In this document: one piece after another, positions 1 through 64,000 of the stretch
Position numbering within the stretch: the first letter of the stretch is position 1
Layout: every line of letters begins with the position of its first letter
Assembly: GCF_013839445.1 (NCBI RefSeq)
Contig: NZ_JACDIT010000004.1
Span: 186,001-250,000, forward strand
Source of the DNA: Chthonobacter albigriseus
GTDB taxonomy: Bacteria; Pseudomonadota; Alphaproteobacteria; Rhizobiales; Pleomorphomonadaceae
Direction of reading: 5' to 3'
Length of the DNA stretch: 64,000 nt
Notes under the pieces: model-generated
The model's database searches: none
Seen by the model: only the letters and a program-made list of their open reading frames with translations
What the model was told of the DNA's origin: nothing
Position numbers and translations under genes: made by a program

Positions 1-180
1 GCTGGTGCCTCGTTGCACAGCTTCGTCGGCAAGGCCCGCGGTCAAGGCACGCAGCTGGTGCTGGCGGGCGCACGTCCGCACGTGCGCGCCGACTTGATCC
101 GCATCGGCATCGCCGAACCGACGATCAGCCTCGTGGACAAGCTGGAGACGGCGCTGGCCGCCGAACGCGGTCGCGCCTGA
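1..180 (+). CDS. C-terminal end of a SulP-family transporter (STAS domain), partial
   Basis: Only the last 59 codons lie in the window; the gene starts upstream. The peptide reads like the last part of a STAS domain: a strand-turn stretch with LVLAGARPHVRADL, then IGIAEP and a final helix. This is the pattern found in the cytoplasmic C-terminus of SulP anion (sulfate/bicarbonate) transporters, where STAS regulates transport. An isolated STAS protein (anti-sigma antagonist type) cannot be excluded because the membrane part is not visible. Its TGA stop abuts the stop of the convergent pcs gene with no spacer. Confidence 0.6.
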   Translation, partial: AGASLHSFVGKARGQGTQLVLAGARPHVRADLIRIGIAEPTISLVDKLETALAAERGRA

Positions 181-903
181 TCAATCGAGAGCGTCGAGCG
201 CTTGCTGGACGGCGCCGACCGTGGAGAGGTAGAGGCTCGTCAGGAGCAGCCCGATCTCGAAGCCCGGCGGAGGGTTGAGGCCGGAGGCAAGAGCCACGCC
301 GGCGCAGACGAACCAGCCCGCCGTGACGGCGAGCGTAAGCGGACGCCACTTCTCGACCCGGACCGGGTGCACGAAGGCCACCGGCATGAACGTGAGGACG
401 GAGAGCGCCAGGGTGATGCCGATCACCATCCAGTCGTCGGGCCGGAATACGAACAGCACGAAGGCCACCGCGTTCCAGACCACCGGAAAACCGCGAAAGG
501 CGTTGTTCTTCATCTTCATGCGGGTGTCCGCGTAGTACATCGCGGAGGTGAACACGATGGCCCCGGCGATCGCGAGCGCGACGGGCGTCGATGTCACGAA
601 GCCGCCGAAGGCGATCGCGAAGGCCGGCAGGAAGACGTAGGTGACGTAGTCGACCACCGTGTCGAGCGCGGCGCCCGAGAAGGTCGGCAATCGCCGCTCC
701 ACCTCGAACTTGCGCGCGATCGGACCGTCGACCCCGTCGACGATCAGCGCGATGCCGAGCCACGCGAAGAATTCGGTCCAGTCGAGCCGGTAGGCTGCGA
801 AGGCCGCGAGCATCGCCAGCACGATGCCGGACGCCGTGAAGGCATGCACGGCAAGGGCGATCAGGGCGTTCTGGTGTTTTGACACGAGCGTCAGGTTCGC
901 CAC
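181..903 (-). CDS. pcs: Phosphatidylcholine synthase (CDP-diacylglycerol-choline O-phosphatidyltransferase)
   Basis: Integral membrane enzyme condensing choline directly with CDP-diacylglycerol to give phosphatidylcholine, the route known from rhizobia, Brucella and Legionella. The Pcs variant of the CDP-alcohol phosphotransferase motif is intact: D59-G60, A63-R64, then twelve residues, G77, D81 and D85. Several hydrophobic segments cover the rest. I chose a GTG start at 903 because a GGAG lies seven bases upstream and the resulting 240 residues match the usual length of about 240; a longer GTG reading from 954 exists but adds no family-like sequence. It converges on the SulP gene and is not in an obvious operon. 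Confidence 0.88.
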   Translation of the reverse strand: MANLTLVSKHQNALIALAVHAFTASGIVLAMLAAFAAYRLDWTEFFAWLGIALIVDGVDGPIARKFEVERRLPTFSGAALDTVVDYVTYVFLPAFAIAFGGFVTSTPVALAIAGAIVFTSAMYYADTRMKMKNNAFRGFPVVWNAVAFVLFVFRPDDWMVIGITLALSVLTFMPVAFVHPVRVEKWRPLTLAVTAGWFVCAGVALASGLNPPPGFEIGLLLTSLYLSTVGAVQQALDALD

Positions 904-1051
904 GAACACACTCCGATCGACATGCTGGCCGGGGGCCGAAACGAACCTCCCCACGGCAATTCAGGAACGGGCGCGACCGAAGGGTTGAGAAGACTGACCT
1001 GTTCCAACCGCCGTCTCCCGTCTGCGCCGTGTTTATCAGTAGCTCTATAGA

Positions 1052-1930
1052 TTAGCCGATAAAGGGTCCTGTCGCCAAGGCGAGGCCTGCAACAAGCAGC
1101 AATACGCCGATGATCCGTGTCAGGAAAAAGCCGCTCGCCAGCTTCTCCCACCCCATCAAAGCGCCGAAAAACGCCATCGCCACCAGATTCATCAGCCCCG
1201 CCGCGAACATCACCGCCATCAACGCCCAGCAGCATCCGAGGCAGGCGAGCCCCTCCTCGACCCCGATTCTGAGCGCCGTGAACGGACCCTCGTCAACGGT
1301 GTCGGCCGCATGCGGGTTCCGGCAGCGGACGAGGCATGCGGCTTTCAGCGGCGTGAACTGGTAGATGCCGGCCGCCACCAGGATGGAAGCCGAAAGGGCA
1401 ATTCCCGCCGGCGCCATGTGTGGGCTGAGAGCGCCGGCCGCGGTCATCCCCGCCTGCACCGCGGTGGCGAGCACCGCAATCCCGAGCCAGACCGCTGTAT
1501 AGCCCGCCATCACCCAGACCGCCCCGCCCCGGACCGCCCGCGAATAGGCGAGAAATGTCGGTGCAGCGGTCGGCAGCATCATGGCGAAGACCATCGCAGC
1601 CCACATGGCGAAGACCAAGGCGACGTCCCAGACGCCCCAGGCAACGGGAGCGGGCATCAGCGCGCCGTGCTCGCCGATCGCCAGCGCCGGGAACCGCATC
1701 GCGATCGCATCGATGAGCGGCGCGAGCGCCCGCATGCCGAAGCCGGCGTCGATCGCCCGGCCACCGCCAGCAACCGCGAGGATCAGGTAGCCCCAGCCGA
1801 TCGCCGCCAGCACCGCGACCGCGAGGATGGTTGCGGACCGCCAGTTCCGGCCGAGCGCTTCGACCAGCGCGTTGCGAGTTCCGACCCGGCTGCCGGCCGG
1901 ATCCGGGAAGGACACAGAAGGATCCGTCAT
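1052..1930 (-). CDS. DUF2182 family predicted metal-binding membrane protein
   Basis: About 292 residues with six or so hydrophobic segments. The family core is visible: a segment with MWAAMVFAMMLPTAAP, then TPLKAACLVRCRNP and later GLACLGCCWALM. The conserved Met, His and Cys residues on these helices led the family to be described as predicted metal-binding. Biochemical function is unknown to me. The ATG at 1930 was preferred over an upstream start at 2119, because the longer form would run across the start of the divergent monooxygenase gene. About 127 bp separate the two divergent starts and should hold both promoters. Confidence 0.75.
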   Translation of the reverse strand: MTDPSVSFPDPAGSRVGTRNALVEALGRNWRSATILAVAVLAAIGWGYLILAVAGGGRAIDAGFGMRALAPLIDAIAMRFPALAIGEHGALMPAPVAWGVWDVALVFAMWAAMVFAMMLPTAAPTFLAYSRAVRGGAVWVMAGYTAVWLGIAVLATAVQAGMTAAGALSPHMAPAGIALSASILVAAGIYQFTPLKAACLVRCRNPHAADTVDEGPFTALRIGVEEGLACLGCCWALMAVMFAAGLMNLVAMAFFGALMGWEKLASGFFLTRIIGVLLLVAGLALATGPFIG

Positions 1931-2057
1931 GACCGGTTGAGATGCACCCACCGGCCGCGCGAGGCAATCCGTTTCAACGCTGACGCCGCAGCCCCTTGCC
2001 GGCGGGGCACCGCCGCGCCAGAACGTTGGCAACGCAATGGCAGCCGAGGAGCCGACG

Positions 2058-3251
2058 ATGTCCGAAACGACGCATGACGCGGAAATCGTGGTGGTCGGCG
2101 CCGGTCCCGCCGGCCTCATCGCGGCCCTCGCCCTGGCCGACGCGGGAGCATCCGTGGCGCTGGTGGCCCCGCCGGCCCCACCGGTCGATTACCGCACGAC
2201 GGCACTTTTCTCGAACTCGGTGGAGGCCATGGACGCCTTCGGCGCCTGGGCGACAGCTGCGCCCAAGGCGGCGCCCCTCAAGACGATGCGCCTCGTGGAC
2301 GCCACGCGGCGCCTGATCCGCGCACCGGAGATCGCCTTCCACGCCTCCGAACTCGGCCTGGAGGCCTTCGGCTGGAACATCGCCAACCATGACCTGACCG
2401 CCGCCCTGGGCGATGTCGTCGCGGCGCGATCGGACCGGATCCTGCGCATCACCGAGGCCGCAGCCTCCACCTCCATTTCCGAAGGCCGCGTCACTGTCAC
2501 CACCGTCTCCGGACGGCGTGTGACGGCTCGGCTCGCGGTGGCCGCCGACGGGCGCGGATCCAAGGTCCGCGAGGCCGCCGGCATCCCGGTCCGGACCTGG
2601 TCCTACCCGCAGACCGCGCTCGTCCTCAACCTCGACCACACCGCGCCGCACTACGACGCCTCTACCGAGTTCCACACCGAGACGGGCCCCTTCACGCTGG
2701 TGCCGCTCAAGGAGCGCCAGTCGAGCCTCGTCTGCATCGAGAAGCCCGCCGTGGCCGAGCGCCTCGCCGCCATGGAGGACGACGCGCTCGCCCTCGAGCT
2801 GGAACGGCGCGCCCGGTCGCTGCTCGGCCGGTTCAAGGTCGCCAGCCCGCGCCAGACCTGGCCGATGTCCAGCCTCAAGGCTGAGACGCTCGGCCGCAAC
2901 CGGACGGTTCTCGTCGGCGAGACCGGCCACGCCTTCCCGCCGATCACCGCCCAGGGCCTCAACCTAGGCGTCCGCGACGTCGTCGCGCTGGCCGCGATCG
3001 TCCGCCGCGCCCGCGGCCTGAACGAGGATCTCGGCGGGGTGGCTGTTGTGGACCGCTACGCCTCGGCCCGCCGCGCCGACGTCACCACCCGGACGATCGG
3101 CGTAGATCTTCTCAATCGCTCGCTTCTCACCGACTTTCTGCCGGTCCAGTTGGGACGCGCGCTGGTCCTGCAGCTTGCCCGCGACATCAACCCGATCCGC
3201 CGCTTCCTGATGAAGGAGGGCCTCCGCCCGCAGCTTTTCGAGAGCGCGTGA
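2058..3251 (+). CDS. UbiH/UbiF/COQ6-type FAD-dependent monooxygenase
   Basis: A flavoprotein hydroxylase of 397 residues in the ubiquinone-biosynthesis hydroxylase family. The N-terminal dinucleotide-binding motif GAGPAG is at residues 14-19, an ADGRGS segment sits in the middle, and the second FAD motif GETGHAFPPITAQG is near residue 295 with the family GLNLGVRD continuation. Which ring position it hydroxylates (UbiH, UbiF, UbiI or UbiL-like) cannot be told from sequence alone. The ATG at 2058 follows GAGGAG closely; an in-frame start at 2037 is possible. It ends three bases before the convergent AEC transporter gene. Confidence 0.85.
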   Translation: MSETTHDAEIVVVGAGPAGLIAALALADAGASVALVAPPAPPVDYRTTALFSNSVEAMDAFGAWATAAPKAAPLKTMRLVDATRRLIRAPEIAFHASELGLEAFGWNIANHDLTAALGDVVAARSDRILRITEAAASTSISEGRVTVTTVSGRRVTARLAVAADGRGSKVREAAGIPVRTWSYPQTALVLNLDHTAPHYDASTEFHTETGPFTLVPLKERQSSLVCIEKPAVAERLAAMEDDALALELERRARSLLGRFKVASPRQTWPMSSLKAETLGRNRTVLVGETGHAFPPITAQGLNLGVRDVVALAAIVRRARGLNEDLGGVAVVDRYASARRADVTTRTIGVDLLNRSLLTDFLPVQLGRALVLQLARDINPIRRFLMKEGLRPQLFESA

Positions 3252-3254
3252 CGG

Positions 3255-4205
3255 CTACATCGGCACCATGTCGTGTGTGACGAGGTAGAGCACGCCGGTG
3301 ACTGTGAAGACGGACACGGCGGTGCCGATCAGGATCGCCGTGGCGGCGCGGTTCACGTAGGTGTCGTATTGCTGCGCGGCGACGAAGATCGTCGTCGCTG
3401 GCGGCAGTGCGGCCATGATGATGGCGGCCTGTACCCAGACCGGCTCGAACCCGCCGATGGTGGTGACGAAGAGCCACGCGATCAGCGGATGGACCACCAG
3501 CTTCACCGCCAGCAGCCAGGGGATCTCCGGCGCGCCGCGGCCCACGGGCTGCAGCGCCACCGTCACGCCGATCGCGAACAGCGCCGCCGGGGCGGCGGAG
3601 TTCTTCAGGAACTGCAGGGTCGCGGCGATCGGCGCCGGCGTCTCAAGTTGGACCGCGGCCGCGGCGGCCCCGATCAGGGTGGCCAGGATGAACGGGTGGA
3701 GGAACACGCGGCGCACCACCAGCAGCAGCGTGCCGCCGATCCCGCGCTTGTCCTTTCCGGAGAGCGTCATTATGACCGGCACAACGGTGAAGACGAGTGC
3801 CACGTCGAAGCAGAACACCAGCGCCACCGGCGCCGAGGCCGTCGGACCGAGCGCCGCGAGCGTCAGTCCGATTCCCATGTAGCCGACGTTCGCATAGGAG
3901 CCCACCAGCGCCCGGATGGTTCCGATGCGGGTATCCTTCTCCCCGAAGAACTGCCCGACCGCATAGGAGATCACGAAGGCGGTGAAGGTGGCCGCCGTGG
4001 TCGCCAGGATGAAGCTGCCGCGCGCCAGTTCCTCGATTGGCGTCTTGGAGATCAGGTCGAAGAACAGCGCCGGCAGCGCCACGTAGAGAAGATAGAAATC
4101 GAGCCAGGCCAGTCCTGACCGCGGGATCTGGGCGATCTTGCCGGAGACGTAGCCGATGAGGATCACGCCGAAGAACGGCAACGCGAGCGTGACGACCTGG
4201 AGCAT
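3255..4205 (-). CDS. AEC family (auxin efflux carrier-type) transporter
   Basis: A 316-residue membrane protein with about ten hydrophobic segments. It begins with the family-typical VTLALPFFGVILIGY and has a central NVGYMGIGL motif (compare N-x-G-[FY]-[ML]-G in AEC/MleN carriers). The last third repeats the fold, with SAAPAALFAIGV and ALPPATTIFVAAQQY. Bacterial members export or import malate, malonate and other carboxylates; the substrate here is unknown. The start at 4205 was chosen because everything upstream in frame is basic, proline-rich and non-membrane. A 250 bp gap separates it from the divergent acyltransferase. Confidence 0.85.
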   Translation of the reverse strand: MLQVVTLALPFFGVILIGYVSGKIAQIPRSGLAWLDFYLLYVALPALFFDLISKTPIEELARGSFILATTAATFTAFVISYAVGQFFGEKDTRIGTIRALVGSYANVGYMGIGLTLAALGPTASAPVALVFCFDVALVFTVVPVIMTLSGKDKRGIGGTLLLVVRRVFLHPFILATLIGAAAAAVQLETPAPIAATLQFLKNSAAPAALFAIGVTVALQPVGRGAPEIPWLLAVKLVVHPLIAWLFVTTIGGFEPVWVQAAIIMAALPPATTIFVAAQQYDTYVNRAATAILIGTAVSVFTVTGVLYLVTHDMVPM

Positions 4206-4455
4206 GGGGCTGTGAAGTCCGACGGGCTGTGGGCAGGCAAACGGAAGCGGCCCGAACCGGAATCCGGAAGGTCCGCATCGAGTTATGACAGGCTTGCGAC
4301 CCCGGCGACAGACGGCAGGCCGCGCAGATCCGCCTTGCGGGGCGCACATGGCTCCGGAACCCCACGGCGATCGGCCGCTTCGCCGATTTCCCTTGAGCCC
4401 GGCTCGAACGGCGATATGAGTCGCGCAACCACGCGCTCCAGGAATCCGATGCGAC

Positions 4456-5361
4456 ATGACGGTTGAGCAACCCGGCGACGACGAACGGCTATCCGGCCCG
4501 ATCAAGGCGTCCTTCCGGTTCGAGTACTGGGCGTTGCGGTCCGTCGATTGGCTGCTCGGCCGGATGTCTGTGGACCGGGCGTCCGCGCTGATGGGTTGGA
4601 TCTGGCGGACGGTGGCGCCTCACCTTCATCGTCACCCGCGGGCCGAGGCCAACCTGACGCTGGCCATGCCGCACCTCTCGGCCAAAGAGCGGCGTTCGAT
4701 CCTGCTCGACAGCTGGGAGAACCTCGGTCGCACGGCGGCCGAAGCGCTCCGCATCGAGGAGATCGCCGCCGACCGCAGCCGCTTTACCCTGAGCCTGGAA
4801 CCGATCCGGCACCTCATGGCGAAATCTCACGAAGGAGCGGTCTTTGCATCGCTCCATCAGGGCAACTGGGAATTGGCTGGATTTGGTATCCGGGCGGCGG
4901 GCTGGAACGTCGCGGGTGTCTACCGCCCGCTGAAGAACCCGCTAACGGAAGCCTTCGTGCTGTCGCGCCGGCGCGGCGTCTACAACGCCGGCTTGTTCGG
5001 CCGAGAGCGCAGTTCGGCACTGCGCCTGCGCACCATCGCCCGGCAGGGCGCCGCGATCGGCATGCTCGCCGACCTGCGCGATCCCGGCGGGATCCACGTC
5101 GACTTCTTCGGCGCGCCCGCCCCGGTCACCACCTACCCCGCCGTGCTCGCCCGTCGCCTGAAGCTTCCCCTCATCGCCGGTCGCGTGATCCGGGCCGAGG
5201 GCGTGCGTTTCCGGGTCGAGGCCGTGGAGATCGAGGTGCCGTTCACCGACGACGTGGACGCCGACATCGTCGCGGCCACCCACGCGCTGCATCGGCAATA
5301 CGAGGCCTGGATCCGCTCCGAGCCGCGCCAGTGGATGTGGGCCCACCGCAAGGGCATCTGA
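4456..5361 (+). CDS. LpxL/HtrB-family lysophospholipid acyltransferase
   Basis: A 301-residue member of the bacterial lipid A acyltransferase family, which moves acyl chains from acyl-ACP onto lipid A or related lipids at the inner membrane. The catalytic H-x4-E motif is visible as HQGNWE at residues 134-139. The downstream blocks PLKNPL and the lipid-substrate region ADLRDPGG...VDFFGAPAPVTTYPAVLARR also match, as does the C-terminal ...EPRQWMWAHRK. It stands alone between the AEC transporter (divergent) and the CitE-like gene, which starts 100 bp downstream on the same strand. Acyl-chain specificity is not predictable. Confidence 0.85.
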   Translation: MTVEQPGDDERLSGPIKASFRFEYWALRSVDWLLGRMSVDRASALMGWIWRTVAPHLHRHPRAEANLTLAMPHLSAKERRSILLDSWENLGRTAAEALRIEEIAADRSRFTLSLEPIRHLMAKSHEGAVFASLHQGNWELAGFGIRAAGWNVAGVYRPLKNPLTEAFVLSRRRGVYNAGLFGRERSSALRLRTIARQGAAIGMLADLRDPGGIHVDFFGAPAPVTTYPAVLARRLKLPLIAGRVIRAEGVRFRVEAVEIEVPFTDDVDADIVAATHALHRQYEAWIRSEPRQWMWAHRKGI

Positions 5362-5461
5362 GAGGCGGCAGGCCTGCGACCTTTGCGCCGTGCGCCAGAT
5401 GGCGAATTGATGCGCCTTCCAAGGATCGGCTACGGCTCGCGCTACCACCTGGAGGATCGTC

Positions 5462-6514
5462 ATGACCGTCAAGACCCCCCGCGCGTTCTGGAAGCCGCTC
5501 GCCATCGGAGCCCCGGAACCCTTTCGGGAGATTCCGGTCAAGGTGGAACGCATGATCCATTTCGTTCCGCCCCACATCGAGAAGGTCCGCGCCAAGGTCC
5601 CCGAGCTTGTCCGGCAGGTGGACGTGGTGCTCGGAAACCTGGAGGACGCCATCCCGGCCGACGCCAAGGAGGCGGCCCGCGCCGGCTTCGTGGAGATGGC
5701 CAAAGCCACCGATTTCGGCGACACCGGGCTCTGGACCCGCATCAATTGCCTGAACAGCCCCTGGGTGCTGGACGATCTCTTCACCCTGGTGGGCGAGATC
5801 GGCGACAAGCTCGACGTGGTTATGCTTCCGAAGGTCGAGGGTCCATGGGACATCCACTACCTCGACCAGCTGCTCGCCCAGCTGGAAGCCCGGCACGGCG
5901 TCCGCAAGCCGATCCTCATCCACGCCATCCTGGAGACCGCCGAAGGCGTGAAGAACGTGGAGGCGATCGCGACCGCCTCCCCGCGCATGCACGGCATGAG
6001 CCTCGGCCCGGCCGATCTGGCCGCCTCCCGCGGCATGAAGACCACCCGCGTCGGCGGCGGCCACCCGGACTATGCCGTGCTGGCCGACGCCGCAGGCGAC
6101 GCCCCGCGCACCGCCTTCCAGCAGGATCTCTGGCACTACACCGTGGCCAAGATGGTCGACGCCTGCCTGGCCGCCGGCATCAAGCCCTTCTACGGACCCT
6201 TCGGGGATTTCTCCGACGGGGCCGCCTGTGAGGCCCAGTTCCGCAACGCCTTCCTGATGGGTTGCGTCGGGGCCTGGTCGCTGCATCCGACCCAGATCGA
6301 CATCGCCAAGCGCGTCTTCTCGCCGGACGCACGCGAAGTGGCTTTCGCCAAGCGGATCCTGGACGCCATGCCGGACGGCACCGGTGCGGTGATGATCGAC
6401 GGCAAGATGCAGGACGACGCCACCTGGAAGCAGGCCAAGGTCATCTGGGACCTCGCCTGCCAGGTCGCGGCGCGCGACCCTGAGAAAGCCGCGGAATACG
6501 GCATCTCCGGCTGA
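5462..6514 (+). CDS. HpcH/HpaI aldolase-citrate lyase family protein, CoA-ester lyase (malyl-CoA lyase-like)
   Basis: A 350-residue TIM-barrel enzyme of the CitE/malyl-CoA lyase group. Metal and substrate motifs are visible: LGNLEDAIP near residue 60 (Glu-Asp pair), MLPKVEGP near 120, ILETAEGV near 157 and [13 protein letters not shown] near 176, then LHPTQI near 280. The Glu residues of the second and fourth motifs normally hold Mg2+. Family members cleave or form malyl-CoA, beta-methylmalyl-CoA or citramalyl-CoA. No other ethylmalonyl-CoA or 3-hydroxypropionate pathway genes are nearby, so I leave the substrate open. A GGAGG lies a few bases before the ATG. The gene appears monocistronic. 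Confidence 0.82.
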
Positions 6515-6653
6515 TTGGCGATCTCTGCAGGCATATCGGGGAATCGACTGGTTTTTCGGGTATCCCGACAAAACTTTATTCAAGGGTGATCGGTAGAGTT
6601 ACGGCATTAAGGGTCGCGCCGCATTCTTGCTGCGCGGCGTATCGGGTGCCGTG

Positions 6654-7955
6654 ATGTCCGGTCGCATGAACACCTTCAGCAAGGACCGCCGTGGTTCCAC
6701 CGCGGTCGTGCTTGCCGTTGCCCTGCCCGTGCTGATCATGGCTACCGGAAGCCTCCTGGACTACTCCAGCGCCTATTCCGTGCGCGACAAGGCCCAGAAG
6801 ACCACCGATGCCGCCGTTCTGACCATCGCCAAGATGCGCTTCGACGCGAATAGCAAGACGAAGGGCGACAAGGGCAAGGGCGCCGTCAAGAAAATGCTCA
6901 AGGAGGCGGTGTCGGACGACCTGGAGTTCGACGTCGAAGTCGGTGAGAACCTTGAAAGCGGCGAGCGGACCATCACCGTGCACGCCAAGACGGTGGTGCG
7001 GACCGACTTCATGCGCCTTTTCGGCCAGCCGGAGATTGCGATAAACGTATCCTCCACGGCCCAGTATCGCGACGACAACTACGCCGCGGAGATCGCCTTC
7101 GTGATCAACACCGGCGCGACGATGATGACCGCCCGGAAATCGACGGCTCTCCACGATGCGCTGAACGCCACGCTCGATCAGTTCTCCAGCATCAATGCGG
7201 CGGATGAAGACCGGGTGCGCGTTGCCGTCGTCCCGTTCCAGAGCGGTGTCACCGTGCCCTACGTGGACATGGACAGCTTCTACTACGGCAACGACTTTCC
7301 CGACCCGCCGTCGCTGGCGGCGCATCAGGCCAACCTGTTCAACGCCTCGATAAACATGTTCCCGACCCGGTGCGTCGTCGAGAGAGCCTATCCCTTCGAA
7401 ACATCCATCGCACCTGTCTCCGCTTCCATCGCGTCGCGCTACCGTGTCGTCTTCGATGTCGTCGATCCCGCGGTACCTTGCCCCAACGCGACCATCGTTC
7501 CTGTAACAACAGACTTCGAAGCCGTTCGGTCGACTGTTGCAACCTTCAACTTCGACAGCGGAACCAACGGCGCCGTCGGCCTTGTCTGGGGCTGGAACAT
7601 GCTGACGCCGGATGCCCTGTTCTCCGAGTCCGGCAACATTCCGCTGGGCCCGGATCACAAGTCCCTCAAGCGGATCCTGCTCTACATCACCGACGGCGAG
7701 AACACCGCCACTCTCAGCAACCAGACGCCGTCCGTCGTCGACGACCACGCGCTGACCCTGTGCACCAAGATCAAGGCGGACGACATCACTATCGTCACGA
7801 TCAACATCGACGGTGCCGGCAGCGAGGCCCTGCTGAAGGCCTGTGCCTCATCGCCGGATCGCTACAAGAAGGTACCGGCTCCGGAGCTTCCGAAGGTTCT
7901 GGAGGGCCTTGCCGGAGACCTCAGCGGCTACACGCCCGTCCGCCTGATGAACTGA
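6654..7955 (+). CDS. TadE/TadG-like pilus-assembly protein with a von Willebrand A-like domain
   Basis: About 433 residues. The N-terminus has the TadG hallmark: a short basic stretch DRRGSTAVV followed by one membrane helix (about residues 10-30). The rest would be periplasmic, with a vWA-type domain from about residue 145 and the late MIDAS-like block YITDGENT near residue 345. The first MIDAS motif is damaged: where TadG proteins have DNTGSM this one has INTGATM, without the Asp. Tad pili mediate surface attachment; no other tad/cpa genes are in the window. The start could equally be the ATG at 6666; a longer TTG start at 6627 is less likely. It converges on the GGDEF gene, 13 bp apart. 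Confidence 0.75.
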   Translation: MSGRMNTFSKDRRGSTAVVLAVALPVLIMATGSLLDYSSAYSVRDKAQKTTDAAVLTIAKMRFDANSKTKGDKGKGAVKKMLKEAVSDDLEFDVEVGENLESGERTITVHAKTVVRTDFMRLFGQPEIAINVSSTAQYRDDNYAAEIAFVINTGATMMTARKSTALHDALNATLDQFSSINAADEDRVRVAVVPFQSGVTVPYVDMDSFYYGNDFPDPPSLAAHQANLFNASINMFPTRCVVERAYPFETSIAPVSASIASRYRVVFDVVDPAVPCPNATIVPVTTDFEAVRSTVATFNFDSGTNGAVGLVWGWNMLTPDALFSESGNIPLGPDHKSLKRILLYITDGENTATLSNQTPSVVDDHALTLCTKIKADDITIVTINIDGAGSEALLKACASSPDRYKKVPAPELPKVLEGLAGDLSGYTPVRLMN

Positions 7956-7968
7956 CCGGCGGTCGGGG

Positions 7969-10032
7969 TCAGGACGCCAGGACGATCTCGTCGCGGCGCT
8001 CCGAAGGGTTCGGTCGCTCGCCGCCGACGAAGAGCATGATTTCCTCCGCCGGCATCGGCTGCCCGAGCAGCCAGCCCTGCATGACGTCGCAACCGATCGC
8101 TGTGAGCGCGGCGAGTTCCGACATCGATTCCACGCCCGAGGCAAGGACACGGACGTCCATCGCCCGACCGATCTCCACCAGGCCGCGGATCACGGCTGCC
8201 GATCTTGGGTCCGTCGCCGCCGTGCTGCTCAGCGACCGGTCGAGCTTGATCTCGCCTACCGGAAGCAGGCGCAGGTGACTGACAGGTGCGAGATCACCGC
8301 CGAAACTGTCGACCGCGATGGTCACGCCTTTCGCGGCGAGGTCCATGATCGTCTCTCGGATCCGGTCGCCGCCCCGGTCCATCAGGGCGTTCTCCGGAAT
8401 CGCAGCGGTCAGCGCCCCATAGGGCAGTCCGCGCGGTTCGAACTGCTCGGCGACGAGGTCGACCAGGAAGCTGCCGAGCAGAACCTGCCGAGGCGCCTTG
8501 ATCGTCACCCGCCCGACATCGAGGCCCGCCGCCCACCAGGCTTCCAGATCGATCGCCACCTGCTCCACCACATGCCGGGTGAGCGCCGCGAGTTGTGCAC
8601 CCCGGCCGACCTTCGGCAGGAAATCGTTCGGCAGCAGCAGGCCGAGATCGGGGTGGTGCCAACGGACGAAGGCCTCCAGGCCGACCACGGCCCGATCCGT
8701 CGTGCGGTGCTGCGGCTGGTAGTAGACGTCGATCTCGCCGCTGATCAGGGCATCCGGCAGTTCGTGTTCGAGTTGGCGGGTCAGCCGGTCGGACTGGAGC
8801 ATCGCGTCGTCGTAGACGTGCACGTGGTCGGCTTTGCCCTTGGCGACGTAGAGCGCGGCATCGGCGTGGATCAGCAGCGCCGAGCCGTCCCTCCCGTGGT
8901 CGGGGTAGAGCGCGCAGCCGATGCTGGTCGACGGATGAAGGATCTCGCTGCCCCAGGTCAGCGGTTCCGCGACGCGCGCCCGAATACGGTCGGTGATGCC
9001 GGTCACCACCGTCATGTCGGCGATGTCCGGACAGATCACGGCGAACTCGTCGCCGCCGAGTCGTGCCACGAGGTCGTTCTCGCGCACACATGCCGCCAGC
9101 CGGTGACCGACGGCGGCGATCACCGCGTCGCCAGCCGCGTGACCCAGCGTATCGTTGATCGACTTGAAGCGGTTAAGATCGAGCTGCAGGACCGCAAGCC
9201 GCTGTCCGGTCTGGTTCGACCTGGAGATCGCGTCAGCCAGCGCCGTCCCGAACCGCGCCCGGTTGGCGAGTCCGGTGAGGGAATCCTGGTAAGCCATCCG
9301 GTCCAGCACGACCTGTGACTCGCTGACGAGCTTCTTGCTCTCCATCAGCCGCTTCACCAGGGGCCTGAAGATGAGCAGGCCGTCGAACACGAGCAGCAGG
9401 ATCATCATGCCCGACAGCACGCCCTGCACGCGCCCGAGCTTGACGTTGAGGTCCACCGCCTCCTGTTGGAACGCCGCGAGCGCCGCCTCCAGGCCCACCA
9501 TCACCGGGGTCTTCCGGACGAGCGGCCCGCCGTCCGAGTTGAACGACTCGTACTGGTCGATCAGCCCCTCTCGGTCGAACTGGGTGAGGGTCGTATGGGA
9601 CGACACGAACTCCTCCACCCGGCTCTTCAACTGGTACGGCTCGTCGAGGAAGAAACCGTTGGCCGAGCCTCCGATTGGGATGCCGAACCACGTATCGGCG
9701 TCGAGCGCGAGCACCTCGCCGTTGATCGCCAGGGCGCGTGATCCGGCTTCGTGGATCTCGCCGCGGATCACGTCGAGCATGTCGAGCCCGGCGCTCGCCT
9801 CCGTCGCCTTTCGCTTCAGGGCATAGCCAAGATCGTTCAGGCGGCTGAGAAGATTGGACTGCTCCGCTCCCAGTGCGCCCAAGCGGGTCGCCAACTGCTG
9901 GACGGAGAGCGAATATTGGATGATGGCGAGAGTGCCGATGGTGAGCACGGCCAATACCGAGACGATCGCGCGGTAATGGCGGCGCAGTGAACGGACTTCG
10001 CCGTCCAGCTCGTCCAGGACATCACGGTGCAT
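7969..10032 (-). CDS. Membrane-bound GGDEF-EAL protein: intact diguanylate cyclase, degenerate EAL
   Basis: Two membrane helices (about 22-42 and 205-227) enclose a roughly 160-residue periplasmic sensing region. The GGDEF domain is intact (GGDEF at 326-330), and an RxxD inhibitory site lies at R317-D320, so it should make c-di-GMP with product inhibition. The EAL domain (about 420-670) looks inactive: EAF at 453-455 instead of EAL, no Asn in the strand that should read NxS (IKAPRQ at 511-516), DSFG at 575-578 instead of DDFG, and ASGVES at 631-636 instead of AEGVET; Lys596 is kept. ATG 10032 was chosen over an upstream in-frame start at 10098 whose extension looks non-coding. It lies downstream of ntrC on the same strand, 156 bp away. 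Confidence 0.85.
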   Translation of the reverse strand: MHRDVLDELDGEVRSLRRHYRAIVSVLAVLTIGTLAIIQYSLSVQQLATRLGALGAEQSNLLSRLNDLGYALKRKATEASAGLDMLDVIRGEIHEAGSRALAINGEVLALDADTWFGIPIGGSANGFFLDEPYQLKSRVEEFVSSHTTLTQFDREGLIDQYESFNSDGGPLVRKTPVMVGLEAALAAFQQEAVDLNVKLGRVQGVLSGMMILLLVFDGLLIFRPLVKRLMESKKLVSESQVVLDRMAYQDSLTGLANRARFGTALADAISRSNQTGQRLAVLQLDLNRFKSINDTLGHAAGDAVIAAVGHRLAACVRENDLVARLGGDEFAVICPDIADMTVVTGITDRIRARVAEPLTWGSEILHPSTSIGCALYPDHGRDGSALLIHADAALYVAKGKADHVHVYDDAMLQSDRLTRQLEHELPDALISGEIDVYYQPQHRTTDRAVVGLEAFVRWHHPDLGLLLPNDFLPKVGRGAQLAALTRHVVEQVAIDLEAWWAAGLDVGRVTIKAPRQVLLGSFLVDLVAEQFEPRGLPYGALTAAIPENALMDRGGDRIRETIMDLAAKGVTIAVDSFGGDLAPVSHLRLLPVGEIKLDRSLSSTAATDPRSAAVIRGLVEIGRAMDVRVLASGVESMSELAALTAIGCDVMQGWLLGQPMPAEEIMLFVGGERPNPSERRDEIVLAS

Positions 10033-10188
10033 CGGCACGGAACCCCACCACACACTGTCATTCCGTGTACGCGCACCTCGTAAACACTCCGTTCGCAACG
10101 ATCCTGAAATACTCGACGATCGACAACGTCACGCCGCGCGCGCCGCCCTGGGAAGGCGGGTAAGCGGATCGGACAGATGGACGATCGA

Positions 10189-11631
10189 CTAGCGGGACGA
10201 GCGGATCACCTGGACGTCCAGGTCGCGGATCTTCTTGCGCAGCGTGTTGCGGTTCACCCCGAGCAGTTCGGCCGCCTTGATCTGGTTGCCGCGCGTCGCC
10301 GCCAGGGCAGCCCCGATCAGCGGGTACTCCACCTCCTTCAGGATGCGGTGGTAGAGCCCGGGCGGCGGCAGGCCATCGCCGTAGCCGGAGAAGTACTTGG
10401 ACAGGAACCGCTCCACCGAGTTCGACAGGTTATCGTCGGCCGGCACCTCCTCGTCGACCTGGGCCAGCGAGGGCGTCGTCAGCTCCTGGTCGATCAGGTT
10501 GGCGGTGATGGTGTCCTGCGGATAGAGCGCGGTGAGCCGTCGGACCAGGTTCTCCAGCTCGCGCACGTTTCCCGGCCAGCGATAGCGCTTCAGCCGGTCG
10601 ATCGCCGCCGCCTCGATCTGCTTGGAGGGCAGCCCTTCCTTCTCCGCGATCGTGAAGAAGTGCCGGACGAGATCGGGAATGTCCTCCGACCGTTCCCGCA
10701 GCGGCGGTAGGCGGATCGGCACGACGTTGAGGCGGAAGAACAGGTCCTCCCGGAACAAGCCCTGATTGATCAGCTGGCGTAGATCCTTGTTGGTCGCCGC
10801 CACGATCCGCACGTCGGTCTTGATCGGCGTCCTGCCGCCGACGGTGGTGTACTCGCCCTGCTGCAGCACGCGCAGCAGCCGCGTCTGCGCGTCCATCGGC
10901 ATGTCGCCGATCTCATCCAGGAACAGCGTGCCACCTTCCGCCTGCTCGAACCGGCCCGCCGACCGCGACTGTGCGCCCGTGAAGGCGCCCTTCTCGTGGC
11001 CGAACAGCTCGCTTTCGATCAGGTCGCGCGGGATCGCCGCCATGTTGATCGCCACGAACGGCCCGGCCCGGCGCTTGCCGTAGTCGTGCAGCGCGCGGGC
11101 GACCAGCTCCTTGCCAGTGCCGCTCTCGCCCGAGATCATCACGGTTAGGTCGGTCTGCATCAGCCGCGCCAGCACGCGGTAGATCTCCTGCATCGCCGAC
11201 GACCGGCCGACCAGCGGGATGTTCTCGCCGGCGTCGTCGACGGCTTCCAGCCGCTGCCGGTTCTTCGGCTCGCTGAGCGCGCGACCGACGATGGCGATCA
11301 GCTCCTTCAGGTCGAACGGCTTGGGCAGGTATTCGTAGGCGCCCTTCTCCGATGCCCGGATCGCCGTCATGAAGGTATTCTGAGCGCTCATCACCACCAC
11401 GGGCAGATCCGGCCGCACCTTCTTGATGCGCGGCAGGAGATCGAAGGCGTTCTCGTCCGGCATCACCACGTCGGTGATCACCAGGTCTCCATCGCCCTGC
11501 GCCACCCAACGCCAGAGCGTCGCGGCGTTGGACGTGAGCCGGACCTCGTACCCCGCGCGGGAGAGCGCCTGGTTGAGAACGGTCCGGATCGCAGAGTCGT
11601 CATCGGCGACAAGGATGCTGCCCGTCGGCAT
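10189..11631 (-). CDS. ntrC: Nitrogen regulation response regulator NtrC (sigma-54 activator)
   Basis: A 480-residue enhancer-binding protein. The receiver domain (1-120) has the acidic pocket D10-D12 and phospho-acceptor D54, with Lys in YLPKPF near 104. The AAA+ domain has Walker A GESGTGKE at 168-175 and the sigma-54 contact GAFTGA at 215-220, followed by [11 protein letters not shown]. The C-terminal Fis-type helix-turn-helix (about 440-475, [16 protein letters not shown]) binds enhancers. Twenty bases separate it from ntrB, so it is the third gene of dusB-ntrB-ntrC. It activates nitrogen-scavenging promoters when phosphorylated by NtrB under nitrogen limitation. Confidence 0.95.
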
Positions 11632-11651
11632 GAAGGATCCCCTGGAAAGGT

Positions 11652-12781
11652 TCAGTCGGAAGTCTTTTCATTGAAGGCAGGCAGGAGGATGCGGAACACC
11701 GTCCGCCGCGGCTGGCTATCGCACTCGATGACGCCGCCGTGGTCGCCGATGATCTTGGCGACAAGCGCCAGCCCCAGCCCCGTGCCGTTGGTCTTGGTGG
11801 TAACGAATGGATCGAACATGTGCGCCTGGATCTCGTCAGGCACCCCGGGACCGTTGTCCCGGACGGAAAACTCCAGCGGTAGGCTGACCCGCTCGCGCGT
11901 GCCCGGTACCGACAGCCGCACGCCCGGCCGGAACGCCGTGGAGAGCGTGATCTCGGCGTCCGGAGTGTCGGACAGCGCTTCCGCGGCATTCTTCACAAGG
12001 TTGAGGAACACCTGGACCAGCTGGTCGCGGTTGGCGAACACCGGCGGCAGCGAAGGGTCGTACTCCTCGACGATCCGGATGTCGCGCGCGAAGCCCGACT
12101 GGGCCAGCCGCTTCACGTGTTCCAGCACCGCATGGATGTTGACCGGGTCGCGCTCGATCGGCCGCTCGTCGGAGAACACCTCCATCCGGTCGACCAGCTT
12201 GACGATCCGGTCCGCCTCGTCGGTGATCAGCCGCGTCAGCGCGCGGTCGTCGTCGTCGACCGACTGCTCTAGAAGCTGTGCCGCGCCCCTGATGCCGGAG
12301 AGCGGGTTCTTGATCTCATGCGCAAGCATGGCCGCCAGGCCCGTGACGGAACGGGCCGCGCCGCGGTGCGTGAGCTGCCGGTCCATCTTGTCGGCCATGG
12401 TGCGCTCCTGGAGCATCACCACGACCTCCGAGCTGCCCTCGGACGTCGGCGCGGCGTAGATGTCGACGATCCGCTCGCCGCCGATCCGCGGCGTGCCGAT
12501 GTCCACCCGGTACTCGTTGACGCTCGATCCCCACTCCCTCACCTGGTCGATCAGGGTCAGGAGCGGGCTGCCGAAGGGAATGAAGTTGCTGAGCGGGTGC
12601 CGGGACAGCACGGCCGCGCTGACCTGGAAGAAGCCCTGCGCCGCGTCGTTGGCCGAGCGCACGTGGCCGCTCTCGTCGACCAGGATGACCGGGTGCGGCA
12701 GCGCATTGAGGATGAAGGCCTCGATCGAGGTCGAGCCACTGGGGTTGCCGCCGGAGAACCGGATGGGACGGGACCGGTCGG

Positions 12782-12785
<4 letters not shown>
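11652..12785 (-). CDS. ntrB: Nitrogen regulation sensor kinase NtrB
   Basis: A 377-residue soluble histidine kinase. It has an N-terminal PAS domain (about 20-130), the H box [10 protein letters not shown] with phospho-acceptor H156, then the N box [10 protein letters not shown], the G1 box VRDNGPGVP and G2 GTGLGLALV. No membrane segment is seen, as expected for NtrB, which is controlled by PII proteins. Its start overlaps the dusB stop as ATGA, so the two are translationally coupled. Partner of the NtrC encoded 20 bp downstream. Confidence 0.95.
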
Positions 12786-13840
<1,055 letters not shown>

Positions 13841-13868
13841 CTCATGGGCAGCGTTTGCCCTTGCTCAC

Positions 13869-13896
13869 ATTTTACGCATGGATTACGACGGCACAA
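13869..13896 (-). promoter_or_regulatory. Possible sigma-70 type promoter for dusB-ntrB-ntrC
   Basis: Reading the minus strand in the 144 bp dusB/ispDF gap, TTGTGC (13891-13896) and TAAAAT (13869-13874) are separated by 16 bases, and the -10-like box lies about 29 bp before the dusB ATG. I see no convincing sigma-54 (GG-N10-GC) element here. This is a pattern match by eye only. Confidence 0.3.
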
Positions 13897-13984
13897 GCGG
13901 AGACGCAAGGCTTCTTGCGCGTATCTCCCGGGATGGCTAATCACCACTAGCCCGAACTGCCGACCTTGCACGCCCTCGGACCGG

Positions 13985-15226
13985 ATGGCCGATCAGACGA
14001 CCCCTTTCCCGACCGCCTCCCCGGTCCACGTCGCCGTCGTACTCGTTGCGGCCGGCAGGGGTGCGCGCGCGATGGGGATCGACGATCGCGGCCCGCCCAA
14101 GCAGTACCGGCGGATCGGCGGCCGGCCCGTGATCACCCGCACCATCGAGGCCTTCCTCGCCCATCCGGCCGTCGGCAGCATCGTCGCGGTGATCCACGGC
14201 GACGACCGCCGCCTCGCCGAGGAGGCTTTCGCCGAAGTCCAGGGCGACCACGGCCGCCTGCTGGCGCCGGTGGTCGGTGGTCCCACCCGCCAGGTCAGCG
14301 TTCGGCACGGCTTGGAGGCCCTCTTCCAGCAGAAGCCGGGCCTCGTCCTGATACACGACGCGGTTCGCCCCTTTGTGACGCTCGAAACCGTCGACACCGC
14401 CATTCACGCGCTGGACAGTTGCGACGCCATTGTGGTCGGCGTGCCGGTTGTCGACACGGTGAAGCGCGTCAATGCAGTGGGCGCGATCGTCGACACGGTC
14501 CCGCGCGACGGTCTGTGGCGCGCCGCCACGCCGCAGGGCTTTCGCTACGACACCATCCTGACCGCGCACCGCCGCGCCGCCAGCGAAGGCCGCATCGATC
14601 TCACCGACGACGGGGCCGTGGCCGAATGGGCCGGCTATTCCGTCCACATGGTCCCCTGCGACGAGGGCAACGTGAAACTCACCACGCCGGACGATTTCGC
14701 CAACGCCGAAGCCCGGCTGACGGCCGAGACCTTTCTCCGCCTGCCGGACGTCCGGGTCGGCATCGGCTACGACATCCATTCCTTCGAACCCGGCAACGCC
14801 GTGGTGCTCGGCGGCGTGACGATCCCGCACACCCACAAGCTGAACGGCCACTCGGATTCCGACGCCGCCCTTCACGCCCTGACCGACGCGATTCTCGGCG
14901 CCATCGGCGACGGCGACATCGGCGCGCATTTCTCGCCCACCGATCCGCGGTGGAAGGGTGCGAAGTCGGAGATCTTCCTCGCCGACGCGGTCCGTCGCGT
15001 GAAGGAACGCGGCGGCATCGTCGCCCACTGCGACGTGACGATCGTGGCGGAAGCGCCCAAGATCGGCCCGCACCGCGACGCCATGCGCGCCGAGATCGCC
15101 CGGATCTGCGGCGTCACGATCGACCGGGTCGGCGTCAAGGCGACCACGAACGAGAAGATCGGATCGGTCGGCCGAAAAGAGGGCATCGCCGCCGTAGCGA
15201 GTGCCACGGTTCGGCTTCCGATATAG
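13985..15226 (+). CDS. ispDF: Bifunctional IspD/IspF isoprenoid enzyme
   Basis: A 413-residue fusion of two non-mevalonate (MEP) pathway enzymes. Residues 14-240 are IspD, which makes CDP-methylerythritol from MEP and CTP ([10 protein letters not shown] near 22-31, PKQY at 38-41, IHDAVRPF near 123-130). Residues 255-413 are IspF, which forms the cyclodiphosphate (GYDIH at 261-265 with the zinc ligands Asp263 and His265, then [14 protein letters not shown]). The fusion is typical of alphaproteobacteria. ATG 13985 was chosen because it gives the exact IspD N-terminus; an open frame running upstream from 12938 is only the antisense of dusB. Confidence 0.95.
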
Positions 15227-15270
15227 ACTGCCGCCGGCCGCGCTGGTGGGCGCCGAGCCGTGAGGCAGCG

Positions 15271-15774
15271 ATGACAGACCTTTCCCCCCTCGTTCCCCGT
15301 GCGACCGCGCTGCTCGACGCCGCCCGGCGCGCCGGCCTGAAGATCGCCACGGCGGAAAGCTGCACGGGTGGCCTGATCGCAGCCTTGCTCACCGAAATCC
15401 CCGGCTCGTCGGATGTGCTCGACCGCGGCTTCGTCACTTACTCCAACGAGGCCAAGGCCGAGATGATCGGCGTTCCGCCCGACCTGATCGCCCAGCACGG
15501 CGCGGTCAGCGAACCCGTGGCGCGCGCAATGGCGATCGGCGCTCTATCCCGGTCGCATGCCGATCTCGTCGTGTCCGTAACAGGCATCGCCGGCCCCGGG
15601 GGCGGCACCGACCGCAAGCCGGTCGGCCTCGTCCACTTCGCGCTGGCCGTCCGCCGGGGCGACCTCAGCCACCTGGAGCGGCGGTTCGGGGACCTCGGCC
15701 GCGCCGGGATCCGTTTGGCGAGTGTGGAGCAGGCGCTGGCGCTGCTGGAGAACGGCATGGCCCGCCGAGGCTAG
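15271..15774 (+). CDS. cinA: Nicotinamide-nucleotide amidohydrolase (CinA C-terminal/PncC family)
   Basis: A 167-residue stand-alone version of the CinA C-terminal domain, which deamidates NMN to NaMN in pyridine-nucleotide recycling. Conserved blocks: [20 protein letters not shown] near 28-47, VTYSNEAK, and [18 protein letters not shown] near 105-122. A GAGG lies seven bases before the ATG. It follows ispDF by 44 bp on the same strand, so they probably form one transcript. Its stop is only five bases from the stop of the convergent coq10/ratA gene. Confidence 0.9.
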
Positions 15775-15779
15775 GGAAA

Positions 15780-16229
15780 TCAGCCGTAGACCGCGTCGGC
15801 GCGGGCCTCGAACGCTTCGGAGAATTTCCGGAACGCCTTGTCGAACATAGCGCCCATCAGCGCGCCGAGCGTCCGGCTCTTGAACTCGTAGGTGATGGAG
15901 AAACCGACGTCGCAGTGCGTGTCGTCGATCGGCCGGAACGACCAGACGTTCTCCAGGTGTCGGAACGGCCCGTCGAGATACTCCACCAGGATTTTCAGAT
16001 TGGCTCGGTCGAGCGTGACCTTGGAGGTGAAGGTTTCGCGGAACATCGCGTAGGCGACCGTCATGTCGGCGACCAGCACTTCGCGACCGTCGTCCAGCGG
16101 CCGCCGCGCCCGCACGACCAGGCTGTCGCAAAGCGGTACGAAGCGCGGATACTTGTCCACGTCGGCAACGAGATCGAACATCTCGGCGGCGGAGTGTCGG
16201 ACGCGTCGGGTGGTCTCGAAGTGCGGCAT
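15780..16229 (-). CDS. RatA/COQ10-like START-domain protein
   Basis: A 149-residue protein of the polyketide cyclase/START superfamily, ubiquinone-binding COQ10/RatA branch. It begins with HFETTRRVRHSA and FDLVADVDKYPRFVPLCDSL, and ends with FSITYEFKSRTLGALMGAMFDKAFRKF, the usual family end block. Alphaproteobacterial members are placed with lipA, as here (28 bp gap, lipA upstream). The likely role is binding coenzyme Q or a related lipid for respiration; the toxin role proposed for E. coli RatA should not be assumed. Confidence 0.88.
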   Translation of the reverse strand: MPHFETTRRVRHSAAEMFDLVADVDKYPRFVPLCDSLVVRARRPLDDGREVLVADMTVAYAMFRETFTSKVTLDRANLKILVEYLDGPFRHLENVWSFRPIDDTHCDVGFSITYEFKSRTLGALMGAMFDKAFRKFSEAFEARADAVYG

Positions 16230-16257
16230 GATCCTAACCAGTGAACCGGGTCGACCG

Positions 16258-17223
16258 TCAGCCCCGGCCGGCCAGCTTGGCCTCGCGCGCGGCTCTGAGC
16301 TTGGCGAAATCCTCGCCCGCGTGATGCGACGACCGTGTGAGGGGGCTCGACGACACCATCAGAAAACCCTTCACGTAGGCGATCGTTTCAAACGACTTGA
16401 ACTCGTCGGGCGTCAGGAAGCGCACGATCGGATGGTGCTTCCGGGTCGGCTGCAGGTACTGGCCGACGGTCAGAAAATCCACATCAGCCGAGCGCAGATC
16501 GTCCATCAGCTGCAGGATCTCGTTCCGCTCCTCGCCGAGGCCGACCATGATGCCGGACTTGGTGAACATCGTAGGGTCGAGTTCCTTCACCCGCTGCAGC
16601 AGGCGGATGGAATGGAAGTAGCGGGCGCCCGGCCGTACCGTGAGGTATTTCGACGGCACCGTTTCCAGGTTGTGGTTGAACACATCGGGCTTGGCCGCGA
16701 CGACGATCTCCAGTGCGCCTTCCTTGCGCAGGAAGTCCGGCGTCAGCACCTCGATGGTCGTGGCCGGCGAGCGCCGGCGGATGGCGTGGATGACGTCGGC
16801 GAAGTGCTGGGCCCCGCCGTCGGCGAGATCGTCCCGGTCGACAGACGTGATGACCACGTGGGAGAGGCCGAGCTTCTCGACCGCGATTGCCACGTTCTCC
16901 GGCTCGTTCGGATCGAGCGCGCCGGGCATCCCGGTCTTCACGTTGCAGAAGGCGCAGGCGCGCGTGCAGGTGTCGCCCATGATCATCATGGTGGCGTGCT
17001 TCTTCGACCAGCACTCGCCGATGTTCGGGCAGCCCGCCTCCTCGCACACCGTGACGAGGCCGTTCTCCTTCACGATGCCCTGGGTCTCGCGATAGACCGG
17101 CGACCCCGGCGCCTTGACGCGGATCCATTCCGGCTTGCGCAGGACCGGGCTGTCCGGGCGGTTCGCCTTTTCCGGATGACGCGCCTTCGGAGGGTTCTTC
17201 ACCGTGTCGATGAGCGTGACCAT
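16258..17223 (-). CDS. lipA: Lipoyl synthase
   Basis: A 321-residue radical-SAM enzyme that inserts two sulfurs into octanoyl groups on E2 and GcvH lipoyl domains. Both clusters are complete: the auxiliary cluster cysteines C60, C65 and C71 ([12 protein letters not shown]) and the radical-SAM triad C86-x3-C90-x2-C93. The late RSS motif lies near residue 297 (RSSHHAGE). It sits downstream of the pyruvate dehydrogenase genes, whose lipoyl domains are its substrates, and just upstream of coq10/ratA. Confidence 0.96.
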
Positions 17224-17345
17224 GCCAACCTGTCGTCCTCTGTCAGGCGCCGGATCGGGCGATCGGCGACCGCATCATCCTCAATTGCCCCACCGCCGCC
17301 CGTTTCTCAAGGGGGCGCAGAGCATTACGGGGTTGCACGGAACGA

Positions 17346-17594
17346 TCAGCTGCGCTTGAGCGCCCGGTAGAGCACGATCAGGATCACCGCGCCGACCGTG
17401 CCGCCGATGATGTTGCCGACCCACCCCACGGCCACCAGGCCGAGGTGACCGCCCAGCCATCCGAAGAAGATCGCCCCGACGACGCCGAGGACAAGGTTGG
17501 TCAGGAGACCGTTTCGCGATCCGGTGATGCGGCTTGCAAGCCACCCGGCGATCAATCCGACGATAATGGTTCCGATGAAGCCTACGCCGGCCAT
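17346..17594 (-). CDS. GlsB/YeaQ/YmgE family small membrane protein
   Basis: An 82-residue transglycosylase-associated/YeaQ-type protein with three hydrophobic segments rich in Gly: IGTIIVGLIAGWLASRITG, then GLLTNLVLGVVGAIFFGWL, then GNIIGGTVGAVILIVLYRAL. The family is linked to stress responses but has no firm biochemical role. The start at 17594 has GGAG about nine bases upstream; a longer in-frame start at 17639 adds a non-family extension. Located between lipA and the MCP-like gene, as is usual for this block in related genomes apart from the MCP insertion. Confidence 0.85.
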   Translation of the reverse strand: MAGVGFIGTIIVGLIAGWLASRITGSRNGLLTNLVLGVVGAIFFGWLGGHLGLVAVGWVGNIIGGTVGAVILIVLYRALKRS

Positions 17595-17643
17595 GCTGCG
17601 CTCCGCCTTGCCGTTGCCGACAGCGTCTGGCGCTGCCATCGCG

Positions 17644-18690
17644 CTAATTCTGACAGATCACGCCGTACCAGCCCAGACCCCGATAGGTTTCGTATCCTGG
17701 TGTCGCGTGGAAAGCCGTGGTTCTGTTGCCCGATGTGACGACGCCGCTGGCGCGCCCCTTCGTGTCGAAGCTGATCCGCTCCTCGAGCACCCCCTGGCCG
17801 TCCGAAGAGGCGATGACACGCCGATTGGCATCGACGAGGAGGACGCGGCTGCGCGCCCGCTCTTCCGGCGTGAGCCGCACGCCCTCCACGACCGCGCGTG
17901 CCTGCGGCTCCCAGTCGAAATGGATAGCCAGCACGCCGATCGACTTGCCGCGCGCCTCGCCGCGCATCCGGACCGGCGTGGCGTAGGTGGCCACCAGCGC
18001 ATTGTCGAGCAGCGGTTCGCGCCGCACATCCTCGGCATGGAAGTCGTCGCCGGTCGCCAGCTTGGCGGCCGAGCGGAACCAGCCCGCATCCGCCACATTT
18101 CGGCCCTCCACAGCGTATCGGTCGCGCCGGCCGGAGGCGAGGACGGTTCCGTTCATGTCGCAGAGCCAGAGGTCGATGTAGACGGTGTAGGCCCGCAGGA
18201 TCACAGCGAGCCGCGAGGCGGCGTAGTCGCAGGCGGATGCTTCCGCGCCGCCGGCGCAGTCAACGATCGCCGAGTCTGTTGCCCACCAGCGCACGTCGCA
18301 GGTCCGCTCGTAAAGGTTCCGGTCGATGATCTCGATGGCGTTGAGCGACAGGTCGACCAGCCGTTGCCCTTGTGCCGACTGAGCGATTTCGCCGGCCATG
18401 GTGGCAAGGGCGTCGATCTCGGCCGCGACCTCCTCCTCCAGCGCCAGGGACAGGCCTTCGACCTCGTCGGAGATGGCGCGCACCTCCTGCGAGACCACGG
18501 CGAACCCTCGCCCCAGCTCCCCGGCGCGCGCTGCCTCGATGAGTGCGTTCAGGGCCAGGATACGCATGCGGCGGTTGATCGCGCGGATCTGTCCAACCTT
18601 GTTGATGGTCAGATCTCGAGCCGACTGGGACTTATGGGTGATGTTTGAAATGGAAACATCGGTCATCGTTCGGTCCCGCCGCTGAGTCAT
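17644..18690 (-). CDS. Soluble MCP-like protein with N-terminal signalling hairpin and C-terminal Cache/PAS-like domain
   Basis: About 348 residues with no membrane helix. Residues around 30-75 are the chemoreceptor hairpin tip that contacts CheA/CheW: the block NALIEAARAGELGRGFAVVSQEVR is diagnostic (given here in part: positions about 45-68). Normal receptors carry this near the C-terminus; here it is first and only about 80 residues long. It is followed by a helical linker and a sensor region (about 160-340) with a Cache/PAS-like pattern, including YIDLWLCDMNGTVLASG and VLLVDANRRVIASSDGQG. Starts at 18666 or a TTG at 18720 are also possible. It interrupts the usual lpdA-glsB order and has an AT-rich upstream region. 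Likely a cytoplasmic chemosensor; ligand unknown. Confidence 0.72.
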   Translation of the reverse strand: MTQRRDRTMTDVSISNITHKSQSARDLTINKVGQIRAINRRMRILALNALIEAARAGELGRGFAVVSQEVRAISDEVEGLSLALEEEVAAEIDALATMAGEIAQSAQGQRLVDLSLNAIEIIDRNLYERTCDVRWWATDSAIVDCAGGAEASACDYAASRLAVILRAYTVYIDLWLCDMNGTVLASGRRDRYAVEGRNVADAGWFRSAAKLATGDDFHAEDVRREPLLDNALVATYATPVRMRGEARGKSIGVLAIHFDWEPQARAVVEGVRLTPEERARSRVLLVDANRRVIASSDGQGVLEERISFDTKGRASGVVTSGNRTTAFHATPGYETYRGLGWYGVICQN

Positions 18691-19024
18691 GCACGCTTCG
18701 TACGCGTCTAATTGAGACAAGATTCATTAAACAGAAGTAAATCGACAGCAGTTCAAGCAAATGAGCAAAACTAAAGTCGTGCATCCGAAACACGAAAGAA
18801 TGCAATCTGCCTGTTTGTTATGCAGAAGCCAACTGATCTAGAACGCTGACTACAACGAGCTGAGTCACTCACAAGATTGGATTATGTTGATATTTATAGT
18901 GAGGTGATTTCACCCTAAGTCGCATTGGGTCCGCTGCATGCATCATAGGATGTCAACAACCAGACAGTTGGACGAAGGGGATCCAGGGGCAACGGGCCTG
19001 CCTGCCCACGGCCTTCTGGAAAAC
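18691..19024. other. AT-rich intergenic region between the MCP-like gene and lpdA
   Basis: This gap contains no gene I can support. It is clearly richer in A+T than anything else in the window, with runs such as ATTAAACAGAAGTAAATC and TTATGTTGATATTTATAG. It includes a perfect short inverted repeat GGTGA-TT-TCACC at 18903-18914, which could be an operator. The promoter of the MCP-like gene should lie near 18700-18800 on the minus strand. No terminal repeats of an insertion sequence were seen. Confidence 0.5.
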
Positions 19025-19025
19025 G

Positions 19026-19061
19026 AAAGCGGCCGCCGGCAGGTCACCGGCAGCCGCTTTT
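19026..19061 (-). terminator. Rho-independent terminator of the pdh-lpdA operon
   Basis: Reading the minus strand after the lpdA stop: AAAGCGGCTGCCGG, a seven-base loop, then CCGGCGGCCGCTTT, followed by CGTTTTCC. The stem is about 14 bp with one mismatch and ends in T-rich sequence, 16 bp beyond the lpdA stop codon. Confidence 0.75.
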
Positions 19062-19076
19062 GCGTGAACCCGAGCC

Positions 19077-20513
19077 TCAGATGTGGATGGCGCGGCCGTA
19101 GGCCGAGAGCACACTCTCGTGCATCATCTCGCTGAGCGTCGGATGCGGGAAGACCGTGTGCATCAAGTCTTCCTCGGTGGTCTCCAGCTGCATGGCGACG
19201 ACGAAGCCCTGGATGAGTTCGGTGACCTCGGCCCCGACCATGTGCGCACCGAGAAGCTGGCCGGTCTTGGCGTCGAAGATGGTCTTGACCAGACCTTCCG
19301 GCTCGCCGAGCGCGATCGCCTTGCCGTTGCCGATGAACGGGAACCGCCCGACCTTGATGTCGAGGCCGGCTTCCTTCGCCTTCTTCTCGGTGAGCCCCAC
19401 CGAGGCGACCTGCGGGTGGCAGTAGGTGCAGCCCGGGATCTTGGCCTTGTCCATCGGGTGGACGTGCTTGCCGGCGATCCCCTCGACGCAGATGACGCCC
19501 TCGTGCTCCGCCTTGTGCGCCAGCATCGGCGGTCCGGCGACGTCGCCGATCGCGTAGATGCCAGGCACGTTGGTCTTGCCGGTGCCATCCGTCACCACGC
19601 AGCCGCGGTCCGTCTTCACGCCCAGCGCCTCCAGGCCGAGGCTCTCGATGTTGCCGACCACGCCGACGGCGGAGATGACCCGGTCGACCTTGATCTGCTG
19701 CTTGGAGCCGTCCTTCAGCTCCACCGTGGCTGTGACGTCATTCGCGCCCTTGGCGAGCGCCGTCACTTTGGCTTCGAGCATGATCTTGATGCCCTGCTTC
19801 TCGAAGCGCTTTTTGGCATGCTCGGCGATCTCGTGATCCTCGACCGGCATCACCTGAGGCATCACCTCGACGACGGTCACCTCGGCGCCCATGGTGCGGT
19901 AGAAGCTGGCGAACTCGATGCCGATCGCGCCCGAACCGACCACCAACAGGGACTTCGGCATGAAATCCGGCACCATCGCCTCGAAGTAGGTCCAGACCAG
20001 CTTCCCGTCCGGCTCGAGCCCCGGCAGCACGCGCGGGCGCGCGCCGGTGGCGACGATGATGTGCTTGGCCTGGTACTCGCCCGCGCCCAGCGCGCCGCGC
20101 GGCGCGGGGTTCGGCTTGCCGTACTCTGTCTCCTTGGGCGGCTCCACCTTCACGGTGCCGACTTTGGGCACAGACGCCCTGCCCCAGATCACGTCCACCT
20201 TGTTCTTCTTCAGGAGCCCGCCGACGCCCCCGTTGAGCTGCGCCGACACCCCGCGCGACCGCTTGACGATCGCGGAGGGATCGAAGCTGACGCCCTCGAT
20301 CTTCAAGCCATAGGCCTCAGCATGGGTGGCGTAGTGGTAGACCTCGGCCGACCGCAGCAACGCCTTCGTCGGGATGCAGCCCCAGTTCAGGCAGATGCCG
20401 CCCAGGTGCTTGTTCTCCACGACCGCGGTCTTCAGCCCGAGCTGCGCGGCCCGGATCGCCGCGACATAGCCGCCGGGGCCACCGCCGATGATGATGACGT
20501 CGTATTGCGACAT
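19077..20513 (-). CDS. lpdA: Dihydrolipoyl dehydrogenase (E3) of pyruvate dehydrogenase
   Basis: A 478-residue flavoprotein disulfide reductase that reoxidises dihydrolipoamide with NAD+. The FAD motif is IIIGGGPGGYVAA, and the redox-active disulfide C41/C46 lies in GGICLNWGCIPTKAL, the Trp/Thr variant typical of alphaproteobacterial PDH-operon E3. The NAD site is VVGSGAIGIEFASFY, and the C-terminal active-site His-Glu is in HTVFPHPTLSEMMHE (HPT-SE). Last gene of pdhA-pdhB-pdhC-hypothetical-lpdA, followed by a strong terminator. Confidence 0.96.
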   Translation of the reverse strand: MSQYDVIIIGGGPGGYVAAIRAAQLGLKTAVVENKHLGGICLNWGCIPTKALLRSAEVYHYATHAEAYGLKIEGVSFDPSAIVKRSRGVSAQLNGGVGGLLKKNKVDVIWGRASVPKVGTVKVEPPKETEYGKPNPAPRGALGAGEYQAKHIIVATGARPRVLPGLEPDGKLVWTYFEAMVPDFMPKSLLVVGSGAIGIEFASFYRTMGAEVTVVEVMPQVMPVEDHEIAEHAKKRFEKQGIKIMLEAKVTALAKGANDVTATVELKDGSKQQIKVDRVISAVGVVGNIESLGLEALGVKTDRGCVVTDGTGKTNVPGIYAIGDVAGPPMLAHKAEHEGVICVEGIAGKHVHPMDKAKIPGCTYCHPQVASVGLTEKKAKEAGLDIKVGRFPFIGNGKAIALGEPEGLVKTIFDAKTGQLLGAHMVGAEVTELIQGFVVAMQLETTEEDLMHTVFPHPTLSEMMHESVLSAYGRAIHI

Positions 20514-20550
20514 GGGGGACGATTTCCTTCCTGACTATGCTTGGTTCGCT

Positions 20551-21039
20551 TCAGTCGGTGGCCTGCCGGGCCGAGCCGACGCAGTCCTCGTTCATTCCCT
20601 TGAACAATTGGTCCGCTTCCTGGAACAGATTGCCCGGTTGGCTTCCGCCAGTGCGCACTGCCTGGAAGGTGGCCTCCAGGGTCTGCGTCAGCTTCGTATA
20701 CCGGGCACGCGCTTCATCGCCCTGGACGTTGGCAAGAAAGGTCCCGATCGCCCCGAAGCGGCTGATCGCCACCGCAGCCTGCTCGTCTGCCGATGGCAAC
20801 CCGGAAGGCGCATCAGCCACCCTGTCGCGGAGGATTCCGATCCGCAGCTTGGCCTCGAAGTAGGCTTCGATGACGTCCTTGCAGCCACGGATGTGCTCGC
20901 GACGGGCGATGTCCCGCTGCACTGCCTCCAGGTTCCGCGTCTGCACATAGCCCTGGTACATCGCCGTCGCCAGCGAGAAACAGGCGATGCCGATCGAGAG
21001 GAGAGCAACGGGCGAAGGGCGGGACGACGGGCCGGACAT
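20551..21039 (-). CDS. Membrane-anchored protein of unknown function in the pdh operon
   Basis: A 162-residue protein I do not recognise. It has one N-terminal hydrophobic helix (about residues 10-28, VALLSIGIACFSLATAM), which would act as an uncleaved anchor. The rest is largely helical and charged, with two cysteines (about 53 and 153) that could form a disulfide if it is periplasmic. It lies 143 bp after pdhC and 37 bp before lpdA on the same strand, so it is very likely cotranscribed. Position in the operon suggests an envelope or complex-localising role, but this is only inference. Confidence 0.6.
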   Translation of the reverse strand: MSGPSSRPSPVALLSIGIACFSLATAMYQGYVQTRNLEAVQRDIARREHIRGCKDVIEAYFEAKLRIGILRDRVADAPSGLPSADEQAAVAISRFGAIGTFLANVQGDEARARYTKLTQTLEATFQAVRTGGSQPGNLFQEADQLFKGMNEDCVGSARQATD

Positions 21040-21182
21040 GGCGGATCACCGCCGACCGGATCGAGATGCCGCACCGAGATACCCGTGCCTCCCCATCCCA
21101 GAACCCTCTTCCGAGAACGCCCGCCGGACCGCCCTGTTTGGCGAAAGGCCCGATCCGGCAGCCGGAGCGGACCTTCCGTGTT

Positions 21183-22574
21183 TCACACGAGCATCGAGAA
21201 CGGCTTTTCGATCAGCCCTTTGAACGCCTGCGCCACCTGAGCGCCGAGCGCGCCGTCGACCGCGCGGTGATCGGTGGAGAGCGTGACGCTCATCACCGTC
21301 GCAACCGCCAGCTGACCGTTCTTGACGACGGCCCGCTGCTCGCCCGCGCCGACCGCCAGGATCGTCGCGTGCGGCGGGTTGATGACGGCCGCGAAGTCCT
21401 TCACCCCGAACATGCCGAGGTTGGACACCGCCGTGGTGCCGCCCTGGTATTCCTCGGGCTTCAGCTTGCGGTCCTTGGCGCGCTTGGCCAGATCCTTGAT
21501 CTCGTTGGAGATCACCGAGATCGGCTTGGTCTCCGCCTTGCGGATGATCGGCGTGATCAGCCCGCCCGGGATGGACACCGCGACGCCCACGTCCGCGAAC
21601 TTGTGGCGGAGCATGCCGCCGTCCGTCCAGGACACGTTGGCGTCCGGCACGGCCTTCAACGCCATCGCCCAGGCCTTCACCACCAGGTCGTTGACCGAGA
21701 GCTTGTAGGTCGGCTTGCCGTCCACCGTCGGCGCGGCATCGTTGAGCTGGCTGCGGAGCGCGAGCAGCGCGTCGAGCTCGATGTCGAGCGTCAGGTAGAA
21801 GTGCGGCACCGTCTGCTTGGACTCGGTGAGCCGCCGCGCGATGGTCTTGCGCATGCCGTCGTGCGGGACGACGTCGTAAGTGCCAGACTCGAACAGCTTC
21901 AACACCTGTTCGTCGGACGGACCCGCCGGCGCGGCGGTCGGCTTCGGAGCCTCAGCGGCCTTGGCAGCGGGAGCCGAACCCGTCGCTGCGGCCGGCCTGG
22001 CCGCGCCCGGTTGCGCCTTCTCCACATCGCGGAGGATGATGCGGCCGTGCGGTCCGGAACCCAGGATATCGGCGAGATTGACGCCCTTGTCCTTGGCGAT
22101 GCGCCGGGCGAGCGGCGAGGCGAACACGCGCCCACCGTCAGCGGACGAAGCGGCCGGAGCCGGGGCGGCCGGGGCCTGCGAGGCTGCGACCGGCGCGGGC
22201 GCCGCCGCGCCGTAGCCGCCACCCTCGGGAGCCTTCGGCGCGGGGTTCTCGACCTTGGTCGCGCCGTTGCCGGCCGATGCGGCGGGAGCCGCCGGCTTGC
22301 CGCCTCCGGCGGCCGCAGCCGCGACGTCCTCGCCCTCGGCGGCGAGCAGCGCGATCACGTCGTTCACCGCCACGTCCTGCGTGCCTTCCGGCACCAGGAT
22401 CTTGGCGACGGTACCCTCGTCGACCGCCTCGACCTCCATGGTGGCCTTGTCGGTCTCGATCTCGGCGATCACGTCGCCGGACTTCACCTTGTCGCCTTCC
22501 TTGACGGCCCACTTGGCCAGATTGCCCTTCTCCATCGTGGGAGAGAGCGCCGGCATCAGGATCTGAATCGGCAT
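21183..22574 (-). CDS. pdhC: Pyruvate dehydrogenase E2, dihydrolipoyllysine acetyltransferase
   Basis: A 463-residue core subunit. One lipoyl domain (1-80) with lipoyl-lysine K43 in [10 protein letters not shown]; an Ala/Pro-rich linker; a peripheral-subunit binding domain near 145-180 (ASPLARRIAKDKGVNLADILGSG in part); and a second Ala/Pro-rich linker. The catalytic domain follows, with the active-site DHRAVDGALGA near residue 435. It transfers acetyl groups from E1 to CoA. Only 13 bp follow the pdhB stop. Confidence 0.96.
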   Translation of the reverse strand: MPIQILMPALSPTMEKGNLAKWAVKEGDKVKSGDVIAEIETDKATMEVEAVDEGTVAKILVPEGTQDVAVNDVIALLAAEGEDVAAAAAGGGKPAAPAASAGNGATKVENPAPKAPEGGGYGAAAPAPVAASQAPAAPAPAASSADGGRVFASPLARRIAKDKGVNLADILGSGPHGRIILRDVEKAQPGAARPAAATGSAPAAKAAEAPKPTAAPAGPSDEQVLKLFESGTYDVVPHDGMRKTIARRLTESKQTVPHFYLTLDIELDALLALRSQLNDAAPTVDGKPTYKLSVNDLVVKAWAMALKAVPDANVSWTDGGMLRHKFADVGVAVSIPGGLITPIIRKAETKPISVISNEIKDLAKRAKDRKLKPEEYQGGTTAVSNLGMFGVKDFAAVINPPHATILAVGAGEQRAVVKNGQLAVATVMSVTLSTDHRAVDGALGAQVAQAFKGLIEKPFSMLV

Positions 22575-22587
22575 GGTTCCCTCCCCC

Positions 22588-24000
22588 TCAAGCGGTGTAG
22601 GTGACGGCCTTCACGGCCTCGATGACCTCGGCGACGCTGGGCAGCGCCAGCTTTTCCAGGTTTGCCGCATAGGGCATCGGCACGTCCTTGCCGGTGACCC
22701 GGATGACCGGGGCGTCGAGGTAGTCGAACGCATTGGCCATCAGCTGGGCGACGATTTCTGCGCCCACGCCGGACTGCGGGAAGCCTTCCTCGACGGTGAC
22801 GCAGCGCCCTGTCTTCTTGACCGATGCCACGATCGCCGGGACGTCCATCGGCCGGATGGTCCTGAGGTCGATGATCTCCGCGTCGATGCCCATGCCGGCG
22901 AGTTCGTCAGCCGCCTTGGTGGCGTAAGTCATGCCGATGCCGAAGGAGACGATCGTCACGTCCTTGCCCTTGCGGTGGATGCGCGCCTTTCCGATCGGCA
23001 GCACGAGGTCGTCGACCTTGGGCACCTGGAACGACTGTCCGTAAAGGATCTCGTTCTCCAGGAACACCACCGGGTTCGGATCGCGAATTGCAGCCTTGAG
23101 CAGGCCCTTGGCATCCGCCGCCGAGTAGGGCTGGACGACCTTCAGGCCGGGGATCTGGCTGTACCAGGCGGCATAGTCCTGGCTGTGCTGGGCACCGACG
23201 CGGGCCGCCGCGCCGTTCGGACCACGGAACACGATCGGGCACCCCATCTGCCCGCCGGACATGTAGAGCGTCTTGGCGGCGGAGTTGATGATGTGGTCGA
23301 TCGCCTGCATGGCGAAGTTGAAGGTCATGAACTCCACGATCGGCCGCAGGCCCGAGAAGGCCGCGCCGACGCCGAGGCCCGCAAAGCCATGCTCGGTGAT
23401 CGGAGTATCGATCACCCGGTCCGCGCTGAACTCCTGCAAGAGGCCCTGGGTGATCTTGTAGGCGCCCTGGTACTCGGCAACCTCCTCGCCCATGACGAAG
23501 ACTGTCGGATCGCGCCGCATCTCCTCCGCCATGGCGTCCCGGAGCGCCTCGCGCACCGTCATGGAGACGTATTCCACGTCGGCCGGCAGGTCCGGATCGG
23601 ACAGCGGCTCGCTCACCGGCTGCGCCGGCACGCCCGAGACGGTCTTGGCGGTGTTGTCGGGAACCGCGGGCTTCTCGCCCTGCTCCGGCGCGGCCGCGGA
23701 CTTCGGCGTCGACGCGGTGGCGGCGCTGCCCTCCTTCGGCCCGCCGACAGCGGCTTCGCCGTCTCCGGAGATCTTGGCGATCGGCGTGTTCACCTTCACG
23801 CCTTCGGTGCCCTCGGCGACCAGGATCTCGCTCAGCGTCCCCTCGTCGACCGCCTCCACTTCCATGGTGGCCTTGTCGGTCTCGATCTCGGCGATCACGT
23901 CGCCGGACTTGACCGTGTCGCCTACCTTCTTGACCCACTTGGCCAGCTTGCCCTCTTCCATCGTCGGCGAAAGGGCCGGCATCAGAATGTCGATCGGCAT
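22588..24000 (-). CDS. pdhB: Pyruvate dehydrogenase E1 beta with an N-terminal lipoyl domain
   Basis: A 470-residue E1-beta subunit. Residues 1-80 form a lipoyl domain nearly identical in pattern to that of E2 (K43 in [10 protein letters not shown]), followed by an Ala/Pro linker and the transketolase-like beta subunit from about residue 140 ([49 protein letters not shown], and the C-terminal transketolase domain). A lipoyl domain on E1-beta is a known trait of alphaproteobacteria such as rhizobia and Zymomonas. The start at 24000 gives the lipoyl N-terminus. A longer open frame upstream overlaps pdhA and is not used. Confidence 0.96.
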
Positions 24001-24026
24001 TGGTGCGTTTCCTGAAAGGGACGGGA

Positions 24027-25094
24027 TCAGAGCAGGATGTCGGTATAGAGCTCGGACACGTCCGGCTCCGGATCGTAGGTCGCGAACTCCGCAGCCTCCG
24101 CCACGACGGCACGCACGTCCTTGTCGATGTCCTTCAGCTCGTCCTCGCTCGACCAGCCGCGCTCCAGGAGCCGCGCCCGAACCTGCTCGATCGGGTCGTG
24201 CTCGGTGCGCATCCGCGTCACCTCGTCCTTGGACCGGTACTTGGCCGGATCGGACATGGAGTGACCGCGGTAGCGGTAGGTCTGCATTTCCAGGATATAG
24301 GGCCCCTTGCCCTCGCGGCACCACTGCACCGCCCGCTCGCCGGCCGCCTTGACGGCGCGGACGTCCATGCCGTCCACCTGCTCGCCGGGGATGTTGAACG
24401 AAACGCCGCGCTTGGAGAAGTCGGTCTGCGCGGAAGCGCGGGAGACCGCCGTGCCCATGGCGTAGCGGTTGTTCTCGATGATGTAGACCACCGGCAGCTT
24501 CCAGAGCTCCGCCATGTTGAAGCTCTCGTAGACCTGCCCTTGGTTGGCGGCGCCGTCACCGAAGTAGGTGAGCGAGACCCGGTCGTTCTTGCGGTATTTG
24601 TTGGCGAAGGCGAGCCCCGTGCCGAGCGACACCTGCGCGCCGACGATGCCGTGCCCGCCGAAGAACTGCTTCTCCCGGCTGAACATGTGCATCGAGCCGC
24701 CCTTGCCCTTGGAGTAGCCTCCGCGGCGGCCAGTCAACTCGGCCATCACGCCCTTGGCATCCATCCCGCAGGCCAGCATGTGGCCGTGGTCGCGGTAGCC
24801 TGTGATCACCTGATCCTCGCCTTCGCGGATGCACATCTGCATGCCGACGACGACAGCTTCCTGGCCGATGTAGAGATGGCAGAAGCCGCCGATCAGGCCC
24901 ATGCCGTACATCTGGCCGGCCTTCTCCTCGAAGCGGCGGATGAGGAGCATGTCGCGATAGGCCTGGATCTCCTCGTCTTTCGAGAGATCCGCGATCTGGG
25001 GATTGTCGGTCGTTCTGGGGGTCTTGGTGCGGGCCTTGTCGGCGGATTGGGCCGAGGCGCTGCTGCGCTTCTCGGTCGTGGGTCGCACGGCCAT
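24027..25094 (-). CDS. pdhA: Pyruvate dehydrogenase E1 alpha
   Basis: A 355-residue thiamine-diphosphate enzyme subunit that decarboxylates pyruvate. The ThDP motif runs from GDGAANQG (179-186) to N193, and the C-terminal loop has YRGHSMSDP near 283. The first 30 or so residues are basic, Ser/Thr-rich and probably flexible. First gene of the pdh operon, 26 bp upstream of pdhB. The operon promoter should lie in the 128 bp between this gene and ftsB. Confidence 0.96.
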
Positions 25095-25222
25095 GTGGAT
25101 CCTCCCATTGGTTCGTCACCGAGGAGGACGGAAAGCCATCGGCCCTTCGAAGTCAATGACGGATTGCCGCATGTCCTATGCGGTTCCTGCATTTCTGACA
25201 TGCAAATGAACTTGAAGTCAGT

Positions 25223-25582
25223 TCATTGGGTCGGGTTAACTGGATTATTGTTATTCTGCAGTGCAACATCGTGGCTGCGCATGATCACCAGGTCATTGGG
25301 GTGAACCATCGACAGCGTTTCACGTGCACGCTCGTCCACCATGTCCTGGTCCAGACTGCCCGGACGCAGGAGCGAGACCCGCGTCTCCACCTCCTGCCGC
25401 TTGGTCTTCAGGTGGGCCAGTTCACTCTCCAGCTGTACCGTCTGGTTCTCCAGACGTTGCCGGCCGACGATCCCGTACTCGCCATGGAAGGCGTGATAGG
25501 CGAAATAGCCCAGGAACATGGCCGTCAGGGTCGGCAGCACCAGCCGGCGGACCTTGGAGGGGCGATACTGTCGGGTGATCAT
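25223..25582 (-). CDS. ftsB: FtsB/DivIC-type septum formation initiator
   Basis: A 119-residue bitopic protein: a short basic cytoplasmic start, one membrane helix (about 13-32, LVLPTLTAMFLGYFAYHAF), then a periplasmic coiled coil (about 40-78, with heptad LENQTVQLESELAHLKTKRQ). It ends with the family block RVSLLRPGSLDQDMVDERAR and a Pro/Asn-rich tail. FtsB joins FtsL and FtsQ in the divisome. The ATG at 25582 gives the family N-terminus; longer in-frame readings run into the gyrA terminator. In related genomes ftsB lies between eno and pdhA; here gyrA takes the place of eno. Confidence 0.82.
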   Translation of the reverse strand: MITRQYRPSKVRRLVLPTLTAMFLGYFAYHAFHGEYGIVGRQRLENQTVQLESELAHLKTKRQEVETRVSLLRPGSLDQDMVDERARETLSMVHPNDLVIMRSHDVALQNNNNPVNPTQ

Positions 25583-25732
25583 GAAGACGCAACGACTTCC
25601 GGCAAGGAACGCAACACGAGACTGCGATGCGGCAAGTGTGCGGGCGTCATGGTAAAGGCGAGGTGAACGACGGAGGCGCGGCGCGCCGCTCGGGCCGACC
25701 ATGCCCGCTTTCCCATCGGAACGAGGCACACG

Positions 25733-25756
25733 AAAACGGCCGGGTCTCCCCGGCCG
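25733..25756 (-). terminator. Rho-independent terminator of gyrA
   Basis: On the minus strand, 30 bp beyond the gyrA stop: CGGCCGGG, a four-base loop, CCCGGCCG, then TTTTCG. The eight-base-pair stem is perfect and followed directly by T4. It separates gyrA from ftsB transcription. Confidence 0.85.
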
Positions 25757-25786
25757 CTTCAAGTTCGCTCCAGTCCGCGAGACGGA

Positions 25787-28567
<2,781 letters not shown>

Positions 28568-28798
28568 TTCCAGGCTCTTTCGCTGGTTCCGTGAAGACCT
28601 TCTCTAGCCGATTCCGCGGGCGCGGACCAATCTGCCGGCGAGAAGTCTGTGGACGGTCGAAACAGCAGGAAAATCGGGCATTTCAGGGGCGGCGGGTGCG
28701 ATGGACGGCAATCCGCCCGCCAGTCCGCGAACCGGCTCGGTCCGGTCGGATCTGCGCCACCTGGAGCAGTGGTTCCGCTCCATGCACGCCGCCAAGGA

Positions 28799-29989
28799 TC
28801 ACTTCAGCGCCGCGATCCATGCGCCAAGCATTTCGCGCTCCTTGGCCGTCATGCCGGTCTCGTTGCCGAGCGGCATGGCGTCGGACTTGACCGCCTGCTG
28901 TTCGATCAGTGCCGAGAACTGCCGCAGCTTGGCCGCGTCGGTCAGAACGACGCCCTTAGGTGCCTCCGCGAAGCCCTCGTGCGACGGTTTAGCTGCATGG
29001 CAGGCGACGCAGTGCTTGGCTGCGATCCCGACCACGACCTCGTCGGTGACAGCGACGCCGTCCACCGTTGTGGCGCGCGGAGCCGGTGCCGTCATCACCA
29101 GCGCGACCGCCAGGCCGGCGGCCGCGATCGGCAGCGTCCACCAGATCTTGGCGAAGGGATCTCCGGCCTCGTGGCGGTTGAGGAAATGGCGCGCCATCGC
29201 CCCGACCACCAGGATCAGCGCGACGAGGATCCAGCTCTGCGGATGGTTCGTCAGGATCGGATAGTGGTTCGACACCATCATCAGCAGCACGGGCAGCGTC
29301 AGATAGTTGTTGTGCACGCTGCGCTGCTTGCCCATAGCCCCCAGCGCCGGATCCGGTGCCTCGCCCCTGAGCAGCGCCTGGGTGATCTTCCGCTGGTTCG
29401 GCACGATCACCATGAACACGTTCGCCGCCATGATAGTCCCGACCAGCGCACCCACGTGGATGAACGCGCCTCGGCCGGAGTAGATGTGCGTGAAGGTGTA
29501 GGAGAACAGCATGATCAGCGCGAACACCGCCACTGCGAGCAGTGGCGTGTTCCGCCCGATCGGCGAGCGGCAGAGCAACCGGTCGTAGGCAAGCCATCCG
29601 CCGAGCAACGACAGGATCGAGATCACGATCGCTTCGGACGGCCGCATCGGCAAGAGGTCCGGGTCGATCAGGTAGGCCGACGCGTTGAAGTAGTACTGGA
29701 CGGTAAGCAGCGCGAAGCCGGTCAGGAAGGTGAGATAGGCTTCCCACTTGTACCAGATCAGGTCTTCCGGCAGCTGCGCCGGGGCCACCATGTACTTCTC
29801 GACATGGTAGAAGCCGCCGCCGTGCACCTCCCAGGCGGTGCCGTAGACGCCCGGGTTCATCCGCTCCCGCTTCTTCAGCGAGAGGTCCAGCGCGATGAAG
29901 TAGAAGCTGGTTCCGATCCAGCCGATGCCGGCCACGAGATGCGCCCAACGAAGCAGGATGTTGGCCCATTCGGCAAGGAAAGCGGTCAT
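28799..29989 (-). CDS. puuD: Urate hydroxylase PuuD (membrane urate oxidase with cytochrome c domain)
   Basis: A 396-residue protein with eight or so membrane helices (DUF989-type N-terminal region: WAHLVAGIGWIGTSFYFIALD, WEVHGGGFYHVEKY) and a C-terminal periplasmic cytochrome c domain with CVACH at 327-331. An axial Met candidate lies in SDAMPLGN. PuuD oxidises urate to 5-hydroxyisourate and passes electrons to the respiratory chain, replacing soluble uricase. It is the last gene of the purine array; its product is the substrate of UraH, encoded at the other end. Confidence 0.93.
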   Translation of the reverse strand: MTAFLAEWANILLRWAHLVAGIGWIGTSFYFIALDLSLKKRERMNPGVYGTAWEVHGGGFYHVEKYMVAPAQLPEDLIWYKWEAYLTFLTGFALLTVQYYFNASAYLIDPDLLPMRPSEAIVISILSLLGGWLAYDRLLCRSPIGRNTPLLAVAVFALIMLFSYTFTHIYSGRGAFIHVGALVGTIMAANVFMVIVPNQRKITQALLRGEAPDPALGAMGKQRSVHNNYLTLPVLLMMVSNHYPILTNHPQSWILVALILVVGAMARHFLNRHEAGDPFAKIWWTLPIAAAGLAVALVMTAPAPRATTVDGVAVTDEVVVGIAAKHCVACHAAKPSHEGFAEAPKGVVLTDAAKLRQFSALIEQQAVKSDAMPLGNETGMTAKEREMLGAWIAALK

Positions 29990-30044
29990 GACGGCCTTGG
30001 CGTGAGATCGGAGAACGATGCCTTGAGCAAAGCAAGGCGCATGC

Positions 30045-30109
30045 CGGCCGGCTGACCGCCGGCCGATGCATCCCGGTTCGTCGCCCGCCTGGAACGGACG
30101 GGCGACGAA
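30045..30109. repeat. Two tandem hairpins between the BMP gene and puuD
   Basis: Two perfect inverted repeats fill the gap: CGGCCGG/CCGGCCG (30045-30051 with 30059-30065) and TTCGTCGCCCG/CGGGCGACGAA (30077-30087 with 30099-30109, eleven base pairs, eleven-base loop). Neither is followed by a T run on the minus strand, so they look more like mRNA-stabilising or partial-termination hairpins behind the binding-protein gene than simple terminators. Confidence 0.7.
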
Positions 30110-30125
30110 TGGTTACGAGTTCGGC

Positions 30126-31196
30126 TTACTGCGGAAGCTTGTCGTCGACGCCCTTCACGTACCAGAGCATGCCCAGCAGATCCCCGTCCGGCACCACAGC
30201 GCCCGCCGGGTACTTCTCGGCTCCGGCCTGGTCGAAGATCGGGCCGGTGAACGGATGGAACTCGCCGGACTTGATCTTGGCGTAGGTTTCCTCGGCAAGC
30301 TTCTTCGTCTCGTCGGACATGTTGGCGAACGGCGGCAGCACCACCGCGCCTTCCTTCATGCCTTCCCACGTGTCGGTCGAGGACCAGGTGCCGTCCAACA
30401 TCGCCTGCACGCGCTTGACGTAGTAGGGGCCCCAATCGTCGACGATGGACGTCATCTGCGCCTTGGGCGCGAACTTGATCATGTCGGACGACTGGCCGAA
30501 GCCCTTCAGCCCGCGCTCCTCGGCGATCTGCAGCGGAGCCGTGGAATCCGTGTGCTGGACGATGATGTCGGCGCCCTGGTCGAACAGCGCCTTGGCCGCG
30601 TCCGCTTCCTTGCCCGGATCGAACCACGTGTTCACCCAGACGATCTTCACCTTGAAGTCCGGATTGACCGACTGCGCGCCCAGCATGAAGGCGTTGATGC
30701 CCATCACCACTTCCGGGATCGGGAAGGACACGATGTAGCCGGCAAGCCCGGCCTTCGATTCCTTGGCCGCGATCTGGCCGATGACGTAGCGGCCCTCATA
30801 GAAACGGGCATTGTAGATCGCCACGTTGTCGGCCTTCTTGAAGCCGGTCGCATGCTCGAACTTCACGTCCGGGTACTTCTTGGCGACCTTGATGGTCGGG
30901 TCCATGAAGCCGAACGAGGTGGTGAAGACGATCTTGCAGCCTTCGCGGGCGAAGCGCTCGATGGCGCGCTCGGCGTCGGGGCCTTCCGACACGTTCTCCA
31001 GGTAGGCGGTCTCGACCTTGTCGCCGAGTTCCTTCTCCACCTGCAGGCGGCCCTGGTCGTGCTGGTAGGAGTAGCCGAAGTCGCCGATCGGACCGACGTA
31101 GACCCAGCAGGCCTTCAGCTTCTCTTGCGCGGACGCGGTCATGGTGCCGGCGGCAAGCGCGAGCGCGGTGCCGGCCAGGAGCAGTATCTTCTTCAT
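30126..31196 (-). CDS. BMP-family (nucleoside/purine) ABC transporter substrate-binding protein
   Basis: A 356-residue periplasmic binding protein of the BMP/PnrA-like family. It has a typical signal peptide with probable cleavage after ASA near residue 23. The mature part has KACWVYVGPIGDFGYSYQHDQG and IVFTTSFGFMDP and ends with GMLWYVKGVDD. Family members bind purine nucleosides or bases. AGGGAG precedes the ATG. It lies between its permease genes and puuD, flanked on both sides by hairpins, the arrangement often used to raise the amount of binding protein relative to the membrane parts. The gene neighbours argue for a purine ligand. Confidence 0.92.
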   Translation of the reverse strand: MKKILLLAGTALALAAGTMTASAQEKLKACWVYVGPIGDFGYSYQHDQGRLQVEKELGDKVETAYLENVSEGPDAERAIERFAREGCKIVFTTSFGFMDPTIKVAKKYPDVKFEHATGFKKADNVAIYNARFYEGRYVIGQIAAKESKAGLAGYIVSFPIPEVVMGINAFMLGAQSVNPDFKVKIVWVNTWFDPGKEADAAKALFDQGADIIVQHTDSTAPLQIAEERGLKGFGQSSDMIKFAPKAQMTSIVDDWGPYYVKRVQAMLDGTWSSTDTWEGMKEGAVVLPPFANMSDETKKLAEETYAKIKSGEFHPFTGPIFDQAGAEKYPAGAVVPDGDLLGMLWYVKGVDDKLPQ

Positions 31197-31283
31197 TGTC
31201 GCTCTCCCTCTGGAAAGGTGGGTGTCCATGCGATCGCTGGAAAAGCGGGCGGAGCCGGATCGCGTCGACCCCGCCGGTTCAGG

Positions 31284-31304
31284 CCCCGACCTCAACGGTC
31301 GGGG
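31284..31304. repeat. Hairpin at the permease stop, upstream of the BMP gene
   Basis: A perfect eight-base-pair inverted repeat CCCCGACC/GGTCGGGG with a five-base loop. The TGA stop of the preceding permease (31292-31294) lies inside the loop. No T run follows on the minus strand. With the hairpins at 30045-30109 it brackets the binding-protein gene. Confidence 0.65.
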
Positions 31305-32206
31305 ACGAAGGGCGCGCCCAGGCAGGCGGGCGTGTTGAAACGCGTCGCGCGCCGGTTGCCGGAGATGGCGACCAGCACCACCACAGTCGCAAGATACGGA
31401 AGCATCGAAAGGAACTGGGACGGCACGCCGAGGCCGAGCGGCTGGGCGTGCAGCTGCAGGATCGTCACTGCGCCGAAGAGGTAGGCGCCGATCACCAGCC
31501 GCGACGGCAGCCAGGACGAGAACACCACCAGCGCCAGCGCGATCCATCCGCGGCCCGCCGTCATGTTCTCCACCCAGAGCGGCGTATAGGCGATCGAGAG
31601 ATACGCCCCGCCGAGACCGGCGCAGGCCCCCCCGAACATCACCGCGAGATAGCGGACCCGGATCACCTTGTAGCCGAGCGCATGGGCCGACACGTGGTTG
31701 TCGCCGACTGCGCGCAACACCAATCCGCCGCGTGTGCGGAACAGGAACCACGACACGGCGAGCACCAGCGCGAAGGAGACATAGACCAGGATGTCCTGGC
31801 CGAACAGGATCCGGCCGACATAAGGGATGTCGGTGAGGCCGGGGATGCTGAGGCTCGGCAGCTTGATGCCGGGCGTGCCGACGAAGCCTTCGCCGAGCAG
31901 GCCCGACAGACCGAGGCCGAACAGCGTCAGCGCCAGCCCGGAAGCGACCTGGTTGGCCACCAGGGTCAGCGTCACGAAGCCGAAGATCAGGCTGACCGCC
32001 AGCCCCGCGACCAGACCGGCGACGATGCCGAGCAGCGGACTGCCGGTGGATACGGTGATCGCGAAGCCGGCGACGGCCCCCATCACCATCATCCCCTCGA
32101 CACCGAGGTTGAGGACGCCGGATCGCTCCACCACGAGTTCGCCGATCGCCGCCAGCAGCAGCGGCGTCGCGGCCGTGATCACCGTCAGGATGATCGCTTC
32201 AAGCAC
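31292..32206 (-). CDS. ABC transporter permease (purine/nucleoside type), second subunit
   Basis: A 304-residue membrane protein of the branched-chain/nucleoside permease family. It starts AIILTVITAATPLLLAAIGE, contains the GVLNLGVEGMMVMGA block (about 35-50) and VRYLAVMFGGACAGLGGAYLS (about 205-225), and ends in a hydrophobic AYLFGAVTILQLHAQ segment. Its start overlaps the stop of the first permease by eight bases, so the two are coupled. They would form the heterodimeric channel for the BMP protein. Confidence 0.92.
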   Translation of the reverse strand: MLEAIILTVITAATPLLLAAIGELVVERSGVLNLGVEGMMVMGAVAGFAITVSTGSPLLGIVAGLVAGLAVSLIFGFVTLTLVANQVASGLALTLFGLGLSGLLGEGFVGTPGIKLPSLSIPGLTDIPYVGRILFGQDILVYVSFALVLAVSWFLFRTRGGLVLRAVGDNHVSAHALGYKVIRVRYLAVMFGGACAGLGGAYLSIAYTPLWVENMTAGRGWIALALVVFSSWLPSRLVIGAYLFGAVTILQLHAQPLGLGVPSQFLSMLPYLATVVVLVAISGNRRATRFNTPACLGAPFVPDR

Positions 32207-33279
32207 GAGCCTGCTCCTGGGTGCTGCGGGTGGACACGAGGCGGATGCGGTAGAGGATCAGCGTATCGCAGGCGAGCACGAAGAACAGCAGCATCCCTTG
32301 CAGCACCGTCGCCACCTTGGACGACATCTGCATGGACGTCTGGATCGCCTCGCCGCCGAGATAGGAGAGCGCGATCACCAACCCGGCGATTAGGATGCCG
32401 ATCGGATTGAGCCGGCCGAGGAAGGCGACGATGATCGCCGTAAAGCCGTAGCCGGGCGAGATCACCGGCTGCAGCTTCTGGATCTCCGTCATCACCACCA
32501 TCAGCCCGGCAACGCCGGCGAGCGCGCCGGAGAAGGCGAAGGCGAAGGACGTCATCCGCCGCGCCGAAAAGCCGGCGAAGGCGCCCGCGCGCGGGCTCTG
32601 GCCAAGCACCCTGATCTCGAAGCCCTTCAGCGTGGAGCGCATCACCACCGCCAGCACAACCACCAGCGCCAGCGCGATGAAGGCCGAGGCGTTGAGGTAG
32701 AGCGGGCCGACAGGGAAGCTGCCGAGCACGGCGCTCTCGTTGAAATCGACCGTGATCGGAAAACCGAAGGCCTGCGGGCTCTTCCAGGGGCCGCGCACGA
32801 CCCAGTCCAGGAACAGCGTGGAGACGTAGACCAGCATCAGGCTGGTCAGGATCTCGTTGGTGCCGAACCGCGTCTTCAGCACGGCCGGAACCAGCCCGTA
32901 GGCTGCCCCGCCCGCAGCCGCCATCAGGATCATCAGCGGCGCGACGATCGGGCTGACGAACTCCGGATAGAGGATCGGCAGGATCGACCCGGTGATCGCC
33001 CCGATGGTGAGTTGCCCCTCCGCGCCGATATTCCAGTTGTTGGAGAGGTAGCAGACCGACAGCCCGAGCCCGATGATGATCAGCGGCGTCGCCTTGATCA
33101 CCAGCTGCTCCAGCGACCACGACGACATCAGCGGCTCGATGAAGAAGTAGAAGATGCCCGTCAGCGGATCATGGCCCTGGAGGGCGAAAACAATGGCGGC
33201 GAACAGCACCGTCAGGCCCACCGCGATCAGCGGCGAAACGAGCATCATGGTCCGGCTCATCTCCGGCCGGCGGACCAGT

Positions 33280-33290
<11 letters not shown>
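32199..33290 (-). CDS. ABC transporter permease (purine/nucleoside type), first subunit
   Basis: A 363-residue permease. The family motif NWNIGAEGQLTIGAI lies near residue 85 and the loop contacting the ATPase is SPRAGAFAGFSARRM near 235; further blocks are GLMVVMTEIQKLQP and FTAIIVAFLGRLNPIGI. ATG 33290 overlaps the ATPase gene end by eleven bases; a GTG two codons earlier is also possible. Second gene after the ATPase in the transporter set. Confidence 0.92.
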
Positions 33291-34869
<1,579 letters not shown>

Positions 34870-34890
34870 GGCTCCCCGTTCGCCCCCGCC

Positions 34891-35883
34891 TCAGCTGATG
34901 GCCGCGATCAGCGGCTTGGACGGAACACCGTCCGCCGCCCGGATCCGCTCGTCTTCGATCAGCAGTTCCGCCGCTACCGCCGCAGCGATCATCGCCGGTT
35001 CCTTGGATTGTATGCCCGGCACTCCGATCGGGCATCTGAATTCACATGACGCTTGAGGACCAAGCCCCAGTGTCCTCAAACGGCTTTCGAATCTGGCGCG
35101 CTTAGTGGCGCTTCCGATCAGCCCGACATAGCCAAGGGCACCCGATTTCAAGGCCGCATGCAAGATGTCGAGGTCGACCCCGTGATCGTGCGTCATGATC
35201 AGTGCGAAAGCTCCCGGCGGTGCATCCGCAATGATGGTCGCTGGCCCGTCCGTCACGACCAGATCAACCGATTGCGGCACCATCGCGGGGAACATGTCGC
35301 GCCGCTCGTCCACCCAGATCACATCGAACGGCAGCGGCGCGAGCGCGAACACCAGCGCCCGGCCGACATGGCCCGCGCCGAACAGGTAGAGCCTGCGCCG
35401 CCGCGGTCCGAAGGCCTCCACCAGACTGCCGTCGCCCGCAAAGAACGCCGTGGCCGCCGCCGCTGTCTCGTCGAGCGGCACGCGGACGAGTCCGGCACCC
35501 GGCCGGACAGTCGCTGAGGTCATCAGCCCGCCCCCCGCCTCGCGCTCCGCCAGTGCCTCGATATCGCCGCGTCGCGCCGCGGTGATCGTCTCGATGCCGA
35601 GCGTCACATGTCCTCCGCAGCACTGGCCGAGGCTCGGGCCGAGCGCGAAGTCGCGCGTCGCGAACGTATCGGTTCCAGTAGCCAGCAGCGCCTTCGCCGT
35701 CTCGATCGCCTCCAGCTCCAGCCGGCCGCCGCCCACCGTTCCGGCAATGTCGCCGGACGCCGTCACCACCATGCGCGCCCCTGCCTCGCGCGGCGTCGAG
35801 CCGCGCGCACCGACCACCGTCACCAGGGCGACGACGGGATTGGACGCGAGGCAGCGCGCCAACGTGGCGAAGACGGATCTCAT
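34891..35883 (-). CDS. xdhC: Xanthine dehydrogenase accessory factor XdhC
   Basis: A 330-residue XdhC/CoxI family protein, which binds molybdenum cofactor and delivers its sulfurated form to XdhB. Blocks: VVGARGSTPREAGARMVV near 23-40, AGTVGGGRLELEA and LGPSLGQCCGG (the conserved Cys pair), then a C-terminal Rossmann part LYLFGAGHVGRAL and a final GLIGSATKRARF. It lies 43 bp after xdhB, in the canonical A-B-C order. Confidence 0.94.
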   Translation of the reverse strand: MRSVFATLARCLASNPVVALVTVVGARGSTPREAGARMVVTASGDIAGTVGGGRLELEAIETAKALLATGTDTFATRDFALGPSLGQCCGGHVTLGIETITAARRGDIEALAEREAGGGLMTSATVRPGAGLVRVPLDETAAAATAFFAGDGSLVEAFGPRRRRLYLFGAGHVGRALVFALAPLPFDVIWVDERRDMFPAMVPQSVDLVVTDGPATIIADAPPGAFALIMTHDHGVDLDILHAALKSGALGYVGLIGSATKRARFESRLRTLGLGPQASCEFRCPIGVPGIQSKEPAMIAAAVAAELLIEDERIRAADGVPSKPLIAAIS

Positions 35884-35926
35884 CGCGCCCGTCCCTCCCG
35901 CGACAATCGGTTGGTCCGCATCGGCA

Positions 35927-38263
35927 TCACGCGTCGCCCCTCCGCATGGCGGTCACCGCCCGCATGATCGCTTCCGGCGTAGCGGGCAGGTCCAGCGGCG
36001 GAACGGTGCCCGGCTTCAGGCTGGCGATGGCATCGAAGATCGCCGAGAACACGGAAAGGCCCAGCATCAGCGGCGGCTCACCCACCGCTTTGGACCGGAA
36101 GATGGTCGTCTCCCGCGTGCCCTCGCTCTCGAACAGGGCACACCGGAAATCGTCCGGCACGTCCGAACAGGCCGGGATCTTGTAGGTCGACGGCGCGTGC
36201 GTGCGCAGCCGCCCGCGGTCGTCCCACACCAGTTCCTCCGTCGTGCACCAGCCCATGCCCTGGACGAAGGCGCCTTCGATCTGGCCGATGTCGATCGCCG
36301 GATTCAGCGACTTGCCGACGTCGTGCAGGATGTCGACGCGGTCCACCTTCATCTCGCCGGTCATCGTGTCGATCGTAACCTCGGAGGCCGCGGCGCCGTA
36401 GGCGAAGTAGAGGAACGGCCTCCCCTCCGCCGTATCGCGGTTCCAGGTGATCTTCGGCGTCTTGTAGTAGCCCGCCGCCGACAGTTGGATACGCGCCAGA
36501 TAGGCCTTCTTCACGATCTCCGGGAATGGCACCGATCCGTTGCCGATGATCACCTGCCCGTCGCGGAAGGCGATCTGATCCGCCGGCGTGCCGTAACCCT
36601 CCGAGACGAAGGCGACCAGCCGGGCCTTGATCTCCCGGCAGGCCGTCTGCGCGGCCATGCCGTTGAGGTCCGACCCGGACGATGCGGCCGTGGGCGAGGT
36701 GTTTGGCACCTTTCCGGTCGACGTGGCGGTGATCCGGACCTTGTCGAGCGGTAAGCCGAACTCTTCGGCCACCACCTGCGCGACCTTGGTGTTGAGCCCC
36801 TGGCCCATCTCCGTGCCGCCGTGGTTCAGGTGCACCGAACCGTCGGTATAGACGTGGACCAGTGATCCCGCCTGGTTGAGATGGATTAGCGTAAACGAGA
36901 TGCCGAACTTGATCGGCGTCAGCGCCAGCCCCTTTTTCAGGATCCGGTTCCGGCCGTTGAACGCCTTTACCTCGTTGCGCCGCCGCCAGTAGTCGGAGCT
37001 GCGCTCCAACTCTGCGATCAGTTCAGGAAGGAGATTGTCCTCAACCTTTTGGCTGAACGGCGTGAGGTCCCGGCCGGGGCCGTAGAAGTTCCGTTTGCGC
37101 ACTTCCAGCGGGTCGAGCCCGGTCAGCACGGCGAGGCTGTCCATGATCCGCTCCGCCGCGGCCACGCCCTGCGGGCCGCCGAAACCGCGGAAGGCGGTGT
37201 TAGAACAGGTGTTCGTCTTCAGCCGCTCCGAGCGGATCGACACCGCCGGATAGTAGTAGGCGTTGTCGGCGTGGAACATGGTCCGGTCGTTGACGCCCAG
37301 CGACAGGTCGGCGGAGTAGCCGCAGCGCGCCGCGAACTCCAGCTGCGTCGCCAATATGCGCCCTTCGGGATCGTAGCCGACGGAAAAGCTCGCGACGTCG
37401 TCGTGCCGCTTGCCGGTCATCACCATGTCGTCGTCGCGGTCCAGCCGCATCTTGCACGGCCGCCCGGTGACGCGGGCGCAGATCGCAGCGATCACCGCCC
37501 ACTGGCTCGCCTGGCTTTCCTTGCCGCCGAAGCCGCCGCCCATCCGCCGGACCTCGGCCGTCACGGCGGCGTCCGGGATGGCGAGCGCTTTGGCGACGAG
37601 ATGCTGGACTTCCGTCGGGTGCTGCGTCGACGAGAAGACGTGCATGTCGCCGTCCTCGCCGGGGACGGCCATCGCCACCTGGCCTTCCAGGTAGAAATGC
37701 TCCTGTCCGCCGATCACGAGCCGACCGTCGAGCCGCCGTTGCGCGTTCGCCAGCGAAGTCGCCACGTCGCCGCGGCCGAAGCGGTACTCCGGGAGCACGT
37801 GGCTGTTGGCGGCCTGCGCGTCCTCGATGGTGATGATCGGCTTTTCCGGCGCGCCTTCGAAGGTGGCGAGCCGCGCCGCGCGCCGGGCCGCCTCCCGGCT
37901 GGTCGCGACCACCGCGAACACCACCTGCCCCCAGAACTCGATCGTTCCGTCGGCAAAGATCGGATCGCCCCCGATGGAGGGCGAGCAGTCGTTAACCCCC
38001 GGCACGTCAGCGGCCGTGACGATCGCCACCACGCCCGGCACGGCCCGTACCTTGTCGTAGTTCACCGCGGTGAGGGTCCCGCGCGTGATGTTCGGGCACC
38101 AGCCCGGCGCCACGTGCAGCAGGCCCTCAGGCTCGCGCATGTCGTCGATATAGGCCGCCGAGCCCGTGACGTGCTTGGCCGCGCTGTCGTGGTGCAGCGG
38201 CTGCCGGACGACGGAGAAGGTGCCGTCCTGCGTCGGGTCGCGATCACTCTCCAGCGCCGACAT
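35927..38263 (-). CDS. xdhB: Xanthine dehydrogenase molybdenum-binding subunit
   Basis: A 778-residue large subunit that hydroxylates hypoxanthine and xanthine at the Mo centre. Cofactor blocks: MGGGFGGKES near 255, FRGFGGPQG near 360, GGTEMGQGLNTK near 505, SSGSDLNG near 545, and the catalytic Glu in AVGEPPLMLG near 735. ATG 38263 is preferred over an in-frame TTG two codons upstream. Its start overlaps the end of xdhA by 20 bp, so the two are coupled. Confidence 0.96.
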   Translation of the reverse strand: MSALESDRDPTQDGTFSVVRQPLHHDSAAKHVTGSAAYIDDMREPEGLLHVAPGWCPNITRGTLTAVNYDKVRAVPGVVAIVTAADVPGVNDCSPSIGGDPIFADGTIEFWGQVVFAVVATSREAARRAARLATFEGAPEKPIITIEDAQAANSHVLPEYRFGRGDVATSLANAQRRLDGRLVIGGQEHFYLEGQVAMAVPGEDGDMHVFSSTQHPTEVQHLVAKALAIPDAAVTAEVRRMGGGFGGKESQASQWAVIAAICARVTGRPCKMRLDRDDDMVMTGKRHDDVASFSVGYDPEGRILATQLEFAARCGYSADLSLGVNDRTMFHADNAYYYPAVSIRSERLKTNTCSNTAFRGFGGPQGVAAAERIMDSLAVLTGLDPLEVRKRNFYGPGRDLTPFSQKVEDNLLPELIAELERSSDYWRRRNEVKAFNGRNRILKKGLALTPIKFGISFTLIHLNQAGSLVHVYTDGSVHLNHGGTEMGQGLNTKVAQVVAEEFGLPLDKVRITATSTGKVPNTSPTAASSGSDLNGMAAQTACREIKARLVAFVSEGYGTPADQIAFRDGQVIIGNGSVPFPEIVKKAYLARIQLSAAGYYKTPKITWNRDTAEGRPFLYFAYGAAASEVTIDTMTGEMKVDRVDILHDVGKSLNPAIDIGQIEGAFVQGMGWCTTEELVWDDRGRLRTHAPSTYKIPACSDVPDDFRCALFESEGTRETTIFRSKAVGEPPLMLGLSVFSAIFDAIASLKPGTVPPLDLPATPEAIMRAVTAMRRGDA

Positions 38264-39752
38264 GGGCAACCTCCGTCTCAGCCGCGGTCCGCCGGCCGAT
38301 CAACCGCGTCCGCTCGCTCGAAGCGCCCGCGGCCTCCACCAGCGCCTTGGCGAGCAGCGCCCGCGCGGTCTCCAGCCGGTAGTGGGCGCTCGCGCGCATG
38401 TCGGTCAGCGGCGTGAAATCCTCGGCCATCGCCTCGAACGCATCGTGCCACGACGATGCCTGGGCCGGAACCGCGCCGATCAGTTTGGCCTCCACCGTCG
38501 TCGCGCGCTTCGGTACGCCGGCCATCCCGCCGAAGGCGACGCGCGCATCGCGGATCACGCCGTTCTCGATGGTGAACAGGAAGGCCCCGAGCACGGCGGA
38601 GATATCCTGGTCGAACCGCTTGGAGATCTTGTAGGCCCGGAACACCTGCCCTAGCGCCAGCTTCGGCACCAGCAGCCCGGCCACGAACTCGCCCGGCCGG
38701 CGGTCCTGCTTGCCGTAGTCGATGAAGAAGTCCTCGATCGGGATCGCCCGGCCCGTCTCGCCGCGCACCAGCTCCAATGTCGCACCGAGCGCGATCAGCA
38801 CCGGCGGTGTGTCTCCGATCGGCGACCCGTTCGCAACGTTGCCGCCCACCGTGCCCGAGGCGCGCACCTGCCGCGAGCCGATCCGCTTGATCAGGCTGGC
38901 GATGTCCTGGTCGATCGCGTCGAGGGCGTCCAGCGCCTTCTCGTAGGTCGCAGTCGCGCCGATGATCACCGCGTTGCCGACGTCCTCGATCCGGTCGAGA
39001 TCCTCCACCCGGCCGAGGTGGATGAGCTTGGCGACCGGACGGAACTGCTTGGTGATCCACAGACCGACGTCGGTCGCGCCAGCCACAAGCGTCGCGTCGG
39101 GATGCCGCTCGTAGAGAGCCGCCAGCGAGGCGATGCTCCGCGGCGCGGCGAAAAAGGCGTCCTGGTTGCCGACGAAGAGATCGGACCTGTCGTTGAGATA
39201 CTGGAGCAGACCCGCCGTTTCGGCCTCCGCGCGCGTGAACTGGTCATCCGGCGGACCGGCGAGCACGGCCCGCGCCGCGTCCACGATCGGACGGTAACCC
39301 GTGCAGCGGCAGAGATTGCCCGCCAGCCACTCGTCGATCGTGGTGCGGGTCGGCGCGGTGCCCCGCGCTTCGTCGTGGTAGAGCGCGAACAGGCTCATCA
39401 CGATCCCAGGCGTGCAGAAGCCGCATTGCGACCCGTGATGATCCACCATCGCCTGCTGTACCGGATGGAGCGTCCCGCCTTCAGCCAGATCCTCCACCGT
39501 GACGACTTCCTTGCCGTCCACCTGCCCGACGAACTGGATGCAGCTGTTCACCGGCCGATAGGTGATCCGGCCATCCGGCCCCACCTCGCCGACCGCCACC
39601 GTGCAGGCGCCGCAGTCACCCTCGTTGCAGCCCTCTTTGGTGCCGCAAGCTCGTTCCCGCAGGCGAAGGTAGTCCAGAAGGGTTTCCGTCGGGCCGGCAT
39701 CCGCCACCTCGACGATCCGGCCCTTGCGGACCATGCGGACCTTGTCCCTCAT
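38244..39752 (-). CDS. xdhA: Xanthine dehydrogenase FeS/FAD subunit
   Basis: A 502-residue small subunit with two 2Fe-2S clusters (C42, C47, C50, C71, then C110, C113, C148, C150 in CGFCTPG and CRCTGYRPI). An FAD domain follows from about residue 205, with LVAGATDVGL and ASGTVGGNVANGSPIGDTPP. It passes electrons from the Mo centre to NAD+. Three bases separate it from uraH. The N-terminus has no export signal, consistent with a cytoplasmic XDH. Confidence 0.96.
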   Translation of the reverse strand: MRDKVRMVRKGRIVEVADAGPTETLLDYLRLRERACGTKEGCNEGDCGACTVAVGEVGPDGRITYRPVNSCIQFVGQVDGKEVVTVEDLAEGGTLHPVQQAMVDHHGSQCGFCTPGIVMSLFALYHDEARGTAPTRTTIDEWLAGNLCRCTGYRPIVDAARAVLAGPPDDQFTRAEAETAGLLQYLNDRSDLFVGNQDAFFAAPRSIASLAALYERHPDATLVAGATDVGLWITKQFRPVAKLIHLGRVEDLDRIEDVGNAVIIGATATYEKALDALDAIDQDIASLIKRIGSRQVRASGTVGGNVANGSPIGDTPPVLIALGATLELVRGETGRAIPIEDFFIDYGKQDRRPGEFVAGLLVPKLALGQVFRAYKISKRFDQDISAVLGAFLFTIENGVIRDARVAFGGMAGVPKRATTVEAKLIGAVPAQASSWHDAFEAMAEDFTPLTDMRASAHYRLETARALLAKALVEAAGASSERTRLIGRRTAAETEVAHVGAGE

Positions 39753-39755
39753 GGG

Positions 39756-40112
39756 TCAGCTCCCCCGATAGGTGGAATAGCCATAGGGCGAGAGCAGCAG
39801 CGGCACATGGTAGTGGCGGCTTGCATCGGCGATCCCGAACCGGATCGGAATGACATCCAGAAATGCGGGATCCGGCAGCGCGTGCCCTTCGATCCGCAGA
39901 TAGTCGCCCGCGTGGAATTGCAGTTCGTAGAGTCCGATGGCGAACTCGCTCTCGTCCAGCACACCGCCGTCGACCCGGCCGTCATCGTTGGTGACCACCG
40001 ATTTCACGAGCGCGAAGGTGCCGTCCGGCCCCACTCTGAAGAGCTCGGCGACCAGACCCACGGCTGGCAGCCCTGACGCCGTGTCGAGTACGTGCGTAGT
40101 CAGTCGGCCCAA
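39756..40112 (-). CDS. uraH: 5-Hydroxyisourate hydrolase (transthyretin-like), TTG start
   Basis: A 118-residue enzyme that hydrolyses 5-hydroxyisourate, the product of PuuD. Active-site elements are present: LTTHVLD at the N-terminus (His7) and a C-terminal YGYSTYRGS, the family signature. The only start giving the full N-terminus is TTG at 40112, supported by AGGGGGA seven bases upstream. First gene of the xdh operon, 104 bp after lysR. The next enzyme of the pathway (OHCU decarboxylase) is not in the window. Confidence 0.94.
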
Positions 40113-40216
40113 TGTCTGTCCCCCTTGGCCCGCCAGTCGCTGTTGAAGCAGCGCCGCTTTTTTACGCGTGCCGAGAAAACGATCGCATGACTCTTGCCGT
40201 CCGCGAAAGTGCTATT

Positions 40217-41170
40217 TCAAGATCTTGCCGTTGCCGTTTCGGCATCATCCACCGGCATCCGCCGCGCAAGTTCCTGCATGGCGAACGAATGGAAAGTCGC
40301 CGCGGCAAGTTTCAGCGTCCGGTCCGACCTAACGACCAGCGCGAACTTGTCCAGCAGGAGATCCGCGTCCACCAGCGGCTTGAAGACGAGCTTGCCGCTT
40401 TCGAGATCCGGCCCCAGGTCCATCAGCGTCTGGAACGCCACATGCCGGCCGCCCCGCGCCACCGCGCGCATGAAGCTCAGCGTCGAACTCTCCACCGCCA
40501 CTCGCGGCCCGCTCGATCGGAAAGCGGACGTCGCCTCCAGCGCCGCGCGTATCGAGAGCCCCCGCGCCGGCAGGGCGAGCGGGAAGCGCAGGCAGTCCGT
40601 CAGTCGTACGGTCGCGAAAGACGCGAGGGGATGGTCCGGCGTCACCACGGCGCCGATCATCAAGACCCGCCGAAGCACCACGTCCAGCCGCCGGCCCTCT
40701 TCAGGATTGAATGTGAACGCCAGGTCGGCATCACCCTCCGCCACCAGACGCGTGGCCTCGTCCGACCCCGCGACGGTCACGATCACGTCGATGCCGGGAT
40801 GGGATTGGAGGAAGAGACGTACGATCTCCGGCAACACGTCCTGTGCCACGCTCTCCACGGTCGCAATGGCGACGCGGCCGCGCTTCAGCCCCTTGAGAGC
40901 ATCGATCTCCGCCGCCGCATCCTCGAAATCCCGGATCGCGTCGGTGACGTGGCGCAGCAGCACCTCCCCGGACGGACTAAGCCGGATGCTCCGGCCGATC
41001 CGCTCGAACAGCGCCACGCCGAGATCCGCTTCCAGCCCGAGGATCTGCCGGTTGACTGCCGACGACGCGACATTGAGCTCCCGCGCCGCGGCCCGGAACG
41101 AACCAAACCGCGCGACCGCTGCAAAGTATCGCAGCGCCGGAGACACCAGATGGCGCGATCGGTCGGACAT
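40217..41170 (-). CDS. LysR-family transcriptional regulator
   Basis: A 317-residue regulator: N-terminal winged helix-turn-helix (about 8-66; RYFAAVARFGSFRAAARELN, then SSAVNRQILGLEADLG) followed by a two-lobed effector domain beginning GRVAIATVESVAQDVLP. It lies between qor and uraH on the same strand, eight bases after qor and 104 bp before uraH. The position suggests control of purine catabolism, but LysR genes are more often divergent from their target, so this is not certain. The effector is unknown. Confidence 0.88.
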   Translation of the reverse strand: MSDRSRHLVSPALRYFAAVARFGSFRAAARELNVASSAVNRQILGLEADLGVALFERIGRSIRLSPSGEVLLRHVTDAIRDFEDAAAEIDALKGLKRGRVAIATVESVAQDVLPEIVRLFLQSHPGIDVIVTVAGSDEATRLVAEGDADLAFTFNPEEGRRLDVVLRRVLMIGAVVTPDHPLASFATVRLTDCLRFPLALPARGLSIRAALEATSAFRSSGPRVAVESSTLSFMRAVARGGRHVAFQTLMDLGPDLESGKLVFKPLVDADLLLDKFALVVRSDRTLKLAAATFHSFAMQELARRMPVDDAETATARS

Positions 41171-41178
41171 CGCGCCCG

Positions 41179-42153
41179 TCAGGGAATCAGGATCGTCGAC
41201 CCGCGGGTGCTCCGCGAAGCCAGAGCCTGATGGCACCCGACCACGTCGTCGAGGGCGAACTCCTGCCCGATCTCTACCGTGACGATGCCTTTGGCCACCT
41301 TGTCGAAAAGGTCCGCTGCCCCGGCGAGCAGGTCCTCCCGCTTGGCGAAATAGTGGAACAGCGTCGGCCGGGTGGCGAAGAGCGAGCCCTTCTGGGACAG
41401 CAGGATCATCTCGAACGGCGGCACCGCGCCCGACGAGTTTCCGAACGAGACGAACAGTCCGCGCATCCGCAGGCAGTCGAGCGAGGCCGGAAAGGTGTCT
41501 TTGCCCACCGAGTCGTAGACAACGTCGCACTTCTCGCCGCCGGTGATCTCGGCAACGCGCGACACGAAATCCTCCGCGCGGTAGTCGACGATGTGCGTGT
41601 AACCGGCCTGTCGCGCGAGTTCGACCTTGTCCGGCGATCCGACCGTCCCGATCGTCGTCGCGCCGATCGACTTCAGCCACTGTCCGGCGATCAGCCCGAC
41701 GCCGCCGGCCGCCGCATGGAAGAGCACCCTGTGGTGCGGCTCCACCTTGAAGGTTTGCGTCACCAGAAACTGCGCGGTCAGTCCCTTGAGAAGAACCGCC
41801 GCCGCCGTCCTGTCGTCCACGTTGTCCGGTATCGGCACCAGCCGGTCGGCCGGCATTGTGCGATACTCCGCGTAGGCGCCGACGCTGCCGGCGTAGACGA
41901 CCCGGTCGCCGACCGCCACCTCGCTTACGCCGGGGCCGATGGCCTCCACCACGCCGGCGCCTTCGCTGCCCGGCGTGAACGGAAGCGGTGTCGGCGCCTT
42001 GTAGAGGCCAGAGCGGAAATAGGTGTCGATGAAGTTCACGCCGATCACGGTGTGGCGGATCAGGGCCTCCCCCGCACCAGGCACCGGCACCTCCACGTCC
42101 TCGACCTTGAGGACTTCCGGACCGCCGACTTCATGGACGCGCACAGCCTTCAT
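41179..42153 (-). CDS. Quinone oxidoreductase-type zinc-free medium-chain dehydrogenase
   Basis: A 324-residue NADPH:quinone reductase (QOR/zeta-crystallin) family protein. N-terminal GroES-like fold (MKAVRVHEVGGPEVL), GVNFIDTYFRSGLY near 45-58, PGSEGAGVV, and the NADPH motif AAAGGVG near 147, ending with GSTILIP. The zinc ligands of alcohol dehydrogenases are absent, as usual in this branch. It is eight bases upstream of lysR and probably cotranscribed; no direct link to purine breakdown is evident. Confidence 0.9.
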   Translation of the reverse strand: MKAVRVHEVGGPEVLKVEDVEVPVPGAGEALIRHTVIGVNFIDTYFRSGLYKAPTPLPFTPGSEGAGVVEAIGPGVSEVAVGDRVVYAGSVGAYAEYRTMPADRLVPIPDNVDDRTAAAVLLKGLTAQFLVTQTFKVEPHHRVLFHAAAGGVGLIAGQWLKSIGATTIGTVGSPDKVELARQAGYTHIVDYRAEDFVSRVAEITGGEKCDVVYDSVGKDTFPASLDCLRMRGLFVSFGNSSGAVPPFEMILLSQKGSLFATRPTLFHYFAKREDLLAGAADLFDKVAKGIVTVEIGQEFALDDVVGCHQALASRSTRGSTILIP

Positions 42154-42193
42154 GCCAACTCTCCCGCTCGGAACGACCTTTGAACGGAAGAGC

Positions 42194-43371
42194 CTAGGCC
42201 CTCTCCGCCGTCGATGAAAGACCCGGGGCGTCCGGCTCGGCCCTTGCCTGCCCAGCAAGCAACCCGGTCAGGATCACGAACGGCAGCGTCGACAGAAGCG
42301 CCGCCGCAAGTCCGAAGCTGTGGCCCAGGAAGCCGATCGCCGGCGGCGCGATCAAAAGCGACGTCATCACCGCCAGCGTCAGCCCGGCGAGGTTCGCCGC
42401 GGCGCTGGACCCGCTTCGCGCGGCCACGGCGGTGACGGCGATCGGGAACACCAGGCTGACGCCGCCGCCCATCAGCGCCAGGGCGAGGCAGGCGACCGCG
42501 ACGGACGGAGCATTCACCAGAAGCACCAGGCCGACTCCCGTGGCGAAGGCGCAGCCGCGGACGATGGCGGGCGCCGTGAACCGGGCTCGGACGATGTCGC
42601 CGCCGAACCGCCCCGCGGCCATCGACAGCGCGAAGATGGCATAGCCTGCGCCGGCCATGAACGGCGACGCAGCCATCACTTCACGCATGTAGAGGGTGCC
42701 CCAGTCGTAAATGGCGCCTTCGGCGAGGGTGATGCCGACGGCCATCGCGCAGGCGCCTGCGACGCTGCGGTCGGGCAGCGCGAACAGCGGCGCGCGTCCC
42801 TGGCCGGTAGGCCGTTCCACCGTCCGGTAGGTTTCCGGCGGCAACCAGGGGCGGATCAGCAGGCCCGCCAGGACCCCCCTGCACAGGCCAGCGGCAGATG
42901 CACCCGGAAGGAGACGCCCTCTTGCGCCAGCGCGCCGGCAACCAGCGCGCCGGCCATGATCCCGAGGCTCCAGAAACCGTGGCAGCGCGACATGATCTTG
43001 TGCCCCCGCGCCTTTTCCGACGCATCGGCGGCCGAGTTGATCGAAACCTCCATGCCCGCGTTGGCAGCGCCGGACAGGAAGATCGCGATCGCCAGCATCG
43101 GCCAGCTTGGCGCCACGGCGATCGGGAGCAGCGACAGCGACAGCAGGATCACCGAGGTGAACGCCACGCGCGCCGGCGAACTCCGCTCGATCCACCGCCC
43201 CACGAACGGGATCGTGCAGACCGTGCCGATCGGAGCGGCGAACAGCGCCAGCCCCATCGTCGCCTTGTCGATCGACAGGTCGGCCAGGAAGTCGGGGACA
43301 CGGGTCAGCCAACTGCCGATCAGAAAGGCGTTCAGGAAGAAGAACGCACCGATCCGGATGAAATGCGGCAC
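42194..43371 (-). pseudogene. MFS transporter (YbjJ-like), interrupted by a frameshift in a G run
   Basis: Two adjacent reading frames together encode one MFS carrier of about 392 residues. The first half (from a GTG at 43371 with GGAG seven bases upstream) has FFFLNAFLIGSWLTRVPDFL, GLALFAAPIG and the helix-rich ALVAGALAQ. The second half resumes as VLAGLLIRPWLPP and continues through ITLAEGAIYDWGTLYMREV to the C-terminus. They are split at a run of six G on the minus strand (42874-42879); seven G would restore one frame. Cause may be real inactivation, slipped-strand variation or a sequencing error. Substrate unknown. It lies 40 bp upstream of qor. Confidence 0.8.
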
Positions 43372-43608
43372 GGGAAACTCCGGTCGGCGGACTGGCCTGT
43401 CCCCGGAGGGACGGCGAATGGAAACGCACCGCGCCGCCGAGCACGAGGGCCCGCGGAGGACGATCGGCGCGGCAGGATTGAATCGTTCCATAGCATTGTG
43501 CCTGCCGCTTGTCGCCGCATTCCTCGTCTGGCGGCTTCACGGCTGGAGCGCTTCGGGCTAGGTAGAAACCACGGATGGTCGAAGCACGGGAGCGGCGCCT
43601 TGCACAGA

Positions 43609-44100
43609 ATGGAGAACCTGATCGAGCGGACGCTCCTGGCCAGTCGCTGGATCCTGGTGGTCTTCAACATGGGGCTCGCCATCGCCCTCGGGATCTACGC
43701 GATTTCGTTCGGCTACAAACTGTTCAAGGTGATGGTCAACACCTTCACCTACGACGAATCGGACATGATCCTCGCCATGCTCGGCCTGATCGACGCGACG
43801 CTCGTCGCCAGCCTGATCGTCATGGTGATGCTGTCGTCCTACGAGAATTTCGTCAGCCGCCTGGACGGGGCCGACGGCGAAATCTCGTTCCTGGGCAAGC
43901 TCGACAGCGGCAGCCTCAAGATCAAGGTCGCCTCGTCGATCGTGGCGATCTCCTCGATCCACCTGCTCCAGGTCTTCCTCAACGCCGACAGCTATACCGA
44001 CTCCAAGATCATGTGGCTCACGATCGTCCACATGGCCTTCGTCTTCTCCGCCCTGATCCTGGGCTTCCTGGAGAAGATCATGTCCAAGCTCAAGGTCTGA
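43609..44100 (+). CDS. UPF0114/YqhA family membrane protein
   Basis: A 163-residue TIGR00645/YqhA-type protein with three or four membrane helices: LLASRWILVVFNMGLAIALG, MILAMLGLIDATLVASLIVMV, and SIVAISSIHLLQVFL. The family blocks SYENFVSR and LGKLDSGSLKIKVA are clear. No function is established. The ATG at 43609 is assumed, but a TTG nine bases earlier has the better ribosome site (GGGAG, eight bases away) and may be the true start. Confidence 0.85.
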   Translation: MENLIERTLLASRWILVVFNMGLAIALGIYAISFGYKLFKVMVNTFTYDESDMILAMLGLIDATLVASLIVMVMLSSYENFVSRLDGADGEISFLGKLDSGSLKIKVASSIVAISSIHLLQVFLNADSYTDSKIMWLTIVHMAFVFSALILGFLEKIMSKLKV

Positions 44101-44101
44101 C

Positions 44102-44118
44102 GGCCGGCAAAGCCGGCC
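44102..44118 (+). terminator. Possible hairpin terminator after the UPF0114 gene
   Basis: GGCCGGC-AAA-GCCGGCC begins right after the stop codon at 44100. The seven-base-pair stem is perfect, but what follows is CTCCCTCGTTC rather than a T run, so termination strength is doubtful. It may also serve the convergent small gene at 44159. Confidence 0.4.
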
Positions 44119-44158
44119 CTCCCTCGTTCATCGGACAATCCGGTGGGCAGCCGCCAGC

Positions 44159-44389
44159 CTAGGAGATGGCCTGACGCTCGCAGCCGCTCTTACGCTGCTG
44201 GATCGGCAGGATCGGCTTGCGCACGGTCTGCGGCAGCGGCGGCGTTTGCGCATCCTGCGGCGTCACCGTGGTGGTCGGCGGGGCTTCCGGCAGCGGTGCC
44301 GGCGCGGGCTGCGCCGCGGCAAGCGAGATCACCGCACATTGGGCCAGCACCGCCACCGCGGCACCGGTCAGGAGAGGAGCAACGCGCAT
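44159..44389 (-). CDS. Small exported proline-rich protein, unknown
   Basis: A 76-residue product I do not recognise. It has a signal peptide (about residues 1-26, ending in SLAAA) and a mature part that is mostly Pro, Ala, Thr and Gln, with repeated short PP blocks (PEAPPTTT, TPPLPQT), then a basic end with one Cys. GGAGG lies nine bases upstream of the ATG, which makes it a credible gene. Such tails are often flexible periplasmic linkers. It is followed on the plus strand by nothing related; the nearest gene is the large GGDEF-EAL gene upstream on the same strand. Confidence 0.5.
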   Translation of the reverse strand: MRVAPLLTGAAVAVLAQCAVISLAAAQPAPAPLPEAPPTTTVTPQDAQTPPLPQTVRKPILPIQQRKSGCERQAIS

Positions 44390-44484
44390 CGTTCGGCCTC
44401 CGGCTTGTCTGAGCCAGAGGAGATGGTCGCCCTCGACGCCCCATCTGGCGACAAAACTTTTCGTGAAGTCAGCCACGGCTGGGA

Positions 44485-44551
44485 CTGGAACCGCCGTTTG
44501 TTAGCGCGGCGGTTCCAGCCATGGGCGTCGAGGGGCCGCGGGATGACGCCC
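44485..44551. repeat. Two strong hairpins downstream of the large GGDEF-EAL gene
   Basis: CTGGAACCGCCG/CGGCGGTTCCAG (44485-44496 with 44507-44518) is a perfect twelve-base-pair stem with a ten-base loop. GGGCGTC/GACGCCC (44523-44529 with 44545-44551) is a second, seven-base-pair stem. Neither has a T tract. They lie in the 206 bp between the GGDEF-EAL stop and the small exported gene and may terminate or process its transcript. Confidence 0.6.
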
Positions 44552-44595
44552 GTGGCTCCATAATTCTCGTTGAACAGAATCGTTCCAGGCAACGC

Positions 44596-47511
44596 TCAAA
44601 CGAGCGCCACGGGACGGGGCACCGACGGGGCGAAGCTGAGCTGGTCAGCCGGCACCGGCCGGGCGAACAGGAACCCCTGCGCCTGCTGGCAACCGATCGC
44701 CTTCAAGAGCACCAGTTGCTCCTCCGTTTCCACGCCCTCGGCCGTCGTCGTCATCGCCAGCGTCGTCCCGAGGCCCACGATCGCGGCCACGATGGCCTGC
44801 GCTTCAGAGCTGCGGGTCAGGTCAGCGATGAAGGACTGGTCGATCTTGATCTTGTCGAACGGGAACCGCCGGAGGTAACCGAGGCTGGAATAGCCGGTGC
44901 CGAAGTCGTCCATGGCGATTGTCACCCCCATCGCGTTCAGTTCCTGGAGCACCTGGAGCACGGATTCGCTGTTCTGGATCAGGACGCTTTCGGTGATCTC
45001 CAGCTCCAGTCGGCGGGTTTCCAGGCCCGTCTCGGCGATCGCCTCGCGCACGAGGTCGGGGATGTGGCAGCCGCAGAACTGCGCGGCCGAGAAGTTGACC
45101 GCCACCTTGACGTCGCTCGGCCAGTTCCGGGCATCGTGGCAGGCACGCAGCAACACCCACCGGCCGAGTTGCCCGATCAGTCCCGCCTCTTCCGCGATGG
45201 GCACGAACAAGGCCGGCGAAACCAGCCCGCGCACCGGATGGCGCCAGCGCATCAGCGCCTCGCAGGATACGATCCGGCCGCCGTTGACGGTGACGATCGG
45301 CTGATAGTGGACCGAGAGTTCGTTGTTGAGGATCGCCAGCCGCAGATCCATCTCCAGGGCGCGACGCTCGCGGATCGCCGCGTCCATGCTGGGCTCGAAG
45401 AAGCGATAGGTCATTCGCCCGTCCGCCTTGGCGCGGTAGAGCGCGAGATCGGCCTCCTTCAGCAGTTCCCCGGCGTCGGTTCCCGGATCGGAGACCGTGA
45501 TGCCGATGCTGACGCCGACGTTGACCTGATGACCCTCGATCTCGAATGGCATCCCGACCTGATTAAGGATGCGGGATGCCAGTTCCGCCGCTTCCCCGGG
45601 AGTGCAGCCGGTCCGCAGAACGCCGAACTCGTCGCCGCCGAAACGCGCGACGATATCGTCCGGCATCACCGCGTCGCGGACCCGGCCGGCCACCGCCTTC
45701 AGGAGTTCGTCACCGATGTGGTGGCCGAGCGTGTCGTTCACGGGCTTGAAGCGGTCGAGGTCCATGTAGAGCACGCCCACCTGGCGGCTCTCGGACAGAT
45801 CCTCGGCAAGACGTTCGTGGAAGAGCGTGCGGTTCGGCAGGTCGGTCAGCGGATCGTGGCGGGCGAGGTGGGCGATCCGCTCCTCCGCCTTCCGGCGCTC
45901 CGTGACGTCCTCGTAGGTGTTGACCCAGCCGCCGCCGTCCATCGGCTCGTAGCTCACCTCGATGATACGGCCATCGTCCAGTTTCTGGTGGATCAACGAC
46001 GCCCGCCCGCTCATCAACCGCGCGTAGCTGGACGCGATCTGCTGCTCCAGCACGTCCGGAGTCTGGCCGGTGATCTCGCCGTAGTGCTCCAGGACGTCGC
46101 GCATCGAGATGCCAGGCTTCACCACATCGGCCGACAAACCGTAGAGCGACAGGAAATTGCTGTTGAACACGGTGACCCGGTAGTCCGGATCCAGCATGCA
46201 CAGGCCTTGGCTCATGTTGGTCAGAGCCGCGTCAAACCGCGCGTTCTGCCGCCGCAGTTCGCCGTTGAGGATCTCCACCGCGCGGTTGTGGCTCTTCAGG
46301 TCCACCATGGTGGATTCCAGTTCGGCCCGCTCCAGGGCCGCGTCGCGGAACTTCGCCAGGGCCCGCGTCATGTCGCCGATCTCGTCGGACGATTTGGCTA
46401 CGGGCACCGGCAGGTCCAGTTGCCCGTCGGCGATCGCCCGCATGATCCGCGTCAGCGTCTGGATAGGACGCGCCACGCTGCTGCCGGCCCAGGCCCCCGC
46501 CGCGCCCGCGAGCACCAGAAGCGCCAGCCCGAGGATCGTCAGGCCGCGCCAGAGCGTCCTGCTGCTTTCCTCGATCGTAGCGATCGGGATCCGGAACACG
46601 TAAGACCAGGCCTGTCCGGGCAGCGAGAAGTCCACGGGTTCCGCCACATGGAGTTCGGGTCCGGATGGGCCTTCGACGACCTCCTGCTCCCGCTGCCCCA
46701 GCGCCGCGGCCATCACAACATCGGAGGAGTAGCCTGAAAGCAGCGCATCCTTCCCCAGCAGGGCGGCCCGCGGGTGCGCCACGATGATCCCCCGCGACGA
46801 CAGCAGCGCCGCCTCCCCATCGCCGGCCACCTTCTCCGGCGCCACGAGGGACTGCAGGCCGGCGAGCGTCAGGTCGACGCCCGCGACGCCGATCGGATTG
46901 CCTTGCGGATCGAACACCGGCCGGGTGACCGACGTCATCATGACGCTCGTATCGCCCTGCGCCCCGTCGAAGGTCTCCAGATAGGGTTCGATGATCGCTT
47001 CCTGGCCGGAGCGGAACGACACGGCGAACCAGTCGCGCTCCAGCTGCTCGGTCTGGTCGGTGGTGACGTCGTAGACGTTGAGGACCGCCTCCTCGCCCTG
47101 CCGGATGTAGTAGTAGTTGATCATCCCATTGCGGTCATGGCCCGGCGTGCCGGCGAACGCCGCGTCGTTCCCGTCGAAGGCATCGGGGCGGAAGACCAGC
47201 CAGGTTCCGAACAACGTGGGTTCGGCGGCCAGGTTGAGGCGCAGGTATTCCTTCAGCTGCGCCCGGTCCGTGCGCCGGGACTGCAACTGCGATTCCGCCG
47301 CCGCCGCGATCGCCCGCGCGGTCGCTTGCGCACGGGCCAGGTCGGCGCGGACCAGGCGCGCCTGGCGCTCGACCGCCGATTGGATCTGCCGGTCGAACAG
47401 GGCGCGGGTGCTCGTTTGCGTATAGTAGGCGGCCCCCGCCACCACGAGGGCGAGGCTGGATGCAAGAACCAGAGTAATGAAGATCGATGTCTTTGTTCTG
47501 ATCGAGTGCAT
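44596..47511 (-). CDS. Membrane sensor with Cache, HAMP, PAS, GGDEF and EAL domains
   Basis: A 971-residue c-di-GMP enzyme. Order: membrane helix (9-30); periplasmic double-Cache-type domain (about 35-315, with VFRPDAFDG, NGMINYYYIRQ and GVAGVDLTL); helix (322-342); HAMP (about 343-395); PAS (about 422-535); GGDEF (625-629 intact); EAL (750-752 intact). The EAL domain keeps the full catalytic set: VNFSA, LEITES, DDFGTGYSS, Lys in KIKIDQ, and AEGVET. The inhibitory RxxD site is lost (M616-P-D-D619). It can therefore be bifunctional or biased to breakdown. The Cache domain suggests control by a small extracellular ligand, not identifiable here. Confidence 0.93.
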   Translation of the reverse strand: MHSIRTKTSIFITLVLASSLALVVAGAAYYTQTSTRALFDRQIQSAVERQARLVRADLARAQATARAIAAAAESQLQSRRTDRAQLKEYLRLNLAAEPTLFGTWLVFRPDAFDGNDAAFAGTPGHDRNGMINYYYIRQGEEAVLNVYDVTTDQTEQLERDWFAVSFRSGQEAIIEPYLETFDGAQGDTSVMMTSVTRPVFDPQGNPIGVAGVDLTLAGLQSLVAPEKVAGDGEAALLSSRGIIVAHPRAALLGKDALLSGYSSDVVMAAALGQREQEVVEGPSGPELHVAEPVDFSLPGQAWSYVFRIPIATIEESSRTLWRGLTILGLALLVLAGAAGAWAGSSVARPIQTLTRIMRAIADGQLDLPVPVAKSSDEIGDMTRALAKFRDAALERAELESTMVDLKSHNRAVEILNGELRRQNARFDAALTNMSQGLCMLDPDYRVTVFNSNFLSLYGLSADVVKPGISMRDVLEHYGEITGQTPDVLEQQIASSYARLMSGRASLIHQKLDDGRIIEVSYEPMDGGGWVNTYEDVTERRKAEERIAHLARHDPLTDLPNRTLFHERLAEDLSESRQVGVLYMDLDRFKPVNDTLGHHIGDELLKAVAGRVRDAVMPDDIVARFGGDEFGVLRTGCTPGEAAELASRILNQVGMPFEIEGHQVNVGVSIGITVSDPGTDAGELLKEADLALYRAKADGRMTYRFFEPSMDAAIRERRALEMDLRLAILNNELSVHYQPIVTVNGGRIVSCEALMRWRHPVRGLVSPALFVPIAEEAGLIGQLGRWVLLRACHDARNWPSDVKVAVNFSAAQFCGCHIPDLVREAIAETGLETRRLELEITESVLIQNSESVLQVLQELNAMGVTIAMDDFGTGYSSLGYLRRFPFDKIKIDQSFIADLTRSSEAQAIVAAIVGLGTTLAMTTTAEGVETEEQLVLLKAIGCQQAQGFLFARPVPADQLSFAPSVPRPVALV

Positions 47512-47804
47512 CGGCCGGCCAAACTGGAACCGATGCAGCCTAGTCGTTCAAGGTTCCTTATCGGTGAACGACGGCCAGATTTCACCCTCTTCCACGTCTC
47601 CTACCTGCAGGAAAAGTAGTTATCATTGCTACGCATTACTATGTTCCAGATAGGAATTTATTGCAAATCTGATGCAGAATTGAGGCATGATCGTCGATCA
47701 GCCCTACCAACGCAGACTTGAATGCGGCATTCAGACCAGGCCGGTTGTCACCCGTCGCTCTGGAACGAACTGCCACCGTTTCGCGGGTACGGAGAAGGGA
47801 GAAA

Positions 47805-47880
47805 TGGTGAGCGCGGTGGGACTCGAACCCACGACCCCATGATTAAAAGTCACGTGCTCTACCGGCTGAGCTACGCGCTC
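47805..47880 (-). tRNA. tRNA-Lys (anticodon TTT)
   Basis: A complete cloverleaf on the minus strand: acceptor stem GAGCGCG/CGCGCTC, D arm with TAGCTCAGCCGGTAGAGC, anticodon stem CGTGA/TCATG enclosing loop CTTTTAA, T arm with GGGTTCGAGTCCC, discriminator A and encoded CCA. Anticodon TTT reads Lys codons. It lies alone between the GGDEF-EAL gene and the phosphatase gene; no integrase or direct repeat marks it as an attachment site. Confidence 0.97.
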
Positions 47881-48007
47881 GTACGCGGACCTGGAACGCC
47901 TATATCCAAAGCCTGCGGTGTCCGGGAAGCGAAACGCTCGATGGCGGCGGGTCGGGCCACCCTCGGACGGGACTGACATAGCCGACGAGGGCTGCTTTCG
48001 CAACTGC

Positions 48008-48631
48008 TCACGAGCCAGGATAGCCGAGCGCCGGCTCCAGGCGCTCGAAGGCTCGCGTCATGGGATAGGCGGGGGTGTAGGGCACCGAGACATGGCCGTA
48101 GCGGAACGACAACTGCCATTCCGCCGTCTCCTCGTTCGCGCCCTTCACCGCGGCGAGATAAAGCGCCGAGGCGAGCCCGGTCCGGTCGGCTCCCGCCTTG
48201 CAATGCACCAGGATGGGCTTCGGGCTTTCCCGGACAGCCTTCAGATAGGCGTCCACCTGTTCGGCGGAGGGCTCGCGTCGATCGGACCATGGAAACGAGA
48301 TGAAGGTCACGTGCGCCGCGTCCAGCACCTGCTTCTGCTGATCGTACCAGGGTGTGCCCCGGCTTTCGCCACGCAGGTTGATTACCGTGCGGATACCGCG
48401 GTCGGCGATCTCCTCCATCAGGCGGTCGGGACTGAGCTGGCCGGAGCGGTAGAGTTCGCCGGCGACAACCTCATGGAAGTTGCCGCTGACCTGCAGGAAC
48501 CCCGCCCAACTGCCGGCAAGCACGCCGGAGGCGAGCAAGCCCGCGCCGATGATCGCGATCAGGCGCCGGCGAAAGCGGCCGGCTGCCTGGGATATCGTTG
48601 GGATCTGCGACGTCGAGCCGGCAACAGTCAT
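48008..48631 (-). CDS. Membrane-anchored dual-specificity/tyrosine phosphatase-like protein
   Basis: A 207-residue protein with one N-terminal membrane helix (about 23-45) and a cysteine-phosphatase domain. The P-loop is HCKAGADRTG (C144, R150), fitting C-x5-R-[ST]. A possible general acid is D116 in PWSDRRE. The preceding INLRGES block is typical of bacterial DSP-like enzymes. The domain would be periplasmic or cytoplasmic depending on helix orientation; the basic RFRRR before the helix favours a periplasmic catalytic part. Substrate unknown (protein, phospholipid or inositol phosphates are all possible). Confidence 0.78.
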   Translation of the reverse strand: MTVAGSTSQIPTISQAAGRFRRRLIAIIGAGLLASGVLAGSWAGFLQVSGNFHEVVAGELYRSGQLSPDRLMEEIADRGIRTVINLRGESRGTPWYDQQKQVLDAAHVTFISFPWSDRREPSAEQVDAYLKAVRESPKPILVHCKAGADRTGLASALYLAAVKGANEETAEWQLSFRYGHVSVPYTPAYPMTRAFERLEPALGYPGS

Positions 48632-48860
48632 GTGACACTCTGAATCGCCGAGGCGCGTTTGCTCATGTCGCGGATTACCACCGCATTTTCACGGCAGGAA
48701 GATGACACTTCTGCCGTACGCATCTCCGCGAATGGCAGGCCTGTGGGCAAGCGGGCACTCTCCTCTCCCGGGAGTGCGCCGCGCCAGGTTGCCAGCCGTG
48801 CGAACCCTTGCCGGCCGGCTGCGTTGTCTCACCGCAACCTTCAGCGCCACGGAGCCCGCC

Positions 48861-49157
48861 TTGCCCAAGCTGACGACCGATCCGGATGCCCCTGAAGCCT
48901 CCGGCGCCCTCCGCCTCCACGTCTATCGCGGCGACGATGGCGGCGCCCGCGCCTACCTGGATTTTCGGCCGCCCACGGGGCCGGCGCACCGGATCCCCTT
49001 CGGCACCCCGCTGAGGGACGCCCGCACCCAGGCCGCAGCGCTCGCCGAGTCGCTCGGCATCGAGGCGGTACTCGTCTTCGATCCGCTCGATCTGCTGGGT
49101 GCCGGCACCGGCGCGGCCATCCATCCGCAAGATCTCAACGCCTCCAACGACGGATGA
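48861..49157 (+). CDS. Small hypothetical protein
   Basis: A 98-residue product with no family I recognise. The core contains alternating hydrophobic strands (LRLHVYRGDDGGARAYLDF) and one helix (RTQAAALAESLGIEAVLVF). I propose a TTG start at 48861 because GGAG lies six bases upstream. A longer reading from ATG 48702 or 48732 is possible, but its extra 43-53 residues look like random high-GC translation. It is followed 131 bp later by the DUF4864 gene. Confidence 0.45.
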   Translation: MPKLTTDPDAPEASGALRLHVYRGDDGGARAYLDFRPPTGPAHRIPFGTPLRDARTQAAALAESLGIEAVLVFDPLDLLGAGTGAAIHPQDLNASNDG

Positions 49158-49288
49158 CCGGCCGATTGCGACTTTTTTCGCGCCATGCCCCTTTCCGTGG
49201 CGGCTTCGAATGCTAGGCTTCTGACAAGAGGATGCTTTGGCCGTCCTTTTGTCGGCCGATCCCGAACCGGGCTCCTGAGGAGGATGCG

Positions 49289-49699
49289 ATGAAGCGTCTT
49301 GCGGGGTGGTTGATTGGGTTCACGCTTCTTGTCACACCGGCATCGGCCGAGGATGCGGGAGCGGCCATCCGCTCCGTCATCGACGGCCAGTTGAAGGCGC
49401 TCAGCGCTGGCGACGGTCAGACGGCCTACGGGTTCGCCTCGCCGGGCATCCAGCGCATCTTCCCCAGCCCCGACATCTTCATGTCGATGGTCAAGTCCGG
49501 CTACGCGCCGGTCTATGGAGCGAAGTCCGTGGCCTTCGGCCGCCTCAAGGAGAACGGCGCCGGCTACCTTCAGGAGGTGTTCCTCGTCGACCAAGACGGC
49601 GAGGAATGGACCGCGCTCTATGCCCTGGAGCAGCAGCCGGACGGCAGCTGGAGGATCTCCGGCTGCCAGCTGCTGAAGCAGGCGCGCGTGTCGGCCTGA
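49289..49699 (+). CDS. DUF4864 family exported protein
   Basis: A 136-residue protein with a signal peptide (cleavage near TPASA, residue 20) and a compact NTF2-like fold: AIRSVIDGQLKALSAGDGQTAYGFASPGIQ, then a beta region with GYAPVYGAKSVAFG and TALYALEQQPDGSWRISGCQLL. This matches the DUF4864 family, found in the periplasm of alphaproteobacteria; function unknown. GAGGAGG lies six bases before the ATG. It ends seven bases before the convergent tgt gene. Confidence 0.8.
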   Translation: MKRLAGWLIGFTLLVTPASAEDAGAAIRSVIDGQLKALSAGDGQTAYGFASPGIQRIFPSPDIFMSMVKSGYAPVYGAKSVAFGRLKENGAGYLQEVFLVDQDGEEWTALYALEQQPDGSWRISGCQLLKQARVSA

Positions 49700-49706
49700 C
49701 CGGACG

Positions 49707-50870
49707 TCAGCGCGCCGGCAGGTCCCCGATCTCCCACCCCCGCTTCGTCTCGGCTACGAAGGCCGCGTAGCGCTGTGCCTCGATGGCGTCCCGGATGCCC
49801 TGCATCAGCGTCTGGTAGTAGGCGACGTTCGCCCAGGTCAGCAGCATTGCGCCCAGCGTTTCGCCGGTCCGCACGAGGTGGTGGAGGTAGGCCCGACTGT
49901 AGTCCCGCGCCGCCGGACACGCGCTTTCCTCGTCGAGCGGCCGCGGATCCTCGGCGTGCCTGGCGTTCTTCAGGTTGATCTTGCCGAAGCGCGTGTAGGC
50001 CAGTCCGTGCCGCCCGGCCCGCGTCGGCATCACGCAGTCGAACTGGTCGATGCCGCGCGCGACGCTCTCCACGATGTCGTCGGGTGTGCCGACGCCCATG
50101 AGGTAGCGGGGCTTGTCTTCCGGCAGCACCGGCGTGGTGATCCGCAGCATCTCCAGCATCACCGCCTGTGGCTCTCCGACGGCCAGCCCGCCGACGGAGT
50201 ATCCTTCGAACGGGATCTCCTGGAGCCCTGTCGCGCTCGCGACCCGGAGCGCAGGCACATCGCCGCCCTGGACGATGCCATAGAGCCCCTGCCCTTTCTG
50301 CGGCCCGCGCATCAGCTCGAACTGTTGCCGGCTCCGCTCTGCCCAGCGCAGGCTGAGGCGCATGCCGCGCTCCACCTCGCCGGGATCGGCCGGCAGGCGC
50401 ACGCACTCGTCGAGCTGCATCTGGATGTCCGAACCGAGGAGGCCCTGGATCTCGATCGAGCGCTCCGGCGTCAGTTCGTAACGCCGCCCGTCGATGTGGC
50501 TCTGGAAGGTGACTCCCTTCTCGTCCAGCTTGCGCAGCTGCGCCAGCGACATCACCTGGAAGCCGCCGGAATCGGTGAGGATCGTGTGCGGCCACGTGGA
50601 GAAGCGGTGCAGCCCGCCCAGCGCCGCGACACGCTCCGCACCGGGCCTCAGCATCAGGTGGTAGGTGTTGCCGAGAACCACGTCCGCGCCCGTCGCGCGG
50701 ACATCGTCCATGAACATAGCCTTCACGGTGCCCTGCGTGCCCACCGGCATGAAGGCCGGGGTGCGCACCACGCCGTGCGGCGTCGTGATCTCGCCGCGCC
50801 GCGCCATGCCGTCGGTGGCGATCAGGCGGAAGGAAAAGGGCGGCTTGTCTTCGGTCGAGGGGCTGTTCAA
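49707..50870 (-). CDS. tgt: tRNA-guanine transglycosylase lacking most zinc ligands
   Basis: A 387-residue TIM-barrel enzyme that swaps guanine 34 of tRNA for preQ1 on the way to queuosine. The active site is intact: D100 in [33 protein letters not shown], and the nucleophile D278 in [12 protein letters not shown]. The structural zinc site is not: compared with the Zymomonas enzyme (Cys, Cys, Cys, His), this protein has S316, C318, A321 and A347 in [16 protein letters not shown] and MLLTWANV. It lies in the conserved queA-tgt neighbourhood with a META gene between them, so it is likely functional. Confidence 0.95.
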
Positions 50871-50940
50871 GGCGAGGTCACGCGGCTGTCGGAGGGATGT
50901 CGCCGGTCATAGTGCGGCCGGCCCCGCCTCGCAATGCCGG

Positions 50941-51345
50941 TCAGCGTCCGGCCTCGATAACGACGGCGCCGCTCGCGTCTCGCAGCAACAGCCGCCCGTT
51001 CTCGATTGCCCAGGTCTTCACCTGCCGCGTCAGGGCCTGGAGGAACACCCGCTCCGCCTCGTTGGCGGCCGCATCCAGGCAGGCCATCTTGGTGGCGGCC
51101 ATCGGTCCGAAGTCCAGCCGGTCCGCCTGCACCCGCATCGGCCCCGAAAAGCGATTGCAGCCCGAGAATCCGGAAACCTTTCCCTCGGCGAAGTTCAGCG
51201 TAGGCGCCCGGTCTCCTGCCGCCACGAGAGCGCCGGCGACCGCCGACACCGTCCACGGACCGCCGGCAAGGCCACCGTCTGGCCCGGCATGAACGCATCC
51301 CGTCATCAGGGTCACCGCGAGAAGTCCGAGGAAGATCAGCCGCAT
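50941..51345 (-). CDS. META-domain lipoprotein (HslJ-like)
   Basis: A 134-residue lipoprotein. The signal peptide ends in the lipobox LMTGC (Cys17). The META domain follows, with GGPWTVSAVAG, the signature FSGCNRFSGPMR and MAATKMACLD (two cysteines that may pair), then FLQAL. META domains occur in HslJ, a heat-inducible outer-membrane protein linked to novobiocin tolerance; the role here is unknown. It sits between queA and tgt on the same strand (33 and 70 bp gaps), where related genomes usually have the two Q-pathway genes adjacent. Confidence 0.85.
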   Translation of the reverse strand: MRLIFLGLLAVTLMTGCVHAGPDGGLAGGPWTVSAVAGALVAAGDRAPTLNFAEGKVSGFSGCNRFSGPMRVQADRLDFGPMAATKMACLDAAANEAERVFLQALTRQVKTWAIENGRLLLRDASGAVVIEAGR

Positions 51346-51378
51346 CGTCGTTGCCCCATTCGTGCCGGCTCGCCCGTT

Positions 51379-52479
51379 CTAACCTGCCGCGCCTTCGCAT
51401 GGAAACAGCAGCGAAGCATCGCCATAGGAGTAGAATCGGTATCCCGAGGCGATCGCATGCGCATAGGCGGCACGCATCGTCTCCAGGCCGGAAAAGGCGG
51501 ACACCAGCATGAACAGGGTCGACTTCGGCAGGTGGAAGTTGGTCATCAAGACGTCCACCGCCCGGAACCGATAGCCAGGCGTGATGAAGATCTCGGTCGG
51601 CCCGGCGAACGGACGGATGATCCCGTCCTCGCCCGTGGCGCTCTCCAGCAATCGCAGCGACGTGGTGCCGACGGCGACGATCCGCCCGCCGCGCGCCCGG
51701 ACCGCATTCAGCGCAGCCGCGGTTTCCGTCGAAACGGACCCGATCTCGGCGTGCATCCTGTGCTCCGCCGTATCCTCGGCCTTGACCGGAAGGAACGTGC
51801 CGGCGCCGACATGCAATGTCACGAAGTGGCGCTCCACGCCTCGCGCGTCGAGGGCGTCGAACAAGCGTGGCGTGAAGTGCAGGCCCGCAGTCGGGGCAGC
51901 AACCGCCCCCTCCTCCCGCGCATAGATGGTCTGGTAGTCCGCCCGGTCGCGCTCGTCCTCCGGCCGCTTGGCCGCAATGTAAGGCGGCAGCGGAATATGC
52001 CCGACCGCCGCGATGGCCTCGTCGAGAGCCGGACCGGTCAGGTCGAAGGCGAACGTCACGTCGCCCTCCTCGCCCTTCTCGGCCACCGAACCCTCCAGCC
52101 TGCCGAGCAGGCAGACCATCCCGCCGGACTCCGCGCCATCCCCGAAACGGATGCGATCGCCCGGCTTCAGCTTCCTGGCGCCCTTGACGAACGCCTTCCA
52201 GCGATCGGCTGCAACGCGCATGTGCAGGGTGGCGGAGAACCGGACGGGCTCGACGCCGTCACGAAGGCGAACGCCCTCCAACTGCGCAGGGATCACCCGG
52301 GTGTCGTTGAACACCAGCGCATCGCCGGGCCGCAGCAGGTCGGCAAGGTCGCCGACGCCGCGATCTTCGAGCGTCCTTCCGGGGCGAACGACGAGCATGC
52401 GTGCTGCATCGCGCGGATCCGCCGGGCGAAGGGCAATCCGTTCCGACGGAAGCTCGAAGTCAAAACAGGACACGCGCAT
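51379..52479 (-). CDS. queA: S-adenosylmethionine:tRNA ribosyltransferase-isomerase
   Basis: A 366-residue enzyme that adds the epoxycyclopentandiol ring from SAM to preQ1-tRNA, the step after Tgt. Family blocks: [59 protein letters not shown] (in part), [23 protein letters not shown], and the end [11 protein letters not shown]. Complete and of usual length. Adjacent genes tgt (same pathway) and, upstream, the inserted glycosyltransferase. Confidence 0.95.
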
Positions 52480-52506
52480 AGACGTTACCCCGGTCCAAGG
52501 GCCAGT

Positions 52507-53391
52507 TCAGGTCGGCTCTGCGATGGACTGCTCAATCAATCCGCGGAGCGCCGCAACGTGCTCCTGACGCCCCGCCTCCGAACGGTGTCCCATGCTTCCG
52601 ATGTGGCAGAAAGTCCGGTCGACGAAGGCGCCGGCATTATTCACGAGGCCGGCGGGATGCTCGTCGTCCGCTGGTTCGCTTGGAAACAAAAGCGTTGCGC
52701 GATCGAGACCCTTGTAGATCGAGTGCCAGTTGCACCCGCCTGTGTCTAGCCAGAGCGACTGGTCATGATTGAAGTCGAACGTCACATCGCCAAGGGACGC
52801 GAGATTGAAGAACGCATATCCGGGCCACAGATACCATGCGCCCGGCGCGAACCGGGACGTTCTTTCCAGTCCGTAAACGGGTTGATTTTCAATGACGTGC
52901 GAGACTGGATCCGGACCGAACGGGAAGCAATCGTGGTCGAGCACGCCGAAGCTCACAGGGCGAGCCTTCAGGATCACGTTGCGGACAATCCAGTTGATGG
53001 CGATTCCATGACTCCGGTTGATGCTCCACTCCGGGTTCGGCGGCAGCCCGACGTAGAGCACACCGGCGCTGTCGCATATCCGGCGGATCTCGTCGCGAGC
53101 CTGTGCTTGGTTTGAGTTGTCGGCGACGATGAGCCGCCATTGCGGCATGTGCCGGGCGACAGCGCGGACCATCAGGTCGATAAGCCAGGGTTTGTTGAAA
53201 GCGATCGTCGCGAGGAGCTTCGGGTGCCCCCGCTCGGCAAGGGCGCGCAACACGGCCTCGGTATCCGGGCTTTGACGAGAACAGTAGATCCGGCTAACCA
53301 GAGAGTTGCGCCGATACTTGAGGCGATCTGTGATGGGCAGTAGCTTCCGCCAGTCTCGGACAGTATACTTCCGCTTCACAATCTTGGACAT
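52507..53391 (-). CDS. GT-A-type glycosyltransferase-like protein, probably acquired
   Basis: About 294 residues, resembling family-2-like glycosyltransferases. A first nucleotide-sugar strand-helix pattern (LLATIAFNKPWLIDLMVRAV, then WRLIVADNSN) is followed by a DxD-like metal motif in VLDHDCFPFG near residue 155 and a WxWPGYAFF-type acceptor region near 190. Base composition is lower in G+C than both neighbours. It lies between queA and ppi, genes otherwise contiguous in relatives. The ATG at 53391 has GGGGG nine bases upstream; the ppi terminator ends only 12 bases before the start, so its promoter must lie inside ppi or transcription must read through. Acceptor unknown; a surface-glycan role is likely. 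Confidence 0.6.
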   Translation of the reverse strand: MSKIVKRKYTVRDWRKLLPITDRLKYRRNSLVSRIYCSRQSPDTEAVLRALAERGHPKLLATIAFNKPWLIDLMVRAVARHMPQWRLIVADNSNQAQARDEIRRICDSAGVLYVGLPPNPEWSINRSHGIAINWIVRNVILKARPVSFGVLDHDCFPFGPDPVSHVIENQPVYGLERTSRFAPGAWYLWPGYAFFNLASLGDVTFDFNHDQSLWLDTGGCNWHSIYKGLDRATLLFPSEPADDEHPAGLVNNAGAFVDRTFCHIGSMGHRSEAGRQEHVAALRGLIEQSIAEPT

Positions 53392-53403
53392 GGTCGCCCC
53401 CAG

Positions 53404-53436
53404 CAAAAGAGGTGCCGTCGGTAAACCGACGACACC
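53404..53436 (-). terminator. Rho-independent terminator after the ppi genes
   Basis: On the minus strand just past the ppi stop: GGTGTCGTCGG, loop TTTA, CCGACGGCACC, then TCTTTTGC. The eleven-base-pair stem has one G-T pair. It lies immediately before the glycosyltransferase start. Confidence 0.75.
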
Positions 53437-53443
53437 CTATTTC

Positions 53444-53923
53444 TCATGCCGCGATGTCGGCTGCGACCTTGACGCTGACCATCTTGTCCGGATCACGGAC
53501 CGGCTCGCCGCGCTTGATCTGGTCCACGTTCTCCATGCCTTCGATCACCTTGCCCCAGACGGTGTACTGCTTGTCCAGGAAGCGGGCGTCGTCGAAGCAG
53601 ATGAAGAACTGGCTGTTGGCGCTGTTCGGGTTCTGCGCCCTCGCCATCGAGGCGGTGCCGCGGACGTGCGGCTCGTTGTTGAACTCCGCCTTCAGGTCCG
53701 GGTACTGCGAGCCGCCGGTGCCGGTGCCCCGCGGGCAGCCGGTCTGGGCCATGAAGCCCTCGATCACCCGGTGGAACACGATCCCGTCGTAGAAGCCTTC
53801 ACGGACGAGTTTCTTGATGTGCGCCACATGGTTCGGCGCCACGTCGGGGCGCATCTCGATCACCACGCGACCCTTGGTGGTCTCGATCACCAGGGTGTTT
53901 TCCGGATCTTTGTACTCGGCCAT
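53444..53923 (-). CDS. Cytoplasmic cyclophilin-type peptidyl-prolyl isomerase
   Basis: A 159-residue cyclophilin without a signal peptide. Active-site blocks: FYDGIVFHRVIEGFMAQTG (residues about 43-61, catalytic Arg in FHRV), GTASMARA, NSANSQFFICF and FLDKQYTVWGKVIEGM. It catalyses cis-trans isomerisation of Xaa-Pro bonds. It follows an exported paralogue by 34 bp, the common paired arrangement in alphaproteobacteria. Confidence 0.94.
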   Translation of the reverse strand: MAEYKDPENTLVIETTKGRVVIEMRPDVAPNHVAHIKKLVREGFYDGIVFHRVIEGFMAQTGCPRGTGTGGSQYPDLKAEFNNEPHVRGTASMARAQNPNSANSQFFICFDDARFLDKQYTVWGKVIEGMENVDQIKRGEPVRDPDKMVSVKVAADIAA

Positions 53924-53957
53924 TGCGAGGGCCTCCTTCTCTTTCGCTTGGGAAACT

Positions 53958-54491
53958 TCAGGGCTGCGACGCCAGCCGCGCCGTCACGATCTTGTCCGGA
54001 TCGGCCGGGGGTTCGCCCTTGTTGATCTTGTCCACGTTCTCCATGCCCTCGGTCACCTCGCCCCAGACGGTGTACTGGCCGTTGAGGAAGCCGCCATCGG
54101 CGAACATGATGAAGAACTGGGAGTTGGCGCTGTCGGGGTCCTGCGACCGCGCCGCCCCCACCACGCCGCGGCCGAAGTGGGTGTCTGTGAACTCGGCCGG
54201 CACGTCGGGCAGATCGGATCCGCCCATGCCCGTGCCCGTCGGATCGCCTGTCTGGGCCATGAAGCCGTCGATCACGCGGTGAAAGACGATGCCGTCGTAG
54301 AACTTCTGACCGACCAGCGCCTTGACGTGCGCCACGTGCTTGGGCGCGAGGTCCGGCCGGAGCGCGATCACCACGCGGCCCTTGGTGGTTTCGAGCACCA
54401 GCGTGTTCTCCGGGTCGGCCGCGGAGGCGGCGATCGGCGCGACGGCGAGGAGGACGAAGGCGGCGGCGGCCGCGATGAGGGATCGGATCAT
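53958..54491 (-). CDS. Exported cyclophilin-type peptidyl-prolyl isomerase
   Basis: A 177-residue cyclophilin with an N-terminal signal peptide (about 1-25, cleavage near SAADP). The catalytic region is the same as in its neighbour: FYDGIVFHRVIDGFMAQTG, GAARSQDPDSANSQFFIMF, and NGQYTVWGEV. It would assist folding in the periplasm. The gene lies between coaD (27 bp) and the cytoplasmic paralogue, in one operon. Confidence 0.94.
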   Translation of the reverse strand: MIRSLIAAAAAFVLLAVAPIAASAADPENTLVLETTKGRVVIALRPDLAPKHVAHVKALVGQKFYDGIVFHRVIDGFMAQTGDPTGTGMGGSDLPDVPAEFTDTHFGRGVVGAARSQDPDSANSQFFIMFADGGFLNGQYTVWGEVTEGMENVDKINKGEPPADPDKIVTARLASQP

Positions 54492-54518
54492 GGCGTCTCC
54501 TGAAGGTGTCGTTTTGGG

Positions 54519-55013
54519 TCAGCGGGGTGTGCGGGCCTTCAGCATGTCCGCCACGTCGGGCGGAACGAAGGCCGAAAGATCGCCGCCGAGCGCGGCCACC
54601 TGGCGCACCAGGCTGGAAGCGATATGGCGCACATCCGCCGAGGCGGCGAGGTAGATCACGTCGATCTCCGGTGCGAGGGCGGCGTTCATGCCGGCCATCT
54701 GCGCCTCGTAGTCGAAATCGGTCGTGTTCCGGATGCCTCGAACGATCACGCCCGCCCCGTGCGCCCGCGCCGCATCCACCACGAGCCCGTCGAAGGTGAC
54801 GATCTCGATCTGCGCGCCGGTCTCCGCCCGGATGGACTCCACGGCCCGACCGATCATCGAAATCCGCTCTTCTGCGCTGAAAAGCGCCTTCTTGGCGTGG
54901 TGCACGCCGATCGCGATCACCAGCGTCTCGAACAGCCGCGCGGCCCGGCGCACCACGTCGATGTGGCCGAAGGTGATCGGGTCGAAGGATCCGGAATAGA
55001 GCGCCGTTCTCAT
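54519..55013 (-). CDS. coaD: Phosphopantetheine adenylyltransferase
   Basis: A 164-residue enzyme that adenylates 4'-phosphopantetheine, the fourth step of CoA synthesis. The nucleotidyltransferase motif T-x-GH is at residues 14-17 in SGSFDPITFGHID. VRGIRNTTDFDYEAQMAGMN and the final HIASSLVRQVAALGGD (counterpart of the ISS block) are present. It begins the coaD-ppi-ppi set. In related genomes gyrA lies directly upstream; here that place is taken by a 248 bp gap and small divergent genes. Confidence 0.95.
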   Translation of the reverse strand: MRTALYSGSFDPITFGHIDVVRRAARLFETLVIAIGVHHAKKALFSAEERISMIGRAVESIRAETGAQIEIVTFDGLVVDAARAHGAGVIVRGIRNTTDFDYEAQMAGMNAALAPEIDVIYLAASADVRHIASSLVRQVAALGGDLSAFVPPDVADMLKARTPR

Positions 55014-55261
55014 GGGAGGAAACGCTTAGCTGAACCGCTGGAGGATCACAACGGGGGCAGCCGCCGGCCCGCTCCCCCGCGTTGCGTCCCGCCCTGTCCG
55101 CCCACCCCTTCTGGGCCAGGCGGGCCGGAGGAGAAACACACCGGTAAGCAAGTATTAAGCTTGTCGAACGGTCAACGGGATCAATCGCCTTTGAGTAAGA
55201 CTTGAATAAGCATTGCGACCGAAACTTGGTCTCACGGGGCACTTCAGTGGAGGAGGGGACA

Positions 55262-55525
55262 ATGATCCATATCGCGTTTCCCGCGCAACTGAAGCGTGTC
55301 GGCCTGGCGGCCGCCGCGTCCGTGGTGGCCTTCGGGCTCATCGGCGCCTCGACATACGAATTCTCTCTCATCGGCAAGGCCGACCGACCGCCGTCACCGG
55401 CCGACTGCCGGTCTGACAGGATGAGCGGCGTCGGAGACTGCGCCGGCATAGATCTGCCGATGACCACGACCGAGGCCTACGAAGTGGCTCCGGGCTTGAC
55501 AATCGTGGAACGGGTCGACGGCTGA
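55262..55525 (+). CDS. Small exported protein of unknown function, first of a pair
   Basis: An 87-residue product. A signal sequence (about 1-30, LKRVGLAAAASVVAFGLIGAS) precedes a short mature part with two cysteines (in PADCRSD and VGDCAGID), which may form a disulfide, and the end APGLTIVERVDG. The ribosome site GGAGGAGG is unusually strong, five bases from the ATG, so expression should be high. I do not recognise a family. Its C-terminal G-L-T-x-V-x-R-V-D resembles G-I-S-x-L-x-R-I-D in the next gene, hinting at distant paralogy. Gap to the next gene 204 bp. Confidence 0.6.
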   Translation: MIHIAFPAQLKRVGLAAAASVVAFGLIGASTYEFSLIGKADRPPSPADCRSDRMSGVGDCAGIDLPMTTTEAYEVAPGLTIVERVDG

Positions 55526-55729
55526 GACCTCCCTCCGGAGGAACCAATCTCACCGACCTGTGTTGATGTGAGTACAAGATCTACACGGATCTTTGAGTGG
55601 GTTGTTCATCAGGTATCTCGTAACATGACAGCCATGGAAACATCTGTACCGTCCCACTCAGCGTATCGCGCCCAAGTCGTCGCGAACGATGCTTTCGAGT
55701 TGGCCGGCCAAAGAGGTAGGGACATCATC

Positions 55730-55972
55730 ATGAAGTCCTCGACGACACTCGTGACGTTCGGCTGCGCCGCGGCGGTCGCCCTGGCGCTCGTCGGAGCCGC
55801 CTACGCCGTCGACGTTCCCGCCGGCGAAAAGTCCGACCTGATCCAGAAGGGCGACCTGATCGCCCCCACAGTCTCGGTCAGCCCCGATACCCTCACCGTC
55901 GAGGAGGTGAACCTCGACGCCGGTATCTCCAACCTGATCCGGATCGACACGCAGCCTTCCGCGGCTCTCTGA
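55730..55972 (+). CDS. Small exported protein of unknown function, second of a pair
   Basis: An 80-residue product with a signal peptide (cleavage likely after AAYA, residue 29) and an acidic mature part of about 50 residues without cysteines: GEKSDLIQKGDLI, then a Val/Thr-rich stretch and NLIRIDTQPSAAL. AGGTAGGGA lies about eight bases upstream of ATG 55730; an earlier in-frame start at 55568 adds a non-exported extension and is rejected. A strong terminator follows. No family recognised. Confidence 0.6.
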   Translation: MKSSTTLVTFGCAAAVALALVGAAYAVDVPAGEKSDLIQKGDLIAPTVSVSPDTLTVEEVNLDAGISNLIRIDTQPSAAL

Positions 55973-56048
55973 ACGGCGACCACCGGCAAGTGAGGTTGTC
56001 GTTTACCGTCCATCGCAGCGAAACATTCATTTGTTCACGATGTTTGTA

Positions 56049-56087
56049 GCGCCCGGCACCCACAGGGATTGCCGGGTGCATTTTTTT
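56049..56087 (+). terminator. Strong rho-independent terminator after the small exported gene
   Basis: GCGCCCGGCA (56049-56058) pairs with TGCCGGGTGC (56070-56079) over ten bases with one wobble; the loop could add CCC/GGG pairing. It is followed by ATTTTTTTA. Lying 76 bp beyond the stop at 55972, it is one of the clearest terminators in the window and supports the reality of the small gene. Confidence 0.88.
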
Positions 56088-56219
56088 ACGACCGTTCTGT
56101 TACCGACAAAAAAGATTGGATCTTAACCGTGCTCCGGGGCGTTCCGGTCGGGCAAAGAGGACAGGTGGCAGAAGCCGCCGTCGGACCCGGAACCCAGAAG
56201 TCCCACCAGAGTCGAGTAC

Positions 56220-56411
56220 ATGTTCAACAATTATCTCGTCGAAGTCGGAAACCACCCCGTCGGCATTCTGGTCAAGGAGGGTGAATCCTACGCCTTCCAT
56301 GCTCTCGACAGTGAAGTCACCGGCCTGGAGGGCCTCCGATTCCCGGACGCGGTCGCAGCCGAGCGCGCCGCCCGCAAGGCGATCGGCCGCCACCCGCGCA
56401 AGCAGGCCTGA
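56220..56411 (+). CDS. Small conserved-looking hypothetical protein
   Basis: A 63-residue cytoplasmic protein: NNYLVEVGNHPVGILVKEG, then SYAFHALDSEVTGLEG and a basic helix AAERAARKAIGRHPRKQA. The alternation of strands followed by an Ala/Arg helix resembles small unnamed proteins common in Hyphomicrobiales, but I cannot name a family. The ribosome site is weak (GAG nine bases upstream). It converges on parC with a strong hairpin between them. Confidence 0.55.
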   Translation: MFNNYLVEVGNHPVGILVKEGESYAFHALDSEVTGLEGLRFPDAVAAERAARKAIGRHPRKQA

Positions 56412-56431
56412 CAACCAGCCGCGACGATCAC

Positions 56432-56460
56432 GGCCCGCGTTGCTTCGCGTAACGCGGGCC
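56432..56460. terminator. Hairpin between convergent small gene and parC
   Basis: GGCCCGCGTT (56432-56441) and AACGCGGGCC (56451-56460) form a perfect ten-base-pair stem with a nine-base loop, midway between the stops of two convergent genes. There is no T tract on either side, so it may be a bidirectional weak terminator or a processing hairpin. Confidence 0.5.
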
Positions 56461-56482
56461 CTAGTCGCCAACTCGGTCTCCG

Positions 56483-58756
56483 TCAGAAGCCGCGCGGCCC
56501 GAATCGGTTGGTCTTCGGGAATCCGGTTGGCGGCAGCCGTCCTGCCGTCGCGCGGTCGCCCAGCCAGTCAGCCAGATCCTGCATCGTGCGCAGGAATACG
56601 CGGCCGCCCGCATCCGTCCAGGTCAGCCCCTTCTCAGCCGTGAACACCCGCACGTCCGCCACACCGCCGTCCTTGTAGCGTTGCAGGCGCACGCCCTTGC
56701 CGCGCGTCATCTCCGGCACCTGGGACAGCGGAAACACCAGGAACTTCCGGTTCTCGCCGATCATCGCCACCTGATCGCCGTCGGCCTCCGCAACGCGGAT
56801 CGCTTTGGCGCCCGAACCGAGGTTCAGCGCCTGCTTGCCCTTGCGCGTGTTGGCGACGAGGTCCGCCTCCGCCGTCACGAAGCCATAGCCGTCGCTGGAC
56901 ATCAGGAGCAGCTTGCGGTCGGGCTTGTGGACGAACACATCGACCACGTCGGCCCCTTCGTCCAGGTCCACCATCAGGCGAACCGGCTCGCCCGTCGACC
57001 GTCCGCCCGGCAGCTTGTCTGCGCCTACCGTGTACATCTTGCCCGCATCGGAGAACACCATCAGCTTGTCCGTAGTCTCCGCCTTGAAGGAGATCGCGAG
57101 CTTGTCGCCGGCCTTGAACTGCAGGCCGGAGAGGTCCGCGATATGGCCCTTGAGCGCCCGGATCCAGCCCTTCTCCGACAGCACCACGGTGATTGGCTCA
57201 CGCTCGATCAGCGCCTGACTGACGTCCTCGGCCTGGTGCACCGAGGCGGACCCGAAGCCGGTGCGGCGCTTGCCGAGCGGCGTGTTCGGGCCGAAAGCTT
57301 TCTTCACTTCGCCGATCTGCCACTTCACCGTCTTCCACTGCTTGGCCTCTGAAGCGAGCAGCGCCTCGATCCCGGCCTTCTCCTCGCTGAGCTCGGCGTG
57401 CTCCTTGCGGATCTCCATCTCCTCCAGCTTGCGCAGATTGCGCAGCCGCATGTTGAGGATGGCGTCCGCCTGGACCTCGTTGAGTTCGAAGGCGGCGATC
57501 AGTTCCTTCTTCGGCTCGTCCTCCTCGCGGATGATCCGGATCACCTCGTCGAGGTTGAGGTAGGCGATGATGTAGCCGTCCAGCAGTTCCAGCCGGCGGA
57601 CGATCTCATCCAGCCGGTGTCTGGACCTGCGGATCAGCACCTCGCGCCGGTGGTCCAGCCACTCCACCAGCACCTGCTTCAACCCGATGACATTCGGCAC
57701 CTGACCGCGCGACAGCACGTTCATGTTGAGCGGAATGCGCGATTCCAGCTCGCTCAGGCGGAACAGCGCCTCCATCATCAGAGCCGGATCGACGTTGCGG
57801 CTCTTCGGCACGATGACGATCCGGATATCCTCCGCGCTCTCGTCGCGGATGTCCTCGATCAGCGGCAGCTTCCGCTCCTGGACCAGTTCGGCGATCTTTT
57901 CGATCAGCCGCGACTTCTGGACCTGATAGGGGATCTCCGTGATAACGACCTGCCAGGTGCCGCGGTCGAGGTCCTGCTTCTCCCACTTGGCCCGCACCCG
58001 GAACCCGCCGCGGCCGGTCCGGTACGCCTCACGGATCGTCGCGGCGTCCTCCATGATCACGCCGCCCGTCGGGAAGTCGGGCCCCAGGATCGGACGTCCC
58101 GTCGGCGCCATCGGATCGTCGACCAGATCCTCGATAGTGGCGTCAGGCCGATCGATCAGGAGCATCGCCGCATCGCAGAGTTCGGCGGCGTTGTGCGGCG
58201 GGATCGATGTCGCCATGCCGACCGCGATGCCGGACGAGCCGTTCGCCAGGAGGTTCGGGAACGCCCCCGGCAGGACGATCGGCTCCTTGTCGGTGCCGTC
58301 GTAGGTTTCGCGGAAGTCGACAGCGTCCTCGTCCAGACCGTCGAGCAGCAGCCGCGCCACCTCCGTCAGCCGCGCCTCGGTGTAGCGCATTGCCGCGGCG
58401 TTATCGCCGTCCACGTTGCCGAAGTTGCCCTGCCCGTCCACCAGCGGATAACGCTGGGAGAAGTCCTGCGCCAGCCGAACCAGCGCGTCGTAGACCGACT
58501 GGTCCCCGTGCGGGTGGTATTTGCCGATGACGTCGCCGACCACGCGCGCGCACTTCTTGAACGCCGCGCCCGGGTCAAGCCGCAGCAGTCGCATCGCATA
58601 GAGCACGCGCCGATGCACCGGTTTCAGCCCGTCACGCACGTCGGGCAGCGCCCGGTGCATGATCGTGGAGAGCGCGTAGGCGAGATAGCGCTCCTCGAGC
58701 GCCTCCCGCAGATTGACGGGCTCGATGCCGCCGGAGGGAATCAGATCCTTGCCCAT
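56483..58756 (-). CDS. parC: DNA topoisomerase IV subunit A
   Basis: A 757-residue decatenase subunit. Catalytic Tyr Y125 in AAMRYTEA; quinolone region [13 protein letters not shown] with Q86 and D90 (E. coli S80 and E84 positions). It lacks the QRRGGKG GyrA box and has the shorter ParC C-terminal domain, which distinguishes it from the GyrA encoded at 25787. ATG 58756 is preferred; a TTG 14 codons upstream is possible. Located downstream of recO, 88 bp away. Confidence 0.94.
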
Positions 58757-58844
58757 GCCCCATTGGGTAGAATCAGGAACGGATCGGGGCAACCGCAAGC
58801 GCGGCCGGAACGGCAGAATTCCGGGGATTGCGCCCTTTTTGACG

Positions 58845-59555
58845 TCAGATCCGCGCCAACAGCTGCGCCCGCGCTTCCGACAGAGGGATCGCGCGCGGAT
58901 CCGCCACGTGGCGGTCCAGGAAGTAGCCCGTCAGCTGGAACGCCGCACGTAGGTCGTCGGCCTCCGGGATGATCGACGCATCGCGCAGAAAGGCCGGCAG
59001 CGGCAGCATGCGGTCGCGGTAGGGCTCGCCCGCCGCCCGGCTTACCGCCCGCGCGCTCTTCGGGCTGACGTAGACGAGATCGGTCGTCGCCCCTGTCGCC
59101 GCGCAGGCGGAAAGGTCCAGGCCGAAGCCGAGCTCGTCGAGCAGCGCCAGCTCGAACCGGACGATCAGCCGTCCGACGTCGAGCGCGTTGTCCATGTGGT
59201 CCAGGATGATTTCCGTCGCTTCGTAGAGCGCCGGATGAGGGTCGCGTTCGGCAAGATACCGGAGGTGGGCGGCGATGATCTGCACGCCGTAGACGCCGAC
59301 CGCGCTCTCCATCAGCCGTGCGGCGCGCGCGGTCACGAGTTCGGCGGTGAACATGCCCAGATGCGCGTCGAGCCGCGCCCGCCACGTCAGCTGCACCGTG
59401 TTGCCGGCCTGGAGCACAGCCGCCACCCGCCTCCCCCGCCCGCCTTTCACCAGCCCCATGTGCCGCCCCCGCTCGGCGGTCATCACTTCCAGGATGACAC
59501 TGCCTTCCCCGTGGGGCCGGCTGCCGAGAACGATGGCGTCGGAGGTCCATTCCAT
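58845..59555 (-). CDS. recO: DNA repair protein RecO
   Basis: A 236-residue RecFOR-pathway mediator that helps load RecA on SSB-coated DNA. It starts [24 protein letters not shown] (in part), the family OB-fold opening, and contains [14 protein letters not shown] and the helical [22 protein letters not shown], followed by [14 protein letters not shown]. Of usual length. It lies 37 bp after era. Confidence 0.93.
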
Positions 59556-59592
59556 GCGGCGGCTTCAACGTAGAATGTGGATCGGCTCCGTC

Positions 59593-60597
59593 CTATTTCC
59601 GTGGATACTCCAGGCCCATCTCGCGGTAACGCTCCGGATCGTCCGACCAGTTCTCGCGCACCTTAACGAACAGGAACAGGTGCACCGGCCGCTCCAGGAT
59701 CTCCTGAAGTTCCTGCCGTGCGGTCATCGAGATGGCGCGGATCGTCTGCCCGCCCTTGCCGAGCACGATCTTGCGCTGGCTTTCGCGTTCCACGAACAGC
59801 ACCTGCTCGATCCGCACCGATCCGTCCTTCTGCTCCTTCCAGCCTTCGGTCTCGACCGTCGAGGCGTAGGGCAGCTCGTCGTGCAGGCGCAGGAACACCT
59901 TCTCGCGGGTGATCTCGGCCGCCAGCATGCGCATCGGCAGGTCGGAGATCTGGTCCTCCGGATAGAGCCAGGGGCCCTCTGGCACATGGTGCGCGAAGTA
60001 CTTCAGCAGGTCCTTCACGCCCGAGCCGTTCAGCGCCGAGACCATGAAGGTCGCATCGAACTGGCCGCGCGCGTTGAGGTCCTGGGCGAGCGCCAGCAGG
60101 CTTTCCCGCTTCACGGTGTCGATCTTGTTGAGGATGAGCACCTTCGGCCGCTTCAGGTCGCGCATCCGGTCGACGATCGGCGACGTGTCCTCGTCCACGC
60201 CCTTCTTCACGTCGATGAGCAGCGCCACCACGTCCGCGTCCGCAGCGCCGCCCCAGGCCGTGTCGACCATGGCGCGGTCCAGCCTGCGCTTGGGCTGGAA
60301 GATGCCAGGGGTGTCCACGAAGATCACCTGCGCCCGGCCGGCCATGGCGATCCCGCGCATGATCGCGCGCGTCGTCTGCACCTTGTGGCTGACGATCGAG
60401 ACCTTGGCACCGACGAGCTTGTTGAGCAGCGTCGACTTGCCAGCGTTCGGCGCGCCGATCAGCGCGACGAAGCCGGCGCGCGTCGGCCCGTCCGTCGGAA
60501 AGCCGGCGTCGGCAGCCTCGTCGTCGGCGCCGTCATTCGGCTCACCTTCCAACTCGCCCTCGAAGTCGTCGTCGATCTCGTCGTCGCGATCGGTCAT
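59593..60597 (-). CDS. era: GTPase Era
   Basis: A 334-residue ribosome-assembly GTPase that binds 16S rRNA near its 3' end. G1 GAPNAGKST (48-56), G3 DTPG, G4 NKID, and a C-terminal KH domain with IVLGKGGQTIRAI. The first 40 residues are a strongly acidic extension (DDEIDDDFEGELEGEP) absent from E. coli Era. ATG 60597 overlaps the rnc stop as ATGA and was preferred over a GTG four codons earlier. Confidence 0.95.
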   Translation of the reverse strand: MTDRDDEIDDDFEGELEGEPNDGADDEAADAGFPTDGPTRAGFVALIGAPNAGKSTLLNKLVGAKVSIVSHKVQTTRAIMRGIAMAGRAQVIFVDTPGIFQPKRRLDRAMVDTAWGGAADADVVALLIDVKKGVDEDTSPIVDRMRDLKRPKVLILNKIDTVKRESLLALAQDLNARGQFDATFMVSALNGSGVKDLLKYFAHHVPEGPWLYPEDQISDLPMRMLAAEITREKVFLRLHDELPYASTVETEGWKEQKDGSVRIEQVLFVERESQRKIVLGKGGQTIRAISMTARQELQEILERPVHLFLFVKVRENWSDDPERYREMGLEYPRK

Positions 60598-61301
60598 GCT
60601 GTGCTCCACAGGCCCTCGCGGGTCAGAACGTCCTGCGCGGCCGCCTGTTCAGCCTCGCGTTTCGATTTGCCTTTGCCCTCGCCGGCGTAGCGATCGGCGA
60701 TCGTGACGCGCACCGTGAACTCGGGCGCATGGTCCGGACCGGACCGATCGATCGCCTCGTAGGCCGGCGTCGGCAGCGCGCGGCCTTGCGCCCACTCCTG
60801 CAGCGTCGTCTTCGGGTCGCGCAGCGTACCCGAAAGCTGCTCCATCCGCGGCCGCCAGTTGCGTTCCACGAAGGCCTTCGCCGGCTCGAAGCCGCCATCC
60901 AGGTAGATCGCCGCGATCACCGCCTCCGCGACGTCGCCGAGGATGGCCTCCTTGCGCCGTCCGCCCGATTGCCGCTCGCCCGCTCCGAGCCGGATAGCCG
61001 CGCCGATGTCGAGCGCGACGGCGACGTCGGCGCAGGTTTCTCGGCGGACGAGCTGGTTGAGGCGCCGCGCCAGATCGCCCTCCTCGGCCTTGGGATAGGC
61101 CTTGAACAGCATCTCGGCGACCACCAGCGCCAACACCCTATCGCCCAGGAACTCGTGCCTCTGGTAGCTCTCGTGAGCCACCCTGTCACCTGGTACGGCA
61201 CTGCGGTGGGTCAACGCCCGTACCAGGGCCTCGCGGCTCTTGAAGGTGTATTCCAGCCGCGCCTGGAGCGCTTCAAGCGATTTGGCGAACGCCGGATTCA
61301 T
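60594..61301 (-). CDS. rnc: Ribonuclease III
   Basis: A 235-residue double-stranded RNA endonuclease. The catalytic signature is HEFLGDRVLALVVAEML near 48-64, with the later acidic pair in LGDVAEAVIAAIYLDGG; the double-stranded RNA-binding domain covers about 165-232. ATG 61301 overlaps the lepB stop by one base (TGATG), and the stop overlaps the era start by four, so lepB-rnc-era are translationally coupled. Confidence 0.95.
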   Translation of the reverse strand: MNPAFAKSLEALQARLEYTFKSREALVRALTHRSAVPGDRVAHESYQRHEFLGDRVLALVVAEMLFKAYPKAEEGDLARRLNQLVRRETCADVAVALDIGAAIRLGAGERQSGGRRKEAILGDVAEAVIAAIYLDGGFEPAKAFVERNWRPRMEQLSGTLRDPKTTLQEWAQGRALPTPAYEAIDRSGPDHAPEFTVRVTIADRYAGEGKGKSKREAEQAAAQDVLTREGLWSTA

Positions 61302-62062
61302 CACCCCAGCGTCGAGAACATGCGGTCCCATCGGACCGTCCAGGGCCACGTCCAGACCATCCACGGCTTGGCGTCCTGGTCCATCGAGAAGAAGATGACC
61401 TGGGCTTTGCCGACGAGGTTTTCCATCGGCACAAAACCCACCCCGGACGAATCCACCCGGCTGTCTGCCGAGTTGTCGCGGTTGTCGCCCATCATGAAGA
61501 GATGGCCGGGCGGCACCTCGAACACATCCGTGTTGTCCGCTGCGCCGTTCGGGATCGCGTCGAGCGTCAGGTAGCTGACCCCGTTGGGGAGCGTCTCGCG
61601 ATACCGGGTGACGCGGATCTCCTCGCCGAGTGCGCTCTTTTCAACGAAATCGTCCACTTTCTCCCGCGCAACAGGCTTGTCGTTCAGGAACAGCGCGCCG
61701 TCCTTCATCTGGATCTTGTCGCCGGGCAGGCCGATCACGCGCTTGATATAGTCGGTGGAATTGTCCAGCGGCAGCTTGAACACCGCGATGTCGCCGTGCC
61801 GCGGTGCCGCCGACCAGATCCGCCCCTCGATCGGCACGGCGCCGAACGGGAAGGAGTAGCGGCTGTAGCCGTAGGAGTACTTGGAGACGAAGAGGTAGTC
61901 GCCGACCAGCAAGGTCGACATCATCGATCCCGAGGGGATCGAGAACGGCTGGAACAGGAAGGTGCGGACCACCAGGGCGAGAAGAAGCGCCTGGATCACG
62001 ACCTTGATGGTCTCGCCCAACCCGCCGCCCTTGCTGGCTTCCTTGTTGCTCGTCACGCTCAT
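61301..62062 (-). CDS. lepB: Signal peptidase I
   Basis: A 253-residue membrane protease that removes Sec and Tat signal peptides. Catalytic Ser46 in IPSGSMMSTL and Lys107 in DYIKRVIGLPGD; box E MGDNRDNSADSR. One N-terminal membrane helix (about 18-36). The ATG at 62062 has AGAAGAG nine bases upstream; a GTG at 62083 is possible. A 153 bp gap separates it from acpS, so it may have its own promoter. Confidence 0.95.
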   Translation of the reverse strand: MSVTSNKEASKGGGLGETIKVVIQALLLALVVRTFLFQPFSIPSGSMMSTLLVGDYLFVSKYSYGYSRYSFPFGAVPIEGRIWSAAPRHGDIAVFKLPLDNSTDYIKRVIGLPGDKIQMKDGALFLNDKPVAREKVDDFVEKSALGEEIRVTRYRETLPNGVSYLTLDAIPNGAADNTDVFEVPPGHLFMMGDNRDNSADSRVDSSGVGFVPMENLVGKAQVIFFSMDQDAKPWMVWTWPWTVRWDRMFSTLG

Positions 62063-62215
62063 GACCGTTCTCTTCTGGGTCACCCGCCGGACCCGTCGGC
62101 GCCTTGATACCGGCTCGCTGGATGCCGCGCAACGCGTGACGATGAAAACGAGCGGAATTGCGGCAGATGACGGCCCTCCGGCCGGGCGAACTGTTGGAAA
62201 ACTGCCGCTACAAGG

Positions 62216-62644
62216 CTAGCCCGTCGTCTGTGCCGCCCCCGGCCAGTTCTCCGGCCACGCCGAGATCACTACGAAAGCTTGCGCCCAGGGGTGGTCGTCA
62301 GTGATCGTGAGGTCGATGCGGGCGATCAGGCCGGCGGGCGTCAGCTGCTCCAGCTGCCGGAGCGCGCCGCCGGTCAGCACCACCGTCGGCTTGCCGCTCG
62401 GCAGGTTCACCACCCCCATTTCACGCCAGTTGACGCCCATCCGGATCCCGCTTCCGAGCGCCTTGGAGCAGGCCTCCTTGGCCGCGAACCGCTTGGCGTA
62501 GGACGCCGCCCGTTCTTTCCTGCGATCCGATCGCGCCCGTTCGACCTCCGTGAAGACCCTGTTGGTGAAGCGGTCGCCGAACCGCTCCAGGGTCTGCTCG
62601 ATCCGCCGGATGTCGATCAGGTCGCTGCCTATCCCGATGATCAT
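62216..62644 (-). CDS. acpS: Holo-[acyl-carrier-protein] synthase
   Basis: A 142-residue phosphopantetheinyl transferase that activates ACP. Mg2+ residues are visible in [13 protein letters not shown] (Asp8) and [14 protein letters not shown] (Glu57); [17 protein letters not shown] and [19 protein letters not shown] complete the fold. Its ATG overlaps the stop of the DUF2062 gene by four bases. Longer in-frame readings upstream are the DUF2062 gene in another frame. Confidence 0.94.
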
Positions 62645-63189
62645 GACGAAACTCCCGGCCGCGGCGCCATGCTGCGGATCTCCGCCATCCGCGCCCGCCG
62701 GCGGCGCTGGAACCCGGCCACCGCCGGGTAGACGACCGCATAGGTGCAGAGCGCCAGACCGCTTCCCAGGATGATGCCGCCGATCAGCAGCGGCTTGAAC
62801 AGCGGCCAGATGTCGGCAAGGCCCGCGGAGGCGAACGGCACGGTCTTCTCCGCCCCCTCCCCGGCAAACGCGGTCCCGATCTCGTAGTCCATGGCCAGGA
62901 TCAGCGGAATCGTCAGCGGGTTGGCGAGCAGTGTGCCGATCGCCGCGGCGAAAATGTTGCCGCGGATCAGGAACGCCAGCGCGATGCCGAGCAGGATGTG
63001 CAGGCCGATCAGCGGCGTGGAGGCTGCGAAGATTCCGGCGGAGGCACCGGCCGCCACGCCGTGCGGCGACGCCGAAAGACGCAGGATCCGCTTCCACAGA
63101 TAGCGAAGGGCGCGCCGCCAGCCGGACCGCGGCCAGACCGCGTGCCGCACGTTCTCCCGAAAGGACCGGCGCGCGCGGCGCTTGAACAT
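62641..63189 (-). CDS. DUF2062 family membrane protein
   Basis: A 182-residue protein with a basic start and three or four membrane helices: [20 protein letters not shown], then [36 protein letters not shown], and [17 protein letters not shown]. The PL-IGLH and N-P-T/L-P blocks are the DUF2062 signature. Function unknown. Position between relA/spoT and acpS is conserved in relatives; it overlaps acpS by four bases and follows relA/spoT by 13. Confidence 0.88.
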
Positions 63190-63202
63190 GTCGCCCTCCG
63201 GC

Positions 63203-64000
63203 TCAGCCGTTCACCCGCTCGACCCGGCTGACGTTATGCACCGTCCGCAATTGGTTGATGATGCGGTTGAGGTGCTTCAGGTCCCAGACTTCCAGGTCGA
63301 TTACCACATCATGGAAATCTGTCGTTCTGCGGGCCATGCGGATGTTGTCGATGTTGCCGTCGTTATCTGAGATCGTCTGAGCGATTCGGGCCAGCGAGCC
63401 CGGTTCGTTGAACGAGTGGATGGAGATCTGCGCCGGGAACCGGACCTGATCGCCCGCGTCGATGTCCCACCGCACGTCCAGCCAGACGTCGGGGTGATCG
63501 TCATAGGGCTTCAGCGCTGGCGACTGGATCGGATAGATCGTGATCCCCTCGCCGGGGGTGAGGATCCCGACGATCCGGTCGCCGGGCACCGCGCCGCCGT
63601 TCGGGGCGAAGCGCACCGGGAGGTCTGCCGCGATGGATCGCACCGGCAGGCCGCCGGTGCCGCTCTCCGACGAGGCCATGTAGCGGAACTTCACGCCGGT
63701 CTGCCCTGCGAAGGAGAACCATCCCTCCTCCGCCCGCTTCATGTCGCCGCGCTGTACCGTCGCCCGCTCGTCCTTGAAGTCCGGATAGGCCGCCTTCAGC
63801 ACGTCGGACGACGGGATCTCCGCCCGTCCGACGGCCGCCAGCAGGTCGTTCACCGTCGGCTGTCCCAGCCGCGGCAGGGCGAGCTCCAGCACTCCGTCGG
63901 AAAAGTCGCGCTTGGCGCGCTGGAAGGCGGCGGCAAGCACCTGGCGCCCGAGGCTGGAGAACTGCTTGCGCGTCGCCTCGCGGGTCGCCCGGCGGATCGC
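63203..64000 (-). CDS. RelA/SpoT-type (p)ppGpp synthetase/hydrolase, C-terminal part
   Basis: The last 265 codons of a Rsh protein; the N-terminal hydrolase, synthetase and TGS domains lie beyond the window end. Visible are the helical region, then the RIS/zinc-finger-like domain (VPGDRIVGILTPGEGITIYPIQSPAL), and a C-terminal ACT domain (IHSFNEPGSLARIAQTI, NIDNIRM, DLEVWDLKHLNRII). The cysteine pair found in the RelA zinc-finger region is replaced by APNGG. These regulatory domains sense ribosome state and amino acids. Upstream gene of the DUF2062-acpS-lepB-rnc-era-recO-parC set. Confidence 0.92.
   Translation of the reverse strand, partial: AIRRATREATRKQFSSLGRQVLAAAFQRAKRDFSDGVLELALPRLGQPTVNDLLAAVGRAEIPSSDVLKAAYPDFKDERATVQRGDMKRAEEGWFSFAGQTGVKFRYMASSESGTGGLPVRSIAADLPVRFAPNGGAVPGDRIVGILTPGEGITIYPIQSPALKPYDDHPDVWLDVRWDIDAGDQVRFPAQISIHSFNEPGSLARIAQTISDNDGNIDNIRMARRTTDFHDVVIDLEVWDLKHLNRIINQLRTVHNVSRVERVNG

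Follow-up and report, generated by a model that had tools for sequence, protein, structure and literature searches.

The tRNA guanosine(34) transglycosylase (Tgt) encoded in the window, by which we mean the whole stretch of 64,000 nucleotides of Chthonobacter albigriseus analysed here (NZ_JACDIT010000004.1, positions 186,001 to 250,000), has three of its four zinc ligands replaced, and we consider it, with a probability of about 0.8, to be an ordinary, active, preQ1-inserting enzyme in which packing took the place of a structural zinc site that underwent decay in the distant past. The loss of the site looks like an old and tolerated change that is fixed in the window's order as sampled and is shared well beyond this organism; it seems that a whole order of well-studied bacteria carries out queuosine (Q) modification with a Tgt that has no zinc site. 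No new pathway is revealed, the enzyme being a standard one with an old change. A literature search on Tgt and zinc in alphaproteobacteria or Caulobacter found no paper, and a zinc-free Tgt is not described in the literature searched, with most subscription journals lying outside that search.

The window Tgt scores 457 bits against NCBIfam TIGR00430, passing the curated equivalog cut-off of 306.75, and 489.7 bits against PF01702 (cut-off 26.3), and its residues 7-374 align with Z. mobilis Tgt (1ozm) at 472 bits in phmmer. It is the single Tgt match in the genome, which is 99.62% complete, and a second Tgt was rejected on this ground. The likeness to the Tgts of Z. mobilis (1pud, 1ozm) and E. 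coli comprises 58% identity, an rmsd of 1.4 to 1ozm (Z. mobilis TGT is also the best Foldseek match of the model), the catalytic and base-binding residues and the aromatic positions of the dimer; the difference lies in the zinc ligands. PMC6165067 presents bacterial Tgt as a zinc protein, and so does the title of Chong et al. 1995; the site of 1ozm is C/C/C/H. The CxCxxC plus His ligand set of zinc-type Tgts (E. coli, Z. mobilis) is absent from the window Tgt, as judged by the phmmer alignment (Table 1). All four ligand-position codons fall within 49829-49925, and the claim of the original prediction that S316, A321 and A347 are substitutions, with C318 alone retained, was confirmed to the residue. 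It had also placed queA next door to tgt, which holds for proximity, but an ORF with a META domain stands between the two genes; the label of this ORF as a probable lipoprotein gene comes from a reading of its N-terminus.

Table 1. Genes around tgt and codons of the residues discussed, in window coordinates
Feature	Position	Strand	Remarks
tgt, tRNA guanosine(34) transglycosylase	49707..50870	-	387 aa, TTG start; profile matches
META-domain (HslJ-like) probable lipoprotein gene	50941..51345	-	PF03724, 92.3 bits
queA, enzyme after Tgt in the pathway	51379..52479	-	NF001140, 461 bits (cut-off 324)
A347 codon	49830..49832	-	opposite Z. mobilis H349 (zinc His), 1ozm alignment
A321 codon	49908..49910	-	opposite Z. 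mobilis C323 (third zinc Cys), 1ozm alignment
C318 codon	49917..49919	-	sole ligand kept; opposite Z. mobilis C320, 1ozm alignment
S316 codon	49923..49925	-	opposite Z. mobilis C318 (first zinc Cys), 1ozm alignment
His288 codon	50007-50009		residue 288

Sequencing error or chance is excluded as the source of these substitutions, because the full CxCxxC...H site was present in none of the 59 same-order Tgts read, including the two in that sample nearest to the window Tgt (87% and 81% identity), and a local or recent loss in the window genome is likewise rejected by the order survey. This survey covered 61 genomes, with a tgt match in 58 (one of them, in G344, a short fragment only), and 57 were read; two further same-order genomes of the class sample complete the 59. 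One ligand was kept in 50 of these Tgts, none in 7 and two in 2. The class survey comprised 289 genomes with a Tgt match in 270, and 191 loci from 188 genomes were read, the lower-scoring ones being left unread. Among the 187 loci read from other orders of the class, the site was intact in 146, both outer cysteines were lost in 36 (L243 included) and 5 were altered otherwise. The L243 protein, in genome G027, is a second, divergent Tgt-like protein with 35% identity to the window Tgt, and most of its zinc loop is absent. Outside the class, where 62 of the 88 matching genomes of the phylum sample were read, the site was intact in 62 of 62 Tgts; in two of these an insertion had to be read by eye. 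The Tgts of L130, L147, L382 and L388 have an insertion and retain CxCxxC; the truncated one of L303 gave no ligand reading.

We also used L195, a Tgt of the same order, to scan named genomes, taking the best 80 of 592 candidates, 79 of which were readable. Within these best 80, all 44 readable loci of Hyphomicrobiales (NCBI ranks) were altered and 32 of the 35 others were intact, the three altered ones being a Parvularculaceae MAG, a Sphingomonadales MAG and an unclassified proteobacterial MAG; the nearest named Tgt among them was that of Pleomorphomonas diazotrophica (Hyphomicrobiales), at 84% identity. These named relatives point to Hyphomicrobiales as the window's order. In the Sphingomonadales MAG (L317), which belongs to the order of Zymomonas, residues of the zinc loop are deleted and the His is kept. 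The full site is thus missing from the Tgts of Sinorhizobium, Rhizobium, Mesorhizobium, Bradyrhizobium, Methylorubrum and Pleomorphomonas as it is from the window Tgt; they differ from it in that the letters at 316, 321 and 347 vary, as does 318 in a few, and that some Rhizobium and Agrobacterium keep His347 where the window has A347. Across the same-order Tgts read, both outer cysteines and usually the His are replaced, residue 316 being mostly Ser, residue 321 mostly Ala, Ser or Thr and residue 347 mostly Asn, Ala, Ile or Val. C318 is retained as Cys in 128 of the 143 Tgts without the outer cysteine pair, and the only reading that we offer for this strict retention is that it may be a packing residue. 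Bradyrhizobium-type Tgts (L298, L296, L201, L375) combine W318 with I347 (SWTI, SWAI) and, going by these letters, have repacked the site in another way.

The prediction that all active-site residues are kept was upheld. D100, D154, Q201, G228 and D278, which we take to be catalytic or base-binding positions, are present in the window Tgt, as is G227-G228-L229-A230-V231. When the 112 Tgts without the outer cysteines and the His were compared within a 329-row alignment, all 112 had D100, S101, D154, C156, Q201, G227, G228, L229, V231 and D278 unchanged, and R284, R287, Y328, H331, N68, T45 and K50 as well. The homodimer of Z. mobilis Tgt has an aromatic hot spot of F92, W326, Y330 and H333, according to an excerpt of PMC5395182. 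At the equivalent positions the window Tgt carries F90, Y324, Y328 and H331, and at residue level the hot spot is judged to be preserved; the exchange of Trp for Tyr at Y324 concerns a position where Tyr is the commonest residue in both the altered and the intact group.

The zinc-binding subdomain is predicted to fold normally. AlphaFold2 gave the window Tgt a mean pLDDT of 93.4, with residues 301-350 at 95-98, and a zinc-bearing control, the Tgt of Pseudooceanicola (L300), 92.7 overall with 95-98 over its residues 291-350. AlphaFold models zinc sites confidently without metal, so that the pLDDT is weak evidence, meaning that no disorder is predicted and not that the site is empty.

For the activity of a Tgt with such a site we turn to relatives, and that the window Tgt inserts preQ1 at G34 can be said only by analogy with papers on S. 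meliloti and Bartonella henselae. In S. meliloti 1021, the phenotypes of tgt mutants, which are phenotypic evidence, are not rescued by preQ1, and a queA mutant has little symbiotic defect; the species possesses queC and queD (all from passages of PMC3568095). By these phenotypes S. meliloti needs tgt genetically; the ligands were read in another strain, Ak57, whose Tgt is S-C-T-N. One record, CP090106.1 (L250), bears the title S. meliloti pSymB; with a length of 3.7 Mb and both tgt and coaD on it, it may be a mislabelled chromosome. B. henselae belongs to the same order as the window genome, and its Tgt achieved partial complementation in E. coli, in a queDF tgt deletion strain supplied with preQ1 (a section of PMC11570991); the main text of that paper (Quaiyum et al. 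2024) does not contain the word 'zinc'. B. henselae keeps only tgt and the transporter; the window genome also has queF and queA. Two Bartonella-type Tgts that we read, one from L271, a MAG locus with the title uncultured Bartonella, the other (L371) 78% identical to it, are both S-C-A-N, so that, by analogy, the published B. henselae Tgt is very probably also without the site. The L371 locus comes from a 1.5 Mb same-order genome, has tgt without queA and shows 35% G+C in the 8 kb read.

A decaying Tgt, that is a relic with little activity, could also have lost its structural ligands; the genome has no QueC, and tgt decay is reported in Bartonella quintana in part of PMC11570991. We hold this to be very improbable for the window Tgt, given that 1) the dN/dS of tgt is 0.14-0.20 (window vs. 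four relatives); 2) the catalytic residues are invariant in the 112 fully altered Tgts; 3) tgt is matched in 58/61 genomes of the order, in one only as a fragment; 4) QueA, QueF and YhhQ are retained; and 5) tgt is genetically needed in S. meliloti (phenotypes in the excerpt of PMC3568095).

We looked in the alignment for other residues that might supply the ligands, comparing column by column the 112 fully altered Tgts with 135 intact Tgts that share at least 57% identity with that of the window, and found no substitute ligand that tracks the loss. Continued binding of zinc or another metal through C318 and further residues, e.g. H288, D323 or a neighbouring subunit, would fit the retention of C318 (128/143) and three observations in the fully altered Tgts: the enrichment of H288, which shows the strongest difference outside the three ligand columns (His in 107 of the 112 vs. 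14 of 186 that keep at least one outer cysteine), that of Asp at 323 (70% vs. 11% of intact Tgts), and the occurrence of Cys at 143 (26 of the 112). However, over about 10 independent pairs H288 goes with the loss in about 2 and is unchanged in about 8, and it lies outside the zinc loop in the conserved, tRNA-contacting PTRxGRHG stretch (R287-H288). Residue 347 is variable in altered Tgts (N, A, I, V, S or T). At no column does the share of Cys in the fully altered Tgts exceed that in the intact ones by more than 40 points (112 vs. 135 Tgts), and the window Tgt has Gly at 143. Despite its enrichment, H288 does not go along with independent losses and was dropped as a substitute ligand, and a metal still bound in the window Tgt seems improbable to us. 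His288 sits beside the conserved R287 and might be a lineage marker close to the tRNA-binding stretch.

Since no substitute ligand follows the loss, an empty, packed site is the reading that we prefer from these alignments. The proposal that the subdomain must be stabilised in another way thus survives as to the missing ligands, the lack of a substitute and the normal predicted fold, but not as to the parallel that was drawn with zinc-free paralogues of ribosomal proteins. These zinc-independent paralogues (AltRPs, RpmE2) resemble the window Tgt in being homologues without a structural zinc site; in contrast, the window genome, with one Tgt match, has no zinc-bearing partner and hence no switchable pair, and the loss is fixed in the order sampled and occurs in several other alphaproteobacterial lineages.

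The history of the loss was approached with a FastTree tree of 329 of the 333 Tgt rows, unrooted, without the phylum loci and with the ligand columns removed; short rows, L243 (the divergent second Tgt) and L337 (a duplicate) were left out. The state of the cysteine pair changes at least 13 times by parsimony on this one unrooted tree, where gain and loss are indistinguishable by count, so that the change of the outer cysteines seems to have occurred more than once in Alphaproteobacteria. The altered rows fall mostly into clades of the window's order or of named Hyphomicrobiales, with smaller groups elsewhere in the class. His347 is replaced in 112 of the 143 rows without the cysteine pair vs. 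3 of the 186 rows that have not lost it, which suggests two steps, the outer cysteines probably having gone first and the His later. Tgts of the type S-C-S-H were found in Agrobacterium tumefaciens UMA610 and Rhizobium ruizarguesonis in the scan of named genomes, and in the L031 Tgt the third cysteine alone is lost. In a pairwise test on the tree, with about 10 independent pairs differing in the cysteine pair, the His differs in the same way in about 2.3, in the opposite way in 0.2 and not at all in 7.5, which is not significant; the two-step order is thus suggested by few independent events.

Under the reading that we prefer, with decay of the site and replacement by packing, an ancestor would have lost both outer cysteines to give S-x-C-x-x-S, with the His kept as in Agrobacterium and Rhizobium, and the His would later have been replaced by cavity-filling residues. 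Packing around the retained C318 and P319 would hold the segment of loop and helix at about 316-335 together with the long helix that bears residue 347. The aromatic patch of the dimer (F90, Y324, Y328, H331) would thereby stay where it is, and preQ1 would be exchanged for G34 by a homodimer that needs no zinc. The living intermediates, with the outer cysteines gone and the His kept, form a natural series for the loss of a metal site in which fold and dimer survive. For Tgts of this order, neither homology modelling nor the design of inhibitors should take zinc for granted. The zinc ligands of E. coli Tgt were studied by mutagenesis by Chong et al. in 1995, reportedly with loss of activity, and removal of the ligands need therefore not be harmless in every background.

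The preQ1 in the window genome would probably come from imported preQ0 via YhhQ and QueF. QueF is present (QueF-II, 141.9 bits, cut-off 86.9), as is the precursor transporter YhhQ (TIGR00697, 103.5 bits, cut-off 50.95), which stays under the cut-off of the narrower PRK11212. QueC was not found by profile search, its sole candidate being MnmA, which was rejected (PF06508, 22.5 bits with neighbours at a cut-off of 22, 20.8 for the whole protein, vs. 425 bits as MnmA). The only PTPS hit (L247:1483-1890) was rejected as QueD at a QueD score of 34.6 vs. a cut-off of 89.25; it passes the PTPS Pfam (74.9 vs. 22.4), shows the motif HGAT at a position where QueD has HGH, and adjoins ORFs read as glycosyltransferase and sugar-nucleotide genes, which also counted against QueD. 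It is possibly a repurposed PTPS. QueF and the transporter kept, with no QueC and no convincing QueD, fit preQ0 salvage, and from these matches the genome looks like a preQ0 salvager with QueF, transporter, Tgt and QueA (L254, L255, L249, L247). QueC and QueD are zinc proteins, and QueF, QueA and YhhQ are not recognised as zinc enzymes; with no QueC and apparent salvage of preQ0, the retained branch may be zinc-free or poor in zinc proteins. The FolE that the genome keeps belongs to the zinc-dependent GTP cyclohydrolase I family, and no match to FolE2 was found. The full Q pathway is reported for 64% of the alphaproteobacterial species analysed in PMC11570991, so that a zinc-free branch need not hold for the whole order.

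The original suggestion that loss of the site frees the Q pathway from zinc supply therefore keeps some ground, in that the kept salvage branch lacks QueC and may have few zinc proteins, but it is unproven. We put forward as doubtful, though possible, that in Hyphomicrobiales salvaging preQ0 or preQ1 the whole retained branch (YhhQ, QueF, Tgt, QueA) is zinc-free, in which case Q would be high in zinc starvation and would fall with a zinc Tgt; if true, wobble decoding would be uncoupled from zinc supply in these salvagers. It is unlikely, in our estimate, that the site was lost as zinc sparing selected under zinc shortage and not by neutral replacement. Such selection would agree with the cysteine-pair changes (at least 13, seemingly repeated in Alphaproteobacteria, gain and loss not being distinguished) and with a retained salvage branch that has no recognised zinc enzyme besides the lost Tgt site. 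The zinc-economy reading is weakened, however, by the fixation of the loss in every same-order Tgt read (n = 59), by the lack of a zinc-bearing paralogue in the genome, by FolE being kept where FolE2 was not found, and by the loss being common to species that make Q de novo (as far as the excerpt of PMC3568095 describes them).
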